Source of the DNA: Mesorhizobium sp. M7A.F.Ca.US.008.03.1.1
GTDB taxonomy: Bacteria; Pseudomonadota; Alphaproteobacteria; Rhizobiales; Rhizobiaceae
NCBI RefSeq assembly: GCF_003997495.1
Contig: NZ_RZRU01000004.1
Coordinates: forward strand, 186,001-250,000
DNA: 64,000 nucleotides
Reading direction: 5' to 3'
Shown: piece by piece, positions 1 through 64,000 of the stretch
Layout of the letters: each line of letters opens with the position of its first letter
How positions within the stretch are numbered: the stretch's first letter is position 1
Position numbers and translations under genes: made by a program
The notes under the pieces: model-generated
Seen by the model: the letters and a program-made list of their open reading frames with translations, nothing else
Database searches by the model: none
Told to the model about the DNA's origin: nothing

Positions 1-1928
1 CGCGCAATGCCGGCGGCGACTGGTGGCTGACCGATCCTTATTCGTTCGGTCCGGTGCTTGGCCCGATGGACGACTACTACATCGCCCAAGGCTCGCACCT
101 AAGGTTGTTCGACAAGCTCGGCGCCCATGTCATCGATCATGAAGGCGCTTCCGGAGTGCATTTCGCCGTCTGGGCTCCCAATGCGCGGCGCGTCTCGGTG
201 GTCGGCGATTTCAACGAGTGGGACGGTCGCCGGCATACGATGCGTGATCGCCGCGACACCGGCATCTGGGAACTGTTCGTGCCCGACATCGGTGCCGGAC
301 GACCCTACAAATACGAGATCATCGGCCCCGATGGCGTGAGATTGCCGCTGAAGGCCGACCCGTTCGCCTTCAAATCCGAACTGCGTCCGGCCACCGCTTC
401 GGTCGTGGCCGTGCCGCCGGCGCATGAGTGGGGCGACGAGGCGCATCGCAGTTTCTGGCGCAATGCCGATCACCGGCGCGAAGCCATCTCGATCTACGAG
501 GTCCATGCCGGCTCCTGGCAGCTTCACGACGACGGTACCTTCCTGTCATGGGACGAGTTGGCCGACCGGCTGATCCCCTATGTGGTCGAGACCGGTTTCA
601 CCCATATCGAATTCATGCCGATCTCCGAACACCCCTATGACCCGTCCTGGGGCTACCAGACGACCGGCCTCTACGCGCCCTCGGCCCGCTTCGGCGACCC
701 CGACGGCTTTGCTCGTTTCGTCGATGGCGCCCACCGCGCCGGCGTCGGTGTCATCCTCGACTGGGTGCCGGCGCATTTCCCGGTCGACGCGCATGGCCTG
801 GCCAATTTCGACGGCACCGCGCTCTATGAGCATGCCGATCCACGCAAGGGTTTTCATCCCGACTGGAACACCGCGATCTACAATTTCGGCCGCCGCGAGG
901 TGGTTTCGTTCCTCGTCAACAACGCGCTGTTCTGGGCCGAGAAATACCATGTCGACGGTTTGCGCGTCGACGCGGTCGCCTCGATGCTCTACCTCGACTA
1001 TTCGCGCAAGGCCGGCGAATGGATCCCCAACGAGAAGGGCGGCCGCGAGAACCTCGAGGCGGTCAGCTTCCTGCAGAAGATGAACAAGGAGGTCTACGGC
1101 CACCATCCGGGCGTCATGACCGTCGCCGAGGAATCGACCTCATGGCCGAAGGTCTCGGCGCCGGTGCATGAAGGCGGGCTGGGCTTCGGCTTCAAGTGGA
1201 ATATGGGCTTCATGCACGACACGCTGGAGTATTTCTCCAAGGAGCCCATCTTCCGCAAGCACCACCACAACGACCTCACCTTCGGCCTGACCTACGCCTT
1301 CTCGGAAAATTTCGTGCTGCCGCTCTCGCATGACGAGGTCGTGCACGGCAAAGGCACGCTGCTCGGCAAGATGGCGGGCGACGACTGGCAGAAATTCGCG
1401 ACATTGCGCGCCTACTACGCCTTCATGTGGGGGTATCCCGGCAAGAAGCTGCTGTTCATGGGGCAGGAGTTCGCGCAGCGCCGCGAATGGAGCGAGGCGC
1501 GCGCACTCGACTGGAACCTGCTGGAGTTCCGGCCGCATCGCGGCGTCTGGCAGACAGTGCGCGATCTCAACTATCTCTACCGTTCGCGTCCGGCGCTGCA
1601 TGGCCGCGACTGCGAACCGGAGGGGTTCTCCTGGCTGATCGTCGACGACAGCCAGAATTCGGTTTTTGCCTGGCTGCGCAACGCGCCGGGCGGCAGCCCG
1701 GTGGCCGTCATTTCCAATTTCACGCCGGTGCCGCGCGACAATTATCGCGTGCCGTTGCCGACGGCCGGCAAATGGCGCGAAATCATCAACACCGACGCTT
1801 CTGAATATGGCGGTTCCGGCAAGGGCAATGGCGGCATGGTCGAGGCGCGGGCGGAAGAAGGAAGCGTCTCCGCGACGATGCTCTTGCCGCCGCTGTCCAC
1901 GATCATGCTCGAGCTCGTCGCCGACTGA
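1..1928 (+). CDS. glgB: 1,4-alpha-glucan branching enzyme, 5' end outside window
   Basis: Transfers alpha-1,4 chains to alpha-1,6 branch points in cytoplasmic glycogen. The reading frame is open from base 3 and encodes family-typical residues ([10 protein letters not shown]) before the first Met at 54, so the gene starts left of the window. An N-terminal CBM48-like beta domain ([20 protein letters not shown]) precedes the GH13 barrel. Visible catalytic signatures are LRVDAVASM (nucleophile Asp), TVAEEST (acid/base Glu) and [10 protein letters not shown] (third Asp). The beta C-terminal domain is complete and ends at the TGA. It heads the visible glgB-glgC-glgA-pgm-glgX run; the gap to glgC is 52 bp. 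Identity is secure. Confidence 0.97.
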
Positions 1929-1980
1929 ACCCATCGACACTGAGTAACATGTCGAGATCGAGTAACTTGGGAGGGTAGAA

Positions 1981-3246
1981 ATGGCAGACTTGAAACGGAC
2001 CCAGCCGCTGGCGCGCGATGCCATGGCCTATGTATTGGCCGGCGGCCGCGGCAGCCGCCTCAGGGAACTGACCGACCGGCGCGCCAAGCCGGCCGTCTAT
2101 TTCGGCGGCAAGACTCGCATCATCGACTTCGCGCTCTCCAACGCGCTTAACTCCGGCATTCGACGCCTCGGCGTCGCCACCCAGTACAAGGCGCACTCGC
2201 TGATCCGCCATCTGCAGCGCGGCTGGAACTTCCTGCGGCCCGAGCGCAACGAGAGTTTCGACATCCTGCCGGCCAGCCAGCGCGTCTCGGAAACGCAGTG
2301 GTATGAGGGCACCGCCGACGCCGTCTATCAGAACATCGACATCATCGAGGCCTATGGGCCCGAATACATGGTCATCCTGGCCGGCGATCACATCTACAAG
2401 ATGGACTACGAGATGATGCTTCGCCAGCACGTCGACGCCAATGCCGATGTCACCGTCGGCTGCCTCGAAGTGCCGCGCATGGAAGCCACCGGCTTCGGCG
2501 TCATGCATGTCGATGGCAAGGACAATATCATCGCCTTCGTCGAAAAGCCCGCCGATCCGCCCGGCATTCCCGACAAGCCAGAGTTTGCCCTGGCCTCGAT
2601 GGGCATCTACGTCTTCAAGACCAAGTTCCTGATGGAGCAGTTGCGCCGCGATGCGGCCGAGCCGGGCTCCAGCCGCGACTTCGGCAAGGACATCATCCCC
2701 TATATCGTCCAGCACGGTAAGGCGATCGCGCACCGCTTCGCCAAATCCTGCGTCCGCTCGACCGCCGAGAACGAGGCCTACTGGCGCGACGTCGGAACGG
2801 TCGACGCCTATTGGGAAGCCAATATCGACCTGACCGATATCACCCCGGAGCTCGACCTCTACGACCGCGACTGGCCGATCTGGACCTATGCCGAATTGAA
2901 GCCGCCGGCAAAGTTCGTGCATGACGAGGACGGCCGCCGCGGTTCGGCCATCTCCTCGCTTGTCTCGGGCGACTGCATCGTCTCGGGGGCTTCGCTGAAA
3001 AAAAGCCTGATCTTCACTGGCGCGCGCATCAATTCCTATTCGACGCTCGAAGAAGTGGTGATGCTGCCCGACGTTCATGTCGGCCGGAACGCAAAGTTGA
3101 AGCGCGTGGTCATCGACCATGGTGTTAGGATACCGGAAGGGCTGGTGGTCGGCGAAGACCCCATTCTCGACGCCAAGCGCTTCCGCGTTTCCGAAAAAGG
3201 CATCTGCCTGGTTACGCAGGACATGATCGACAAGCTGGGGCTCTAA
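1981..3246 (+). CDS. glgC: Glucose-1-phosphate adenylyltransferase
   Basis: Makes ADP-glucose from glucose-1-phosphate and ATP, the committed step of bacterial glycogen synthesis. The 421-residue length is normal. The N-terminus carries the nucleotidyltransferase motif [11 protein letters not shown] followed by [12 protein letters not shown], which holds substrate and effector-binding basic residues; [12 protein letters not shown] and the [10 protein letters not shown] segment are also typical. The C-terminal part is the left-handed beta-helix allosteric domain. The start ATG is preceded by a strong GGGAGG ribosome site at about -12. glgA begins 3 bp after the stop, so the two are cotranscribed. 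Confidence 0.97.
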
Positions 3247-3249
3247 CGC

Positions 3250-4695
3250 ATGCAGGTTCTGTCGGTCACGCCGGAAATTTTCCCACTCATCAAGACCGGT
3301 GGGCTTGCCGACGTGACCGGCGCGTTGCCCATTGCGCTGGCGGCCAAGGGCGTCACCATGCGCACTCTCATTCCCGGGTTTCCGACCGTCATGTCCGCCT
3401 TCAAGAAAAAGCGGGCGGTGCTGCAATATCCCTTGCTACAGGGCGGCAAGGCCTCTGTCCATTCCGTCCAGCTCGCCGGGCTCGAGCTGTTCGTGCTCGA
3501 CGCGCCGCATCTGTTCGACCGTCCGGGCGGCCCTTATGGCAATGCGACCGGCGTTGACTGGCCAGATAATTGGCGGCGCTTCGCAGCACTAAGCCAGGTC
3601 GGCGGCGACATCGCCGGCGGCGCCATCTCAGGCTACCAGCCCGACATCGTCCATGCTCACGACTGGCAATCGGCGATGACGCTGGCCTATATGCGTTACG
3701 GCAAGGCGGTCGGCGTGCCGTCGATGATGACCGTCCACAATCTCGCCTTCCAGGGCCAGTTCGGCGCCGGCATTTTCGGCGAGCTTGGCTTGCCGGCCGC
3801 GGCGATGGCGCTCGACGGCGTCGAATATTATGGCGGCGTCGGCTTCCTCAAGGCGGGCCTGCAGGCCGCCTGGGCGATCACCACGGTGAGCCCGACATAC
3901 GCGCAGGAGATCCGCTCGGCTGAATTCGGCATGGGCCTCGACGGCCTCATCAACATGCGCTCCAGCGATCTCTACGGGATCGTCAACGGTATCGACACCG
4001 GGATCTGGGATCCCGAAACCGACAAGCATCTGGTCTCCCCCTACACGGCCGGGACGCTGAAGGCGCGGGCGCCCAACAGGGCCGCTGTCGAGGAGCGTTT
4101 CAGCCTCGATCGCGACGACAGCCCGATCGTCTGCGTCGTCAGCCGCCTGACCTGGCAAAAGGGCATGGACATACTGGCGCAGGTGATCGACGGCATCGTT
4201 GCCACGGGCTCGCGCCTGGCCATCCTGGGCTCGGGCGACGCCGGTCTCGAAGGTGCGCTGCTTGCCGCCGCCGCCAGACATCGCGGCCGCATCGGCGTCG
4301 TCGTCGGCTACGATGAGGGGCTATCGCACATCATGCAAGGCGGCTGCGACGCCATCGTCATCCCCTCGCGCTTCGAACCGTGCGGGCTGACGCAGCTTTA
4401 CGGCCTGCGCTATGGCTGCGTGCCGGTGGTTGCCCGCACCGGCGGCCTGGCCGATACGGTCATCGATGCCAATGAGGCCGCCGTTTCGGCCGGCGTCGCC
4501 ACCGGCTTCCAGTTCGCGCCCAACAATGGCGGTGCCTTGCTGCACGCCATCCGCCGCCTCGTCGACGCACACGCCAGTCCGGCCGTCTGGGAATCGCTGC
4601 AGCGCCAGGGCATGAAGGCCGACGTGTCGTGGGACAAGAGCGCGGACAAATACGTTGAACTCTATCGCTCGCTGCTTTCGAAAAGGGTTGCCTGA
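3250..4695 (+). CDS. glgA: Glycogen synthase (ADP-glucose type)
   Basis: Elongates alpha-1,4-glucan from ADP-glucose (GT5 family, GT-B fold). The 481-residue protein opens directly with the family start, including the ADP-glucose-binding [13 protein letters not shown] stretch near residue 15. The C-terminal Rossmann domain has the synthase signature [18 protein letters not shown] with the conserved Glu and Cys. It lies 3 bp after glgC and 3 bp before pgm, an arrangement that implies one transcript. Confidence 0.97.
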
Positions 4696-6327
<1,632 letters not shown>

Positions 6328-6342
6328 GAGTGGCTGTGGCTT

Positions 6343-6466
6343 CACCCTCCCCCTTGTGGGGAGGGTCGATCCGCGTAGCGGATCGGGGTGCTCATAAAGC
6401 GCTTTCCCCGCGCCGCCCCCCAGCCCGCTCACTTCGTTCGCGACCCTCCCCACGGGGGGGAGGGTG
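6343..6466. repeat. 124-bp palindromic mosaic repeat between pgm and glgX
   Basis: The element begins CACCCTCCCCC and ends with its exact inverse complement GGGGGAGGGTG. Each end is itself a hairpin (6344-6366 and 6443-6465, arms ACCCTCCCC/GGGGAGGGT-like). Inside lies a perfect GATCCGC-GTA-GCGGATC hairpin at 6368-6384 and a CGCTCACTTCGTTCGCG segment near 6426. Nested palindromes bounded by inverted ends are typical of dispersed non-coding palindromic elements in Rhizobiales. It carries no ORF. Its right end overlaps the ribosome-binding region of glgX. Confidence 0.8.
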
Positions 6467-6478
6467 GAGAACGCGCGC

Positions 6479-8488
6479 ATGACCCCACTCGGTGCCACCA
6501 TCACCAGCGAAGGAATCCGCTTTGCCGTGTGGTCGCAGGCCGCCTGTCGGCTTTGGGTCTCGATCTTCGACGAGCAGGGCAAGCGGGAAATCGAACGGCT
6601 CGAGCTGCAGCCGGAAGGCGAGGGCGTCCATGCGCTGTTCGTCGCGGGCCTTGGCCAGGGCATCCGCTACGGCTTTCGCGCCGATGGCGACTACGCGCCG
6701 GAGCGCGGGCTGTGGTTCGATCCCGCCAAGCTCCTGACCGATCCTTATGCCGTCGAGATCGACAGGTCCTACACCTATGACTGGCGGCTGGCTCAACGCC
6801 GGAGCGAGGGGGCCGATACAGCGCCGCTGATGCCGAAGGCGATTGCCGCTGCGCTGCAGAAGCCGGTGCAGGCTGCGCCGCCGCTATTCCAGCCGGGGGG
6901 CCTGATATACGAAGTGCCGGTGCGCGCTTTCACCATGCTGCATCCGGATGTTCCGGAAAAATTGCGTGGTACCATTGCCGCTCTCGCTCATCCGGTGATT
7001 ATCGAGCACCTGAAAAAACTCGGCGTTGGCGCGGTCGAACTGATGCCGGTGACCGCCTCGATCGACGAGCGGCATTTGCCGCCGCTCGGGCTGCGCAACG
7101 CCTGGGGCTACAATCCCGTGACGTTCATGGCCCTCGATCCGCGCCTGGCGCCGGGCGGCATCATGGAATTGCGAAACACGGTCGCTGTGCTGCGCCAGGC
7201 CGGTATCGGCGTCATCCTCGACCTCGTCTTCAACCACACCGGCGAGAGCGACAGGCTTGGGCCCACGTTGTCGCTGCGCGGCCTCGACAATCAGGCCTAC
7301 TACCGGCACACATCAGACGGCAGGCTGGCCAACGACACCGGCACCGGCAACACGGTCGCTTGCGACCATCCTGTCGCTAGGGAAATGGTCCTCGACACGC
7401 TTCGCCATTTCGTCAGGGATGCCGGCGTCGATGGCTTCCGCTTCGACCTCGCTCCCATTCTGGGGCGGGTCGAGGGCACATTCGATGCCGAGGCGCCGCT
7501 GCTGAGGGCGATGCGCGACGATGCGCTGCTGGCCGATCGCGTGTTGATCGCCGAGCCGTGGGACATCGGTCCGGACGGCTATCAGCTCGGCAATTTCCCG
7601 CCGCCCTTCCTCGAATGGAATGACAAGTATCGCGACGATGTCAGACGCTTCTGGCGCGGCGACGCCGGCATGGTCGGCGCCCTGGCGACCCGGCTCGCCG
7701 GTTCGTCCGATGTGTTTGCCGCGAACAGCCAAGGCGCCAGCCGCACGGTTAATTTCATCGCCGCCCATGATGGCATGACGCTCGCCGATATCGCGCGCTA
7801 CCAGCGCAAGCACAACGAAACCAATGGCGAGCAGAACCGCGACGGCCACAATGAAAACCTGTCCTGGAACAACGGCGTGGAAGGGGATGCAAACGACCCG
7901 GCCGTGTCGGCGGCTCGCCTCAACGATCAGCATGCCTTGCTCGCCACGCTGTTTGCCTCACGCGGCACCATCATGCTGACGGCCGGCGACGAATTCGGCC
8001 GCACCCAGCAGGGCAACAACAACGCCTATGCGCAGGACAACGAGATCACCTGGCTCGACTGGGCCGGCCGCGACCAGGCGCTGAAGCGCTACACGGCGGA
8101 ACTCTCGAGGCTGCGCCGGTCGATGCCGGCGCTTTCCGACACAAGCTTCCTCACTGGCCAGCCACCGGCAGGTTCGGAGATACCGGACGTCGCATGGCTG
8201 ACCGAGACAGGCGCGCCGCTCGATGAACAGAGTTGGCAGGATTCGCAGCGGCACCGCCTGGTCATGATCCTGGCCGCCGAGGACGACCGCCGTCTTGCGG
8301 TGCTTATCAACGGCGATCGCCGGGCCTGCATGTTCACCTTGCCTGAAAGAGACGGATTCTTCTGGGCTCCAGCTACCGAAGCGCCGGATGCGGCGGATAT
8401 CTCGCGGCCAATATCCGGGCGGACGATGATCTTCATGATCGAACGAGCGCAGGCCGGCACAAGGGAGCAGCGCAATGGCGGCGAGTGA
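6479..8488 (+). CDS. glgX: Glycogen debranching enzyme (GH13, GlgX type)
   Basis: Hydrolyses alpha-1,6 branches of phosphorylase-limited glycogen. The N-terminal CBM48-like domain (GIRFAVWSQAACRLWVSIFD) precedes a GH13 barrel with LVFNHTGE, GVDGFRFDLA (nucleophile), VLIAEPWDIG (acid/base Glu) and FIAAHDGMTL. I place the start at the ATG at 6479, because GGTGGAG at 6463-6469 sits at a normal distance upstream; an in-frame GTG at 6464 lies inside the repeat and has no ribosome site. This gives 669 residues. The stop overlaps the next gene by 14 bp. Confidence 0.93.
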   Translation: MTPLGATITSEGIRFAVWSQAACRLWVSIFDEQGKREIERLELQPEGEGVHALFVAGLGQGIRYGFRADGDYAPERGLWFDPAKLLTDPYAVEIDRSYTYDWRLAQRRSEGADTAPLMPKAIAAALQKPVQAAPPLFQPGGLIYEVPVRAFTMLHPDVPEKLRGTIAALAHPVIIEHLKKLGVGAVELMPVTASIDERHLPPLGLRNAWGYNPVTFMALDPRLAPGGIMELRNTVAVLRQAGIGVILDLVFNHTGESDRLGPTLSLRGLDNQAYYRHTSDGRLANDTGTGNTVACDHPVAREMVLDTLRHFVRDAGVDGFRFDLAPILGRVEGTFDAEAPLLRAMRDDALLADRVLIAEPWDIGPDGYQLGNFPPPFLEWNDKYRDDVRRFWRGDAGMVGALATRLAGSSDVFAANSQGASRTVNFIAAHDGMTLADIARYQRKHNETNGEQNRDGHNENLSWNNGVEGDANDPAVSAARLNDQHALLATLFASRGTIMLTAGDEFGRTQQGNNNAYAQDNEITWLDWAGRDQALKRYTAELSRLRRSMPALSDTSFLTGQPPAGSEIPDVAWLTETGAPLDEQSWQDSQRHRLVMILAAEDDRRLAVLINGDRRACMFTLPERDGFFWAPATEAPDAADISRPISGRTMIFMIERAQAGTREQRNGGE

Positions 8489-10097
8489 CAAGACCGGATG
8501 GTGGCGCGGTTGCGTCATCTACCAGATCTATCCGCGCTCCTTCCAGGACACGACCGGCGATGGCAGCGGCGATCTCGCCGGTATCACGTCGAGGCTCGCC
8601 CATGTCGCCTCGCTTGGTGTCGACGCCGTTTGGCTGTCGCCTTTCTTCAAGTCGCCGATGGCCGATATGGGCTACGACGTGTCGGACTACTGCGATGTCG
8701 ATCCGATGTTCGGCACGCTCGAGGATTTCGATGCGCTGGTCGCCGAGGCGCATCGTCTCGGCCTGAAGATCGTCATCGACCAGGTGCTGTCGCATTCATC
8801 CGACAGGCACGACTGGTTCGTCGAAAGCCGCGCCAGCCGCGATAACCCCAAGGCCGACTGGTATGTCTGGGCCGATACCAAGCCCGATGGCGGCGCGCCC
8901 AACAACTGGCTCTCCGTCTTCGGTGGCCCTGCCTGGGAATGGGATTCGACCCGCCGGCAATATTACATGCACAATTTCCTTGCCTCGCAGCCCGATCTGA
9001 ATTTCCACAATCCGGAGGTCCAGGACGCGCTTCTCGACACGGTGCGCTTCTGGCTGGAGCGCGGCGTCGACGGTTTTCGGCTCGATACGGTCAACTACTA
9101 TGTCCACGACCGCTGGCTGCGCAGCAATCCGCCCCTGGCGTCGAGCGTCGCCGGCACCAACGGCGAGACCAACACCTACCTCTACCAGGAGCATCTGTTC
9201 GACAAGACGCAACCGGAAAACCTGGCATTCCTCCGTCGCTTCAGAGCCTTGCTCGATGAGTACGAGGATCGGGCGGCGGTTGGCGAAATCGGCGATGAAG
9301 GCCGCTCGCTGCAGACGCTCGCGGCCTATACCTCAGGCGGCGACAAGCTCCACATGTGCTACACCTTCGACCTGCTCGGTCCGCAGTTCTCGGCCGCGCA
9401 TGTGCGTGGCTGTGTCCAGGCCTTTGAAAGTGCAGTTGCGGACGGCTGGGTCTGCTGGGCGTTCTCCAACCATGACGTGGTGCGCCATGTCAGCCGCTGG
9501 ACAAGGCCTGACAGCGATCCCGATGCGGTCGCAAGATTCTCGATCATGCTGCTCACCTGCCTGCGCGGCTCGATCTGCCTCTATGAGGGCGAGGAGTTGG
9601 GTCTGGAGGAGGCGGAGCTGGGCTATGAGGATCTGCGCGATCCCGTTGGCATCCGCTTCTGGCCGGGCGTCAAGGGCAGGGATGGGTGTCGCACGCCGAT
9701 GGTCTGGGAAGCCGGCGCCGACAACGCGGGCTTCTCCACTGGCAAGCCGTGGCTGCCGATCCCGGCCAGCCATCGCGCCCGCGCGGTCGATGTCCAGAAT
9801 GCCGACACGGCCTCGGTGCTCGCGTCCTATCGGGCTGCGCTGGCCTTGCGCGGGGAGCATGAGGCGCTGGTATCAGGCTCGATCCGCTTTCTCGACGCCG
9901 AGGGTGACCTGCTTGCTTTCATTCGCGAGGGCGGCGGCGAAAGACTGCTCTGTGTCTTCAATTTCGCCGGGGGACCGGCCAGTTGGCCGTTGCCCGGGGA
10001 CATCGGAGCGGTTGCGCAGCTTGATGGCGATGCCGCGGTCGTCGGGGCCGAGCTTTTGCTGCCATCGCTTGGAGTCTTTTTTGGCAGGCTCGACTGA
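8475..10097 (+). CDS. GH13 alpha-glucosidase / oligo-1,6-glucosidase-like
   Basis: Likely hydrolyses short malto- or isomalto-oligosaccharides released during glycogen turnover. The 540-residue protein has all four GH13 regions: VIYQIYPRSFQD at the start, VIDQVLSHSSD, GFRLDTVNYY (nucleophile Asp), AVGEIGDEG (Glu) and FSNHDVVRH (Asp). These match the oligo-1,6-glucosidase/alpha-glucosidase subfamily rather than amylases. Its start is inside the end of glgX with GGGAG upstream, so it is translationally linked to glycogen breakdown. Exact bond specificity cannot be read from the sequence; a trehalose-related role is a weaker alternative. Confidence 0.88.
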   Translation: MAASDKTGWWRGCVIYQIYPRSFQDTTGDGSGDLAGITSRLAHVASLGVDAVWLSPFFKSPMADMGYDVSDYCDVDPMFGTLEDFDALVAEAHRLGLKIVIDQVLSHSSDRHDWFVESRASRDNPKADWYVWADTKPDGGAPNNWLSVFGGPAWEWDSTRRQYYMHNFLASQPDLNFHNPEVQDALLDTVRFWLERGVDGFRLDTVNYYVHDRWLRSNPPLASSVAGTNGETNTYLYQEHLFDKTQPENLAFLRRFRALLDEYEDRAAVGEIGDEGRSLQTLAAYTSGGDKLHMCYTFDLLGPQFSAAHVRGCVQAFESAVADGWVCWAFSNHDVVRHVSRWTRPDSDPDAVARFSIMLLTCLRGSICLYEGEELGLEEAELGYEDLRDPVGIRFWPGVKGRDGCRTPMVWEAGADNAGFSTGKPWLPIPASHRARAVDVQNADTASVLASYRAALALRGEHEALVSGSIRFLDAEGDLLAFIREGGGERLLCVFNFAGGPASWPLPGDIGAVAQLDGDAAVVGAELLLPSLGVFFGRLD

Positions 10098-10108
10098 TAT
10101 CGCGACCG

Positions 10109-11890
10109 TTACTGCACCAGCACGGCACGTCCGCAAACCGCGCCTGTGACCCGTACATCGGCCTCGCCGAGATGCACGCCGAGCGTTTCGAGCAGATTGT
10201 AAAGCAATGTGTCGACTGGTGCGGTCACGGTTTTCAAGAGCGTCGTCACCGCAGGTTTCACTGCGCCGAGCAGGGCGGTTACGTCAAGCCCGAGGATACC
10301 CAGCGCGTTGACGGAGAGCGACAACTTGTCGACCAGTGATGTTGTCAGCGTCTGAGTCAGGTCCCGTGTCGGCGTCGTCTTGATGGTTTTGGCGGCGATC
10401 TCGGTTTTGTTGAAGACCAGGTTGGTCGGGCTGACGTTGGTGATGTCGGCACCCGCCGACCCCTTCACCAGTATTAGCGGGATTTTTAGCAGCAACAGAT
10501 TGAGGCTGACATCCGCTATGTTGGCGTCGGAGAACGACTGCGGGTTGCTGAAATCGGCGAAGGCGGTGGGGCTGTTATCGGCATCGCTGGCGGCAAGGTT
10601 TACCGCGGCGACGCCGGGCTTCGCGGCAATGGTAACCTTCAGGCTGTCGGGGCCGGTCGGGCAGCTGATGTCGGTCAGCTTGGCCTCGGCGTAGGCCACT
10701 TCGACATTCAGCGGCAGCTTGACCGACAGCAGGCTGATACCCCCGCCCAGGTTTGGATTGCCGACGCCGACCGTGACCAGCAGCTTGATGCGCGTTTGCG
10801 CGGTGCGCACTACGGTGCCTGCTTCTCCAACTGCCAGCCATGGCGAGGACTGCGGAGGTTCGCCGATGGCGATGGCGAGCGTGGTCGACAGCACCCCCGG
10901 AATGGTGGCGCCGAGGGCGACGTCGACCTGCTTCGAACCGTTTGCCAGTCCGGCGGCGGCCGTCAGCATTCCCAAGGCGCTCGCGTCGACGCCAAGGCCG
11001 GCCGGCTTTTGGCCGAGGCCCAACTTGCCGACGGAGCCGAGATCGACCAGATGACTGAGCGGAATCTGGACCGTACTGGTCGACTTGGACGCGATCGTCT
11101 GCAGGGCGACCTTGGCCGTGTTGCCAAGCCCGGGCACATTGGCCATGGCCGTGGCGATCTGGCCGACGGTCGCCTTCGATGCCAGCACATCCGAATACGA
11201 CACGCCGGTCAGGTTCAGCTGTGTGGCAAGGCCGTCCACGAAGGAGAGAACGCTCACATCCGCTGAGATCAGCGCGTTGTAGTCCATGACGCTGAGCGAG
11301 ATGTTGCTGCCGAGAAGTCCGCCGAGAAGCGCGTTGAGGATACCGCCATCGAGGCTGGCGAGCCTCGATCCGACCGAGAACGTCGCCTGCGGCGTCATGC
11401 TGGCGGTGGCTTGGGTGCCGATGACGGGAGTGGGGATCAGCGAACTCGCGAAATAGCGGGCAGGGACCTTCTTCAGGGTGACACGGACCGCATTGTAGGG
11501 GGTTATGCTGGCCTGGAAACGCTGGCCCACATTGGCGCCGGATGCCACATATCGCCCGGGCGTGACCGTTACGACGGTTTTGCCGACCGCCGGCTCGATC
11601 GTCTGTCCCGAGCTTTGAACGACAACCCCTGGCATGCCGTTGTCGGTCAGCGTGGTGACAACCGCTGTGTTGACATTGGTCATGTTCGAGGCGGCGGTGA
11701 TCGCCGCCAGGTCCACCATTGCCTGGGCTTCGCGGCGCTCGGTGTAGATCGAGGCTTCGTCGATTGCCACCGCGGCAAGCGCCAGCGCCACCGGCGCGCT
11801 CAATGCTGCCATGACGGTGAAGTTCGCTTTCCTGTCACTCAGCATCAACCGGGCAAGCCGACCGATCTTGTTGCACGCATGCAGCAGCAT
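10109..11890 (-). CDS. TadG-like pilus-associated protein
   Basis: A 593-residue protein with a short cytoplasmic N-terminus, a hydrophobic segment (about residues 24-44) beginning KANFTVMAALSAPVALALA, and then the IDEASIYTERREAQAMVDLAAITAA stretch typical of TadG-family pseudopilin-like proteins. The rest is a long, low-cysteine, Ser/Thr/Leu-rich extracytoplasmic region without a domain I recognise. The ATG follows the stop of the TadE-like gene with no gap. An in-frame ATG 16 codons later (MLSDRKANF) is another possible start. No tad ATPase, secretin or pilin gene is nearby, so its secretion partner is outside the window or it works alone. Confidence 0.75.
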   Translation of the reverse strand: MLLHACNKIGRLARLMLSDRKANFTVMAALSAPVALALAAVAIDEASIYTERREAQAMVDLAAITAASNMTNVNTAVVTTLTDNGMPGVVVQSSGQTIEPAVGKTVVTVTPGRYVASGANVGQRFQASITPYNAVRVTLKKVPARYFASSLIPTPVIGTQATASMTPQATFSVGSRLASLDGGILNALLGGLLGSNISLSVMDYNALISADVSVLSFVDGLATQLNLTGVSYSDVLASKATVGQIATAMANVPGLGNTAKVALQTIASKSTSTVQIPLSHLVDLGSVGKLGLGQKPAGLGVDASALGMLTAAAGLANGSKQVDVALGATIPGVLSTTLAIAIGEPPQSSPWLAVGEAGTVVRTAQTRIKLLVTVGVGNPNLGGGISLLSVKLPLNVEVAYAEAKLTDISCPTGPDSLKVTIAAKPGVAAVNLAASDADNSPTAFADFSNPQSFSDANIADVSLNLLLLKIPLILVKGSAGADITNVSPTNLVFNKTEIAAKTIKTTPTRDLTQTLTTSLVDKLSLSVNALGILGLDVTALLGAVKPAVTTLLKTVTAPVDTLLYNLLETLGVHLGEADVRVTGAVCGRAVLVQ

Positions 11891-12346
11891 TCAGATGCCC
11901 CCGACCCTGATCGTTGACTGGCGCTTGATCGTGGTTCCGGGCATGGCTATGCCCGGGAAAAGGTTCCAGATCGGCAGGTTGCGGGCGTCGTACTGGATGG
12001 CCACCACGAACTGGCTCCCATCGGCCGTGCTGTCGTTGGCCTGGTAGGTCAACTTGCTGACATCCACGAAGGGATATCCACCGGCATTGTTGGTGACGAA
12101 GCTGGCCACGAGCGTCTGGCGCTCGGTCTGGTTCAGCCCGGCAATCGCCGTGCGGGCCGCATCCGCCGCTATCTGCTGGATCGAGTTTGCGGCGCCGAAA
12201 TATATACCGTATGCAACCATTCCGAGTAGCAGAAGGATGAAGATCGGCGAGAGCAAGGCGAATTCAACCGCGGAAGTTCCACGTTCTTCTTGGAATCTTC
12301 GCACCAATTGAGAGATTTTGGGCAATTTACTTGCTCCGTTGCTCAT
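11891..12346 (-). CDS. TadE-like pseudopilin/assembly protein
   Basis: A small protein with the TadE signature: a charged N-terminus (RRFQEERGTSAVEFALLSPIF) with the Gly-Thr-Ser-Ala-Val-Glu-Phe-Ala motif, followed by one hydrophobic helix and a soluble tail. I choose the ATG at 12346 (MSNGASK, 151 aa); an upstream in-frame start at 12385 would add 13 residues. It lies directly upstream of the TadG-like gene (TGA abuts ATG), so both form one operon. In known Tad systems such proteins are minor pseudopilins exported by the Flp/Tad machinery; here the machinery is not visible. Confidence 0.78.
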   Translation of the reverse strand: MSNGASKLPKISQLVRRFQEERGTSAVEFALLSPIFILLLLGMVAYGIYFGAANSIQQIAADAARTAIAGLNQTERQTLVASFVTNNAGGYPFVDVSKLTYQANDSTADGSQFVVAIQYDARNLPIWNLFPGIAMPGTTIKRQSTIRVGGI

Positions 12347-12385
12347 AGCCGCCACGCTTCTGAGATCGAACTGTATAGAAGGCAA

Positions 12386-12714
12386 TCATAATGTAACCTG
12401 TGGTTGCTTAAGAACGCATTAAGACATTCCGGCAAACTGGCGCGGCTCCGATTCGCGATGAAAAAAAGGATCGAGGTGAAGAAACCACGTCAAGCTTTTG
12501 GGTTCGGCTGGTGTTTCAGCGGCCACGCCATAGCTTTCGTCCGCCTTACTTTGGGTGACCCACAGAGTCTGTTGAAATAAAAATTCTCCGCGTTAGTGTC
12601 TGGGCACGAGCCGCAGGACGGGAACCAGCGGCGCGCTCAAAGGGGTCAGATATCGGCTCCGGGGCGTCAACACTTAAAAGGCGCGCCGACGGCAGCGCCG
12701 ACAGGGAGAACTTC
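12386..12714. other. Intergenic region between divergent tadE-like and oppA genes
   Basis: About 330 bp with no credible ORF. It must hold the promoters for both divergent units. A CTTAA...TTAAG dyad sits near 12409-12425 and a GGGAGAA ribosome site precedes the oppA ATG. I see no clear -35/-10 pair. Confidence 0.6.
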
Positions 12715-14307
12715 ATGCTGAAAAACATGCTGAAGGCGACGGTGTTCGCCACGACGATGGCTTTGGCGGCCGGCACGTTCTACACACCGGCTTTCGCCGA
12801 GACCGTCTACAACAGAGGCAGCGCCGCCGAAGCGGAGACAGTCGATCCTCACAAGACCTCGACCGTTTACGAAGCCGATGTCATACGCGACCTGTTCCAG
12901 GGCCTGGTCATGCATGACCAGAAAACGAACCTCATTCCGGGCGCGGCCGAAAGCTGGACGGTGTCCGACGACGGCACTGTCTACACCTTCAAGCTGCGCA
13001 AGGACGGTCTCTGGTCGGATGGCAGCCCGGTGACGGCGGATGACTTCGTCTATTCGTTCCGTCGGCTGGAAGATCCGGCCACCGCTGCCGAATACGCTTC
13101 GATGCTCTATCCCGTGAAGAACGCCGAGGAAGTCAACACCAAGAAAGGCAAGCCCGAGGATATGGGCGTCAAGGCAATCGACGCCAACACCCTGGAAGTG
13201 ACGCTGAAGGCGCCGACGCCTTACTTCCTGGAGATGTTGACCCACCAGGCCACCTATCCGGTCAACAAGGCCTCGATCGAAAAGCTCGGCGCCGACTGGA
13301 TCAAGGCGGGCAATCTCGTTTCGAACGGCGCCTACACACTGGCCGAGTGGATTCCCAACGACCACATGAAGCTGGTCAAGAATCCGAAATTCTGGGACGC
13401 CGCGACCGTCAAGATGGACGTCGTCAACTATATCCCGACCGAAGACCGTTCATCGGCGATGAAGCGCTTCGAAGCCGGCGAACTCGACAGCTACGGCGAC
13501 CTGCCGACCGAACAGCTCGCTGACCTCAAGACCAAGTTCGGCGATCAGGTCCGCGTCGGACCGTATCTCGGCACCTATTACTATGCGATCAAGACCGACA
13601 AGGCGCCGTGGGACAATGTCGAGCTGCGCAACGCCATCTCGATGGCGATCGACCGCGACTTTCTCGCCGAGAAAGTCTGGCAGAACTCGATGCTGCCTGG
13701 CTATTCGATGGTGCCTCCGGGCATTGCGGGCTACACGCCGGCAATGGCCAAATATGCCGACATGCCGCAGATCGACCGTGAGGACGCCGCCAAGAAGATC
13801 CTCGAGAAACTCGGCTATACGCCCGAGCATCCGCTGAAGATGGAAATCCGCTACAACACCTCGGAAAACCACAAGAACACCGCGGTTGCCATCCAGGAAC
13901 AGTTGAAGCCGCTTGGCGTCGAGATCACGCTGCTCAACACCGACACCAAAACCCACTACTCCTTCCTCGAGCAGAAGGGCAACTACGACGTGGCGCGTGC
14001 CGCCTGGATCGCCGACTACAAGGATCCCGAGACCTTCCTCGGCATTACCCGCAAAGCCAGCGGAAACAACTATTCGAGCTACGTCAGCCCTGCATATGAA
14101 GCAGCCATGGACAAGGCCGCGGCTGCTGGCGGCAAGCCAGAAGAGCGCATGAAGGACCTCACCGAGGCCGAGCGCATCCTTGTCGATGACGTCGGCAACA
14201 TTCCGCTTCTCTACTACAGCTTCCACGATATCGTTTCCTCGAAGCTGCATGGCTTCGATGACAACGTGATGGACATCCATCCGTCGCGCTTCGTCAGCAA
14301 GGACTAA
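12715..14307 (+). CDS. oppA: Oligopeptide ABC transporter periplasmic binding protein
   Basis: Binds peptides in the periplasm and delivers them to the OppBC channel. Residues 1-28 form a Sec signal peptide (MLKNMLKATVFATTMALAAG, cleavage after AFA). The mature part belongs to the SBP_bac_5 family: the N-terminal RGSAAEAETVDPHKTS segment, SDDGTVYTFKLRKDGLWSDGSPVTADDFVYSF and a C-terminal lobe with ILVDDVGNIPLLYY. 530 residues is normal. No lipobox Cys is present, as expected for a soluble periplasmic protein. First gene of an opp operon; ribosome site GGGAG. Confidence 0.93.
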   Translation: MLKNMLKATVFATTMALAAGTFYTPAFAETVYNRGSAAEAETVDPHKTSTVYEADVIRDLFQGLVMHDQKTNLIPGAAESWTVSDDGTVYTFKLRKDGLWSDGSPVTADDFVYSFRRLEDPATAAEYASMLYPVKNAEEVNTKKGKPEDMGVKAIDANTLEVTLKAPTPYFLEMLTHQATYPVNKASIEKLGADWIKAGNLVSNGAYTLAEWIPNDHMKLVKNPKFWDAATVKMDVVNYIPTEDRSSAMKRFEAGELDSYGDLPTEQLADLKTKFGDQVRVGPYLGTYYYAIKTDKAPWDNVELRNAISMAIDRDFLAEKVWQNSMLPGYSMVPPGIAGYTPAMAKYADMPQIDREDAAKKILEKLGYTPEHPLKMEIRYNTSENHKNTAVAIQEQLKPLGVEITLLNTDTKTHYSFLEQKGNYDVARAAWIADYKDPETFLGITRKASGNNYSSYVSPAYEAAMDKAAAAGGKPEERMKDLTEAERILVDDVGNIPLLYYSFHDIVSSKLHGFDDNVMDIHPSRFVSKD

Positions 14308-14318
14308 CCCTGGCCAAA

Positions 14319-14360
14319 GCCACCGCGCCCTCCAGGCGCGGTGGCGATGGTTTGCCATCG
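14319..14360 (+). promoter_or_regulatory. Tandem intercistronic hairpins after oppA
   Basis: A perfect 11-bp stem GCCACCGCGCC / GGCGCGGTGGC with loop CTCCA (14319-14345) is followed at once by CGATGG-TTTG-CCATCG (14345-14360). There is no T-run, so a classic terminator is unlikely. Such stems between a binding-protein gene and its permease genes are known to stabilise the upstream mRNA or attenuate read-through, giving more binding protein than permease; here that role is inferred. Confidence 0.75.
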
Positions 14361-14470
14361 CACCGGCCCGGGTATCGGAATTCGATTTCGGCAATGTCGG
14401 TGCGAAGATTTGAAAGCTGGAGCGCGGCCGTCCAACTCGAGCGCGCGGCTCTGGATCAAGCGGGGCACCG

Positions 14471-15394
14471 ATGCTGCGATACGTATTACGGCGGCTTCTG
14501 ACCGCCATTCCAACGCTGTTCGTCATCGTGACAATGGCGTTTTTCCTGATGCGCATCGCGCCGGGCGGTCCATTCAACCAGGAGCGGGGGCTTAGTCCCG
14601 AGATCAGGGCCAATCTCGAAGCCCAGTTCGGGCTCAACGATCCGCTCTGGCTGCAATTCGTCCACTATCTCGGCAATCTGTTGCGCGGCAATTTCGGTCC
14701 GAGCTACAACATGCCGGATTTCACCGTCACCGAACTGTTCGCCAAGGGGCTGCCCATTTCGGTTCAGCTCGGCGCCTCGGCGCTCGTCCTGGCGCTGCTG
14801 CTCGGTTCGGTGCTCGGCACCATTGCGGCGCTTAACCAAAACAAGCTTGGCGACTATACGGTGATCGCGCTGGCGACGGCCGGCAGCACCATCCCAACCT
14901 TCGTCATCGCGCCGGTGATCCAGCTCCTGTTCGGGCTGACCTGGAGGCTGCTGCCGATCGGTGGGTGGGGCGATGGCGCTTTCATCAACAAGGTCGGTCC
15001 GGTGCTGACGATCGCTCTGCCGCAGATCGCGATCGTCGCCCGGCTGATGCGTGGCTCGATGATCGAATCCTTGCGGTCCCACCACATCCGCACGGCGCGC
15101 GCGCTCGGCCTGTCCGACTGGTCGGTGGTGGTCAAGCACGCGCTGCGCGGTGCCATCCTGCCGATCGTCTCCTTCACCGGTCCGGCGGCGGCGGCATTGC
15201 TGACCGGCTCGGTCATCGTCGAGACGATCTTCTCCATTCCGGGCGTCGGCCGCTATTTCGTCGATGCCGCGCTCAACCGTGATTACACGCTGGTGATGGG
15301 AACGGTGGTGGTGATCGCCATCTTTACCATTGTCTTCAACCTGATCGTCGACGTCATGTACGCGGTCGTCGATCCGAGGGTGCGCTATGACTGA
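14471..15394 (+). CDS. oppB: Oligopeptide ABC transporter permease (OppB type)
   Basis: Inner-membrane permease of 307 residues. The start MLRYVLRRLLTAIPTLFVIVTMAFFLMR is the standard OppB/DppB first helix. The cytoplasmic coupling loop carries the EAA-like motif (HIRTARALGLSDWSVVVKHALR). A 163-bp gap with two hairpins separates it from oppA, while its stop overlaps the oppC start by 8 bp, so B and C are translationally coupled. Confidence 0.94.
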   Translation: MLRYVLRRLLTAIPTLFVIVTMAFFLMRIAPGGPFNQERGLSPEIRANLEAQFGLNDPLWLQFVHYLGNLLRGNFGPSYNMPDFTVTELFAKGLPISVQLGASALVLALLLGSVLGTIAALNQNKLGDYTVIALATAGSTIPTFVIAPVIQLLFGLTWRLLPIGGWGDGAFINKVGPVLTIALPQIAIVARLMRGSMIESLRSHHIRTARALGLSDWSVVVKHALRGAILPIVSFTGPAAAALLTGSVIVETIFSIPGVGRYFVDAALNRDYTLVMGTVVVIAIFTIVFNLIVDVMYAVVDPRVRYD

Positions 15395-16511
15395 CATCGC
15401 AGCCACAGCCGCCTCCACCGTCATCGGCCGTTCGCTCTGGGGGGATGCCTGGGCGCGGCTCAAGGCCAATCGCGCCGCCATGTTCAGCCTGTATTACCTT
15501 GCCCTGATCGGTGTCATCAGCGTGTTCGGGCCGTGGTTCGTGCCGCATCAATACACCACCATCTATGCCGACTACGTGCGCATGCCGCCAAGCCTGTCAG
15601 CCTATCCGAAGGCCGACATGATCGAGACGGCGCTCACCGAAGCGATCAAGCGCATGCGGGTCGACATCAAGGAATGGCGGCAGGAAGGCAACCAAGTCTT
15701 CGTCACCGTCAAGTCAACCAGGCCGATCGACGACCGCAACATCCGCTATCTCGACCGCTCCGATGCCTTTGACGGCACCAGGATCGAGAGCAAGTCGCCC
15801 GACGGTCTCGAAGTGACGATGAGCGCCTCGATCAAGCAGCAATATTTCCTGTTCGGCACCGACAACACCGGCCGGGACCTGTTGTCGCGCACGCTGATGG
15901 CCGGGCGCATATCGCTGGCCATCGGCCTGCTCGCGGGCGTCGTGGCGGTGGTCATCGGCGTGGTCTACGGGGCCGCTGCCGGTTTTGCCGGAGGCAAGGT
16001 CGACGAGGTGATGATGCGCATCGTCGACGTGCTCTATTCCTTGCCTTTCATCTTCTTCGTCATCATGCTGGTGGTGTTCTTCGGCCGCAACTTCGTGCTG
16101 ATGTTCCTGGCGGTCGGCGCCGTGCTGTGGCTCGACATGGCGCGCATCGTGCGCGGCCAGGCGCTGTCGATCCGCCGCCAGGAATATGTCCAGGCGGCGG
16201 AAGCCATGGGTGTCGGCCAGCGCGGCATCCTGCTGCGCCACGTCATCCCCAACCTGCTCGGCCCGGTGGTCATCTACATGACGCTGCTGGTGCCGCAGGT
16301 CATCATCCTGGAAAGCTTCCTGTCGTTTCTCGGGCTCGGCGTGCAGGAGCCGATGACCAGCTGGGGCGTGCTGATCTCGGTTGGCGCCAAGAACATCGGC
16401 ACCGCCAACTGGCTGCTCCTGTTTCCCGCCTTCTTCCTCGTCTCGACGCTGTTCGCGCTGAACTTCGTCGGCGACGGCCTGCGCGACGCACTGGACCCAA
16501 GAGATCGATAA
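15387..16511 (+). CDS. oppC: Oligopeptide ABC transporter permease (OppC type)
   Basis: Second membrane permease. It is longer than many OppC proteins (374 aa) because about 100 residues lie between the first helix (AMFSLYYLALIGVISVFGPW) and the conserved GTDNTGRDLLSRTLMAGRISL segment; this insert should be periplasmic. The EAA loop (YVQAAEAMGVGQRGILLRH) contacts the ATPase. Overlaps oppB by 8 bp and is followed closely by the fused ATPase gene. Confidence 0.93.
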   Translation: MTDIAATAASTVIGRSLWGDAWARLKANRAAMFSLYYLALIGVISVFGPWFVPHQYTTIYADYVRMPPSLSAYPKADMIETALTEAIKRMRVDIKEWRQEGNQVFVTVKSTRPIDDRNIRYLDRSDAFDGTRIESKSPDGLEVTMSASIKQQYFLFGTDNTGRDLLSRTLMAGRISLAIGLLAGVVAVVIGVVYGAAAGFAGGKVDEVMMRIVDVLYSLPFIFFVIMLVVFFGRNFVLMFLAVGAVLWLDMARIVRGQALSIRRQEYVQAAEAMGVGQRGILLRHVIPNLLGPVVIYMTLLVPQVIILESFLSFLGLGVQEPMTSWGVLISVGAKNIGTANWLLLFPAFFLVSTLFALNFVGDGLRDALDPRDR

Positions 16512-16528
16512 AGATGGGGATCGCTAAG

Positions 16529-18148
16529 ATGGCTGCTTCCGAAACGATCCTCAGCGTCAAGGACCTGCGCGTCCGCTTCCGCACGCTTGACGGCGCCGTC
16601 GAGGCGGTCAAGGGCATCAACATCCACGTCAATGCGGGCGAGACCGTTGCCGTGGTTGGCGAATCCGGATCCGGCAAGAGCCAGACGATGATGGCGGCGA
16701 TGAGCCTGCTGGCATCGAATGGCGAAGCGACAGGCAGTGTCGACTATCGCGGCCGCAACCTTCTGACTCTGAGCAAATCCGAACTCAACAAGGTCCGCGG
16801 CGCCAAGATCAGCATGATCTTCCAGGAGCCGATGACCTCGCTCGATCCGCTCTATTCGATCGGCAACCAGTTGATCGAACCGATCCGACGGCATCGGGGC
16901 CTAAACACCGCAGAGGCGCACGAAGAGGCGCTCAAGCTTTTGCGGCTGGTGCATATTCCAGATCCCGAGCGGCGGATGAAATCCTATCCGCACGAAATGT
17001 CCGGTGGCCAGCGCCAGCGCGTCATGATCGCCATGGCGCTCGCCAACGATCCCGACATTCTCATCGCCGACGAGCCGACGACGGCGCTCGACGTGACCAT
17101 ACAGGCGCAGATCCTGATGCTTCTGGCCGAATTGCAGCGCAAGCTCGGCACGGCGATCGTCTTCATCACCCACGATCTTGGCATCGTCCGCCGCTTTGCC
17201 GATCGGGTCTATGTCATGCGCCAGGGCGAAGTTGTCGAGGAGGGCGAGGCCGAAGCCATCTTCGTCAACCCACAGCATGCCTACACGAAAATGCTGCTGG
17301 CGGCCGAGCCGACCGGCAGCAAGGCGCCGCCGCCCGCCAATGCTCCAGTGTTGCTCGAAGGCAGGAATGTCGAAGTGACGTTCAGGATCGGCGGCGGGTT
17401 TCTTGCTGGTGAACCGCTGATGCTGCGTGCCGTCGATCACATTTCCATCCGGCTGCAGCGCAACCAGACCATCGGCATCGTTGGTGAATCCGGCTCGGGC
17501 AAGTCGACCCTCGGCCGCGCCTTGCTGCGGCTGTTGCCGAGCGACGGGCTCATCCGTTTCGGCGATCGCGACATTTCCCAAGCCGACCGGCAGGCGATGC
17601 GGCCGCTGCGGCGCCAGATGCAGCTCGTCTTCCAGGACCCGTTCGGCTCGCTGTCGCCGCGCATGACCGTCGGCCAGGTCATCACCGAAGGACTTCTGGT
17701 GCATGAGCCTGATCTTTCGGGCAAGCAGCGTGATCAACGCGCGGTCGAGGCCTTGCGCGAGGTCGGCCTCGACCCCAACGCGCGCAATCGCTACCCGCAC
17801 GAATTCTCCGGCGGCCAGCGGCAGCGCATTGCCATTGCCCGCGCCATGATCCTCAAGCCCAGGCTGGTGGTATTGGATGAGCCGACCTCTGCGCTCGATC
17901 GCTCTGTGCAGAAACAGATCGTCGAACTGCTGCGCAAGCTGCAGGCGGACCACGAACTGTCCTATCTCTTCATCAGCCACGATCTGTCGGTGGTGCGCGC
18001 CATGGCCGACTACATCATCGTCATGAAGCAGGGCAAGATCGTCGAGGAGGGACCGACCGAGGCGATCTTCAGCAATCCGCAGCACGTCTACACACAGACG
18101 CTGATGGCCGCCGCGATCGACGTGACGCGATTTCGCCTGAGCGCCTGA
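16529..18148 (+). CDS. Peptide ABC transporter dual ATPase (OppD-OppF fusion)
   Basis: One polypeptide with two ABC ATPase domains replacing separate OppD and OppF. First domain: Walker [11 protein letters not shown], signature MSGGQRQR, Walker B ILIADEP. Second domain: Walker [12 protein letters not shown], signature FSGGQRQR, Walker [13 protein letters not shown]. The first domain has the OppD-type linker after its H-loop. The ATG at 16529 ([10 protein letters not shown]) has GGGGA upstream; an ATG at 16514 would add five residues. Fused two-domain ATPases are common in alphaproteobacterial peptide importers. Confidence 0.93.
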
Positions 18149-18181
18149 ACCGGGCTCCGCACCGAGGCATTGGCTGTCCGC

Positions 18182-18526
18182 TCAATTCGCGGACCTCGGG
18201 CACTTGCGCGCTCGCACAGCGGCAATGGCATCCTGTTGCCGCTTAAGCCGGTCAATCCTGGCTGTTTCACGGTTGGCTACCGCCGTCTGCACGCGTGAGC
18301 CGCCGAGCAGCCAGCGTGGAACATTGGTGTTGGCGACCTTGCCGCGCGTGATTGCCGTTTGCGAGATGTCACGGGCGACGTCTCCCATCGCACTGTTGAG
18401 GTCGGTGCACGTCATCGAATCGTATTTCGCTGGATCGACGGTTCTGCCGAGCGATGAACAGCCAGCGACGAGAACCAGCGTCATCACAAGAATCAAGGGC
18501 GGGGCTGTGGTTGAATTCAAATTCAT
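18182..18526 (-). CDS. Small predicted lipoprotein
   Basis: Unrecognised 114-residue protein. From the ATG at 18526 the N-terminus is hydrophobic and ends in a lipobox VAGC with Cys23, so it should be lipidated and membrane-anchored in the periplasm. The mature part has MTCTDLNSAMGDVARDISQTAI and a basic C-terminus with a second Cys. An in-frame ATG 14 codons upstream would give a less canonical signal. It points toward the opp operon end (convergent, 33 bp apart). Function unknown. Confidence 0.65.
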   Translation of the reverse strand: MNLNSTTAPPLILVMTLVLVAGCSSLGRTVDPAKYDSMTCTDLNSAMGDVARDISQTAITRGKVANTNVPRWLLGGSRVQTAVANRETARIDRLKRQQDAIAAVRARKCPRSAN

Positions 18527-18750
18527 GTCGCACTCGGCCCGCCGTTTCACTGACTCCATCAGGTCCATCGACCCTAAAGGCGACGGACCTTTTCGTCAAA
18601 ATATGCGGCCGCGAACGAACCTGCCACTGGGCCGGCCTGTCCGGCCGACGCAGGAACATTCTCAGTCACTCGAATTGCTATCTGCCGAGTGTTGGGCTCA
18701 ATCGCTGGCAAACGGAGAGGACCGGTTCCGGCGACGTCGGGCGGCCTTTC

Positions 18751-19194
18751 CTACGCTGCCTCGGCAACGAACGTCGACGGGGGGCAACCCCCGAGCACCG
18801 TCTGAGCGATGTCGGCGTCATTTTCATCGACGTGCGCCGTCACCAGAACGACCCCTTCGGCAACCTCCTTATCATCCGCCTTTATGGCGGCCATGGCGAA
18901 TGTCCCAAACAGACCGCCGGCAACGCCGCCACAGACCGCGCCAGCCATCGCTGTTGACAATACGCTCGCAGCAACAGGATTGATGCCATAGGCCGCAACG
19001 GCGCTCAGGCAGGCCAACCCGCCGGCGGCAGCGCCAAGTAACGATCCCAAAGCGGAAACCCGAAGAGATCCCGCCTCGTCATTGTAAGGCCCGATGATCG
19101 CGATCTGTACGCGAGGAATTCCGGCCGTCACCAAGTCGCTGGCGACCCGCGCCGCATCGGCGGGGGAATCAAAAAGTCTGCTAATCGTCGGCAT
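18751..19194 (-). CDS. YflT-like general stress membrane protein
   Basis: A 147-residue protein whose N-terminal 35 residues (RLFDSPADAARVASDLVTAGI) resemble the YflT / general-stress-protein-17M fold. The middle is a Gly/Ala-rich double hydrophobic hairpin (SLLGAAAGGLACLSAVAAYG and GAVCGGVAGGLFGTFAMAAI) of glycine-zipper character, so membrane insertion is likely. The 71-aa gene ends 6 bp upstream, which indicates cotranscription. Function in the stress response is inferred from family resemblance and neighbours. Confidence 0.68.
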   Translation of the reverse strand: MPTISRLFDSPADAARVASDLVTAGIPRVQIAIIGPYNDEAGSLRVSALGSLLGAAAGGLACLSAVAAYGINPVAASVLSTAMAGAVCGGVAGGLFGTFAMAAIKADDKEVAEGVVLVTAHVDENDADIAQTVLGGCPPSTFVAEAA

Positions 19195-19200
19195 GGTCGC

Positions 19201-19416
19201 TTAACGTTTCTGGTTGTTCAGGAGCGTGTCGGTGAGGAATGACGCGGCAATCAGGTCGTCAACCTCGATTCGGCCCTCGCCGCCCTCCATGATGGCCGCG
19301 ACCTTCTGGAAGGTCTTCATCTCGTCTTCGGTAATCCGGGCTTCCTGCATCCTGGCCCTGATCTCTGTCATGCGCATGCTCAGGGCATGGGATCTTTTGG
19401 CTTCACGGTTGGACAT
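19201..19416 (-). CDS. 71-aa hypothetical protein
   Basis: Small, charged, soluble protein with predicted amphipathic helices (SHALSMRMTEIRARMQEARI) and an acidic middle. No family recognised. A single ATG start lies 6 bp-coupled to the following YflT-like gene, so the two are probably one transcript. Codon use is like the neighbours, which favours a real gene. Confidence 0.55.
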   Translation of the reverse strand: MSNREAKRSHALSMRMTEIRARMQEARITEDEMKTFQKVAAIMEGGEGRIEVDDLIAASFLTDTLLNNQKR

Positions 19417-19629
19417 GCTGCTGCTCTTAGTTTCACTTGATCACTTTTTCCCGCCACCCGAATTTGGGGCAAGGGCAGACGTTTCCAACCTGGACTTCGG
19501 TCGGGCAGGGGTCGGACCTAAGTCTGGTCGTGAGGCGCAATGATCTTGCCGACGGCGCCGCCAAAGCATGATCGGGATGCGTGCCAAAAGTGGCCCGACT
19601 CCATCAAGAATCGGGCCGGAGATCTGTGG

Positions 19630-19920
19630 TCAGTACCCGTCGTTTTCGATCACCACGGGATGGTGCCGATGGTGATGGCGATGGGTGGAGACGGAACCTG
19701 TCACGACAACGGTATCGCGGTGATGATGCCGGCGCCCATGGTCATAGAACGCCACAGTACCATGGCGGCGGTGGTGCAAGCGCTGGCCGTCTTCGTTGAT
19801 GATCTTGACGCTGCCGTGATGTCGATGATGGGTTCTAACAACCACATCGGCTTCGGCTGCCGAAGCCATAACGGGCAGTCCAATGGAAAGCGCCAACGCG
19901 CACATGATCATTGTTTTCAT
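19630..19920 (-). CDS. Histidine-rich secreted small protein
   Basis: 96 residues: a signal peptide (MKTMIMCALALSIGLPVMASA, cleavage near residue 21) followed by a mature part of about 75 residues that contains all 17 histidines, in clusters such as THHRHH, RRHHHRD and THRHHHRHH. Such His clusters can bind Ni, Zn or Cu, so periplasmic metal buffering is a reasonable guess, but no known family was recognised. An EcfG-type promoter match lies about 40 bp upstream of its start. Confidence 0.68.
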   Translation of the reverse strand: MKTMIMCALALSIGLPVMASAAEADVVVRTHHRHHGSVKIINEDGQRLHHRRHGTVAFYDHGRRHHHRDTVVVTGSVSTHRHHHRHHPVVIENDGY

Positions 19921-19961
19921 TGCAATTTCTCCATGTTCTTAATTAGCCCTTCGTTGGATAA

Positions 19962-19984
19962 CTGCCCTTGATTGCTTTGGTTCC
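19962..19984 (-). promoter_or_regulatory. EcfG/RpoE2-type promoter match for the His-rich gene
   Basis: On the minus strand GGAAC (19984-19980) is followed after exactly 17 bases by GTT (19962-19960), the general-stress sigma factor consensus of Rhizobiales (GGAAC, 16-17 nt, GTT). The start codon is about 40 bp downstream, a suitable distance for a 5' leader. Seen directly; sigma usage is inferred. Confidence 0.6.
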
Positions 19985-20041
19985 GGGCGTCCGGCATCGA
20001 CCCGAATGTTCACGGGTCATCGCTGGATCTCGTCAAACGAC

Positions 20042-20066
20042 GGAACATTAGGCGTGCCTGATGGTT
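20042..20066 (+). promoter_or_regulatory. EcfG/RpoE2-type promoter match for the 24-aa peptide gene
   Basis: GGAAC at 20042-20046, then 17 bases, then GTT at 20064-20066. It is divergent from the equally spaced match at 19960-19984 and lies about 120 bp before the small peptide start. Two matches with identical spacing in one intergenic region make chance less likely. Confidence 0.55.
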
Positions 20067-20183
20067 TTATTTCTCGCAGCCGGGATCACGATTTGGTGTC
20101 TGCTGCGGATCAGTCGGCAAAGGCTGGTCGGCCCGCGTTCTCTGCCAGAGGCGCGGGCTTCCCCAGGCAACAGGAGAGAGATC

Positions 20184-20258
20184 ATGAACAATATCATTTG
20201 GCTCGTTGGAGCTGTGGTCATCGTGATAGCGATCTTGAGCTTTTTTGGCCTCCGCTGA
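20184..20258 (+). CDS. 24-aa single-helix membrane peptide
   Basis: A tiny ORF with an excellent ribosome site (GGAGAGAG, 3 bp before the ATG) encoding 24 residues: a polar MNN start, a continuous hydrophobic helix (IIWLVGAVVIVIAILSFF) and a GLR end with a positive charge. This looks like a real membrane microprotein. The same frame is open from an ATG at 20061, but that longer form has no ribosome site. I recall close relatives in other Rhizobiales, not verified here. Stress control is suggested by the EcfG-like promoter upstream. Confidence 0.7.
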   Translation: MNNIIWLVGAVVIVIAILSFFGLR

Positions 20259-20493
20259 GCGGGACGCGCGTACCAGTCGGGATGTTTCCGGAATCTGTCC
20301 GCACGTACGAAAGCATCAGGCGGCCGGTTGAGGCCGTCTGGTCACTGTCCAGTGCAACACGCATCGCTGTCGACCGGCCACAGAGACACGGCGAATAGGC
20401 GTTCGCTCATCCGACTGGCGGGGGACGCGAGTAATCTCGCTCAAGGAGCAGGTGGAGCGCCGAAGTCGGGATGCGCTAACTCCTTGTTTTTTC

Positions 20494-20570
20494 TGGTCGG
20501 AGTGGCAGGATTTGAACCTGCGACCCCCTCGTCCCGAACGAGGTGCGCTACCAGGCTGCGCTACACTCCG
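20494..20570 (-). tRNA. tRNA-Pro (anticodon CGG)
   Basis: A 77-nt cloverleaf on the minus strand. Acceptor arm CGGAGTG pairs with CACTCCG; encoded 3' ACCA end; T-loop GGTTCAAATCC; anticodon stem CCTCG/CGAGG with loop TTCGGGA, so the anticodon is CGG. Reads the proline codon CCG, frequent in GC-rich genomes. No IS element or integrase is adjacent. Confidence 0.95.
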
Positions 20571-20686
20571 TGACCAGACCGCGGGCTTATAGCCGCCACA
20601 CTTCGTTCCTGCAAGCGGCATGGCAGCACTTCTGTCGCATTTCGTCGAGCATAGTCCGAAAGGCTCGGATTCCCTCACGGGATAAA

Positions 20687-20717
20687 CGTGGCTTAAAGCC
20701 TTCTGTGCTAAGCCGCG
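20687..20717 (+). promoter_or_regulatory. Leader hairpin upstream of the phosphohexomutase
   Basis: CGTGGCTTA (20687-20695) pairs with TAAGCCGCG (20709-20717): nine base pairs including one G-U, 13-nt loop, 44 bp before the proposed TTG start. No T-run follows. Could be a leader structure; function unknown. Confidence 0.35.
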
Positions 20718-20760
20718 CCCTCGACAACTCGTAATTTCCGCCATTCGGAGTTTTCCAGTC

Positions 20761-22281
20761 TTGTCCTTCAGCATCGTTGGCGACGCACGGCCCAACAGTT
20801 TCAAATTCGAAACCGAAGCGCTGATCAAGCCATCCGGCTTTCGCGAATATGATGCGCGCTGGTGGTTCGGCCATCCCGGCTCCGCGCAACTGCCGGAGCT
20901 CAATCTGGTCGGCGTCCAGGCACTTGGCATGGGGCTTGGCACGCTGATCCGCCGTGTCGGTGCCGGTCCCGATATCGTCACCGGGCATGATTTCCGCTCC
21001 TATTCGCTGTCGATCAAGCTGGCGCTGGTGTCGGGCCTGATGGCCGCGGGCGCACGGGTGAGGGACATCGGCTTGGCGTTGTCGCCGACGGCCTATTTTG
21101 CCCAGTTCGCACTGGACTTGCCTTCGGTCGCCATGGTCACCGCCTCGCATAACGAGAATGGCTGGACCGGCGTCAAGATGGGTGCGGCGCGGCCGCTGAC
21201 TTTCGGACCGGAACAGATGAGCGCGCTGAAGGCGATCGTGCTGGCTGGTGATTTCGATCTCGTCGGCGGCGGCTCCTACGATTTCGTCCGCGATTTTCGC
21301 GCCACTTATCTCGACGATCTGACCAAGGACCAGCGCATCGCCCGAAAGCTGAAAGTGGTCGTCGCCTGCGGCAACGGCACCGCCGGGGCTTTCGCGCCGC
21401 AAGCGCTGCAGCGCATCGGCTGCGAGGTCATCCCGCTCGATGTCGAACTCGACCATACGTTTCCGCGCTACAACCCCAATCCCGAGGACATGCAGATGCT
21501 GCATGCCATCAGGGAGAAGGTGCTGGAGACTGGAGCCGATGTCGGCCTTGGCTTCGATGGCGACGGTGATCGCTGCGGCGTCGTCGACAATGAGGGCAAT
21601 GAGATTTTTGCCGACAAGGTGGGTGTGATGCTGGCGCGCGATATCTCCAGCCTGCATCCGGGCTCGACCTTCGTCGTCGACGTCAAGTCGACCGGCCTGT
21701 TCAACACAGACAGCGTGCTGCGCGCGAACGGCGCCATCACCGACTACTGGAAGACCGGCCACTCCTACATAAAGCGCCGCGTCGCCGAGCTTGGCGCCGT
21801 CGCCGGTTTCGAAAAGTCGGGCCATTTCTTCTTCAACCCGCCGATCGGCCGCGGCTACGACGACGGCTTGGTCACCGCCATCGCCATCTGCCAGATGCTG
21901 GATCGCAGTCCCGGCAGTTCGATGGCCGATCTCTACCGCGCGCTGCCGCTGACCTTCGGCACGCCGACCATGTCGCCGCACTGCGCGGACGATATGAAGT
22001 ATGGCGTTGTCGAGCGGGTGGTTGCCGACTTTCAGGCCATGAAGCGGGATGGAATGGTCTTCGCTGGCCAGAAGATCGCAGACCTCATCACCGTCAACGG
22101 CGTGCGCGTCGTCGCCGATGACGGCACCTGGGGGTTGGTGCGCGCCTCGTCGAACAAGCCGGAACTGGTCGTGGTCGTCGAAAGCCCGGTGTCCTCGCAG
22201 CGTCGACGGGAGATGTTCGAGGCTGTCGACGCCGTGCTGCGCCGCAGCCCCGAGGTGGGCGCCTACAACCAGACCTTTTGA
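20761..22281 (+). CDS. Phosphomannomutase/phosphoglucomutase
   Basis: Alpha-D-phosphohexomutase of the short type (about 506 aa), probably making mannose-1-phosphate for the next gene. Motifs: VTASHNENGW with Ser129 as the phosphorylated residue, GFDGDGDRCG metal loop, EKSGHFFF sugar loop and RASSNKPELVV phosphate loop. The proposed start is TTG with GGAG 10 bp upstream; no in-frame ATG precedes the FREYDARW region, so a non-ATG start is needed. The guanylyltransferase gene starts 11 bp after its stop. Confidence 0.88.
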   Translation: MSFSIVGDARPNSFKFETEALIKPSGFREYDARWWFGHPGSAQLPELNLVGVQALGMGLGTLIRRVGAGPDIVTGHDFRSYSLSIKLALVSGLMAAGARVRDIGLALSPTAYFAQFALDLPSVAMVTASHNENGWTGVKMGAARPLTFGPEQMSALKAIVLAGDFDLVGGGSYDFVRDFRATYLDDLTKDQRIARKLKVVVACGNGTAGAFAPQALQRIGCEVIPLDVELDHTFPRYNPNPEDMQMLHAIREKVLETGADVGLGFDGDGDRCGVVDNEGNEIFADKVGVMLARDISSLHPGSTFVVDVKSTGLFNTDSVLRANGAITDYWKTGHSYIKRRVAELGAVAGFEKSGHFFFNPPIGRGYDDGLVTAIAICQMLDRSPGSSMADLYRALPLTFGTPTMSPHCADDMKYGVVERVVADFQAMKRDGMVFAGQKIADLITVNGVRVVADDGTWGLVRASSNKPELVVVVESPVSSQRRREMFEAVDAVLRRSPEVGAYNQTF

Positions 22282-22292
22282 ATGGTAGTTGA

Positions 22293-24533
22293 ATGACCGA
22301 GCGGATTGTCAGTTTTGTCATGAGCGGCGGCGTCGGCTCGCGGTTGTGGCCGCTGTCGCGCGAGGACAATCCCAAGCAGTTCCACGACCTGTCGGGCGAC
22401 GGCTCGATGCTGGCCAAGACCTTGCGTCGGCTGACGGCCCGGCCGGAGGGCGAAACGCCGATCTTCCTGATCGCCGCGGAGCGCCATGCCGATCGCGTCC
22501 ACGCCGATCTTGCCGGCCTCGACCTCGCCGGCGGCGGGCCGCTGTTTGAGCCGACCGGACGCAATACAGCCGCCGCCGTCGCACTGGCGACGCTACGCAC
22601 ACTGTCCGAGTTCGGCGACAGCCTGGTGCTGGTGGTGCCGTCTGACCATGAGATATCGACCCCGCGCCGGTTTTGGCAAAGCGTCGAAGCCGGCACCGAG
22701 GCAGCGCGTAGCGGCCGGCTGGTGGTGTTCGGCATCAAGCCGACACAGCCAGAGACCGGCTACGGATATATCGAGGTCGCAGCCGAAAGCGGCGGCATCT
22801 TCGACGTGTCGCGCTTCGTCGAAAAGCCGGATCTTGCGACTGCGCAGAGCTATCTCAAGGCCGGAAATTTCTACTGGAACACCGGCATCTTCCTGTTTCG
22901 CGCCAGCACCATGCGTGACGCCTTCATAGCGTTCCAGCCGGATATCTGGCAGGCCACCGAAGCAGCCTACAAGGCAGCGACATCGGACCTGTCCGGCCTT
23001 TACATGCCGCTAGAACTCTACGCCGCCATTCCGTCGAACTCGATCGACTACGCCATAATGGAGCGGGCAAAAGACATCGCGATGGTGCCGGCCGGCTTCC
23101 GCTGGAACGATCTCGGCTCGTGGCAGTCGCTGCTCGATGTCGGCCCCGCAGACGACCGGGGCAATGTCATCATCGGCGATGTCGTCGCCATCGATTGCCA
23201 GAATTCCTACATCCGCAGCGACGGCCGCCTGCTGTCGGCGATCGGCATGAAGGACATCGCCATCGTTTCGACATCGGATGCCACCTTCGTCGCTCCCGTC
23301 AGCCACAGCCAACACGTCAAGAAGATCGTCGAGCAGCTTGAAAAATCGGGTCGCCTGGAAACCAGGTTCACGCCGGCGCATGACCGCGTCATCGAAAGCG
23401 GGGCCTGGCGGCGGCGCGTGCACCACTGGCTGTTTCAGGAGACCTTGCCGCTGTGGTCGACATCGGGCGTCGACGAACGCCATGGTGGTTTTCACGAAGC
23501 GCTTGGCCTGGACGCTTCGCCGTTGATGAAGCCCAAGCGCATGCGCACCATGGCAAGGCAGGTCTATGCCTTCGCCGTCGCCCGGGCGCGCGGCTGGGAC
23601 GGTCCGGCCGACCGGCTGATCAGCCACGGCATCGCCTTCATGGCCGGCAAGGGCCGCACCGACAAAGGCGGCTGGGTTCGGACGCTGAATGTCGACGGTT
23701 CGGTCGCCGACGCCACCGAGGATGCCTACGATCATTCCTGCGTCCTCCTGGCACTGGCGCATGCGCATATGTCTGGCAATGCCGACGCCTTGCGCCTTGG
23801 CGAGGAAACCTTCGCCTTTCTCGATGCGCATCTCGAAGACAGCCGCATGACCGGCTTCCTTGAGACATCGGACGGTAAAGGCGAGCGCCGCTCCAACCCG
23901 CATATGCACCTGCTCGAGGCCTTTCTCGCCTGGTACCAGGCGACAGGCGAGCGCGCCCATCTGCGCCGCGCGGCGCGCATTATCGACCTCTTTCGCAGTC
24001 ATTTCTTCGATCCGGAAAGCTGGACGCTTGGCGAGTATTTCGATGCCGAATGGAAACCCTCCGCCGGCGAGAAGGGCTCATGGACCGAGCCCGGCCATCA
24101 TTTCGAATGGGCCTCGCTGCTGGTCGATTTCGCCGGGCGTAGCGGACAGGCCGAGTTGAGCGGCTTTGCCAGGAAACTCTACGCCTCGGCCGTCGCCAAT
24201 GGCCTCAACCGCGCCACCGGGCTTGCCTATGGCGCCGTCTCCAGGCAAGGCCTGCCGCTAGACCTGATATCGCGCAGTTGGCCGCAGGCCGAAGCGGTCA
24301 AGGCCGCAATCGCGCTCGACGGTTCGGGCGGCCCCGATCTCAAGCCTGAAATCGAAGCGCGCGTCGGCCGGCTGTTCCGCTGGCATATCGACCCGGCGCC
24401 GCTCGGCCTGTGGATCGACCGCATCGATGAGCGCGGCCGCTCGCTGGCATCGGACGTGCCCGCCAGTATCTTTTATCATCTGGTCTGTGCGCTGACGCAA
24501 TATCTGGACAGCACGGCCGATCCGAAGGCGTAG
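22293..24533 (+). CDS. Mannose-1-phosphate guanylyltransferase fused to AGE-type isomerase domain
   Basis: A 746-residue two-domain protein. Residues 1-350: GDP-mannose pyrophosphorylase (GGVGSRLWPLSR at 11-22, NPKQF, VVPSDHEI, GYGYIEV, FVEKPD, NTGIFLF). Residues about 375-740: an N-acylglucosamine-2-epimerase (AGE) alpha/alpha barrel (RRVHHWLFQETLPLW, NPHMHLLEAFLAW, EPGHHFEWASLLVDF, RSWPQAEAVKAA), the fold that also includes mannose and phosphomannose isomerase activities. Usual bifunctional enzymes pair the transferase with a cupin-type isomerase; here that domain is replaced. Likely converts fructose-6-P to mannose-6-P and mannose-1-P to GDP-mannose, with the preceding mutase in between. 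Confidence 0.88.
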   Translation: MTERIVSFVMSGGVGSRLWPLSREDNPKQFHDLSGDGSMLAKTLRRLTARPEGETPIFLIAAERHADRVHADLAGLDLAGGGPLFEPTGRNTAAAVALATLRTLSEFGDSLVLVVPSDHEISTPRRFWQSVEAGTEAARSGRLVVFGIKPTQPETGYGYIEVAAESGGIFDVSRFVEKPDLATAQSYLKAGNFYWNTGIFLFRASTMRDAFIAFQPDIWQATEAAYKAATSDLSGLYMPLELYAAIPSNSIDYAIMERAKDIAMVPAGFRWNDLGSWQSLLDVGPADDRGNVIIGDVVAIDCQNSYIRSDGRLLSAIGMKDIAIVSTSDATFVAPVSHSQHVKKIVEQLEKSGRLETRFTPAHDRVIESGAWRRRVHHWLFQETLPLWSTSGVDERHGGFHEALGLDASPLMKPKRMRTMARQVYAFAVARARGWDGPADRLISHGIAFMAGKGRTDKGGWVRTLNVDGSVADATEDAYDHSCVLLALAHAHMSGNADALRLGEETFAFLDAHLEDSRMTGFLETSDGKGERRSNPHMHLLEAFLAWYQATGERAHLRRAARIIDLFRSHFFDPESWTLGEYFDAEWKPSAGEKGSWTEPGHHFEWASLLVDFAGRSGQAELSGFARKLYASAVANGLNRATGLAYGAVSRQGLPLDLISRSWPQAEAVKAAIALDGSGGPDLKPEIEARVGRLFRWHIDPAPLGLWIDRIDERGRSLASDVPASIFYHLVCALTQYLDSTADPKA

Positions 24534-24542
24534 AGGGCTGGA

Positions 24543-26006
24543 TCAGTACGGGCTCGCCACGTCCCCGGTCTCGACATAGATCGACTTCAGCTGCGAATAC
24601 AGCGCCAGCGCTGCCAGTGAATTCTCGCGTCCGATGCCTGACTGTTTGAAGCCGCCGAACGGGATTTCGACCGGCGTCAGATTGTAGGCGTTGATCCAGC
24701 AGGTGCCGGCCTGCAGCTCGGCGATGACGCGGTGGGCGCGCGGCAGGTCGCGCGTGAAGACGCCGGCAGCAAGACCGAATTCGGTGTCGTTGGCGCGGTC
24801 GATCACTTCATCCTCGCCGTCGAATTTCAGCACGCTCATCACTGGTCCGAAAATTTCTTCACGGGCGATACGCATGCCATCGGTGACGCCGGTGAACACC
24901 GTCGGCTCGACGAAGAAGCCACCCTGGAAACCCTGCAACGAAGGCACGTTGCCGCCGCAGGCGAGAACAGCTCGGTCCTGCTTGCCGACCTCGATATAGC
25001 CGACCACCTTGTCGTGCTGCGCCTTGGAGACCAGCGGCCCCATCTGGGTTTCGGGATCGAGCGGGTCGCCGATGCGGATTTTCTTGGTCCGCTCTATCAG
25101 GCGGTCGACGAAACGGTCGTGGATGCCGCTCTGCACGAAGACCCGCGTGCCGTTGGAGCAGATCTGCCCGGTCGAATAGAAATTGCCGAGCATGGCGCCG
25201 CCGATGGCGTTCTCGATGTCGGCGTCGTCGAAGACGATCAGCGGCGACTTGCCGCCGAGCTCCATCGTAGCGTGCTTCATTTTTGAGCCAGCCAGCGACA
25301 GCACCTTGCGGCCGGTCGGCACCGAACCGGTCACCGAGACCTTGGCGACGACATCGTGGCCGACGAGGCCGGCGCCGACATCGCCATAGCCCTGCACCAC
25401 GTTGAACAGTCCGTCAGGCAGCCCTGCCTCGCTGTAGATCTCGGCCAGCGCCAGTGCCGAAAGCGGCGTGTTTTCCGACGGCTTGAACACCATGGCATTG
25501 CCCATGGCGAGCGCCGGTGCCGATTTCCAGCCGGCGATCTGGATCGGGTAGTTCCAGGCGCCGATGCCGACACAGACGCCGAGGGCCTCCCGCCTTGTGT
25601 AGGCGAAGGGTCCGCCGAGATCGACCGACTCGCCATTGTAGGCGGCAACCGCACCGCCGAAATATTCAAGGCAGTCCGCCGCCGAAGGGGCGTCCGCCAC
25701 CAGCGTTTCCTGGATCGCCTTGCCGGTGTCCAGCGTCTCGATGCGGGCGAGGTCGGCGTTGCGGGCGCGCAATATGTCGGCGGCGCGGCGCAGGATGCGC
25801 CCGCGCTCGACCGGCTTCAGCCGCGCCCAGGCGGGCTGCGCGGCGCGAGCTGCCTCGACGGCGAGCTCCAGCACGTTCGGCGTCGCCGAACGCAGCATGG
25901 CGATGATCTCGCCGGTTGCCGGATAGATGACCGGCAGCGGGGCGCCGCCTTCGTCCTCGATGTAGCGTCCGTTGACATAGTGCGATGCCGTGGGCTGAGC
26001 GCGCAT
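24543..26006 (-). CDS. betB: Betaine aldehyde dehydrogenase
   Basis: Oxidises betaine aldehyde to glycine betaine with NAD(P). A 487-residue ALDH: PWNYPIQ near the cofactor site, [15 protein letters not shown] with the general base Glu, [12 protein letters not shown] with the catalytic Cys, and [12 protein letters not shown]. The start at 26006 ([10 protein letters not shown]) has CTGGAGA upstream; the frame is open further but without a ribosome site. Last gene of the bet unit, 57 bp after betA. Confidence 0.95.
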
Positions 26007-26063
26007 GGAAGTCTCCAGATTGTCTTTCGCGGCATGCGGATCGTGCAGTCGCACGATCATGCT

Positions 26064-27716
26064 CTATCTGTCCGACGCCTGCCAGCGCGGATTGATCCAT
26101 GGTTCCTGGTTGGACGGCGCCAGCGGCGTGCGGCCAAGAATGTGGTCGGAAGCCTTCTCGCCGGTCATGATCGAGGGTGCATTGAGATTGCCGTTGGTGA
26201 CGCGCGGGAAGATCGAGGAATCGGCGACCCGCAATCCTTCGACGCCGATGACCCGGCACTCCGGATCGACGACACTCATCATGTCGTCGGCGCGGCCCAT
26301 CTTGCAGGTACCGCAAGGATGGTAGGCGCTCTCTGCGTGATCCCTGATGAAGATGTCGAGATCGTCGTCCGACTGCACGTGGCTGCCCGGCGATATTTCC
26401 TTGCCCCGATAGAGGTCGAACGCCGACTGGCCGAAAATCTCGCGCGTCAGCCGGATGCAGTGGCGGAACTCCGCCCAGTCGTCTGGATGCGACATGTAGT
26501 TGAAGTGGATCACCGGCTTCGATTTCGGGTCCGGCGAGCGCAGCGTCACCGAGCCGCGCGACTTCGAGCGCATTGGCCCGACATGCGCCTGGAAGCCGTG
26601 CGACTTTGCCGCCGCCTTGCCGTCATAGCGGACGGCGGCAGGGATGAAATGGTACTGGATGTCGGGGTAGTCGACGCCTGCACGTGAGCGCACGAAGGCC
26701 GCCGCTTCGAAATGGTTGGTGGCGCCAAGCCCGGTCTTGAGGAACAGCCACTGCGCCCCGATGAGCGCTTTCGAGAACGGATTCAGCACCGAATTGAGCG
26801 TGATCGGCAGCAATGATTCCTGCTGGATGTAGAGTTCCATATGATCTTGCAAATTGCGGCCGACGCCGGGCCTGTCGACCACCACCGGAATGCCGTTTTC
26901 GCGCAAATGTTCGGCCGGGCCGATGCCGGACAGCATCAGGATCTTGGGCGAATTGATCGACGACGCGGCGACGATCACCTCACGTCGCGCCTTAACGACC
27001 TGAATCTGTTTGTGAGCTTCGATCTCGACGCCGATGGCGCGCTGATTCTCAATGATCACCCGCCGCGCAAAGCCCCTGACCAGACTCACATTTTTGCGCT
27101 TCAGCGCCGGCTTCAGATAGGCTGATGCCGCCGACCAGCGGCGGCCGCCGTTGATGGTCTGCTCCATCGGCCCAAACCCTTCCTGCTTGGAACCGTTATA
27201 GTCCTCCGTCAATTCGAACCCGGCCTGGCGGCCGGCCTCGACAAAGGCGCCGTAGAGCGGATTTTTACGCGAGCCGCGCTGCACATGCAGTGGCCCGCCG
27301 TGCCCGCGCCAGCCATCCTCGCCGCCGTCCGAGTCCTCCATGCGCCTGAAATAGGGGAGCACGTCGGCGAAGCCCCAGCCGGCCGCACCCTCTTCGGCCC
27401 AATGGTCGAAGTCGCGGGCGTGGCCGCGCACATAGACCATGCCGTTGATCGAGGACGAGCCACCGATGACCTTGCCGCGCGGTGTCGCCAGCACGCGGCC
27501 GCCGAGATGCGGTTCCGGCTCGCTAGCAAAGCCCCAGTCATAGAGGCTCATGTTGAGCGGGATCGACAGCGCCGACGGCATCTGGATCAGCGGTCCGATA
27601 TCGGTGCCACCGAATTCGATGACGATGACCGAATGCCTGCCGTCCTCGGACAGGCGATAGGCCATGGCCGAGCCGGCCGAGCCGGAGCCGATGATGACGA
27701 AATCTGCTTCAAGCAT
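26064..27716 (-). CDS. betA: Choline dehydrogenase
   Basis: FAD-dependent GMC oxidoreductase that oxidises choline to betaine aldehyde, usually membrane associated. The N-terminal FAD-binding [15 protein letters not shown] motif, the GMC signature [22 protein letters not shown] and the C-terminal [12 protein letters not shown] active-site region are present. 550 residues is normal. Its ATG overlaps the end of the upstream dehydratase gene by 8 bp, which implies coupled translation. Confidence 0.95.
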
Positions 27717-28713
27717 GGTTCATATGCGCCATAAAATCGGCGAGCGAGACATTGCCGCCGGTAGCCACAACAAGGACGGTCTTGTCCTTCACATCCACCT
27801 TGCCGCCGAGCAGTGCCGCGAGCGATGCCGCCCCCGATGGTTCGAGCACCAGCTTCATGCGCTCGAAGGCGATCCGCATGGCGCGCCGCACCGATTGATC
27901 ATCGACGGTGATGCCGCGAACACCTGCCGTCTGCACCGCGGCAAACGGAGCATCGCCCGGCCGTCGCGACATCAAACCGTCGCAGATCGATTTCGGCCCG
28001 ATCGGCATCGTCTCGATGCTGCCATGTGCCAGCGAGGAGCCCATGCCATTGAAACCCTCCGGCTCGACGCCGATGATCTCAGTGACGGGCGACAGATAGT
28101 GGAACGCGAGCGAAACGCCGCCGATCAGCCCACCACCCCCGACCGAGCAGAACAAGAGGTCGGCGCTGGCGTTCTTGGCGGCGAGCTGGTCGAGCGCCTC
28201 GAGGCCGGCGCCCGCCTGGCCGGCGACGATCTCCGGATCGTCGAAGGGATGCAGCAGGGCCAAGCCTTCGGTTTCAGCGATCTCGCGTGCCTTGGCGGCG
28301 GCGACTTCCTCGCGCGCGCGCTCGCCATGGTCGGTCAGCACGACGCGGGCGCCATAGCCCGCTGTGGCGTCACGCTTGGCGGCCGGTGCGTCGATCGGCA
28401 TGACGATGGTGACGGGAATGCCGAGCGCCTGGCCGGCGGCCGCCAGTCCTTGCGCGAAATTGCCGGAGGAGTAGGCGACGACGCCCTTCTTCGCTTCGTC
28501 GGCTGAAAGCTGCTTCAGGCGCCAATAGGCGCCGCGCACCTTGAACGAGCCGGCCCATTGCAGCGATTCCGGCTTGATGAAGACGCGGGCCGCCCCCGTC
28601 TCCCTGGCCAGTGCTGTCGATTCCAGCAGCGGCGTGATCTGCGTTGCCCTGGATGTGACGGCATAGGCCTGCTTGAGGTGGTCGATGGAGGGGACGAGAA
28701 GGTCTGACATCAT
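27709..28713 (-). CDS. PLP-dependent threonine/serine dehydratase-like enzyme
   Basis: A 334-residue fold-type II PLP enzyme: the PLP lysine Lys58 in [17 protein letters not shown] after it, the phosphate-binding [10 protein letters not shown] loop and C-terminal VATGGNVS. No ACT regulatory domain, so it resembles catabolic threonine/serine dehydratases or related racemases. It is embedded in the bet operon: its start overlaps the betC stop (ATGATG) and its end overlaps betA by 8 bp. Its substrate is uncertain; a role in amino acids derived from betaine (serine or related) is a guess. Confidence 0.85.
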
Positions 28714-30239
28714 TCGCCTCGCGGATACCTTTTGCTCTCTTCGAGATTGTCGAGGTTCATGTGATTGCGCATGTAACGCTCGGACGCTTTTTGCAGCGGC
28801 TGGAAATCCCAGGGGTAATAGGCGCCGTTGCGCAGCGCCGGATAGACGACCCAGCGGCGCGCCTGGCTTTCGCGCACGGCGGCGTCGAAGCCGGCCATGT
28901 CCCAGCGCGCCTGGACCTTATCCATGTATGCCGACACCAGGCCCGCATTGGCGAGATCGTCGGCCAGATTGTTTCGCTCGAGCGGATCGGATTCGAGATC
29001 GAACAATTGCGGCGGATCGAGCTCGCAATGGACGAATTTGTATCTGCCGTCACGGATCGCCACCAAGGGCGCGTTGGACCCTTCGGCGGCATACTCCATC
29101 AAGACAGGCGCGGCGCGCTTGATGCCTTCGGTGAGCGGCAGCAGCGACTGGCCGTCGGTCCACGGCGCGATCGCAGCAATGTCGATGCCGGCGAGGTCGC
29201 AAAGCGTCGGCGCCACGTCGAGATTGGAGACCGGTGTCTCGATCCGTCCGGCGCGAACACCCTTGCCGGCAATCATCAGCGGCACCCGCGCCGAACCCTC
29301 GAAGAAGCTCATCTTGAACCAAAGGCCGCGTTCGCCGAGCATGTCGCCATGGTCCGAGCAGAACAGGATGATGGTGTCGTCGGCCATGCGGGTGCGCTCG
29401 AGAACGTCCAGGATCTCGCCGAGCTTGTCGTCGACGTAAGAGATGTTGGCGAAATAGCCGCGCCGCGAACGAAGCACCTGCTCCGGCGTGATCTCGAAAG
29501 AAGGATAGTCGCTGGCGTGGTACAGCCGCCGGGAATGCGCGTCCTGCTCGTCATGCGCGATGAACCCGGTTTCCGGATCCAGCGCCTGGCAATGCTCATA
29601 GAGATCCCAATACTGCCTGCGCGCAACATAGGGATCATGCGGGTGCGACAACGAAACGGTCAGGCACCAGGGCCGGTGCTCCGCATCGTCCTGTTCGCGC
29701 GAAAGCTGATAGAGCTTCTGCGTGGCGAGGAACACGACCTCGTCGTCATACTCCATCTGGTTGGTGATCTCGGCGACGCCGGCGCCGGTCACCGAGCCCA
29801 GATTGTGGTACCACCAGTCTATACGCTCGCCGGGCTTGCGGTAATCCGGCGTCCAGCCGAAATCGGCCGGGTAGATGTCGGTGGTCAGCCGTTCCTCGAA
29901 ACCGTGCAACTGATCCGGCCCGACGAAATGCATCTTGCCCGACAGGCAGGTGTAGTAGCCGGCGGCGCGCAGATGATGGGCAAAGGTCGGGATCGATGAA
30001 GCGAATTCGGCGGCATTGTCATAGACGCCGGTGCGCGACGGCAATTGCCCGCTCATGAACGAGGCCCGGCCCGGCGCGCAGAGCGGCGACGCCGTGTAGT
30101 TGTTGGCAAAGCGCGCCGACCGCGCCGCGAGCGCTTTCAAGTTCGGGGCATGCAGGAAGGCCGCTGGCCCATCGGGAAAAAAAGTCCCGTTGAGCTGGTC
30201 GACCATGACGATCAGGAAATTAGGTCGCTGAATTGTCAC
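28710..30239 (-). CDS. betC: Choline-sulfatase
   Basis: Hydrolyses choline-O-sulfate to choline and sulfate. A 509-residue type I sulfatase: metal Asp14 in MVDQLNG, and the CxPxR signature [12 protein letters not shown] with Cys54, to be matured to formylglycine. [25 protein letters not shown] and HPHDPY regions are typical of BetC. It starts with GTG that overlaps the betI stop (GTGA). Position in a bet operon supports the choline sulfate assignment over other sulfatases. Confidence 0.94.
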
Positions 30240-30826
30240 TGTTTAAGCCGCTCCCCAAGTTTGGTTTCGAGATAGTCCTCGACCAGCGCGATCGCGGTCG
30301 CGGCATCAGGCACGCCGTCCTTCAATGCGCGCCTGATGTAGAGCCCGTCGATCATCGCCGCCGTCGCTTCGGCGACGCGGTCGGCTTCGGTTCTGGGCAA
30401 GATGCCGGTCAGCCCGCTCATCAGGTTCGAATGCAGTCGCCGTGCATAGACCCTGAGCAGCCGGCGCAGGGCCGGGGACTTCTGTGCCTCGACATAGAAG
30501 GCAAGCCAGGCGGCGATGGTTTCCGGTTGGAACTGGATGTCGGAGAAGTTGACGGCCACCACCGCCGAAACGCGTTGACGCGGGGTGGCAGCCGAACCAA
30601 GGGCGCGCAACGTATCGGCGGTAAGCTCGGACAGGATGTGCCGCATCGTCGCCAGCAGCAATTCGTCCTTGGCGCCGAAATAATGATGGGCAAGAGCCGA
30701 GGAAACGCCGGCGCGTCCGGCGATCTCGGACATGGTCACGTCGAGCGAACCGCGCTCGCCGATCGCCGAGATCGTCGCGTCGATGAGCGCCTTGCGGCGC
30801 AATGGCTCCATTCCGACTTTCGGCAT
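30236..30826 (-). CDS. betI: TetR-family repressor of the bet operon
   Basis: Choline-responsive repressor. From the ATG at 30826 the protein has 196 residues, the usual BetI length; N-terminal helix-turn-helix [28 protein letters not shown] (about residues 31-58). The opening [22 protein letters not shown] matches BetI. Upstream in-frame codons to 30976 run through the operator and are not translated. First gene of betI-betC-dehydratase-betA-betB, overlapping betC by 4 bp. Confidence 0.93.
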
Positions 30827-30860
30827 CTCGCTATGATCCTTTGAAGCAGGATTATTTTTT

Positions 30861-30874
30861 ATTGACGGGTCAAT
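30861..30874. promoter_or_regulatory. Probable BetI operator
   Basis: ATTGAC-GG-GTCAAT is a perfect dyad with 6-bp arms, 35 bp upstream of the betI ATG, in an AT-rich tract that contrasts with the GC-rich surroundings. The ATTGA/TCAAT arms resemble the known E. coli BetI target. Autorepression of the operon by BetI, relieved by choline, is the expected control. Confidence 0.75.
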
Positions 30875-31026
30875 CAACAAAAAAATCGGCACTGGATTTG
30901 CCTGTACCAAGCGATTGTCTGGTCCCGGCCCTTTCCGATGCGGTGATGATTGTTTATATTTGAACAATAAACGCAAAGCGCACTGTGAGCCCGCCTGCTA
31001 GGCTCGCGTCAAGGATGGAGACCGCC

Positions 31027-32199
31027 ATGACCGCATGCATCGTTGGCTGGGCGCATTCGCGCTTCGGCAAGCTTGAGGGCGAAACGCTCGAAAACCTCAT
31101 CGTCAAGGTGGCAACGGACGCGCTCGACCATGCCGGCATCGGCCCGGACGAGGTCGACGAGATCGTGCTCGGCCACTTCAACGCCGGCTTTTCGGCGCAG
31201 GATTTCACCGCAAGCCTGGTGCTTCAGGCCGACGACCGGCTGCGCTTCAAGCCGGCGACGCGCGTCGAGAACGCTTGTGCCACCGGATCGGCGGCGGTCC
31301 GCCAAGGCATCCGCGCCATCGATGCCAATGCCGCCCGCATCGTGCTGGTGGTCGGCGCCGAGCAGATGACGACGACGCCGGGGCCAGAGATCGGCAAGAA
31401 CCTGCTCAAGGCGTCCTATCTGCCCGAGGACGGCGATACACCGGCGGGTTTCGCCGGCGTGTTCGGCAAGATCGCGCAGGCCTATTTTCAGCGTTATGGC
31501 GACCAGTCGGACGCGCTGGCGATGATTGCCGCCAAGAACCACAAGAACGGCGTCGACAATCCCTATGCGCAGATGCGCAAGGATTTCGGCTATGAGTTCT
31601 GCCGCCAGGAGAGCGAGAAGAATCCATTCGTTGCCGGTCCCCTGAAGCGCACCGACTGCTCGCTGGTCTCCGACGGTGCCGCTGCCCTTATCCTCGCCGA
31701 TACCGCGACCGCGCTGAAGATGCGGCGTGCCGTTGCCTTCCGCGCCAACGAGCATGTGCAGGATTTCCTGCCGATGTCGAAGTCGAAGCGCGACATCCTG
31801 ACCTTCGAAGGCTGCGAACAGGCCTGGACCCGGGCGCTGAAATCGGCCGGCGTGACGCTCGACGATCTATCCTTCGTCGAAACGCATGACTGCTTCACCA
31901 TTGCCGAGCTGATCGAATATGAGGCGATGGGTCTGGCCAAGCCGGGAGAGGGCGCCAGACTGGCGCTCGACGGCACGACGGCCAAGGATGGCCGCCTGCC
32001 GGTCAATCCCTCAGGCGGGTTGAAGGCCAAGGGCCATCCGATCGGCGCCACGGGCGTGTCCATGCATGTCTTGACCGCCATGCAGCTTGTCGGCGAGGCC
32101 GGCGGCATCCAGGTGCCCGGTGCAAAACTCGGTGGCATCTTTAATATGGGCGGTGCGGCGGTCGCCAACTACGTTTCCATATTAGACCGGATCAGGTAG
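31027..32199 (+). CDS. Thiolase-family acetyl-CoA acyltransferase (SCP2-type)
   Basis: A 390-residue thiolase fold protein. The acyl-accepting Cys is in VENACATGSAA; THDCFTIAE and GLKAKGHPIGATGVSMH carry the second-half catalytic His and Gly-His-Pro motif. These features group it with SCP2/SCPx-type thiolases, often in fatty-acid or steroid breakdown. The start at 31027 has GGATGGAG upstream. It is divergent from betI and shares its intergenic region. Physiological substrate unknown. Confidence 0.85.
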   Translation: MTACIVGWAHSRFGKLEGETLENLIVKVATDALDHAGIGPDEVDEIVLGHFNAGFSAQDFTASLVLQADDRLRFKPATRVENACATGSAAVRQGIRAIDANAARIVLVVGAEQMTTTPGPEIGKNLLKASYLPEDGDTPAGFAGVFGKIAQAYFQRYGDQSDALAMIAAKNHKNGVDNPYAQMRKDFGYEFCRQESEKNPFVAGPLKRTDCSLVSDGAAALILADTATALKMRRAVAFRANEHVQDFLPMSKSKRDILTFEGCEQAWTRALKSAGVTLDDLSFVETHDCFTIAELIEYEAMGLAKPGEGARLALDGTTAKDGRLPVNPSGGLKAKGHPIGATGVSMHVLTAMQLVGEAGGIQVPGAKLGGIFNMGGAAVANYVSILDRIR

Positions 32200-32227
32200 A
32201 AGCAGCCCGTATTTTTACGGGGTAGCC

Positions 32228-33232
32228 ATGACAAATCCGGTTCTGATCGAAGTCTTGCGCGGCGCGATCGTCGAGAGCGCGCATCGTGGCGCGGTTGCGG
32301 TCTTCGATGCCGACGGCAAACCGGTCTGGGAGATCGGCGATACGGCCAAGCCGGTGTTTCCGCGCTCGGCGGTCAAGGCGATCCAGGCCTTGCCGCTGGT
32401 CGAAAGCGGGGCGGCGGATGCCTATGGTTTCGGCAACCGCGAACTGGCGCTGGCCTGTGCGTCCCACTCGGGCGAACCGGCACATGTCGAACTGGCGCGA
32501 TCCATGCTGGCCAAGGCCGGGCTGGACGGATCAGCGCTCGAATGCGGCACGCATTGGCCGTCCAATCATGACGCCGAGATTGCACTCGCCCGCGCCGGCG
32601 GCTCGCCGAACGCATTGCACAACAATTGTTCCGGCAAGCATTCCGGCTTCCTCTGCACATGCGTCCACGCCGGCATTGCCCATCGCGGCTATGTCAAGCC
32701 GGGACACGGCCTGCAGGAGATGGTCCGCGATGCCATGCAATCGGTGACGGGCGCTGTCCATGGCGCGGACCAGCGTGCCATCGATGGCTGTTCGATCCCA
32801 ACCTATGCGGTGCCGCTCAGGAGCTTCGCGCTCGGCTTTGCGCGCATGGCCACGACATCAGGTTTTGGCCCAGAGCGAGCCAAGGCTGCAAAGCGGCTGC
32901 TTTCCGCCTGCATGGCCGAGCCCTTCTTCGTTGCCGGCAGCGGCCGCGAAGACGTCGCGTTGATGGAGGCCGCACCAGGGCGGATTTTCACGAAGGGCGG
33001 CGCCGAAGGCGTCCATTGTGCCGCAATTCCGGAACTTGGCCTCGGCATCGCGCTCAAATGCGATGATGGCGCCGGCCGCGCCGGCGAAGCCATGGTTGCC
33101 GCCGTCCTCGCCAAACTGTTTCGTGCCGACGAGGCCCTGGCGGCGAAGCTGCTCGAACTGGCAAACACGCCGATCGAAAGCCGGAACGGTGCCAAGGTCG
33201 GGGCGCTGAGGCCCACCGCGGCCTTGAACTAA
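32228..33232 (+). CDS. Class 3 (rhizobial, zinc-dependent) L-asparaginase
   Basis: Hydrolyses asparagine to aspartate and ammonia. The 334-residue protein belongs to the Asparaginase_II family, not the classic bacterial type I/II fold. Residues equivalent to those reported for the R. etli enzyme are all visible: SxxK catalytic pair Ser47/Lys50, Ser79 in CASHSGEP, zinc ligands Cys134 and Lys137 in NNCSGKHSG, Cys188 in IDGCSIPTY, and a Lys in FTKGGAEG. It starts 28 bp after the thiolase gene and may be cotranscribed. Cytoplasmic: no signal peptide. Confidence 0.92.
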   Translation: MTNPVLIEVLRGAIVESAHRGAVAVFDADGKPVWEIGDTAKPVFPRSAVKAIQALPLVESGAADAYGFGNRELALACASHSGEPAHVELARSMLAKAGLDGSALECGTHWPSNHDAEIALARAGGSPNALHNNCSGKHSGFLCTCVHAGIAHRGYVKPGHGLQEMVRDAMQSVTGAVHGADQRAIDGCSIPTYAVPLRSFALGFARMATTSGFGPERAKAAKRLLSACMAEPFFVAGSGREDVALMEAAPGRIFTKGGAEGVHCAAIPELGLGIALKCDDGAGRAGEAMVAAVLAKLFRADEALAAKLLELANTPIESRNGAKVGALRPTAALN

Positions 33233-33239
33233 ACCGGCC

Positions 33240-34622
33240 TCAACTGACGTGATTGCGCTCGACGGTCAGATGCGCATAGCCGCTACCGTTTGACGAGGCG
33301 AGATCGCCAGTCGCCGGCTCGGCCCAGCGCTGGCCGACAATGGCGCCGTTCAGGGCGCCGTCGATGACATTGTCGGAGATGATGGCCGTACCGGCGCCCT
33401 CGACGACGGATACGACGATGCCGGTTCCTGCCTTGCGGATTATGTTGCCGGTGGCCACGACATTGCGCAGGTACGGCCCCCAGCCGATCTGCATGCCATA
33501 GAGCGGCGCGTTCTCGATGACGTTGTTGGAAACGGTGGTGTCGGCTTCGACGCCGATGCCCACGCCAAATCCCGGTAAGTCGGCGGGATAGGGGCCGCTG
33601 GTCGACAGATTGCGCACGATGTTGCCCGAGCAGACGCCCATGCGGCCGCCTTCGTTGAAATTGACGATCGAGATGCCGTTGGCGGCGCCGTCGACGATGT
33701 TGTTGCTGATGATGGCGCCTTCGAACGAGAATTCGGAATAGACTGCTGTTTCGCCCGAGCGCGAACAGGTGTTGCCCGATATCTGCAGGTTGCTGGCGCT
33801 GTTGGCCCGGATCGCCGAGAAGGCGCAGTCCGAAACGATGTTGCCCGAGATGACGACATTGCCGGCCCGGAATGCATTGATGCCGTTGCCGTTCTGCCCG
33901 GTTCCGCCGCTGCGCGCCTGGATGCGCTGGACGCGGTTGCCGGTGACCATGGTGCCGTCTTCCGCCGCCTGCCAGCGATGCACGAGGATGCCGCCATTGG
34001 CGCAGTCGGAGACGGTGTTGCCCGTGATCGACAGTCCGCCGGCCTCGACCGAATAGATACCGGCATCGGCAGCCCCCGATATGTCCGAGCGCTCGACCCG
34101 GCCCGCCGCATGCTCCAGCGCCAGTCCGTTCTTGCCGCTGCCGGTGATCTGGCAATTGTCGATGGCGAGGTGCGCGATACGGCGCAGATCGAGCAGCCCT
34201 TGCGTGTAATCGCCCATCGTGCGGTTCGAACCATCGAAGACCAGCCCGCTAAGTTCGATATGGTCGGCCTGCTCAGTCATGAACAGGTGGCCGTCACCAC
34301 CGTAAACGATGCGCGTCGCGCCCGGCACCCCGGAAAGACGCACGCGGCCGGGTAGCGAAAGATTGGAGACGACATAGGTGCCGGGCGGCAGGAATATCGG
34401 CATGTCGCGGCTGTTTGCGTCACGCAGCAGTTTGGCGAAGGCTTTGCTCTGATCGTCTGATGTGCCGGGCTGCACGCCGAGGTCGATGGCATTGATCGAG
34501 CCGCGCATCGAGGCTTTCTCGATGCCGGTCAGACTGGCAGTGGCCGCCTTGCCGAGTGCAAGGCCCATGACGGCAAAGCCGGCGGTTCCGGTCAGCAGCG
34601 TTCGTCTGTTCAACATCGGCAC
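33240..34622 (-). CDS. Tat-exported right-handed beta-helix protein (TIGR03808 type)
   Basis: 460 residues with a twin-arginine signal (LNRRTLLTGTAGFAVMG) and a long parallel beta-helix made of repeats such as ITGNTVSDCANGGI, ISGNIVSDCAFSAI, ISNNIVDGAANGISI and VSNNVIENAPLYGM. The fold resembles polysaccharide lyases and pectate-lyase-like domains, but I see no clear catalytic residues, so an envelope polysaccharide-binding or -modifying role is only inferred. Members of this Tat repeat family are found widely in Rhizobiales with unknown function. Confidence 0.82.
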   Translation of the reverse strand: MPMLNRRTLLTGTAGFAVMGLALGKAATASLTGIEKASMRGSINAIDLGVQPGTSDDQSKAFAKLLRDANSRDMPIFLPPGTYVVSNLSLPGRVRLSGVPGATRIVYGGDGHLFMTEQADHIELSGLVFDGSNRTMGDYTQGLLDLRRIAHLAIDNCQITGSGKNGLALEHAAGRVERSDISGAADAGIYSVEAGGLSITGNTVSDCANGGILVHRWQAAEDGTMVTGNRVQRIQARSGGTGQNGNGINAFRAGNVVISGNIVSDCAFSAIRANSASNLQISGNTCSRSGETAVYSEFSFEGAIISNNIVDGAANGISIVNFNEGGRMGVCSGNIVRNLSTSGPYPADLPGFGVGIGVEADTTVSNNVIENAPLYGMQIGWGPYLRNVVATGNIIRKAGTGIVVSVVEGAGTAIISDNVIDGALNGAIVGQRWAEPATGDLASSNGSGYAHLTVERNHVS

Positions 34623-34737
34623 AGAATCCCAGCGTTCAACCTTGGCGTCGCAGGAATCGTGCCAGACGGTCTGCCTCTCCTCTCGACGGAAACGACAATG
34701 GCTTGTCGAGCAGCCTCTGCGCGCCTAAGTTCAGGAA

Positions 34738-35211
34738 ATGAGCAGAGCTTTCACCCGCGAGGAAGACAGCGAAAACGCCATCGCCGGCGTCGGTGAGCGG
34801 CCGGTCAGCCAGCATCGCAATCTGGTGACGGAACGCGGCCTGGCGCAGATCGAGGAAAATCTGGCCGATCTGCGCGATCTCCTGGCGAAGGCCGAACGCA
34901 AAGCCGACCGCGAGCGTATCGCGGTCGTGTCGCGCGACCTGCGCTATTGGACCGCCCGGCGTGAAAGCGCCGAACTCTCCGTACCGGAGCCGGGCAGCGA
35001 CCTGGTACGCTTCGGCATGGGCGTCACGATCGAGGGCGATGACGGCAGGAAGGTGCACTGGAAAATCGTCGGCGAAGACGAGGCTGATCCCACCAAGGGT
35101 AGCATTTCGCATGTTTCGCCGATGGCCGTGGCCCTGTTCGGCAAGAAGGTCGGCGACTTGGCCAGCGTCAACGGCAAGGAATGGGAAATCGTCAAGCTCT
35201 CGGACGGATGA
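34738..35211 (+). CDS. GreA/GreB-family transcript cleavage factor-like protein
   Basis: 157 residues: an N-terminal coiled-coil helix pair (GLAQIEENLADLRDLLAKAE ... RDLRYWTARRES) followed by the FKBP-like C-terminal Gre domain (IVGEDEADPTKGSISHVSP, FGKKVGDLA). Gre proteins insert the coiled coil in the RNA polymerase secondary channel to rescue backtracked complexes. The usual acidic tip motif with its Asp/Glu pair is not obvious (ADRER is the nearest), so this may be a regulatory Gre homologue rather than a cleavage factor. GreA proper is expected elsewhere in the genome. Confidence 0.8.
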   Translation: MSRAFTREEDSENAIAGVGERPVSQHRNLVTERGLAQIEENLADLRDLLAKAERKADRERIAVVSRDLRYWTARRESAELSVPEPGSDLVRFGMGVTIEGDDGRKVHWKIVGEDEADPTKGSISHVSPMAVALFGKKVGDLASVNGKEWEIVKLSDG

Positions 35212-35228
35212 AAATCAGCTGGTGGCAT

Positions 35229-35449
35229 CTACTTCGCGAGCTTTTTCAGTCCGATTTCGTATTTATCCATGACGTCACGAGCGGCTCTCATCTGCCGCTC
35301 GAAGCTGTTGTTCAATGGTCTTAGAATGATGCCGTCGTCGGTTTCGACGATTTGAAGCTGATCGCCCACTTGAAGATTCAAGCTGTCAAGCAGTTCCCGT
35401 GGCACGATTACCGCCTCTGATCGTCGAGCTTATGAATGATCGTCTTCAC
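35229..35449 (-). pseudogene. Frameshifted AbrB/MazE-type antitoxin relic
   Basis: From GTG at 35449 the frame reads VKTIIHKLDDQRR and stops. A frame switch near 35420 restores EAVIVPRELLDSLNLQVGDQL, continuing to DKYEIGLKKLAK and the stop at 35229. The combined 73-residue product is a standard SpoVT/AbrB antitoxin (MKTxxHKLDxSEAVIVPRELL pattern), so about one base has been lost. The second frame has a TAA just upstream, so no full-length product can be made unless by a late GTG. No toxin gene is beside it. Confidence 0.7.
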
Positions 35450-35511
35450 GGTCAGTACACCTTGGTTGTAATCCTCATTTTGGCACAACCTTTTGCTTGA
35501 TGCAGCAACGT

Positions 35512-37635
35512 TTACCCTTCCGACAGCAGGCGATCCAGAAGACGGTCGGCCGCCTCCGGAATAACCGTCCCGGGGGGAAAGATTTCCACGGCACCCGCTT
35601 GCAGCACCGCTTCATAATCCTGCGGCGGGATGACGCCGCCGGCCACGATCAGCATGTCGCCTCGGCCGAGCTTCTTCAGCGCGTCGCGCAGTTCGGGGAT
35701 CAGCGTCAGATGTCCCGCCGCCAGCGACGAGGCGCCGACGATGTGGACGTCCTGTGCGACCGCCAGCCTGGCGATCTCGTCGGGTGTCTGGAACATCGCG
35801 CCGACGGTGACGTCGAAGCCGAGATCGGCGAAGGCCGTGGCGATGACCTTCTGGCCACGGTCGTGGCCGTCCTGTCCCATCTTGGCAACGAGAATGCGCG
35901 GCTTGCCGCCGGTTTTCTTCTCGAAGGCTTCAAGCTTGTCCTGCAGGCCGTCGACGACGGAATTATCGCCGAGAGCCTTGCGATAGACGCCGGAAATGGT
36001 CTGCACCGTGGCGACGTGGCGGCCAAAGGCTCTTTCCAACGCGAATGAAATCTCGCCGACCGTGGCATTGGCGCGCGCGGCGCGGATGGCGAACTCCAGC
36101 AGGTTTTCATTGCCTTGCGCGGCACGGGTCAGCGCATCGAGCGCGCTCTCGACCGCGCCGACGTCGCGTGTGCCCTTGAGCCTTTGCAGCTTCGACAATT
36201 GCCGGGCCCTGACCTCGGCATTGTCGATCTTCAGCACGTCGACCTCGATGTCGGTCTCGGGGCGATGGGCGTTGACGCCGACCAGCATCTGCTCGCCGGA
36301 ATCGATGCGCGCCTGCGTGCGCGCGGCGGCTTCCTCGATGCGCAGCTTGGGAATGCCCTGTTCGGTCGCGGCGGCCATGCCGCCGAGCGCCTCGACCTCC
36401 TCGATATGGGCAAGCGCGCGCGCCGCCAGATCATGCGTCAGTCGTTCGAGATAGGCCGAACCGCCCCACGGGTCGATGATGCGCGTGGTGCCCGATTCCT
36501 TTTTCAGGATGAGCTGGGTATTGCGGGCGATCCGCGCCGAGTGGTCGGTCGGCAGCGCCATGGCCTCGTCGAAGGAATTGGTGTGCAGCGACTGGGTGTG
36601 GCCCTGCGTTGCAGCCATTGCCTCGATCATGGTGCGGATAATATTGTTGTAGGGATCCTGCGCTGTCAGCGACCAGCCAGAAGTCTGGCAATGGGTGCGC
36701 AGCGACAGCGAACGCTCGTCCTTGGGCGAAAAATTCTTCTGCATCAGGGTCGCCCACAACAGGCGCGCGGCCCGCAGCTTGGCGACTTCCATGAAGAAAT
36801 TCATGCCGATGGCCCAGAAGAAGGACAGGCGAGGCGCAAAGCGGTCGATGTCGAGGCCCGCCGCGACGCCGGCGCGGGCATACTCGATGCCGTCGGCGAT
36901 CGTGTAGGCGAGCTCAAGGTCGGCCGTCGCGCCGGCTTCCTGCATGTGATAGCCGGAGATCGATATCGAATTGAACTTCGGCATGTTCTTCGACGTGTAC
37001 GAGAAGATGTCCGACACGATCCGCATCGAGGGTTTCGGCGGATAGATGTAGGTGTTGCGGACCATGAACTCCTTCAGAATGTCGTTCTGAATGGTGCCGG
37101 CAAGATCCTTCTGCGCAACGCCCTGTTCTTCCGCCGCGACGATGTAGAGCGCCATGATCGGCAGCACCGCGCCGTTCATGGTCATAGACACGGTCATCTC
37201 GCCGAGCGGAATGCCGTCGAAGAGCTGCCGCATGTCGAGGATGGAATCGATGGCGACGCCCGCCATGCCCACGTCACCCGCAACGCGCGGATGATCGCTG
37301 TCATAGCCGCGATGCGTGGCGAGATCGAAGGCGACCGACAGCCCCTTCTGGCCAGCGGCAAGGTTGCGTCGGTAAAAAGCGTTGGAATCTTCGGCGGTCG
37401 AGAAACCGGCATATTGCCGGATCGTCCAGGGCTGCTGGACATACATGGTCGGGTAGGGGCCGCGCACGAAGGGCGGCAGGCCGGGATAGGTGTCTAGATG
37501 CGGCAACCCCTTGAGGTCGCTTTGATTGTACAGATGCTTGGCGACGAGCCCTTCCGGCGTGGTCCGCTGGCCTTTGACCTCGACGGGAGCGCGGCGTGGC
37601 GGGACCCAGCCGATTTGGCCGAAGTCCGGGATCAA
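35512..37635 (-). CDS. mutB: Methylmalonyl-CoA mutase large (catalytic) subunit
   Basis: Adenosylcobalamin-dependent interconversion of methylmalonyl-CoA and succinyl-CoA, for propionyl-CoA use. Substrate-barrel region: [38 protein letters not shown]-terminal B12 domain with MGQDGHDRG (the Asp-x-His-x-x-Gly ligand motif) and SSLAAGH. I set the start at TTG 37635: [10 protein letters not shown] is the family's beginning, GGAG lies 7 bp upstream, and the TTG overlaps the mutA stop as TTGA. This gives 707 residues. The frame is open upstream but is shadow of mutA. Confidence 0.94.
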
Positions 37636-39074
37636 GAGCCGACTCCGATCGATTGGTCGATGCGGGCCGGAAATAGAGCCTCGCAGACGGCAACGCCTTC
37701 GGTGAAGGCCGGTCGCCGTTCCGCCGCCAGCGTCTCGACCGGGCGTTCGTCTTTCGATGGATAGAGCGTGGTGCCGATGATGGCCCGTTCGCCTGTGCGG
37801 TAGGCTGCATTGCGCTGCTCCGCCGCTGCGTGGACGCGCTTCTGGATGTGTCCGTCCTGAAGGCTGGACAGGACACCGCCCTCGGCTTCGATCGTCTGCA
37901 ATTCCGCCCAGGCCAGCTCGCACAATTCCGCGGTCAGCGCCTCGACAGCGCCGGAACCATAGGCGGGATCGGTGACATGATCGATATGGCTTTCATTGGC
38001 CATGATCAGCTGCGCGTTGCGGGCAACACGACGGGCAAAGCCAGCCGGGAGACCATGCGCGATCGTGTGCGGCAGGATGGAGATCGAATCGGCGCCGCCG
38101 CATGCCGCGGCAAAGCATGCAATGGTGGTGCGCAGGATGTTGGTCTCCGGATCCATCGCCGTCATCATGCGAAACGACGTCTCGGCATGGATATTGGCGG
38201 TGGATGTCGGGATCGAACAAGCCTCCTGCACCCGCGCCCATAGCCTGCGCAGTGCCCGCATCTTGGCCGTCGACAGCAACTGGTCCTGGTCGACGCTGAG
38301 CGCAAAACCGATATGAGGCGCAGCATAGACAAGCGGCTGGCGCGCCGTCTCGAACATTCTGAGATAGGAGACAGCCGAAGCCAGCATGATGCCAAGTTCC
38401 TGCGCTTCCGTGGCGCCGGCATTGTGGAACACGCGCCCGTCAGCTTCCAGCAGCACGCCCGGAACGCCCATCGCGAAGAAATGCGCCAGCGACTGCGGCA
38501 TAGAGGCCTGCAGCGCCTCGATCGACATACGCAGCCGACCGGTTCCCGCGAAGATCGCCGCTGGATCGATGCCGAAGGAGAGGTTGAGTTTTGCCGGGTC
38601 CGACCGCCGCTTGCTCAGGAACGCGACCAGCCAGTCGGCCACGGCGCGGCTCCAGGGATGGGCGTCGATGCGAACCTGGATGCGGTTGAGCGGTATGCCG
38701 TCCAGCACCGCCTCCAACGCTTCCGCCGTTCTCGGCAAGCCGTAGCCGAACGCGTTCGGCGCCCCTTCGAAGACCAGCGACAATCCCGTGGCACCCTGTG
38801 CAACATCCTCCAGCGCTTGGTTTCTGGCGCGGTCGATGTCCGGATCGTCGACCCGCTGGCTGACGATCCATGGCGATTTCGGGTTTGCGCGCACGATCGG
38901 TTCCGCCGCAGTGCTGCGGTCGTAGAGCGGTTCGATACGGATGTTGTCGTCGCTGTGCGAGACCAGCTTTTCCTCGAAGGAAGCGCCTGCCAATGCCTTT
39001 TCCGCCAAGGCGAGCCATCGCTGACGCTCGGCGTTCTCGGGTTCCACGTCCTGGATCAAGGCTCCGGCGCCCAT
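37632..39074 (-). CDS. mutA: Methylmalonyl-CoA mutase small subunit
   Basis: Non-catalytic partner of MutB in the heterodimeric mutase. The sequence shows the barrel remnants ([23 protein letters not shown] segment) and lacks the DGHDRG cobalamin ligand motif. Start at the ATG 39074, five bp after AGGAGGA; an earlier in-frame ATG at 39092 has no such site. 480 residues. It ends in a 4-bp TTGA overlap with mutB, so the subunits are cotranslated at equal dose. Confidence 0.9.
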
Positions 39075-39382
39075 CCGTCCTCCTCGTTTCATGCGGCCGC
39101 ACCAGCCGGGAGTGGTTCAGTCTACGGTCCCCGGTCCGATATCGCAATGCAATGCGCTTTCAGAGACCGGATTCGATCCATCAGATATAGGTCAGTCCGC
39201 ATGGACGACGATTGCCAAACAGCGGCAAAATCCGCAAGCTCCAAAAACCCAATTTGGACGAATGGCCCGATTTGGACGATTGCCCCGACTTCCCCGAATG
39301 GCATTGTCGCTATGCGATGGCGCCACTATACCTGCGGCAAGGCCACTGGCTTTAAACACATCAGTTTGCGGAGACCGGACAT
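39075..39382. other. Intergenic region between divergent mutA and HerA-like gene
   Basis: 308 bp, no ORF supported. It contains a tandem 18-bp repeat at 39252-39287 described separately and a GGAGACCGGACAT ribosome region before the ATG at 39383. Confidence 0.6.
39252..39287. repeat. Tandem 18-bp repeat upstream of the HerA-like gene
   Basis: ATTTGGACGAATGGCCCG (39252-39269) and ATTTGGACGATTGCCCCG (39270-39287) abut with two mismatches. Short abutting repeats of this kind can be protein-binding sites, but no regulator is indicated. Confidence 0.55.
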
Positions 39383-40930
39383 ATGGCTGACGACACCAGC
39401 ATTTTCATCGGCGCCAGCCGCAAGCCCGACGACAGCTTTCAGCGTGCCGAGCAGTTGTTGTTGCAATACGGGAACCGTCACGGTCTGGTCACCGGCGCCA
39501 CCGGCACCGGCAAGACCGTCACCTTGCAGATACTGGCCGAAGGTTTTTCCAACGCCGGCGTGCCGGTCTTCTGCGCCGATATCAAGGGTGACCTGTCCGG
39601 CATCGCCATGATCGGCACGGCACAGGATTTCCTGATCCAGCGGGCCGAACAGGTCAAGCTCGACCCCTACGACTTCCAGGAATTTCCGGTCATTTTCTGG
39701 GACCTGTTCGGCGAGCAGGGTCATCCGATCCGCGCCACGGTCTCGGAAATGGGGCCGTTGTTGCTGTCGCGCCTGATGAACCTGACCGAGGCGCAGGAAG
39801 GCATCATGAACATCGCCTTCCGCCTTGCGGACGAGGAAGGTCTGCTGCTGCTCGACATGAAGGACCTGCAAGCACTGCTGGCAAACATCGCCGAGCGCTC
39901 CGACGAGATCGGCTCACGCTACGGCAATGTAACGAAGCCCTCGGTCGGGGCTATCCAGCGCACGCTGCTGGTCCTCGAACAGCAGGGGGCCGCAAACTTC
40001 TTCGGCGAACCGGCATTGCGTATCGCCGATATCATGCGCACCACCCGCGACGGACGCGGCGCCATCAGCGTGCTTGCCGCCGACAAGCTGATGATGAATC
40101 CGCGGCTCTACGCGACCTTCCTGCTATGGCTGATGTCGGAACTGTTCGAGGTGCTGCCGGAAGTCGGCGACCCCGACAAGCCGAAGCTGGTGTTCTTCTT
40201 CGACGAGGCGCATCTTCTGTTCGACGAAGCACCTAAAGTGCTGATCGATCGCGTCGAACAAGTGGTCCGCCTGATCCGCTCGAAAGGCGTCGGCGTCTAT
40301 TTCGTCACGCAGAACCCTTTGGATATCCCTGAAAAGGTTCTGGCCCAGCTCGGCAATCGCGTCCAGCACGCGCTGCGCGCCTATACGCCGCGTGAGCAGC
40401 AGGCAGTCCGGACGGCAGCCGAGACGTTCCGGCCAAATCCCGATTTCGACTGCATGACCGCCATTACACAGCTTGCCACTGGCGAGGCGCTGGTCTCGAC
40501 GTTGGAGGCCAAGGGTGTTCCGTCCATGGTGCAGCGGACACTGATCCGCCCACCATCCTCGCGGCTTGGGCCCATAACGGCCGCTGAGCGTCAAAAGCTG
40601 ATCCAGGAAAGCCCGGTCGCCGGCCAGTACGATCAGGCCGTCGATCGCGAATCGGCTTTCGAAATGCTGCAGAAAAGGGCCAAGGATGCGCAGGATGCCG
40701 AAGAGCAGGCCCAGCAGGCCGGCAGCGGCGGCTCGCGCTGGACCATTCCGGGATTCGGCAATGACGATCCGGCACCGCAATCGGGAGGCAGACGAGCACC
40801 CGCGCCGCGACCGTCCAACCGACAGACAGTGGCCGAGGCGGCGATCAAGTCGGTGGTTCGATCTGTAGGCTCGTCGGTGGGCCGGGCGATCGTGCGCGGG
40901 ATATTGGGGAGTTTGTCGAGGGGGCGGTAA
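39383..40930 (+). CDS. HerA-like ATPase (DUF853 family)
   Basis: 515-residue FtsK/HerA-superfamily ATPase. Walker A GATGTGKT at residues 38-45; Walker [14 protein letters not shown]; an arginine finger-like [15 protein letters not shown]. The family (YjgR-like, DUF853) has no established function; related HerA proteins work with nucleases on DNA. C-terminus is Ala/Gly/Arg-rich and low complexity. Starts 308 bp from mutA in the opposite direction. No partner nuclease (NurA) is adjacent. Confidence 0.85.
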
Positions 40931-41090
40931 GGGAGCTGCATCGTCAGGTGTGTCTGCCATGGCGTTCGCGATGTTCGCCGCGTTGGTAAGGCAGACAAAG
41001 AAGAATTGTGCAATGACGCTGCGTGAGGCAGGCTGGGCTTCCGGTCTATCGTCGGCCGTGCAAAAATGTCGAAATTGAGGAGATCCGGTC

Positions 41091-41933
41091 ATGACCGACG
41101 ACAAGCCGATTTCAGGGGGCGACGTTACCAAGGATTGGCAGGCGACGCAGGGTCAGAAGTCGGGCGCCACGCGGCTGCGCCTTTTCGCCGCGCTTGCGTG
41201 GATAGTTGCCATTGGCGGCGAAATCGCCGGCATTTTTTTGCTCTACCGACATAAGTTCGATCAGGGAAACTTGCCGCTGCTGATCGGCATTCTGGTCGGG
41301 ATCGCGATCTTCGCAATCGCCGGCAGCTTGCTGTGGAAGGCGGCCAACAGGCACGATCCGGCTCGCGAATCCGAAACGTTCAAATTCTTCGTCCAAAACC
41401 AGCTCGGCGCTATCATCACGCTGATCGCCTTCCTCCCACTGGTTCTCCTGATACTCAACGACAAAAACATGGATCCGAAGACCAAGAAGGTCGCCGGTGG
41501 CGTCGGCGCCGTGCTGGCCGTGCTCGCGACGCTGATCGGGGTCAGCTACCAGCCGCCATCGGTCGAGCAGTACACTCAGGACATGAACTCGTGCGCAGCC
41601 CAGATCAAGGCGGGGCAGCCGACCACGGCCTGTTCGCCCGAGGTCGCCGCCCAGGCGCAGGAGATCGCCACCGACTCCAGCACGGTCGCTGCAGCGACAA
41701 AGGACGCGGCACACCCCGCCGGTCAGGATGTCGTGTACTGGATCGCGCCGGAAAACGGCGCCGCAAAGTCCGAGACGGAGCATGTTTTCCACCTCTGCGC
41801 CGCCGTCAGCCCGCTGAAGGACAAGACCGTGAACAGCGGCTCGGTGACCGAGGCCTACGCACAGAACGCCATCCGCATCACCAAGCAGATCGAGATGGAA
41901 CAAAAGCAGTGCGGGTTCACCACCTCGCAGTGA
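41091..41933 (+). CDS. Multi-helix membrane protein, function unknown
   Basis: 280 residues with four predicted helices: LFAALAWIVAIGGEIAGIFL, PLLIGILVGIAIFAIAGSLL, LGAIITLIAFLPLVLLIL and VAGGVGAVLAVLATLIGVSY, followed by a soluble tail of about 140 residues with four Cys. No family recognised. Single gene after the HerA-like gene, 160 bp away, same strand; link with that ATPase is not shown. Confidence 0.65.
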   Translation: MTDDKPISGGDVTKDWQATQGQKSGATRLRLFAALAWIVAIGGEIAGIFLLYRHKFDQGNLPLLIGILVGIAIFAIAGSLLWKAANRHDPARESETFKFFVQNQLGAIITLIAFLPLVLLILNDKNMDPKTKKVAGGVGAVLAVLATLIGVSYQPPSVEQYTQDMNSCAAQIKAGQPTTACSPEVAAQAQEIATDSSTVAAATKDAAHPAGQDVVYWIAPENGAAKSETEHVFHLCAAVSPLKDKTVNSGSVTEAYAQNAIRITKQIEMEQKQCGFTTSQ

Positions 41934-41951
41934 ACCGCCCGCGGTTCTATC

Positions 41952-41969
41952 GCCCGGCCTACGCCGGGC
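41952..41969. terminator. Weak hairpin after the membrane protein gene
   Basis: GCCCGGC-CTAC-GCCGGGC, a 7-bp perfect stem, between two convergent genes. No T-run follows, so at most a weak or Rho-assisted terminator. Confidence 0.35.
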
Positions 41970-42052
41970 AGGCCCCTGGACTCGATGTTGGCCTGCTCCG
42001 GAACGGCGGATGCCCGGAAGCGGCGAAGCCTCGCCGCCCGCACACTGTTGGC

Positions 42053-42877
42053 TCAGAAAATCGAATTCGTGATCGCCTTGACCGGTCCAAGCAGCACCGA
42101 GCCGTCCGGCACGCCGGCGTCGATCGGGATCGCCTGGCGATTGGCCGTCGCCACCATCGGTTGGCTGGCGTCGCTGGTCACGACGACCGGCGTCTTCGAG
42201 GGCACGCGGTCATAGAGGTCGATAATGTCCTGGTTCATCAGACGCACGCAGCCTGACGAAACCGACTTGCCGATCGACCGCCACTCCGGCGAGCCGTGCA
42301 GACGATAGAGCGTGTCGACATTGCCCTGGAACAGATAGAGCGCGCGTGCGCCGAGCGGGTTCTTCAGGCCGCCGGGCATGCCGCCATTGTCGGCGCTGTA
42401 GGGTTTCAGTTCCGGCTGGCGGGCTATCATTTCGTCCGGCGGCGTCCACTTCGGCCATTTCTGCTTCCACTGAACGACGGCGTCGCCGGACCATTCGAAG
42501 CCGGCACGGCCAAGGCCGACACCGTAGCGTATCGCCTGACCGCCTGGACGAACCAGATAAAGGAAGTGGCCGGTGGTGTCGACGACTATGGTTCCCGGCT
42601 TCTGTCCCGTCGGGTCGGGAACGATCTGACGCAGGAACTGCGGATCGATCTTGTCGACGGGGATGGCCGGCAAATCGAAGCCGCCGTCGCTGACTGCTGC
42701 GTACATCGTCACATAATCGGCCAGAGGCGGCTCGACATAGGTTGGTGGCGGCGGCTCGACCGGTCCCGGCCCGGTGGTGGCGCATGCCGAAACCGCGATC
42801 GAAGCGGCGCCAATGGCTGCGGCGTTGAGAAAGCCGCGACGGCTCAGGCGAAAAGATTCGATTTCGGTTTTGGACAT
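42053..42877 (-). CDS. L,D-transpeptidase (YkuD) lipoprotein
   Basis: Cross-links peptidoglycan 3-3 or anchors proteins to it. Residues 13-14 are a twin-arginine signal (RRGFLNAAA) and Cys32 in AVSACAT forms a lipobox, so it is a Tat-exported lipoprotein. The YkuD catalytic motif is complete: HGSPEW followed by SSGCVRLMNQD, with the nucleophile Cys. 274 residues. Neighbours are not wall genes. Confidence 0.92.
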   Translation of the reverse strand: MSKTEIESFRLSRRGFLNAAAIGAASIAVSACATTGPGPVEPPPPTYVEPPLADYVTMYAAVSDGGFDLPAIPVDKIDPQFLRQIVPDPTGQKPGTIVVDTTGHFLYLVRPGGQAIRYGVGLGRAGFEWSGDAVVQWKQKWPKWTPPDEMIARQPELKPYSADNGGMPGGLKNPLGARALYLFQGNVDTLYRLHGSPEWRSIGKSVSSGCVRLMNQDIIDLYDRVPSKTPVVVTSDASQPMVATANRQAIPIDAGVPDGSVLLGPVKAITNSIF

Positions 42878-43045
42878 GGTTGCCTTCTTTAAGTCTCAGG
42901 TCACAACAAAGCGTCAATGCGCCGACCGTTGTGCGGGTGGCTGACAACACTTGGGGCGATAGGCGGTTCCGATTCTGGCCTGAAGGTGGACAAACAAAGG
43001 CGAAGCTGTGACTGTGCCGCCACTGTGGCGCAAGAGCCACAGGTC

Positions 43046-43708
43046 TTAGCTGCCCGGCACCAGAGCTTCGAGTGAGGGCAGAATCAGGGCCGGCGGGAAG
43101 TCCCGGTATTCTTCGGGCTGGTTGGAACGGTTGATCCACACCGTGCGAAAGCCGAATTTGGTGGCGCCTGCAATGTCCCAGCGGTTGGACGACTGGAAGG
43201 AAACCGCGCCGGGGTACAGGCGCCAGCCGGTGGCGACCATGTCGTAGACCGCCGGATCGGTCTTGAAGCGCCGCACCGTATCGACGGAATAGATATCGTC
43301 CAGAACCTGGTCGAGCGCGGCGGACTTGACCGCGGCTTGCAGCATTTCGGGCGAGCCGTTGGACAGGATCGCCAGCCTCGCTCCCGAAGCCTTTAGCGCC
43401 TTGAGCACGGCCGGCACTTCCGGATAGCAATCCAGCCGCCAGTAGGCATCCAGCAATATTGCCTTGAGACCGGGGTCGGCCGAGGGGACCTTGCGCAAGG
43501 CGAAATCGAGCGCCTGTTCGGTCAGTTGCCAGAAATCGGCATAGGCGCCCATCAGCGTGCGCACCCAGGAATATTCGAGTTGCTTGGCGCGCCAGATCTC
43601 GGACAGCAACTGACCGTCCGGCCCGATCCGGTCGGCATGACGGCGCACGGCGGCATGCACGTCGAAAAGCGTGCCATAGGCGTCGAAGACATAGGCGGCG
43701 TATTGCAT
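43046..43708 (-). CDS. Type II haloacid dehalogenase
   Basis: HAD-superfamily hydrolase resembling L-2-haloacid dehalogenases: nucleophile Asp10 in VFDAYGTLFD (the type II dehalogenase pattern), LSNGSPEML, Lys in FKTDPAVYD and SSNRWDIAGATKFG with its Asp. 220 residues from the ATG at 43708. Substrate range cannot be judged; physiological detoxification is likely. Confidence 0.9.
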   Translation of the reverse strand: MQYAAYVFDAYGTLFDVHAAVRRHADRIGPDGQLLSEIWRAKQLEYSWVRTLMGAYADFWQLTEQALDFALRKVPSADPGLKAILLDAYWRLDCYPEVPAVLKALKASGARLAILSNGSPEMLQAAVKSAALDQVLDDIYSVDTVRRFKTDPAVYDMVATGWRLYPGAVSFQSSNRWDIAGATKFGFRTVWINRSNQPEEYRDFPPALILPSLEALVPGS

Positions 43709-43862
43709 GACAACAGTTTTGAGGGCAGGTGCGACAAGGTGCAAGCGTTGATTGTATTGCGCCCCGGCACTGGCCTCAACAAAACTCCATGATGCCGGTT
43801 GACGGCGCCCGCCAAAGCATCTTCCAATGGCTGTCACACGAGACCGATCGAGACGGGATGAC

Positions 43863-44744
43863 ATGATGACACTGGCGGCTGCGGCGCAATCCACGACATG
43901 GACTTTCGTCGATGGTGATTGGCACGAGGGCAACGTCGCCATTCTGGGGCCGCGCAGCCACGCCATGTGGCTCGGCACCAGCGTGTTTGACGGCGGCCGC
44001 TGGTTCGAAGGCGTGGCGCCGGATCTCGATCTTCATGCCGCCAGGGTGAATTCCTCGGCGATCGCGCTCGGCCTCAAGCCGAACATGACCGCCGACAAGA
44101 TCGTCGGGCTGACATGGGATGGGTTGAAGAAGTTCGACGGCAAGACGGCGGTCTACATCAGGCCGATGTACTGGGCCGAGCATGGCGGCTATATGGGCGT
44201 GCCGGCCGATCCCGCCTCGACCCGCTTCTGCCTTTGCCTCTATGAATCACCGATGATTCCGGCGACTGGCTTTTCGGTGACCGTGTCGCCGTTCCGGCGT
44301 CCGACCATCGAAACCATGCCGACCAACGCCAAGGCCGGCTGCCTTTACCCTAACAACGGTCGGGCCATTCTCGAAGCCAAGCTGCGCGGCTTCGACAACG
44401 CAATGGTGCTCGACATGCTGGGCAACGTCGCCGAGACCGGAACCTCGAACATCTTCCTGGTCAAGGACGGTCACGTCTTTACGCCTGCGCCGAACGGCAC
44501 CTTCCTGTCCGGCATCACCCGCTCGCGCACGATAACGTTGCTCGGCGAATATGGCTTCAAGACCACGGAAAAGACGCTGTCGGTGCGCGATTTCCTCGAA
44601 GCAGACGAAATTTTTTCGACCGGGAACCATTCCAAGGTGGTGCCGGTCACGCGTATTGAGGATCGCAATCTGCAACCCGGGCCGGTGGCCAAAAAGGCGC
44701 GCGAACTCTATTGGGCTTGGGCGCATTCGACTTCCGCTGCTTGA
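43863..44744 (+). CDS. Branched-chain-type class IV aminotransferase
   Basis: PLP enzyme of the IlvE/D-amino acid aminotransferase group, 293 residues. PLP lysine in PTNAKAGCLYPNN; ETGTSNIFLVKDG contacts the phosphate. Start at ATG 43863 or 43866 (ATGATG); codons before it run from a region without a ribosome site. Standalone gene between the dehalogenase and sodB, so likely used in isoleucine/valine/leucine metabolism. Confidence 0.85.
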   Translation: MMTLAAAAQSTTWTFVDGDWHEGNVAILGPRSHAMWLGTSVFDGGRWFEGVAPDLDLHAARVNSSAIALGLKPNMTADKIVGLTWDGLKKFDGKTAVYIRPMYWAEHGGYMGVPADPASTRFCLCLYESPMIPATGFSVTVSPFRRPTIETMPTNAKAGCLYPNNGRAILEAKLRGFDNAMVLDMLGNVAETGTSNIFLVKDGHVFTPAPNGTFLSGITRSRTITLLGEYGFKTTEKTLSVRDFLEADEIFSTGNHSKVVPVTRIEDRNLQPGPVAKKARELYWAWAHSTSAA

Positions 44745-44851
44745 GCGGATAAAAAGGCGATCGACGCTTCATCCGGAGTTGTCCCAACCCATTCCAGACC
44801 TATCTTACTCCGGTATCGAACACCGGATTTTTCCACGAGGGAGTACTATCC

Positions 44852-45451
44852 ATGGCCTTTGAATTGCCCGCTCTGCCTTACGACTATGAGGCCCTGCAGC
44901 CTTACATGTCGAAAGAGACGCTGGAATATCACCACGACAAGCACCACAAGGCGTATGTCGATAACGGCAACAAGCTCGCCGCCGAGGCCGGCTTGGGCGA
45001 TCTGTCGGTCGAAGAGGTGGTCAAGCAGTCGTTCGGCAAGAATGCCGGCCTCTTCAACAATGCCGCCCAGCACTACAACCACATCCATTTCTGGAAGTGG
45101 ATGAAGAAAGGCGGCGGCGGCAACAAGCTGCCGGGCGCCTTGCAGAAGGCGGTCGATAGCGATCTCGGTGGCTACGACAAGTTCAAGGCCGACTTCATTG
45201 CCGCCGGCACGACCCAGTTCGGTTCCGGCTGGGCCTGGGTTTCGGTCAAGGACGGCAAGCTGGCGATCTCCAAGACGCCGAACGGCGAAAACCCGCTCGT
45301 CCATGGCGCGTCGCCGATCCTTGGCGTCGATGTCTGGGAGCACTCCTACTACATCGACTATCGCAACGCCCGGCCGAAATATCTCGAAGCGTTCGTCGAC
45401 AGCCTGATCAATTGGGATCACGTGCTGGAATTGTACGAAAAGGCGAAGTGA
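44852..45451 (+). CDS. sodB: Superoxide dismutase (Fe/Mn family)
   Basis: Converts superoxide to hydrogen peroxide and oxygen. Ligands visible: His27 in LEYHHDKHH, His in AAQHYNHIHFW, and Asp and His in VDVWEHSYY. The Gln in AAQHYNH and the missing Gln in the C-terminal NGENP region point to the Fe-type side of the family, but metal use cannot be settled here. 199 residues; no signal peptide, so cytoplasmic. A clear terminator follows. Confidence 0.95.
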   Translation: MAFELPALPYDYEALQPYMSKETLEYHHDKHHKAYVDNGNKLAAEAGLGDLSVEEVVKQSFGKNAGLFNNAAQHYNHIHFWKWMKKGGGGNKLPGALQKAVDSDLGGYDKFKADFIAAGTTQFGSGWAWVSVKDGKLAISKTPNGENPLVHGASPILGVDVWEHSYYIDYRNARPKYLEAFVDSLINWDHVLELYEKAK

Positions 45452-45462
45452 TCGATTTCCAG

Positions 45463-45492
45463 AAGCCCCGGTATCACCCGGGGCTTTTCTTT
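45463..45492 (+). terminator. Rho-independent terminator of sodB
   Basis: AAGCCCCGG-TATCAC-CCGGGGCTT, a perfect 9-bp stem followed by TTCTTTT, 12 bp after the sodB stop. Confidence 0.9.
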
Positions 45493-45539
45493 TCTGCGTT
45501 CCCGTAAGAGCAAAGGTCCGGCAAAAATCATCAGGGGGA

Positions 45540-45553
45540 AGGGAATTTTCCCT
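45540..45553. promoter_or_regulatory. Dyad upstream of cytochrome c' gene
   Basis: AGGGAA-TT-TTCCCT, a perfect 6-bp-arm palindrome 55 bp before the start of the cytochrome c' gene. Could be a regulator site; the regulator is not identified. Confidence 0.4.
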
Positions 45554-45608
45554 CTGTAGCATCCGTTAACGTCCTGTCCCGAAATGCCTTCATCATGGAG
45601 CCAATTGA

Positions 45609-46046
45609 ATGAGAAAGCTTGTTATCGCCATCTCTATGCTCGCACTCGCGGCCTCGGCGGCTTTTGCCGACCCGATCCTCGACCGGCAGGCACTGATGAA
45701 GGAACGCGGAAAGATTGTCGGCGGCCTGTCGAAAGTGGTCAAGGGCGAGGAACCCTTTGATGCGGCGGCTGTGCTGACGCAACTTCAGGCGTTGCAGGCG
45801 AATGCCGAGAAATTCGATGCCGATGCGCTGTTCCCGGCCGGCAGCGACACCGGCGACACCACGGCCTCGCCGAAGATCTGGGAAGACATGGCTGGCTTCA
45901 AGGCAGCCGAGGACAAATATCTCGCCGACGTCAAGGCTGCGGTCGCTGCGGCTCCCGCCGATGCCGACGCGCTGAAGACGCAAGTCGGCGCTATCGGCTC
46001 CGATTGCGGCACCTGCCATCAAGGCTACAGAATCAAGAAGGGCTGA
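45609..46046 (+). CDS. Cytochrome c' (c-556 type)
   Basis: Periplasmic haem protein of 145 residues. Signal peptide MRKLVIAISMLALAASAAFA, cleavage after residue 20. Four-helix architecture with the single haem motif CGTCHQGYR near the C-terminus, the diagnostic position for cytochrome c'. These bind NO and similar ligands; exact role unknown. The diheme cytochrome gene begins 9 bp later, so they are likely cotranscribed. Confidence 0.93.
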   Translation: MRKLVIAISMLALAASAAFADPILDRQALMKERGKIVGGLSKVVKGEEPFDAAAVLTQLQALQANAEKFDADALFPAGSDTGDTTASPKIWEDMAGFKAAEDKYLADVKAAVAAAPADADALKTQVGAIGSDCGTCHQGYRIKKG

Positions 46047-46055
46047 TCACCAGCC

Positions 46056-47006
46056 ATGGCATGGCTGAAAAAACTTGTCGGCGCCGTCGTCATTCTGGGC
46101 GGCGTCGGCGCGGTTGCCGGGTGGGTCCTGTCGGCGCCGGTGAGGCTCGACAGGGAAACCCTGGCCAAGCTCGGTCCTGGCGACGCTGCCCGGGGCAAGC
46201 GCATCTTTTATGCCGGCGGTTGCACATCCTGCCATGCAAAGCCGGGCTCACAGGGCGACGCGCGGCTTCAGCTCGTTGGGGGCCTCGAACTCAAGACGCC
46301 GTTCGGAACCTTCGTGCCGCCCAACATTTCGCAAGACCCCAAGGACGGCATCGGCGCATGGTCGGTCGAGGATCTCGCGAATGCCATGCTGAAGGGCGTG
46401 TCGCCGTCGGGCGAGCACTTCTATCCGGCGTTTCCCTATGCCTCCTACGCGCGCATGAATCCGGCCGACATCGCCGACCTCTATGCCTTCCTCAAGACGC
46501 TGCCGGCAGTCGCCGGCAAGGCGCAGGGCAATTCGCTCGATTTCCCCTTCAACATCCGTCGCGGCATCGGCCTGTGGAAATTGCTCTACCTCAGTGACCA
46601 GCCGGTCGTTGCCTTCCCCGAAGGCACGCCCGATCCGGTGATATCAGGCCGCTACCTGGTCGAGGGGCCAGGCCATTGCGGCGAATGCCACACGCCGCGC
46701 GATCTCTCCGGCGGCACGAAGAAGAACGAGTGGCTGGCGGGGGCCGTGGCCGCCGAAGGCAGCGGCGTCGTGCCAAACATCACGTCGGGCGAGGGCGGTC
46801 TAGGCAACTGGTCGGAGGCTGACATCGCCAACTATCTCGAAACCGGCTTCACGCCAGATTTCGATTCCGTCGGCGGCGCCATGGTAGACGTGCAGCGGAA
46901 TATCGCCGAACTGACGCCGCAGGACCGTGCGGCCATCGCCGCCTATCTCAAGGCGATCCCGGCGCATCCAAACGGCTATCCGGCCCGCAAGAAGACGGCG
47001 AACTAG
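46056..47006 (+). CDS. Membrane-anchored diheme cytochrome c
   Basis: 316 residues with a single N-terminal helix (LVGAVVILGGVGAVAGWVL) anchoring it to the membrane, then two haem motifs CTSCHA and CGECHT with distal Met-containing segments. It resembles the cytochrome subunits of dehydrogenases but no dehydrogenase gene is nearby. With cytochrome c' it may form an electron path to a terminal oxidase; inferred. Confidence 0.9.
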   Translation: MAWLKKLVGAVVILGGVGAVAGWVLSAPVRLDRETLAKLGPGDAARGKRIFYAGGCTSCHAKPGSQGDARLQLVGGLELKTPFGTFVPPNISQDPKDGIGAWSVEDLANAMLKGVSPSGEHFYPAFPYASYARMNPADIADLYAFLKTLPAVAGKAQGNSLDFPFNIRRGIGLWKLLYLSDQPVVAFPEGTPDPVISGRYLVEGPGHCGECHTPRDLSGGTKKNEWLAGAVAAEGSGVVPNITSGEGGLGNWSEADIANYLETGFTPDFDSVGGAMVDVQRNIAELTPQDRAAIAAYLKAIPAHPNGYPARKKTAN

Positions 47007-47410
47007 ACCGAGCCTGCGGATGACAGGTGGCGGTCGCCGAGAAAATCGAAGCCCGTTTCGAAGAAATGGTTGTAGTTGCAGGTCAGCTCTTCGCCAGGCG
47101 CGATGTCGCGCAGCGCAAAGCTCTCCTCGGGTGAGGAGACGTCGCAGTTCGGCTCGTCGGCATGGTTCATATAGCGCGCGTCGTCGGCTTCGAAGACGAT
47201 GTAGTTCGGATCGCGGCGGTCGGGATAGGAGTAGCGATCGAGATAGCTCTTCACCGGGCCGGCCGCGCGCTCATAAGTCTCGACCTCGATGAGCCGATCG
47301 AACCTTGGGTCCAGCTTCCAGATCAGAGTACCGCGAGGAATGTGCTTCTTGGCAAAGACGCCGATTCCCTGGATGGACGATTTGTCGAGATAGACGTCGA
47401 CGAGCAGCAT
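47003..47410 (-). CDS. SET-domain protein lysine methyltransferase-like
   Basis: 135 residues spanning a compact SET domain: QGIGVFAKKHIPRGTLIWKLD at the start, the knot motif YMNHADEPNCD with the Asn-His pair, and GEELTCNYN at the end. These match the AdoMet-binding and catalytic strands. No pre- or post-SET Cys cluster is seen. Target protein unknown. The gene overlaps the end of the diheme cytochrome gene by 4 bp in opposite orientation. Confidence 0.85.
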   Translation of the reverse strand: MLLVDVYLDKSSIQGIGVFAKKHIPRGTLIWKLDPRFDRLIEVETYERAAGPVKSYLDRYSYPDRRDPNYIVFEADDARYMNHADEPNCDVSSPEESFALRDIAPGEELTCNYNHFFETGFDFLGDRHLSSAGSV

Positions 47411-47567
47411 ATTGGACCTTTACGCGATTGGAGGCTGTCAGGCCGGGAAAAGCCGCGCACTGGGTAGCGCGCGGTCATCGCAATTGCGAGTGAAAATGAG
47501 CAACGGGAACTTCAAAAATCCTGATCACCCAGCCCTCCGGAAAGGGCGCGTCGATCATCGTCTGGAG

Positions 47568-48194
47568 TCAGCGTTGCTGCAGCGCCAGACGGACGCCCAA
47601 AGCGCAGTAGATGCCGCCGACAACTTTGCCCTGCCATCGTAACACTGACGGATTTCGGCTCAGGAACGTGCCGAGCCGGCCAGCGCTCACGGCAAAGACG
47701 ACCGTGCTGGAAAGGCCCAGTACGACGAAGATCGCCCCCAACGCGGCCATCTGAAGCATCACCGTTCCGTTTTCAGGCCGCACGAACTGAGGCAGGAAGG
47801 CGAGGAAGAACAGAGCGGTTTTGGGGTTGAGCACTTCGGTCAGGACAGCCTGTCGAAACGCCTTGCCGGCAGGGATCGCAAGCGCGCCGGCGGCCGGGTT
47901 GGCTGGTGTTTTCTCCATGATCGCGCGGACGCCGAGATAGATCAGGTAGACTGCGCCGATGTACTTTATGACGCTGAACAGCGTCGCCGACGCGGCTATG
48001 ATCGCCGATATGCCGATCATCGCCATGACGGTGTGAAAGACATCGCCGGCAGCGATCCCGGCGCCCGTCGCGATGCCGACCCTGGTTCCGGAACTCGTTG
48101 CCCGGGCGATCGTCTGCAGGGTGGCGGGACCTGGAATGAAGACGAAGCCGAGCACGACCGCAGTGTAAGCGATCAGGGTGGTGAGATCGATCAT
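47568..48194 (-). CDS. LysE/RhtB-family amino acid exporter
   Basis: 208-residue membrane transporter with the family opening LTTLIAYTAVVLGFVFIPGPA and about six helices including the LTEVLNPKTALFFLAFLPQF hallmark. Probably exports an amino acid or homoserine lactone-type compound. Its ATG overlaps the stop of the oligopeptidase B gene (ATGA), so exporter and peptidase are translationally coupled, which suggests export of peptide-derived amino acids. Confidence 0.88.
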   Translation of the reverse strand: MIDLTTLIAYTAVVLGFVFIPGPATLQTIARATSSGTRVGIATGAGIAAGDVFHTVMAMIGISAIIAASATLFSVIKYIGAVYLIYLGVRAIMEKTPANPAAGALAIPAGKAFRQAVLTEVLNPKTALFFLAFLPQFVRPENGTVMLQMAALGAIFVVLGLSSTVVFAVSAGRLGTFLSRNPSVLRWQGKVVGGIYCALGVRLALQQR

Positions 48195-50314
48195 TTGTTG
48201 GTTGCTCCCGTAAGCTGCGCCTTGCCCATCACTTTCAGCGCGAAGGAATAGGTGTAGGCGATCTCTTCCAGCCGCGAAAACCGGCCGGAAGCGCCGGCGT
48301 GGCCGGAATCCATGTTGATCTTGAACAAAACCGGATTGTCGCCGCTCTTGCGATCGCGCAGCCGTGCCACCCATTTGGCCGGTTCCCAATAGGTGACACG
48401 CGGATCGGTGAGCCCGGCCAGCGCCAGGATCGGCGGATAGTCGTGATCGGCGACATTGTCATAGGGCGAGTAGGCGGCAATGGTCCGGTAGTCGTCGGCG
48501 GAGGCGATCGGGTTGCCCCATTCGGGCCATTCCGGCGGCGTCAGCGGCAGGGTCGCATCGAGCATGGTGGTGAGCACATCGACGAAGGGAACCTCGGCGA
48601 CGATGCCGCCAAAACAATCCGGCGCCATATTGGCAACGGCACCCATCAGCATGCCGCCGGCCGAACCGCCCTGCGCGATGATACGGTCATGCGCCGTGTA
48701 GCGCTCCGTGACCAGATGGCGCGCGACGGCGATGAAATCGGTGAACGTGTTCATCTTGTTCTCCCTCTTGCCGTCATCGTACCAGCCATAGCCCTTGTCC
48801 TTGCCACCGCGAACGTGAGCGATGGCGAAGACAAAGCCACGGTCGACCAGCGAGAACCAGTTGGTGTTGAAGGCGGCCGGCACGGTGATGCCATAGGAGC
48901 CGTAGCCGTAAAGCAGGCAAGGTGCGGATCCGTCCAGCGGCGTGTCGCGATGGTGCAAAAGCGATGTCGGCACCAGTTCGCCGTCGCTCGCCGGCGCCAT
49001 CAGGCGCCGCGTGACATAGTGGTCCGCATCATGGCCGGACGGCACTTCCTGGGTCTTCAGCAGCACCCGCTCGCGGGTGCGCATATTGTAGTCGAACACT
49101 TGCGCGGGCGTCGTCATCGACGAGTAGGAAAAGCGCATGATCTCGGTGTCGTACTCATAAGAACCCGACAGGCCGAGCGAGAAGGCCTCCTCGTCGAGGG
49201 ACAGAAGATGCTCCTCGCCGCTAATACGGTCGCGCACCACAATGCGCGGCAGGCCTTCCTTGCGTTCGAGCCGGACCATGTGGTCCCTGAAGCCGATCAC
49301 CGACAGGATCAGCCGGCCGGACTCGTGCGGCACCAGTTCCTGCCAGTTGGCGCGCACGGGATCGCTCGCTGGTGCCGTCATGATCTTGAAATCCTTGGCG
49401 CCGTCGGCATTGGTCAGGATGAAGAAGATATCGCCACCTTCTTCCAGCTCGTACTGAAGGCCAATCTCGCGCGGCGACACCAGTTTCGGTTCGGCAAACG
49501 GATCGTCGGCGCGCATCAGGCGGTATTCCGAGGTCTCGTGATCGTTGATGCCGATCATGATCCACTCGTTGTTGCGGGTGCCGTCGACATTCATGAAGAA
49601 GCCGGGATCGGTTTCTTCATAGATGAGCCGGTCGCTTTGCGGGCTGTCGCCAAGCGCATGGAACAGCACCTTCGACGGGCGGTGGTTGGGGTCGAGACGT
49701 GTATAGAAGAAGCCGTCATTGCCGGCGTTCCAGACACCTGAACCGCCGGTGTCGGGAATCTGGTCCGCAAGCTCCCTGCCGTCGGCAAGGTCACGAACGC
49801 GAAGCGTGTAGAATTCGGAACCCTTGTCGTCGAATGCCCACAGCAGCCTTGCGTGGTCGGCCGAATGGTCGACGCCGCCAAGACGGAAATAGGCCTTGCC
49901 CGCGGCCTCCGCGTCGCCATCGAGCAGGATATGCTCGGCACCGCCGTCGCGCGGCATGCGGAAATAGCGCGGCTGCTCGCCGCCAAGCTTGAAGGACGAG
50001 CCGTAGGCATAGGGTCCATCCTTCATCGGCACGGAAGAATCGTCTTCCTTGATACGGCCCTTCATCTCCTTGAAAAGCTGCTTTTGCAGTTCGACCGTGT
50101 CGGCCATCAGCTTCGACTGGTAGGTATTCTCCGCCTCGAGTTCTGTGCGGATCGCCGCATCGAGCAATGACGGGTCGCGGAACATCTCCTGCCAGTTGTC
50201 GGCCCGCAGCCAGGCATAGTCGTCGGTTCGCGTGATGCCGTGATGCGTGTCGGAAACCGGCCGCTTCTCGGGCGTTGGCGGGCTGACGATCGGAAATATG
50301 GATGTCTTGGTCAT
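48191..50314 (-). CDS. ptrB: Oligopeptidase B (S9 prolyl oligopeptidase family)
   Basis: Cytoplasmic serine peptidase cleaving after basic residues in short peptides. 707 residues from the ATG at 50314. N-terminal beta-propeller, then the hydrolase domain with the nucleophile motif GGSAGGMLMGA, an acidic YSPYDNV region and catalytic His in SGHAGASGR. Upstream in-frame codons run into the repeat array and are unlikely to be translated. Overlaps the LysE-type gene by 4 bp. Confidence 0.93.
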   Translation of the reverse strand: MTKTSIFPIVSPPTPEKRPVSDTHHGITRTDDYAWLRADNWQEMFRDPSLLDAAIRTELEAENTYQSKLMADTVELQKQLFKEMKGRIKEDDSSVPMKDGPYAYGSSFKLGGEQPRYFRMPRDGGAEHILLDGDAEAAGKAYFRLGGVDHSADHARLLWAFDDKGSEFYTLRVRDLADGRELADQIPDTGGSGVWNAGNDGFFYTRLDPNHRPSKVLFHALGDSPQSDRLIYEETDPGFFMNVDGTRNNEWIMIGINDHETSEYRLMRADDPFAEPKLVSPREIGLQYELEEGGDIFFILTNADGAKDFKIMTAPASDPVRANWQELVPHESGRLILSVIGFRDHMVRLERKEGLPRIVVRDRISGEEHLLSLDEEAFSLGLSGSYEYDTEIMRFSYSSMTTPAQVFDYNMRTRERVLLKTQEVPSGHDADHYVTRRLMAPASDGELVPTSLLHHRDTPLDGSAPCLLYGYGSYGITVPAAFNTNWFSLVDRGFVFAIAHVRGGKDKGYGWYDDGKRENKMNTFTDFIAVARHLVTERYTAHDRIIAQGGSAGGMLMGAVANMAPDCFGGIVAEVPFVDVLTTMLDATLPLTPPEWPEWGNPIASADDYRTIAAYSPYDNVADHDYPPILALAGLTDPRVTYWEPAKWVARLRDRKSGDNPVLFKINMDSGHAGASGRFSRLEEIAYTYSFALKVMGKAQLTGATNK

Positions 50315-50332
50315 TGCGTCTCGCTTTGCCAG

Positions 50333-50392
50333 TATCTTCAATGGGCCAGTATCTTGAATGGACCATCTCGAATGGAGAAATATCTTGAATGG
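50333..50392. repeat. Four imperfect ATCTTGAATGG repeats upstream of ptrB
   Basis: Units at 50333-50343, 50351-50361, 50365-50375 and 50382-50392 read ATCTTCAATGG, ATCTTGAATGG, ATCTCGAATGG and ATCTTGAATGG, with 14-18 bp periods. They lie 19 bp upstream of the ptrB start. Repeated sites at a start region can be transcription-factor or RNA-binding sites, or a slippage product. Confidence 0.6.
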
Positions 50393-50478
50393 CAAATGAA
50401 CACGCCGATCAGGGCAGGTTCAAGAGCCGGAGCGTATGGGTTGTGTCGGCTCCAGGAGATGAGCCGGGAGGAGAGATG

Positions 50479-50847
50479 ATGACTATTTGGTCTCGCACTG
50501 CTGCGGCTTTCGCCGTTGCTTCGCTAACTCTGGCCTTTGCCGGCCAGTCTCATGCGACCGTATTCGCGGCTTGGCAAGTGGCCAATGTGCCGTTCGGCGA
50601 CACGCTCAATGTACGCAAGTACCCTTCGGGAACATCCCAGAAGCAGGCGGGATATCCGAACGGGACCGTTCTGCAGATGACCGGGCGATGCACCGGCGGA
50701 ATAAACCTGCTCGACATCGCCACCCAGCCGGCATGGAAGCAGGAACAAAAGATTCGCTATCGCTGGTGCGAAGTCTGGCATGATCCGGCCCAGAACGGCA
50801 ATTTCGTCACCGGCTGGACCTATGGAAAATACATCACCCCGCATTGA
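50479..50847 (+). CDS. Secreted small protein with SH3-like domain
   Basis: 122 residues: signal peptide MTIWSRTAAAFAVASLTLAFA to about residue 26, then a domain with LNVRKYPSGTS and FVTGWTYGKYI, the pattern of bacterial SH3-like folds. Start chosen at 50479 because GGAGGAGAG is at a normal distance; an ATG at 50476 is 3 bp upstream and close to the ribosome site. Usually binds cell wall or matrix; function unknown. Confidence 0.7.
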   Translation: MTIWSRTAAAFAVASLTLAFAGQSHATVFAAWQVANVPFGDTLNVRKYPSGTSQKQAGYPNGTVLQMTGRCTGGINLLDIATQPAWKQEQKIRYRWCEVWHDPAQNGNFVTGWTYGKYITPH

Positions 50848-51292
50848 TTGACGCGGCGGCAATCAGCCCATCGGTTGGATGACAGGAATGTCGCCTGATT
50901 GCTTGCGTATGACCACGGCAACCTGTGGTTTTGTTGACAAATGTGAACAACCAATATTGCTCGAGCGATAGCGAAGCAAGATCAAACATTAAAACCCGTT
51001 TCGTGAGTTGCCACGAATGTAACGGCGCGCTGACGTTACGTCAGCCGCCCGCCGCTGGGAGCGCGAAATATCGATAAATTACACAATGCACGAAAGATTG
51101 AAGCTGATCTCGGAATAATTGATCAATATCGTTCAATATAGCGCGAGGGGAGAATTGACTTACTTGGTCTGCACGCTCATTGATGTGCCCGCGACACGAA
51201 TCGTAGAAACTCTACCTGCACAAAATTCGTGCGATGCCCTGTTTGTAAAAAAGGGCGCAGATCGATGTAACTCTTGTTGGGGCCAGAAGACC
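50848..51292. other. Long non-coding region upstream of mucR
   Basis: 445 bp, no ORF supported. AT-richer than its surroundings. Holds a TTGACA-like -35 box at 50934-50939, a 15-bp palindrome at 51030-51044 and an ATTGATCAAT dyad at 51118-51127. Long upstream regions are typical of autoregulated mucR genes. Confidence 0.6.
51030..51044. promoter_or_regulatory. Perfect dyad in the mucR upstream region
   Basis: CTGACGT-T-ACGTCAG: two 7-bp arms around one base. Located 250 bp before the mucR ATG. Possible operator; the binding protein is unknown. Confidence 0.45.
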
Positions 51293-51718
51293 ATGGATAT
51301 TGTCGAAACACCTTCCAGAAACAGCGATGCGCTGATCGAATTGACCGCCGATGTGGTGGCCGCCTATGTCAGCAACAATCCCGTGCCGGTCGGCGAATTG
51401 CCGAACCTGATATCCGATGTCCATGCTGCGCTTCGGCGTGTGGGCGGAACCGCCGAACAGCCGCCTGCCGATAAGCAGAAGCCGGCGGTTAACCCGAAGC
51501 GGTCGGTTCATGACGACTACATCGTCTGCCTTGAAGACGGCAAGAAGTTCAAATCGCTGAAGCGCCACCTGATGACCCACTATGACCTGACGCCGGATCA
51601 GTATCGCGAAAAGTGGAACCTCGATCCTACCTATCCGATGGTTGCACCCAACTATGCGGCTGCCCGGTCTCAGCTCGCCAAGAAGATGGGTCTCGGCCGC
51701 AAGCGCAAAGCGCGGTAA
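51293..51718 (+). CDS. mucR: MucR/Ros-family zinc-finger transcriptional regulator
   Basis: A 141-residue regulator of exopolysaccharide and surface genes in rhizobia. The zinc site is Cys79, Asp82, His92 and His96 ([18 protein letters not shown]), i.e. an Asp in place of the second Cys of Ros. N-terminal region [21 protein letters not shown] is the typical oligomerisation part. Start at the ATG 51293. The C-terminal tail is basic ([10 protein letters not shown]). Likely binds AT-rich DNA in its own upstream region. Confidence 0.9.
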
Positions 51719-51729
51719 TCGCTGCCAGA

Positions 51730-51796
51730 GCAATTCCAGAAAAGTGTGAAACGGTTTTCCCGGGAAAAGCGCATAGCGCTTTCCCTTGGGAATTGC
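51730..51796. repeat. Palindromic dispersed element, copy A
   Basis: Begins GCAATTCC and ends GGAATTGC (perfect 8-bp ends), with an internal AGCGC-ATA-GCGCT hairpin. Its left part, GCAATTCCAGAAAAGTGTGAAACGGTTTT (in short pieces), is shared with copy B at 55874. Non-coding, between mucR and the sufE end. Confidence 0.75.
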
Positions 51797-51825
51797 GTCA
51801 AAATAAGCCAGATCGGATCGACATC

Positions 51826-51872
51826 AACGGCGCCTTCGGGCGCCGTTTGATTTTGGGGCGCCGTTTGATTTT
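51826..51872 (+). terminator. Terminator of mucR with duplicated 3' arm
   Basis: AACGGCGCC-TTCG-GGCGCCGTT is a 9-bp stem with a stable UUCG loop, followed by TGATTTT. The right arm and tail (GGCGCCGTTTGATTTT, 51839-51854) are repeated exactly at 51857-51872, so a second pairing partner exists. Confidence 0.7.
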
Positions 51873-51906
51873 GCGAGCCGCGACGCACGAATCGGGTCTG
51901 GAAGCG

Positions 51907-52335
51907 TCAGGCGGTCTGTTTGAGCGCTGCCTCGGCGTCGCGCTTGATGCGCTTGACCATTGAGCGAAGGCCGTTGGCGCGCTGCGGCGACAGATGTTCG
52001 TCGAGGCCGAGTTCTTTCAATGTGGCTTCCGCATCGGTCTTCTGGATTTCGCTGGCGGTCCTGCCGGAAAACAGCGCCAGCATGATCGCGACCAGCCCAC
52101 GCACGATGTGAGCGTCCGAATCGCCGGTAAAGGTGATGACTGGGTCGGCTCCAGTTCCGCGTTCAGTGGTCAACCAGACCTGGCTGACGCATCCCGGCAC
52201 CTTGTTGGCGGGGCTGCGCTGCTCGTCGGGAAATGGCGGCAGCGCCTCGCCGAGTTCGATGACATAGCGATAGCGGTCTTCCCATTCCTCAAGGAACGAA
52301 AAATCGTCGCGGATCGTCTGGATCGTCGTGGCCAT
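51907..52335 (-). CDS. sufE: SufE-type cysteine desulfuration protein
   Basis: Accepts sulfur from the SufS cysteine desulfurase for Fe-S cluster assembly. 142 residues from the ATG at 52335. The persulfide cysteine is Cys49 in VPGCVSQVW, with the family LGEALPPFPDEQR segment before it. No other suf gene is in the window; the gene stands alone, as often in Rhizobiales. Confidence 0.9.
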   Translation of the reverse strand: MATTIQTIRDDFSFLEEWEDRYRYVIELGEALPPFPDEQRSPANKVPGCVSQVWLTTERGTGADPVITFTGDSDAHIVRGLVAIMLALFSGRTASEIQKTDAEATLKELGLDEHLSPQRANGLRSMVKRIKRDAEAALKQTA

Positions 52336-52436
52336 AATGCCGGATATAGTCACGCGGCGGCTCCGCGTCACGGAAAAAACAAGGACACCGCGGGCGTCGA
52401 GAGGCCAGACAGCCCGCGGCGCGCCGTCGAGACGGC

Positions 52437-52790
52437 TTAATTCTGAGGCGGCAGGTTGACGGTCTCGGGCAAGACGATTTCTTCGGGCAGGCTGCCGGTC
52501 ATCGTCGACGTGTCGGGGCCGGCAGCGGACTTGTCGTCCATCATCGCTGCCGCGATCTTGGCGGTCTCCTTGGCGCGGGCGGTGATGGTGTGCATCGCCG
52601 ACTTGCCGGTCTCGCAGACATCGGGTTTGCGTTCGCAAATGCCGGCGATGTCGCCAACCGCTTCGCGTGCCGCAAACAGGGCCTGGATCGGTCCGACGCT
52701 TTCGCGGCCCGATTCATCGGGGCCGACAGCCAGCGGCAGCGCCAGCAGCACCAGGGAAAACCAGAAAGCCATTCTTATGAGGAAGACCAT
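52437..52790 (-). CDS. DUF5330-family membrane-anchored protein
   Basis: 117 residues from ATG 52790 (ribosome site GAGAGGGCAAGGGC). Hydrophobic N-terminal helix (VFLIRMAFWFSLVLLALPLAVG) followed by AAREAVGDIAGICERKPDVCETG, a conserved Cys pair typical of DUF5330. Probably a periplasmic, membrane-anchored protein. Function unknown; common in Rhizobiales. Confidence 0.78.
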   Translation of the reverse strand: MVFLIRMAFWFSLVLLALPLAVGPDESGRESVGPIQALFAAREAVGDIAGICERKPDVCETGKSAMHTITARAKETAKIAAAMMDDKSAAGPDTSTMTGSLPEEIVLPETVNLPPQN

Positions 52791-53262
52791 GCCCTTGCCC
52801 TCTCGTCGTGACCGGATCATGCATCCATATGGCATGACCTCTTTTGTAGGCAGGATCTTGGCACACAGGCGCAAAGGACGGCTTGCGGGCAAAGCGACAA
52901 TTTTCCTCAAATTTTAGGCAAATTCGAAACGAGCCGTTGTGCAATCGGTTTGTCTCAAATCTGAATAAGTTTTCTTAACAGGAGATAACCATTTATCTCC
53001 ATGCTTTTACTGCATTTTTTCTGAAATCCCGGAGTCCGGGTGCCGTGTGCGCCCAGCCGATGGGTGCCGTCGCCGGATAACTCTCCGTTTACTATGGCTG
53101 CATTTGCCCGTGCTTTCTGCCGCCGGCATCCCGATATTTGCCGCAGGCCGGGCCTTGGTCGGCCCTGCCTTATCCATTCCTTAAACGCTGAATGCGAGTT
53201 TCAAAGCCAACCAGAACCATCTGCAAAGCAGAGCTGTCCACGACAAGTGCGAGTGCGTTGAG
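52791..53262. other. Intergenic region between DUF5330 gene and histidine kinase
   Basis: About 470 bp without a supported gene. It contains the perfect palindrome GGAGATAA-CCAT-TTATCTCC at 52981-53000 and AT-rich stretches suitable for promoters of both flanking genes. Confidence 0.55.
52981..53000. promoter_or_regulatory. Palindrome in the histidine kinase upstream region
   Basis: GGAGATAA-CCAT-TTATCTCC, 8-bp arms with a 4-nt spacer, embedded in an AT-rich tract 263 bp before the kinase start. Operator-like; regulator not identified. Confidence 0.5.
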
Positions 53263-55059
53263 TTGAGTTCAATCAAGGCCAGATACGTTGAATTGCCTGG
53301 TGCGATTGCCGCCGGTTGCGAACGTATGGTCCATCCGTCCATCCTTGGGCGGAGCGACCGCGAGCGCCAGCGCCGCTTCATCGGCGTCATGCTCGCCGCC
53401 CCTTTCTTTGTCGCCGGCGCTGCGGTCACGCTGGTCACTTCAGGCATGGGCGTCGCCGTCACAATGGCCGCCATCTTCGCCGCCTTTGGCCTGTGCTGGT
53501 TCGTCGCCCTGCTGGTGGCGGCGACCGGCAAGATGGCGATAGCGAGTTGGGTCGCCCTGGTGCTGGCCGGCATTTCTCTCGGCAGTCTCATTGCCGCCGC
53601 AGGGGGGCTGAGTTCGCCTGTCGCCATGCTTGTCGTGGCGCTGCCTTTCGAAGCCTGGTGGATAGGCACCTCGCGGCGTGCAGCACTGTGGGGAGCCGTA
53701 TCGGCCGCTGTCGCCATCCTGGCTCAGCCTTTGGCCGGAACCGTGTTCCCATTCGCAGGAGCGCAGATCGCGACGTGGCACTGGCTGGTGCCGTTGGCCT
53801 GGACGCTCACACTGATCCCGCGCGCATCGGCATTTCAAAACACGGCCGATGCGGCTGATGTGCTCGACACTGCCGACCGGCTCGAAGACATCATCGATGC
53901 GGTGGTCTTGCGCATTGCCCGTCATGGCGAGGTCCTGGACGCGTCGCCAAAGGCCCGCACGCTTTTGAAACTGCCGCCCGAATTGCTGTCCGGAAACGGC
54001 CTCTTCGATCGCGTCCATCTGTCGGATCGCGTTTCCTATCTCAGCGCAATGGCCGACATGCGTGACGGCGCACTGTCGCGCCGGCTCGAATTGCGCATCC
54101 GGCTGCCTCAGAATGGCAATGGCCTGACGGCCGATAATTACCGGCCGTTCTCGCTTGATCTGGTGCGTGGTGAGGAACAGGGTGACGTCTTCACGCTCGT
54201 CCTGCGGGAGAATGACGAGATCGCCCGGCTGCGCGAGGATCTCGCGGCGGCCAATGAGGCGGCCGCATCCGCCGAGGTGGCGAAGGGGCGCTTCCTGGCA
54301 GTGGTCAGCCACGAACTGCGCACGCCGTTGAATGCCATTATCGGCTTCTCGGATATGCTGCTGCATGAGATGTTCGGCGCCTTCAAGGATCCGCGCCAGA
54401 AGGAATATGTCGGCTTGGTACGGGATTCGGGCCAGCATCTGCTCGCCGTCGTAACCTCGATACTCGACGTGTCCAGGATTGAATCGGGCGTCTATGCGAC
54501 CGAACCCGAGCCGTTCCGCTTCGCGGAAGCGGTCGACATGTGCCAGTCGATGATGCAACTGCAGGCGCAGGCCAAGAACATCGATCTGCAGGCGCAGATC
54601 GCGCCGGACGCCGGCGACATCAATGCCGATCGGCGCGCCGTGCAGCAGATGCTCATCAACCTGGTCTCCAACGCGATCAAGTTCACTCCCGACGGCGGCG
54701 ACGTCGTCGTAGGTGCCAAGCGGATCGGTTCGCGCCTGCATTTCTGGGTCAGGGACACCGGCATCGGCATCGCCGAGGAGGATTTCGCCAATCTCGGCAA
54801 GCCCTTCATGCAGATCCAGAACGACTATACCCGCCGTTTCGAGGGGACAGGTCTTGGCCTTTCACTGGTCAAGGGCCTGGTGGCGCTGCACGAAGGCACG
54901 ATGTCCATCGAAAGCATGCCGGGCGAGGGCACCACGGTGACCATCAGCCTGCCAGTGAACGGACCGAAGGGACATCAGGCGGAGAAGGCCGGCGTGCTGA
55001 CCATGCCTGTGGCGATGGCGAAAGGGGACAGAGATGGCTCGCTCCGCAAAACCGGCTAA
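53263..55059 (+). CDS. Membrane sensor histidine kinase (PdhS/DivL-like class)
   Basis: 598 residues. Helices between about residues 40 and 185 (VMLAAPFFVAGAAVTLVTSG and similar), a PAS-like middle domain, then HisKA with the phosphorylated His350 in SHELRTPLNAI and the ATP-binding lid with NLVSNAIKFTPDGG, DTGIGI and GTGLGLSL. No receiver domain. The opening codon is uncertain: TTG 53263 as given, or ATG 53326. Overlaps the next gene by 26 bp. Cognate response regulator is not in the window. Confidence 0.88.
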   Translation: MSSIKARYVELPGAIAAGCERMVHPSILGRSDRERQRRFIGVMLAAPFFVAGAAVTLVTSGMGVAVTMAAIFAAFGLCWFVALLVAATGKMAIASWVALVLAGISLGSLIAAAGGLSSPVAMLVVALPFEAWWIGTSRRAALWGAVSAAVAILAQPLAGTVFPFAGAQIATWHWLVPLAWTLTLIPRASAFQNTADAADVLDTADRLEDIIDAVVLRIARHGEVLDASPKARTLLKLPPELLSGNGLFDRVHLSDRVSYLSAMADMRDGALSRRLELRIRLPQNGNGLTADNYRPFSLDLVRGEEQGDVFTLVLRENDEIARLREDLAAANEAAASAEVAKGRFLAVVSHELRTPLNAIIGFSDMLLHEMFGAFKDPRQKEYVGLVRDSGQHLLAVVTSILDVSRIESGVYATEPEPFRFAEAVDMCQSMMQLQAQAKNIDLQAQIAPDAGDINADRRAVQQMLINLVSNAIKFTPDGGDVVVGAKRIGSRLHFWVRDTGIGIAEEDFANLGKPFMQIQNDYTRRFEGTGLGLSLVKGLVALHEGTMSIESMPGEGTTVTISLPVNGPKGHQAEKAGVLTMPVAMAKGDRDGSLRKTG

Positions 55060-55831
55060 GGCGGTCAAGCGCCGCAGCAATGCCTTTCAGGACGGCGCTG
55101 TCGCCGTCGGCGGCATGATCTCGCGCAATCCTGTCCTGGTGGGCGGCTCGACGGCATTCCTGGTGACGCTGTTCTACGTCTCCGCAAATGCCCTGTGGTA
55201 CCAGCCTTTCCCGCATGCCGGCGCATTTTTCGCGACCCGCAGCATTGCGGGCTTTCCGCACGCGACGCCCGACGAACCGGAGACGACATTCAACATCGTG
55301 CGGCCATCCGGTGCGCCGGCGCCGATCAAGGGCGATCCGGTTGTCGAGCAGGTGCAAGGCATATTGAAGGATCTCGATTTCTATTCGGGAACGGTCGACG
55401 GCATTTCCGGACCCAACACCCGCAAGGCCATCCAGGACTATCAGCAGAAGGTCGGGCTCAACACGTCCGGCGAGATCGACGCGCTTCTGCTCGATCAACT
55501 GGGCGCGACGCCGAAGACCGCTTCCGTCGTACCCAGGCCGCAGCCGCGCCCGGATATGCCGGCCGCCGTTCCGGTGTCTTTGCAGACAGGTTCAGGACAG
55601 ACAAATTCCGGGCAGGTGGATGCCGCGACGCAAGCGCCCGATGCCCGCATCGTCAAGATTCAGGCCGGGCTCAAGGCGTTCGGCAATGACGACATGCAGC
55701 TGGATGGTGTCGTCGGCACGCGCACCAAGGCGGCGATCAAGGAATTCCAGTCGCTGTTCGGGCTGCCGCAGACCGGCGAGCCCGATGAGATCGTCTACGT
55801 CAAGATGCGCGAGATCGGCCTGACCAACTGA
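55034..55831 (+). CDS. Peptidoglycan-binding protein with one membrane helix
   Basis: 265 residues: a basic cytoplasmic N-terminus, one helix (STAFLVTLFYVSANALW) and two PG_binding_1 repeats (GILKDLDFYSGTVDGISGPNTRKAIQDYQ and GLKAFGNDDMQLDGVVGTRTKAAIKEFQ). The outer part should sit in the periplasm against the wall. The start lies inside the kinase ORF with a 26-bp overlap, so they are coexpressed. A wall-sensing partner of the kinase is inferred. Confidence 0.82.
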   Translation: MARSAKPAKAVKRRSNAFQDGAVAVGGMISRNPVLVGGSTAFLVTLFYVSANALWYQPFPHAGAFFATRSIAGFPHATPDEPETTFNIVRPSGAPAPIKGDPVVEQVQGILKDLDFYSGTVDGISGPNTRKAIQDYQQKVGLNTSGEIDALLLDQLGATPKTASVVPRPQPRPDMPAAVPVSLQTGSGQTNSGQVDAATQAPDARIVKIQAGLKAFGNDDMQLDGVVGTRTKAAIKEFQSLFGLPQTGEPDEIVYVKMREIGLTN

Positions 55832-55873
55832 CGGCTGAACGACGGCTCGCCCAGCGGCGGAAATATCGACAAA

Positions 55874-55917
55874 GCAATTCCAGGAAAAGTGTGAAACGGT
55901 TTTTCGTCCGGAATCGC
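55874..55917. repeat. Palindromic dispersed element, copy B
   Basis: Shares GCAATTCCAG(G)AAAAGTG and GTGAAACGGTTTT with copy A at 51730. Ends GCAATTCC / GGAATCGC, one mismatch. Shorter than copy A because the internal hairpin is missing. Confidence 0.7.
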
Positions 55918-55968
55918 GTTTCCTTGAAACGGCAAACTACTTTAGAGAAGCCGCCTGCCTTATTTTCA

Positions 55969-56015
55969 TGCATGCCGTTGTTCCAAAACCGGGACCCACT
56001 TTTGGGCGGCATGCA
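55969..56015. repeat. 47-bp palindromic element with 9-bp perfect ends
   Basis: TGCATGCCG at 55969-55977 and CGGCATGCA at 56007-56015 are exact inverse complements; CCAAAA (55983-55988) and TTTTGG (56000-56005) form an inner stem. Directly follows copy B and precedes the DUF1491 gene by 16 bp. Confidence 0.75.
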
Positions 56016-56031
56016 TTCGCGGAGTTTTCTC

Positions 56032-56379
56032 ATGCGTGTCACATCGGATCTGTGGGTCTCGGCCCTGTTGCGCCGGGTTTTCGGCGCCGGCGGATTTGCC
56101 GCCGTGGTCAAGCGCGGCGCGACCGAGGCCGGCGCTGTTTTCGTGCTGGCGCGGGGCAGGCTGGGCGAGGTCGCCCTGTTCGGCCCGGCGCCGCAGACAA
56201 GCTACGATTCGGCCAAGCCCGACGACCGGTTTTTCACTCTGCTCGGAGCCGGCGAGGATGCCGCGATGCTCGACGCCAGGCTGGAAAGGGAGAAAAGATT
56301 CGATCCCGACATCTGGGTGGTCGAGATCGAGGCCGGCACCGTGCCCGTCGAGGAGCTTATTTCCGTGAAGACGCCCTGA
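56032..56379 (+). CDS. DUF1491-family protein
   Basis: 115 residues beginning MRVTSDLWVSALLRRVFGAGG, the DUF1491 start. Ribosome site GGAG is 9 bp upstream of ATG 56032. Compact alpha/beta protein ending with GTVPVEELISVKTP. Function unknown; the family is restricted to alphaproteobacteria. It converges with the DUF2336 gene, overlapping 23 bp. Confidence 0.85.
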   Translation: MRVTSDLWVSALLRRVFGAGGFAAVVKRGATEAGAVFVLARGRLGEVALFGPAPQTSYDSAKPDDRFFTLLGAGEDAAMLDARLEREKRFDPDIWVVEIEAGTVPVEELISVKTP

Positions 56380-57418
56380 GGCCGGAGGTCTCAGCCGCAT
56401 CGTCGCTGTTCGATGCCATGCGGGTATCGCTGTTTGCCGGTGCGGCGTCGCGAACCACCCTCGAGAGGGTCTCGGCTTTCCACGACCGCATCTTGTCCTG
56501 GGCCGCCTCGCGATGCAGCAGCCGGTAGCGGTCGAGGAAAGTCCGGATAGCCTGCGGATGCGGGAACTGGCTGGGATAAACGGCAACCGTGATCAGGAAG
56601 GCCCTGTCTTCGCCGAGGTCGAGCGAGCGCAGTGCCGCAAGCAGCGAGGCATAATTCTGGTTGGCGGTGAGCGATCGCGCGATCTCGAAATCGATATCGA
56701 GTGCATCGGCGAGCGCGGTCTGGAAGAACGCGGCGTTTCCCGTCAGAGCTGTCTCGCGCAATTTCACATAGGTGTCGACGCCCTTGAAAGGGTCGGCGCC
56801 CGTCGCTGTCGCCTCATCGCCGGTGCGCATCATCGAGCGCAGCCTGCGCCGTGCATTCTCCGCTGCGACGCCGAGCGCCTGTTCCCGGGCGGGCTCGCCG
56901 GAGGCGGTTTCCGCGCTCGCTGGCGCGATCTTGTCTGCCGCGGCGGCGTTCGCTTCCGGGTCCGGCGCGCGCACCAGGGTTGGCCTCTCGAGGGCCCTGA
57001 TCAGATCAGCAATGGTCGGGTTCAAGCCCTTGCGGCGCGCGATGGCACGCGCATGCGGCAGGCCATGCCGCCCGATCAGGGCGATGAGATCAATGTCGCT
57101 GACGGCGCGTGAGCGGATGAGCAGCGGCGCGGCAATGTCGACCGCTTCCTCGCAAAGACGGCGCACTAGGGCGGCGGGTGCGTATTCGCATTCGGAAAGG
57201 GCGGCCGCCACGTAACGGCGAGATTCGACGGACACGTCATTGAACAGTGGCAGCGTCAGGTCTTCGAGTTGACCGATCTCGCGGCGTGAAGGGCGGGTGA
57301 GCGAGCAGAACGCCGACACCGCGGCGCGAAACAGCCTTTCGGCCTTACCCGAGTCTTTTCGTACCGCGATTTGCCTGAAGTCCGAAGATGACACGAAGGA
57401 TACGCCTGTACTCGACAC
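56357..57418 (-). CDS. DUF2336-domain protein
   Basis: 353 residues with helical repeats (VESRRYVAAALSECEYAPAALV) and a charged, low-complexity middle, then a helical C-terminus. DUF2336 is found in alphaproteobacteria with no known function. 3' end overlaps the DUF1491 gene by 23 bp in opposite direction. Confidence 0.75.
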   Translation of the reverse strand: MSSTGVSFVSSSDFRQIAVRKDSGKAERLFRAAVSAFCSLTRPSRREIGQLEDLTLPLFNDVSVESRRYVAAALSECEYAPAALVRRLCEEAVDIAAPLLIRSRAVSDIDLIALIGRHGLPHARAIARRKGLNPTIADLIRALERPTLVRAPDPEANAAAADKIAPASAETASGEPAREQALGVAAENARRRLRSMMRTGDEATATGADPFKGVDTYVKLRETALTGNAAFFQTALADALDIDFEIARSLTANQNYASLLAALRSLDLGEDRAFLITVAVYPSQFPHPQAIRTFLDRYRLLHREAAQDKMRSWKAETLSRVVRDAAPANSDTRMASNSDDAAETSGLRASSRK

Positions 57419-57603
57419 AAACTTGGCCGCGCTCGACCGGGACTGTGCCGGTTTCGCGAGCGCCCCGGTCAGGACGTCCTGACCTCAAGACAAAGATCAA
57501 GTTAGCGACGATCCGTTAGCGTTCCGTTAACCCTCTGCCGGCCTTAATGACATTTGGAGGCGTTGCGTTGTGCTCCGGGGAAACCGAGAGGAATGCGCGA
57601 ACC

Positions 57604-57792
57604 ATGGGCATGGTACTGTCTTTCGTGCCGCGTACGGCACCAAACACCAGAGCAAAGCAAACCGCCGAAATGCCGGCGGCGGTGATCATCTTTCCCGGCA
57701 TCCGTTATGAGCGGTCGCATGCCGGCGAAGTGCGGCCGGCGGATCCCGACAAGGCGGGGTCGCCAGGAACAAAACCGGTCCCGCACCACTGA
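57604..57792 (+). CDS. 62-aa hypothetical protein
   Basis: Small ORF MGMVLSFVPRTAPNTR to GSPGTKPVPHH with a hydrophobic AAVIIFPGIRYE core. GAGAGGAA is about 11 bp upstream. The core looks like a conserved motif of short Rhizobiales proteins I recall, not verified. Could also be non-coding. In the otherwise empty 57419-57829 stretch. Confidence 0.45.
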   Translation: MGMVLSFVPRTAPNTRAKQTAEMPAAVIIFPGIRYERSHAGEVRPADPDKAGSPGTKPVPHH

Positions 57793-57829
57793 GTTTCAGC
57801 GGCCACCGACCACTGGTCCGGGATCATGT

Positions 57830-58399
57830 CTAGAAGTCCTGCAACTCGCAGGAACTCTGTTCGAAGAAGTGTGACACGATCGGCTTCCAGCTGCTGTCGG
57901 GCACGAAGGCGCGGATGACGAAGATGCCTTCCTCCATCGGCGCTTCGACGAAGATCGCCCGCTGAAGATCCTCTGGAAGATCCTTGCGCACGTCGATCAT
58001 CTGCGCCGGCGTCAGCACGACGGCATCCAGAACGCCGCCGGTCGCTGTGTGGTCGTTGAAGGAATAGATGTTGTGGCCGCTGCGGTCATAGACCGACACC
58101 GACCAGAACGGGACATGTCCAGGTGCCTTGACGCGGACCATGCCTTCGCCCAGATCGAACCGGCAGGCCGTCGCGTAAAACAGGGGGTCGACGGATTTCA
58201 CCACGGGCGCCCCACCGGCCTCGGCATCGAGTCGCGTCATCTTGTATAGATCCGACGCCATGGACAGCCGCGACCAGGCATCGCGTTCGGAAAACTCGGG
58301 CACCAGCAGCAGCACGGCGATGTGCACGATGCCAGCGCCGAGCAGGCCGAGCAGGACGGCATGCAGAAGTCCGCGCATCGCAGCGTAAAAGCTACGCAT
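57830..58399 (-). CDS. DUF1254-like membrane protein
   Basis: 189 residues: one helix (LLHAVLLGLLGAGIVHIAVLLL) and an outer domain with VRVKAPGHVPFWSVSVYDRSGHNIYSF resembling DUF1254. Start overlaps the DUF1214 gene end by 8 bp. The two domains are frequently fused in other bacteria; here they are separate genes. Function unknown; some fused homologues are linked to outer envelope or acid stress. Confidence 0.72.
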   Translation of the reverse strand: MRSFYAAMRGLLHAVLLGLLGAGIVHIAVLLLVPEFSERDAWSRLSMASDLYKMTRLDAEAGGAPVVKSVDPLFYATACRFDLGEGMVRVKAPGHVPFWSVSVYDRSGHNIYSFNDHTATGGVLDAVVLTPAQMIDVRKDLPEDLQRAIFVEAPMEEGIFVIRAFVPDSSWKPIVSHFFEQSSCELQDF

Positions 58400-58976
58400 C
58401 GCAGCCGACCTTGACGATATGCGGCAGCGAGACGTCCGAAAGGCCGGTGCTGCTGGCGATCGGCGTGTCGTAGAAGGTCAGCACGAAATACATCCTGCCG
58501 AAGCCGTCTGTCAGCAGCCAATTGCCCGGCATCGGGTGATGGCCAGCGGAAATGATCACCGAATTGTCGGCCTGGCGCACCACCCCGTAGGATTGCAGCG
58601 CTGCCAGCCGGGATTTGCCGGTCTCGACCACGCTGAGCGACTGGTCGGCGGCATAGAGCGTCCAGAACCGCGCCGTCGGAAATCCACCTTCGATTGTGTA
58701 AGTGCATTCGCGCTTGAGCTCGGCGCCGGCCGCGTCTCGCTCGGCGACGAAGGACAGCCCCTCGGCGCGGCCGAGCGCAAGCACACCCTCGCGCGCCACG
58801 CGGGCCTTGGAATAGGGATCGGCGGACGGTGTGCCGATATCGGGAAAGGCCGTCCATTGGCCGATCCTGATGGCGCCAACACCATCTTGGACTTTCAGCG
58901 CATACCAAACGCTGCCGCCACCGCCGACGATGGCTATGGCAAGCGAAAACAGCGTCAGGAAGGCAGTTTTGAGCAT
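58392..58976 (-). CDS. DUF1214-like membrane-anchored protein
   Basis: 194 residues from the ATG at 58976 (MLKTAFLTLF), with one N-terminal helix and an exported beta domain: CTYTIEGGFPTARFWTLYA, HHPMPGNWLLTDG and FYDTPIASS. Family partner of DUF1254. No strong ribosome site visible, so the start could differ. Operon with the DUF1254-like gene. Confidence 0.75.
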   Translation of the reverse strand: MLKTAFLTLFSLAIAIVGGGGSVWYALKVQDGVGAIRIGQWTAFPDIGTPSADPYSKARVAREGVLALGRAEGLSFVAERDAAGAELKRECTYTIEGGFPTARFWTLYAADQSLSVVETGKSRLAALQSYGVVRQADNSVIISAGHHPMPGNWLLTDGFGRMYFVLTFYDTPIASSTGLSDVSLPHIVKVGCDA

Positions 58977-59097
58977 GAGGGGCCGGGGACACCGAAGAGT
59001 TGCCGCTCGGGGATATCGCGGCGCAGGGCCTCGTGGCAAGCGGGCCGATGGATTTGCCGCCCCGGACCAGTCGGAAAGACCTGCCCAGTCGGAAAGA

Positions 59098-61251
59098 TCA
59101 CAGCGCCGACAGCGTCTCCGGCGGTTGAGGCGTACTGAGGACGGGCGCCGACTGGAACAGCCCGGTCATGTCCCGCAGCGTCTGAGTCGTGCGGCTGGAC
59201 AGCACCGGCGGCCGTTCGGCGGCTGCATCGGCCGCGGCCTGATCGTCGCTCTTCTTCTGTGCTTCCTCGGCCTTTGCAGCGATCTCCTCATCGACGAAGG
59301 GCTTGTCGATGCCCGGGATCGGCTTGAGGTCGATGTTCTGATGCGCGTAGACCATCAGGCGCTGCCACACCATCGCCGGCAGCGAGCCACCCGTCATGTT
59401 CTTGGTCGGCGTGAAGTCGTCATTGCCCATCCATACCGCCGCCGTGTAGTTGCCGGTGAAGCCGACAAACCAGGCGTCGCGGTAGGATTGCGTCGTGCCC
59501 GTCTTGCCGGCGACGACGATGTTGGGAAGCTGAGCCCGCCGCGCCGTGCCCATCACCGGCACTGCCGCCAGCATGGTGTTCATCGATTTCAGCGCCTGCT
59601 CCGACAGCACCCGGTGCGGCGGCGGCGCATCCTTGGCGAAATCATAGACCACCTCGCCAGTGCGGGTGACGAGCTGGCTGATGCCGTGCCGGGAGCCGAC
59701 AAAGCCATTTTCGGCGAACACGCTGTAGCCCGTCGCCTGGTCCATCACGGTCATGCCCGAGGTGCCGAGAACCATCGTCTTATGTGCTTCGATCGGTGAT
59801 TCCACACCCATCGCCTCGGCCATGGCCTTGATCGGGCCGATGCCGAGATGGTCCTTGGCCAGCCGCACCGGCACGGTGTTGATCGATTTGGCCATCGCCA
59901 TGATCAAGGTGACGTTACCCGCCGACCCGCCATTGTAATTGTGCGGTGACCAGCTGCCCCAACTGATCGGGCCGCCGGAAATAATGGAGTTGGGAGTGAA
60001 GCCGTGTTCCATCGCCGTTGCGTAGACATAGGGCTTGAATGACGAGCCGGTCTGGCGCAGCGCCTTGGTGGCGCGGTTGAACTGGCTGGCACCATAGTCG
60101 CGGCCGCCGACGATGGCGCGCACGGCGCCGTTGGTCTCGATGACCACGACCGCGCCCTCGGTGACGTTATACTCCTTGCCGAACTGGCGCAGGTGGAACT
60201 CCACCGATTCTTCCGCCGCCTTCTGGATGTTGGCGTCGAAGGTCGTGTGGGCGACGAGCGAGTGCTGGCCCGGCTTGGCGATCTTCTTGACCTCGTCGAA
60301 TGCCCAGTCGAGGTAATAGTCAGGGCTTTTCTGTTCGCCGCGGTCAACGACATCGGCCGGGTGCAGCCTTGCCTGCAGGACCTGACCCTCGGTCATGAAG
60401 CCGGCATCGACAAGGTTGGACAGCACCACATTGGCGCGCGCACGCGCTGCCGGCAGGTTGATGTGCGGCGCATATTTGGTCGGCGCCTTGAACAGGCCGG
60501 CCAGCATCGCCGCCTCGGCCAGGTTCAGGTCCTTGACGCTCTTGCCGAAATAGAAGTCGGCGGCAGCCTCGATGCCGAACGTGCCGCCGCCCATATAGGC
60601 GCGATCGAGATAGAGCTGCAGGATCTCTTTCTTCGACAGATTGGCCTCGAGCCACAGCGACAGGAAAGCTTCCTTGATCTTGCGCTCCAGCGTGCGCTCA
60701 TTGGTGAGGAACAGGTTCTTGGCCAACTGCTGGGTGATGCTCGAGCCGCCCTGGACGACGGAATTCGCCCGCACATTCTCGAAGATCGCCCGTGAAAGGC
60801 CCAGTACGTCGATGCCGTAGTGATCGAAGAAGCGGCGATCCTCGGTGGCAAGCACCGCCTTGATGACGTGATCGGGCATCTCATCGACCGGCACGGAATC
60901 GCGCTGGATGATGCCGCGCTGGCCGATCTCGTTGCCGTAGCGGTCGAGGAAGGTGACGGCGAAGTCGCCTTGGGCGCGCCAGTCGCCGGCCGTGTCCTGG
61001 AAAGCCGGAATGGCCAGCGCCAGCATCACCACGATGCCGCCGGCGCCGAGCGTAAAACCTTCGCTCAACAGTTCGATGATGCCACGGCGCCAGCCGTTGA
61101 CGCGGAAGCGCCGCGAGAAGATCGTCGCGGATTCCCAGAACTGGCGCGCCTTGAAACCGATCTCGTAGAGCGAGGAATCGATCCACGCGTCGAGCGCCAG
61201 CAGCCGGGCGGCGATCGGACCTCTTCTCTTGCGCGGTTCAGGACTGGCCAT
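59098..61251 (-). CDS. Class A penicillin-binding protein (PBP1a-like)
   Basis: Bifunctional peptidoglycan synthase, 717 residues. N-terminal cytoplasmic part, one helix (EGFTLGAGGIVVMLALAIPAF), GT51 transglycosylase with ATEDRRFFDHYG and GGSSITQQLAKNLFL, and a transpeptidase with SSFK nucleophile (TGSSFKPY), KSINTVP (SxN) and KTGTTQ. Acts at the inner membrane. Standalone gene facing away from the FAD oxidoreductase. Confidence 0.95.
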   Translation of the reverse strand: MASPEPRKRRGPIAARLLALDAWIDSSLYEIGFKARQFWESATIFSRRFRVNGWRRGIIELLSEGFTLGAGGIVVMLALAIPAFQDTAGDWRAQGDFAVTFLDRYGNEIGQRGIIQRDSVPVDEMPDHVIKAVLATEDRRFFDHYGIDVLGLSRAIFENVRANSVVQGGSSITQQLAKNLFLTNERTLERKIKEAFLSLWLEANLSKKEILQLYLDRAYMGGGTFGIEAAADFYFGKSVKDLNLAEAAMLAGLFKAPTKYAPHINLPAARARANVVLSNLVDAGFMTEGQVLQARLHPADVVDRGEQKSPDYYLDWAFDEVKKIAKPGQHSLVAHTTFDANIQKAAEESVEFHLRQFGKEYNVTEGAVVVIETNGAVRAIVGGRDYGASQFNRATKALRQTGSSFKPYVYATAMEHGFTPNSIISGGPISWGSWSPHNYNGGSAGNVTLIMAMAKSINTVPVRLAKDHLGIGPIKAMAEAMGVESPIEAHKTMVLGTSGMTVMDQATGYSVFAENGFVGSRHGISQLVTRTGEVVYDFAKDAPPPHRVLSEQALKSMNTMLAAVPVMGTARRAQLPNIVVAGKTGTTQSYRDAWFVGFTGNYTAAVWMGNDDFTPTKNMTGGSLPAMVWQRLMVYAHQNIDLKPIPGIDKPFVDEEIAAKAEEAQKKSDDQAAADAAAERPPVLSSRTTQTLRDMTGLFQSAPVLSTPQPPETLSAL

Positions 61252-61493
61252 TCGAAATCCGGCTAGGCAATTGCACGACCTGAGAACCGCAAACGGGCAA
61301 ATTCAGGGCGATGCATTCCGCAAGACTATTCCTCCATTTTTTCAGCACTCACAAGGGCGTCGAAGACACAGCATCGGGTTTGTTGCTGATGGGTCGGGCC
61401 GGGAGTACAGCCTGACGCCAACAGCATGTGAAAGTAAAAGCCCGAGCCTCCAGCGGCGACGTGAGCTTTTTATGACTGCAGCACGGGCGCGCC

Positions 61494-62933
61494 TCAAGCA
61501 GCTCGCAGGCCTTCCTTCGGACGCAAGTTCTGGTTCATGCGGAACAGGTTCAATGGGTCGTAGCGCTGCTTGATTTCCAGAAGCCGTCGATGGTTGCCAC
61601 CATAGGCCGCTTCGACCCGGTCGACCTCGTCCTCCGGCATGAAGTTCACATAGGCGGTGCCGGCGGCATAAGGTTTGGCCGCCTCGTAGATTGCACGAGC
61701 CCAGTCGGTGCAGGCTTTGTCCATCGCCGGTTCGCGCCAGCGGGCGTGAACGTTCATGACGAAATGCGAACTGCGCTGTGGAAACGCCGTTGCGTCCGCC
61801 TTGACTCGACCTGCCGCGCCGCCGACGTGGCCGATAAATATTTCGCATTCGGGTCCCGGCAGCTTGGCTATTGCCCCCGTGACGACCGCAGCCGCCTCCT
61901 CGGAAAACTCGGTGAAGTCATGGCTCTTCCAGTAGTTACGGGCGCCGGGCGTGAGCAGCGGATCGAACGCCTGCTGCCAGCCGGTGAACGGGTTAAGGCC
62001 AACCACGTCGGCAATCGGCGTGCCGATAGCTCGAAGTTTTTGCGTCGCCTTTTCGCCTGCGTCTATGTCGCCGCAATAGCACATGGCCAGAACCAGAACC
62101 TCCTTGCCATGCCACTCCGCGGGCAGGAAGGGCAGCGGCGGCGCCTGCCGCATGACCACCCAGCAGGTCAACTCGTCAGGAGCGGTTTCGAGCGCCTTGC
62201 GATATTCCCGCAGCACCTTTTCGGCATCGGCGAAGGGATGAACGACAAGCCCCGCCAGCACTTGCGGTCCAAACTCATGGAGATGGAACTCGAATGCCGT
62301 GACGACGCCGAAATTGCCGCCGCCGCCGCGCAGCGCCCAGAACAAGTCCGGATTTTCGGTCTGGCTGGCGCGCAGCAATTTGCCGTCGGCGGTGACCACA
62401 TCGGCGGAGGCAAGACTGTCGATGGTCAGGCCGAATTTGCGGGTGATCCAGCCGAAGCCGCCTCCCAGTGTCAGGCCGGATATGCCCGTGGTCGAGTTGA
62501 TGCCGGTCGGTACCACCAGCCCGAAGGCCTGCGTTTCCTTGTCGACATCGGCAAGCGTCGCGCCAGGCCCTACCCATGCCCGCCGCGCCGAGACATCGAC
62601 CCGTACCGACTTCATCAACGACAGATCAATCATCAGGCCACCGTCGCAGACCGCACTTCCGGCAATGTTGTGGCCGCCGCCGCGCACGGAGACGAGAAGC
62701 CTGTTCTCCCTGGCGAAATTCACGGCACTGACGACATCGGAAGCGCCGACGCAGCACACGATCAGCCCGGGCCGTCGGTCGACCGTGGCATTCCAGACAG
62801 TTCGTGCTTCGTCGTAAGCGGCATCGCCTTCGCTCAGCACTTTGCCGCGCAATTGTGCCGAAAATGCTTCCAGGGCTGCGGCGTCGATTGTCGTTTTGCC
62901 GCGTTCAAGCGTGGTGAGGCTCATGGTGTTCAT
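61494..62933 (-). CDS. FAD-linked oxidoreductase (berberine-bridge type)
   Basis: 479 residues. FAD-binding domain with the covalent-FAD His in VRGGGHNIAGSA, a CYCGD Cys that could form a second flavin link, and the C-terminal BBE motif PLNLFRMNQNL. Predicted to oxidise an alcohol or sugar using O2 or an acceptor. No signal peptide. Substrate unknown. Confidence 0.88.
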   Translation of the reverse strand: MNTMSLTTLERGKTTIDAAALEAFSAQLRGKVLSEGDAAYDEARTVWNATVDRRPGLIVCCVGASDVVSAVNFARENRLLVSVRGGGHNIAGSAVCDGGLMIDLSLMKSVRVDVSARRAWVGPGATLADVDKETQAFGLVVPTGINSTTGISGLTLGGGFGWITRKFGLTIDSLASADVVTADGKLLRASQTENPDLFWALRGGGGNFGVVTAFEFHLHEFGPQVLAGLVVHPFADAEKVLREYRKALETAPDELTCWVVMRQAPPLPFLPAEWHGKEVLVLAMCYCGDIDAGEKATQKLRAIGTPIADVVGLNPFTGWQQAFDPLLTPGARNYWKSHDFTEFSEEAAAVVTGAIAKLPGPECEIFIGHVGGAAGRVKADATAFPQRSSHFVMNVHARWREPAMDKACTDWARAIYEAAKPYAAGTAYVNFMPEDEVDRVEAAYGGNHRRLLEIKQRYDPLNLFRMNQNLRPKEGLRAA

Positions 62934-63207
62934 GGTTTCCTCCCGATTTGCAGATGAGCTGTCCCTCTCCCAAAAAACATTTTTACTGTGCGCTTATATT
63001 AGCTATCGTGCAAGTTTCGCATCGGCCAGCGTTGCGGCACCCAAGCGGGCGTCCGCAGCCGATGCAGTGAATTGCATTGGCTCGGCCACATAGTACCGCC
63101 AGCCGCCATCTCAGCCGGTTTGCACGCGCGACCTTGCACACTCGGCAGCCAGGATGCCGATCATGCCGATGCGAATGTGAACGAAGCAGCGTGCGCTATC
63201 TCGCTCC

Positions 63208-64000
63208 TCAGGCCGGTTCGCGCTTCAGCGCCTGCGCCATGCAGTGGATGCCTCCGCCGGTCTTCGAAATCTCGCTCATGTCGACGGCCGCGACCTCGAA
63301 ACCGCGGGCCTTGAGCTGGCCGATCAGCGACTGGCTGGAGGTCGGCGCGATCACCCGGTCTTTTCCAAGCGACATGAAGTTGCAGCCGAGCGCCATCGTG
63401 TCCTGGAACGGCACGTCGATGATTTCGTGGCCCTTGCCCTTCAGCCAGTCGACAATGCCGGGTTCGGTGCAGGCAAGGCAGACGGCGGTCAGTTTTTCGG
63501 CGATCGGCACCACCATCAGATCGATATGGACGTAATATTCGTCGATGAAGGCGATGCGGGTTTCCCAGCCTTCCTTATCGAACCAGGCCTGTACCTGGCG
63601 CGCGCCTTCTTCCTGCGTGCGGGCGCCGCCGCAGCCGATCAGCACGACGCCGTCCTCGATGACGTTGAAGTCGCCGCCCTCGAACGTACCAGCCGTGACC
63701 ATGTCGTAGATCGGGATGCCGAGCTTTTCGTAGGTGCGGATCGCGGCATAATTCTCGCCGCGCCGCCACCAGTTGGCCATGGCGGTGATGAAGGCGCCGT
63801 AGGGCGTCATGACGCTGGAATCGCGGGAATAGACCTGCATCGGCAGCTCAGGCGTCGGCTCGTGCCAGTGGATGTTGACGCCGAAATGCTCGTAGGCGGC
63901 GACAAGGTCCTTATGCTGTGCCTGCGCGATCTGGACGTTGCAGGGCGCCTCGCGCAGATGCTTTCGCGACAGCGAGCTGGTCGACAGATGACGCAGGAAA
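63208..64000 (-). CDS. Amidinotransferase/DDAH-superfamily protein, 5' end outside window
   Basis: Partial: the reading frame is open to base 63999 with no start codon (reading FLRHLSTSSLSRK at the edge). Motifs: MQVYSRDSSVMTPYG, TFEGGDFNV, HIDLMVVPI and GGGIHCMAQALKRE with the catalytic Cys. These fit the arginine-deiminase superfamily (dimethylargininase or amidinotransferase). Exact reaction cannot be assigned. Confidence 0.82.
   Translation of the reverse strand, partial: FLRHLSTSSLSRKHLREAPCNVQIAQAQHKDLVAAYEHFGVNIHWHEPTPELPMQVYSRDSSVMTPYGAFITAMANWWRRGENYAAIRTYEKLGIPIYDMVTAGTFEGGDFNVIEDGVVLIGCGGARTQEEGARQVQAWFDKEGWETRIAFIDEYYVHIDLMVVPIAEKLTAVCLACTEPGIVDWLKGKGHEIIDVPFQDTMALGCNFMSLGKDRVIAPTSSQSLIGQLKARGFEVAAVDMSEISKTGGGIHCMAQALKREPA

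Follow-up and report, generated by a model that had tools for sequence, protein, structure and literature searches.

A structured RNA between an EcfG-type promoter and a conserved 24-aa membrane peptide in Mesorhizobium suggests a joined RNA and micropeptide gene

YohP of E. coli has 27 aa; its production lowers the proton motive force and alters lipids, and its deletion makes cells more sensitive to ciprofloxacin and oxidative stress (excerpts of PMC12719787). It is made under stress or in stationary phase (excerpts of PMC12719787 and PMC7549839). The 24-aa peptide analyzed here resembles YohP as a tiny single-helix membrane protein conserved across species, and YohP appears to be its best analogue. 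By PF25659 it is not a member of the YohP family: the best score is 13.0 bits against a cut-off of 27, only two betaproteobacterial members give hits, and the peptide of the window (the whole 64,000-nt stretch of DNA that was analyzed) gives none. SEP6 of Sinorhizobium meliloti is shorter than 30 aa, has a predicted helix, is found in the membrane pellet and is conserved among Hyphomicrobiales, with translation demonstrated (excerpts of PMC10117765). Compared by these descriptions only, SEP6 shares the length below 30 aa and the predicted helix with our peptide, and the two may be the same.

For the RNA that precedes the peptide, the best analogue appears to be GsrN, a small RNA of Caulobacter driven by the general stress sigma factor EcfG (excerpts of PMC5869019). 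The RNA family shares with GsrN an EcfG-type promoter. As to the exposed C-rich loop in the 5' hairpin of GsrN, many stand-alone copies of the family have a C-rich loop in their first hairpin (by eye), and the window copy has none. Unlike GsrN, it is multi-copy and has a three-hairpin fold. Outside Caulobacteraceae, the excerpts of PMC5869019 recognize GsrN homologues by a gene close to ecfG, nepR or phyR, whereas the RNA copies are not near nepR here (contigs C44 and C22 versus C29, in an assembly of 74 contigs). A report on small RNAs of M. huakuii (PMC5596092) gives 40 candidates; its available excerpts do not contain the term EcfG, and an overlap with our RNA family is possible.

The original prediction for this locus, made from the sequence alone, was a compact cluster of five small genes forming one envelope-stress unit under two EcfG-like promoters, seen as two divergent GGAAC-N17-GTT matches in the 263-bp gap between a His-rich gene and the peptide (19920 to 20184). 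All five ORFs and both matches are present, and the structured RNA between promoter and peptide is an addition to that account. The features are as follows.

18182-18526, minus strand: small lipoprotein (ORF list; lipobox LVAGC by eye; part of the conserved gene order)
18751-19194, minus strand: 147-aa protein, glycine-rich, weakly YflT-like (ORF list; 6 bp behind the 71-aa gene)
19201-19416, minus strand: 71-aa protein (ORF list; family in 103 of 119 genus genomes)
19461-19486, minus strand: EcfG-type site of the 71-aa gene, altered (comparison of both boxes with sister loci)
19630-19920, minus strand: His-rich secreted protein, 96 aa (ORF list; signal peptide by eye)
19960-19984, minus strand: EcfG-type promoter of the His-rich gene, GGAAC-N17-GTT (motif scan; position conserved)
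20042-20066, plus strand: EcfG-type promoter upstream of the peptide, GGAAC-N17-GTT (motif scan; conserved in genus copies)
20048-20061, plus strand: imperfect palindrome TTAG-N6-CTGA in the promoter spacer (sequence)
20068-20183, plus strand: structured RNA, the 5' leader of the peptide (27-locus alignment, pair counts, covariance model, fold z)
20077-20105, plus strand: RNA hairpin 1 (27-locus alignment)
20108-20129, plus strand: RNA hairpin 2 (27-locus alignment)
20130-20159, plus strand: RNA hairpin 3, followed by the ribosome-binding site (27-locus alignment)
20172-20176, plus strand: Shine-Dalgarno-like AGGAG, 7 nt before the peptide start codon (sequence)
20184-20258, plus strand: 24-aa single-helix membrane peptide MNNIIWLVGAVVIVIAILSFFGLR (ORF; conservation)
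20494-20570, minus strand: tRNA-Pro (CGG) gene, between peptide and pgm (tRNA detection in the window)

The window holds four GGAAC-N17-GTT sites against 3.85 expected, and 57 of 100 shuffles of the 64 kb reach at least four. With the number of motifs at chance level, the promoter claim must rest on conserved position. A scan of 18100-20800 for sigma-70-type sites gave 0.

We therefore rely on the position of the motif relative to the peptide across genomes. Sixty genus regions were sampled, mostly best matches of the peptide search; 59 contain the peptide (L109 does not), among them a second copy from this genome, and with the window they make 60 genus copies. Of these, 53 carry an exact motif on the same strand in the 300 nt upstream, and 5 carry one there on the opposite strand. 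The 300 nt downstream hold the motif in 7 (same strand) and 1 (opposite), and the density over the genus loci is 0.096 per 300 nt. Many peptide copies outside the cluster have unrelated upstream sequence (by eye), so the link between motif and peptide is not due to shared descent alone; as copies of the peptide, and of the RNA, are related by descent, the counts given here are not independent. Family and class searches gave the motif upstream in 31 of 43 peptide loci (including one genus locus, L149) and in none on the opposite strand, at a density of 0.066.

Since EcfG is confined to Alphaproteobacteria (excerpts of PMC3892343), other groups serve as a control for the motif. A degenerate pattern covering the initial 12-13 codons, run against named genomes, gave at least 118 stretches, 80 of them analyzed as loci. 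Among the matches listed, the motif precedes the peptide in 43 of 61 alphaproteobacterial loci (opposite strand, 5) and in 1 of 18 others, a metagenome bin labeled Opitutus; the group labels come from record titles, and L219, which has the motif and no usable label, was omitted. Beta- and gammaproteobacterial copies without an EcfG-type motif include L207, L225, L253 and L270. Exact motifs are absent from 7 of the 60 genus copies, 12 of the 43 family and class loci and 18 of the 61 named alphaproteobacterial loci (the last among the matches listed).

The consensus of EcfG promoters is GGAAC-N16/17-GTT (excerpts of PMC6599016 and PMC4814048), and a promoter of this type at a conserved upstream position, by which members of the EcfG regulon are recognized, is what we find at the peptide, the His-rich gene and the RNA copies. 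This genome also encodes NepR, the anti-sigma factor of EcfG (57.4 bits, cut-off 25.7). The two promoters of the original prediction are thus backed by the conserved motif position upstream of the His-rich gene and the peptide, and the motif points to the general stress sigma factor; it does not of itself show the envelope stress originally proposed.

The spacer palindrome is near-invariant among the 26 distinct 25-mers of the syntenic group, and TTAG-N6-CTRA recurs inside the spacers of other EcfG-type promoters of the genus (L111-L140). The pattern, weak alone, has 52 matches in 31 genomes compared to 36 when it is read backward, and in 24 of 30 loci it is followed by GTT at the right distance (by eye). 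A second regulator might bind this palindrome.

Conservation of the short ORFs, on which the original prediction had staked itself, was checked, and the peptide is kept both in the genus and in named genomes. Matches at E<=10 are found in 95 of 119 genus genomes, and 13 of the matches listed in the genus search, the window's own included, are 100% identical. Although below the reach of most gene finders, as had been suspected, the ORF recurs across many Proteobacteria: among the matches listed, record titles name Rhizobium, Agrobacterium, Bradyrhizobium, Devosia, Microvirga, Paracoccus and Phenylobacterium, and also Polaromonas, Pseudomonas, Marinobacter and Thioalkalivibrio. In all 80 named loci among the matches listed the end of the ORF could be placed, after 24 residues in 77 and after 22 in 3. 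Variable sites in 53 distinct coding sequences fall 15/4/21 on codon positions 1/2/3, and a 16-row sample has M1, N2, I5, G9, V12, L18 and G22 as invariant columns. The peptide members scanned have no Pfam or NCBIfam hit above cut-off, and a plasmid search with the peptide gave no match. A full-text literature search with peptide sequence strings returned no paper, and in the topical literature we recognized nothing as the peptide or the RNA.

An extended reading of the same frame, with 65 aa (20061-20258), was rejected for three reasons: the start codon would overlap the -10 box, the upstream open frame varies from 5 to more than 300 codons (80 named loci among the matches listed), and a ribosome-binding site precedes the 24-aa start. 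A fixed operon partner was likewise rejected: among the matches listed, the nearest ORFs of named loci (103 from alphaproteobacterial or unlabeled loci and 29 from others) share no single family. Cyclopropane-synthase-type members, which probably come from one lineage, number 4, and RecJ domains were seen in up to 6 of the 29 ORFs that neighbor non-alphaproteobacterial copies; nothing else was commoner.

At this locus, 116 nt separate the promoter from the peptide start codon, and they fold into three hairpins (fold z -3.45 for 20073-20164). From promoter to start codon, the sequence aligns well in 27 syntenic loci with nearly constant length (alignment A3). The fold pairs 97.1% of the A3 cells and shows two-sided change in 5 pairs, compared to a mean of 0.7 in shuffles (0 of 500 as high) and 4 in the best slid control. 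A covariance model built from A3 (R1), which the window copy matches at 134.8 bits by construction, found the RNA at E<=0.1 in 28 of 41 genus genomes, and palindromic EcfG-type promoters stand directly upstream of many of the new copies.

A second covariance model (R2) was built from 25 copies. At E<=0.01 it finds the RNA in 47 of 61 genus genomes, which have as many as 17 copies each. Across the family it matches 13 of 101 genomes; two of these belong to the genus, and the other 11 matches are weak (E 1.3e-4 to 8.6e-3). From 40 further regions we obtained 42 strong copies outside R2 (at least 35.7 bits), with 18 weaker or reverse-strand matches set aside. The R2 and 42-copy alignments were fitted to the model structure and so lean towards it. 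With this caveat, R2 has two-sided change in 11 of 22 pairs and 29 cells; shuffles average 3.9 pairs and 7.1 cells, none of 500 equals the observed value, and the best slid control reaches 5 pairs. The 42 copies pair in 878 of 917 cells and have 60 two-sided compensatory cells in 13 pairs, compared to a shuffled mean of 12.0 in 6.1 pairs, and none of 300 shuffles reaches the observed number. Against Rfam 15 the window gave the tRNA only; beyond that there was one chance-level hit elsewhere and one among 20 RNA copies.

The RNA copies carry the promoter as well. Of the 20 in L360-L379, 13 have the exact motif directly upstream and 3 others have it with one mismatch. Among the 42 copies outside R2 the exact motif lies within 50 nt upstream in 23, and in 31 with at most one mismatch, compared to 0 on the reverse strand; 11 have no motif even at one mismatch, and 19 have the spacer palindrome.

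RNA and peptide behave as separate modules. In 58 other RNA copies (the 42 together with 16 of the L360-L379 set of 20), the peptide never follows within 400 nt, as far as the stretches reach. The peptide family is in turn wider than the RNA, with other loci having an EcfG-type promoter and no RNA, and its non-alphaproteobacterial copies mostly lack the motif; accordingly, an RNA gene and a micropeptide gene appear to be fused here. Promoter, RNA and peptide are found in the same order at one other locus, in four copies (L083, L086, L088 and L101). The 10 nt after hairpin 3 contain a mean of 2.2 T in the 27 peptide-linked copies compared to 4.3 in a further 57 (p 2.6e-7 by a Mann-Whitney test whose sequences are related), and hairpin 3 has no strong T run even in stand-alone copies.

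Our preferred reading, which we consider likely, is that 20042-20066 would be a promoter of EcfG whose transcript contains the three-hairpin RNA, one copy of a dispersed multi-copy family of the genus, and reads on into the 24-aa membrane peptide. On the simplest reading, an EcfG-driven RNA gene would have been joined to an EcfG-driven micropeptide gene with a weakened terminator. Hairpin 3 may end the stand-alone RNAs, and the poorer T tail here would let transcription continue. EcfG would also drive the divergent gene of the His-rich secreted protein. We infer that the peptide is translated and that during stress it may affect the membrane much as YohP does.

The peptide then counts among the probable targets that recur for the general stress sigma factor of Alphaproteobacteria, and as it is too short for most gene finders, an effector of the stress response may have been overlooked. 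A multi-copy RNA family with the same kind of promoter and no Rfam match would add an unstudied RNA layer to the stress response of the genus. More tentatively, and as a real possibility that is somewhat less likely than not, the RNAs may be a new EcfG-driven three-hairpin sRNA family that acts in trans in this response, one copy of which captured a peptide gene to become a dual-function RNA, both regulator and micropeptide message.

Alternatively, the RNA may be a mere 5' untranslated leader that stabilizes the message or tunes translation of the peptide, with no activity of its own. Its place directly between promoter and ribosome-binding site, at near-constant length in 27 loci, is what such a leader would show, as is the position of some other copies before a 54-aa or 143-aa ORF. 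We nevertheless find this rather unlikely, for several RNA copies have no evident downstream ORF in a simple scan (e.g. L360, L364, L365, L368 and L369), and most of the 42 copies outside R2 have none recognized in such a scan.

The proteins found after RNA copies are a 54-aa protein (MTDKxATTYVVSVFEKPHWRTV...; L361, L362, L367 and, in part, L374) and one of about 143 aa (MKHQT...; L376, L377, L451 and, with 141 aa, L379).

The high copy number of the RNA and its near restriction to the genus would also suit a dispersed REP-type repeat that carries its promoter along as it spreads and owes its fold to being palindromic, without being a functional RNA; some copies indeed share sequence past the ends of the model (by eye). 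Two-sided compensatory changes and an EcfG-type promoter at a fixed distance are unexpected of a plain repeat, which makes this explanation unlikely. It is very unlikely that the peptide is a type I toxin silenced by its leader or by an antisense RNA: it is very short and hydrophobic, often has several copies per genome and here has a structured leader, but the leaders of other copies are short, the motif standing 48-75 nt ahead of the start codon, and a scan for sigma-70-type sites recognized no antisense promoter opposite the ORF. That the motifs are chance matches in GC-rich DNA, as the window count and the 36 backward-read palindrome matches might suggest, can practically be dismissed given their conserved position and strand at the peptide, the His-rich gene and the RNA copies.

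The gene order of the cluster is conserved in sister loci: an ABC transporter comes first, then, sharing a strand, the lipoprotein, 147-aa, 71-aa and His-rich genes; the peptide lies on the opposite strand, and in some loci pgm and manC follow it. The cluster of the original prediction therefore stands as a gene order; it looks like several transcription units, not a single unit under two promoters.

We searched 250 nt upstream of each gene for the motif; some loci are counted twice in the rows, and distinct loci were counted separately. The His-rich gene has it in 32 of 32 rows (28 distinct loci), at -64 to -67, with the opposite strand giving 7 rows. Upstream of the 71-aa gene, 30 of 40 rows contain the motif, or 27 of 33 when each locus is counted once; the opposite strand has it in 23. 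The motif of this gene is altered in both boxes in the window and three near relatives (L051, L054 and L055), and L037 and L038 also lack it. For the 147-aa gene, the 4 of 37 rows with the motif are all copies outside the cluster, and the opposite strand has none. The lipoprotein lacks the motif in all 36 rows, with 13 on the opposite strand. In the window cluster, intact motifs are found only at the His-rich gene and the peptide.

Neither the His-rich nor the 71-aa protein scores above the cut-off of any Pfam or NCBIfam family. The 147-aa protein had been called YflT-like, and a weak likeness is what is left of this: PF11181 gives 13.7 bits (E 0.091), below its cut-off of 26.2.

Many sister clusters (L052, L057, L071, L072 and others) contain a 30-aa membrane peptide between the 71-aa and His-rich genes. 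In 30 of 33 rows, collected with a loose threshold and including a few that are not intact ORFs, an EcfG-type motif of its own stands 51-56 nt upstream. A scan finds no such peptide at the window locus, and this genome has it twice elsewhere (G000:C7:103403-103492 and G000:C22:290140-290226). It occurs in 8 of the 101 family genomes searched.

The many motifs on the opposite strand are explained, at least in part, by the motif of this 30-aa peptide gene and by a conserved plus-strand EcfG-type site between the lipoprotein and 147-aa genes. The latter site is directed into the 3' end of the 147-aa gene (L052, L061, L071, L073, L082, L095 and L097) and is perhaps the source of an antisense RNA. 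Its version in the window lies at 18653-18677 on the plus strand, with an altered -10 box.
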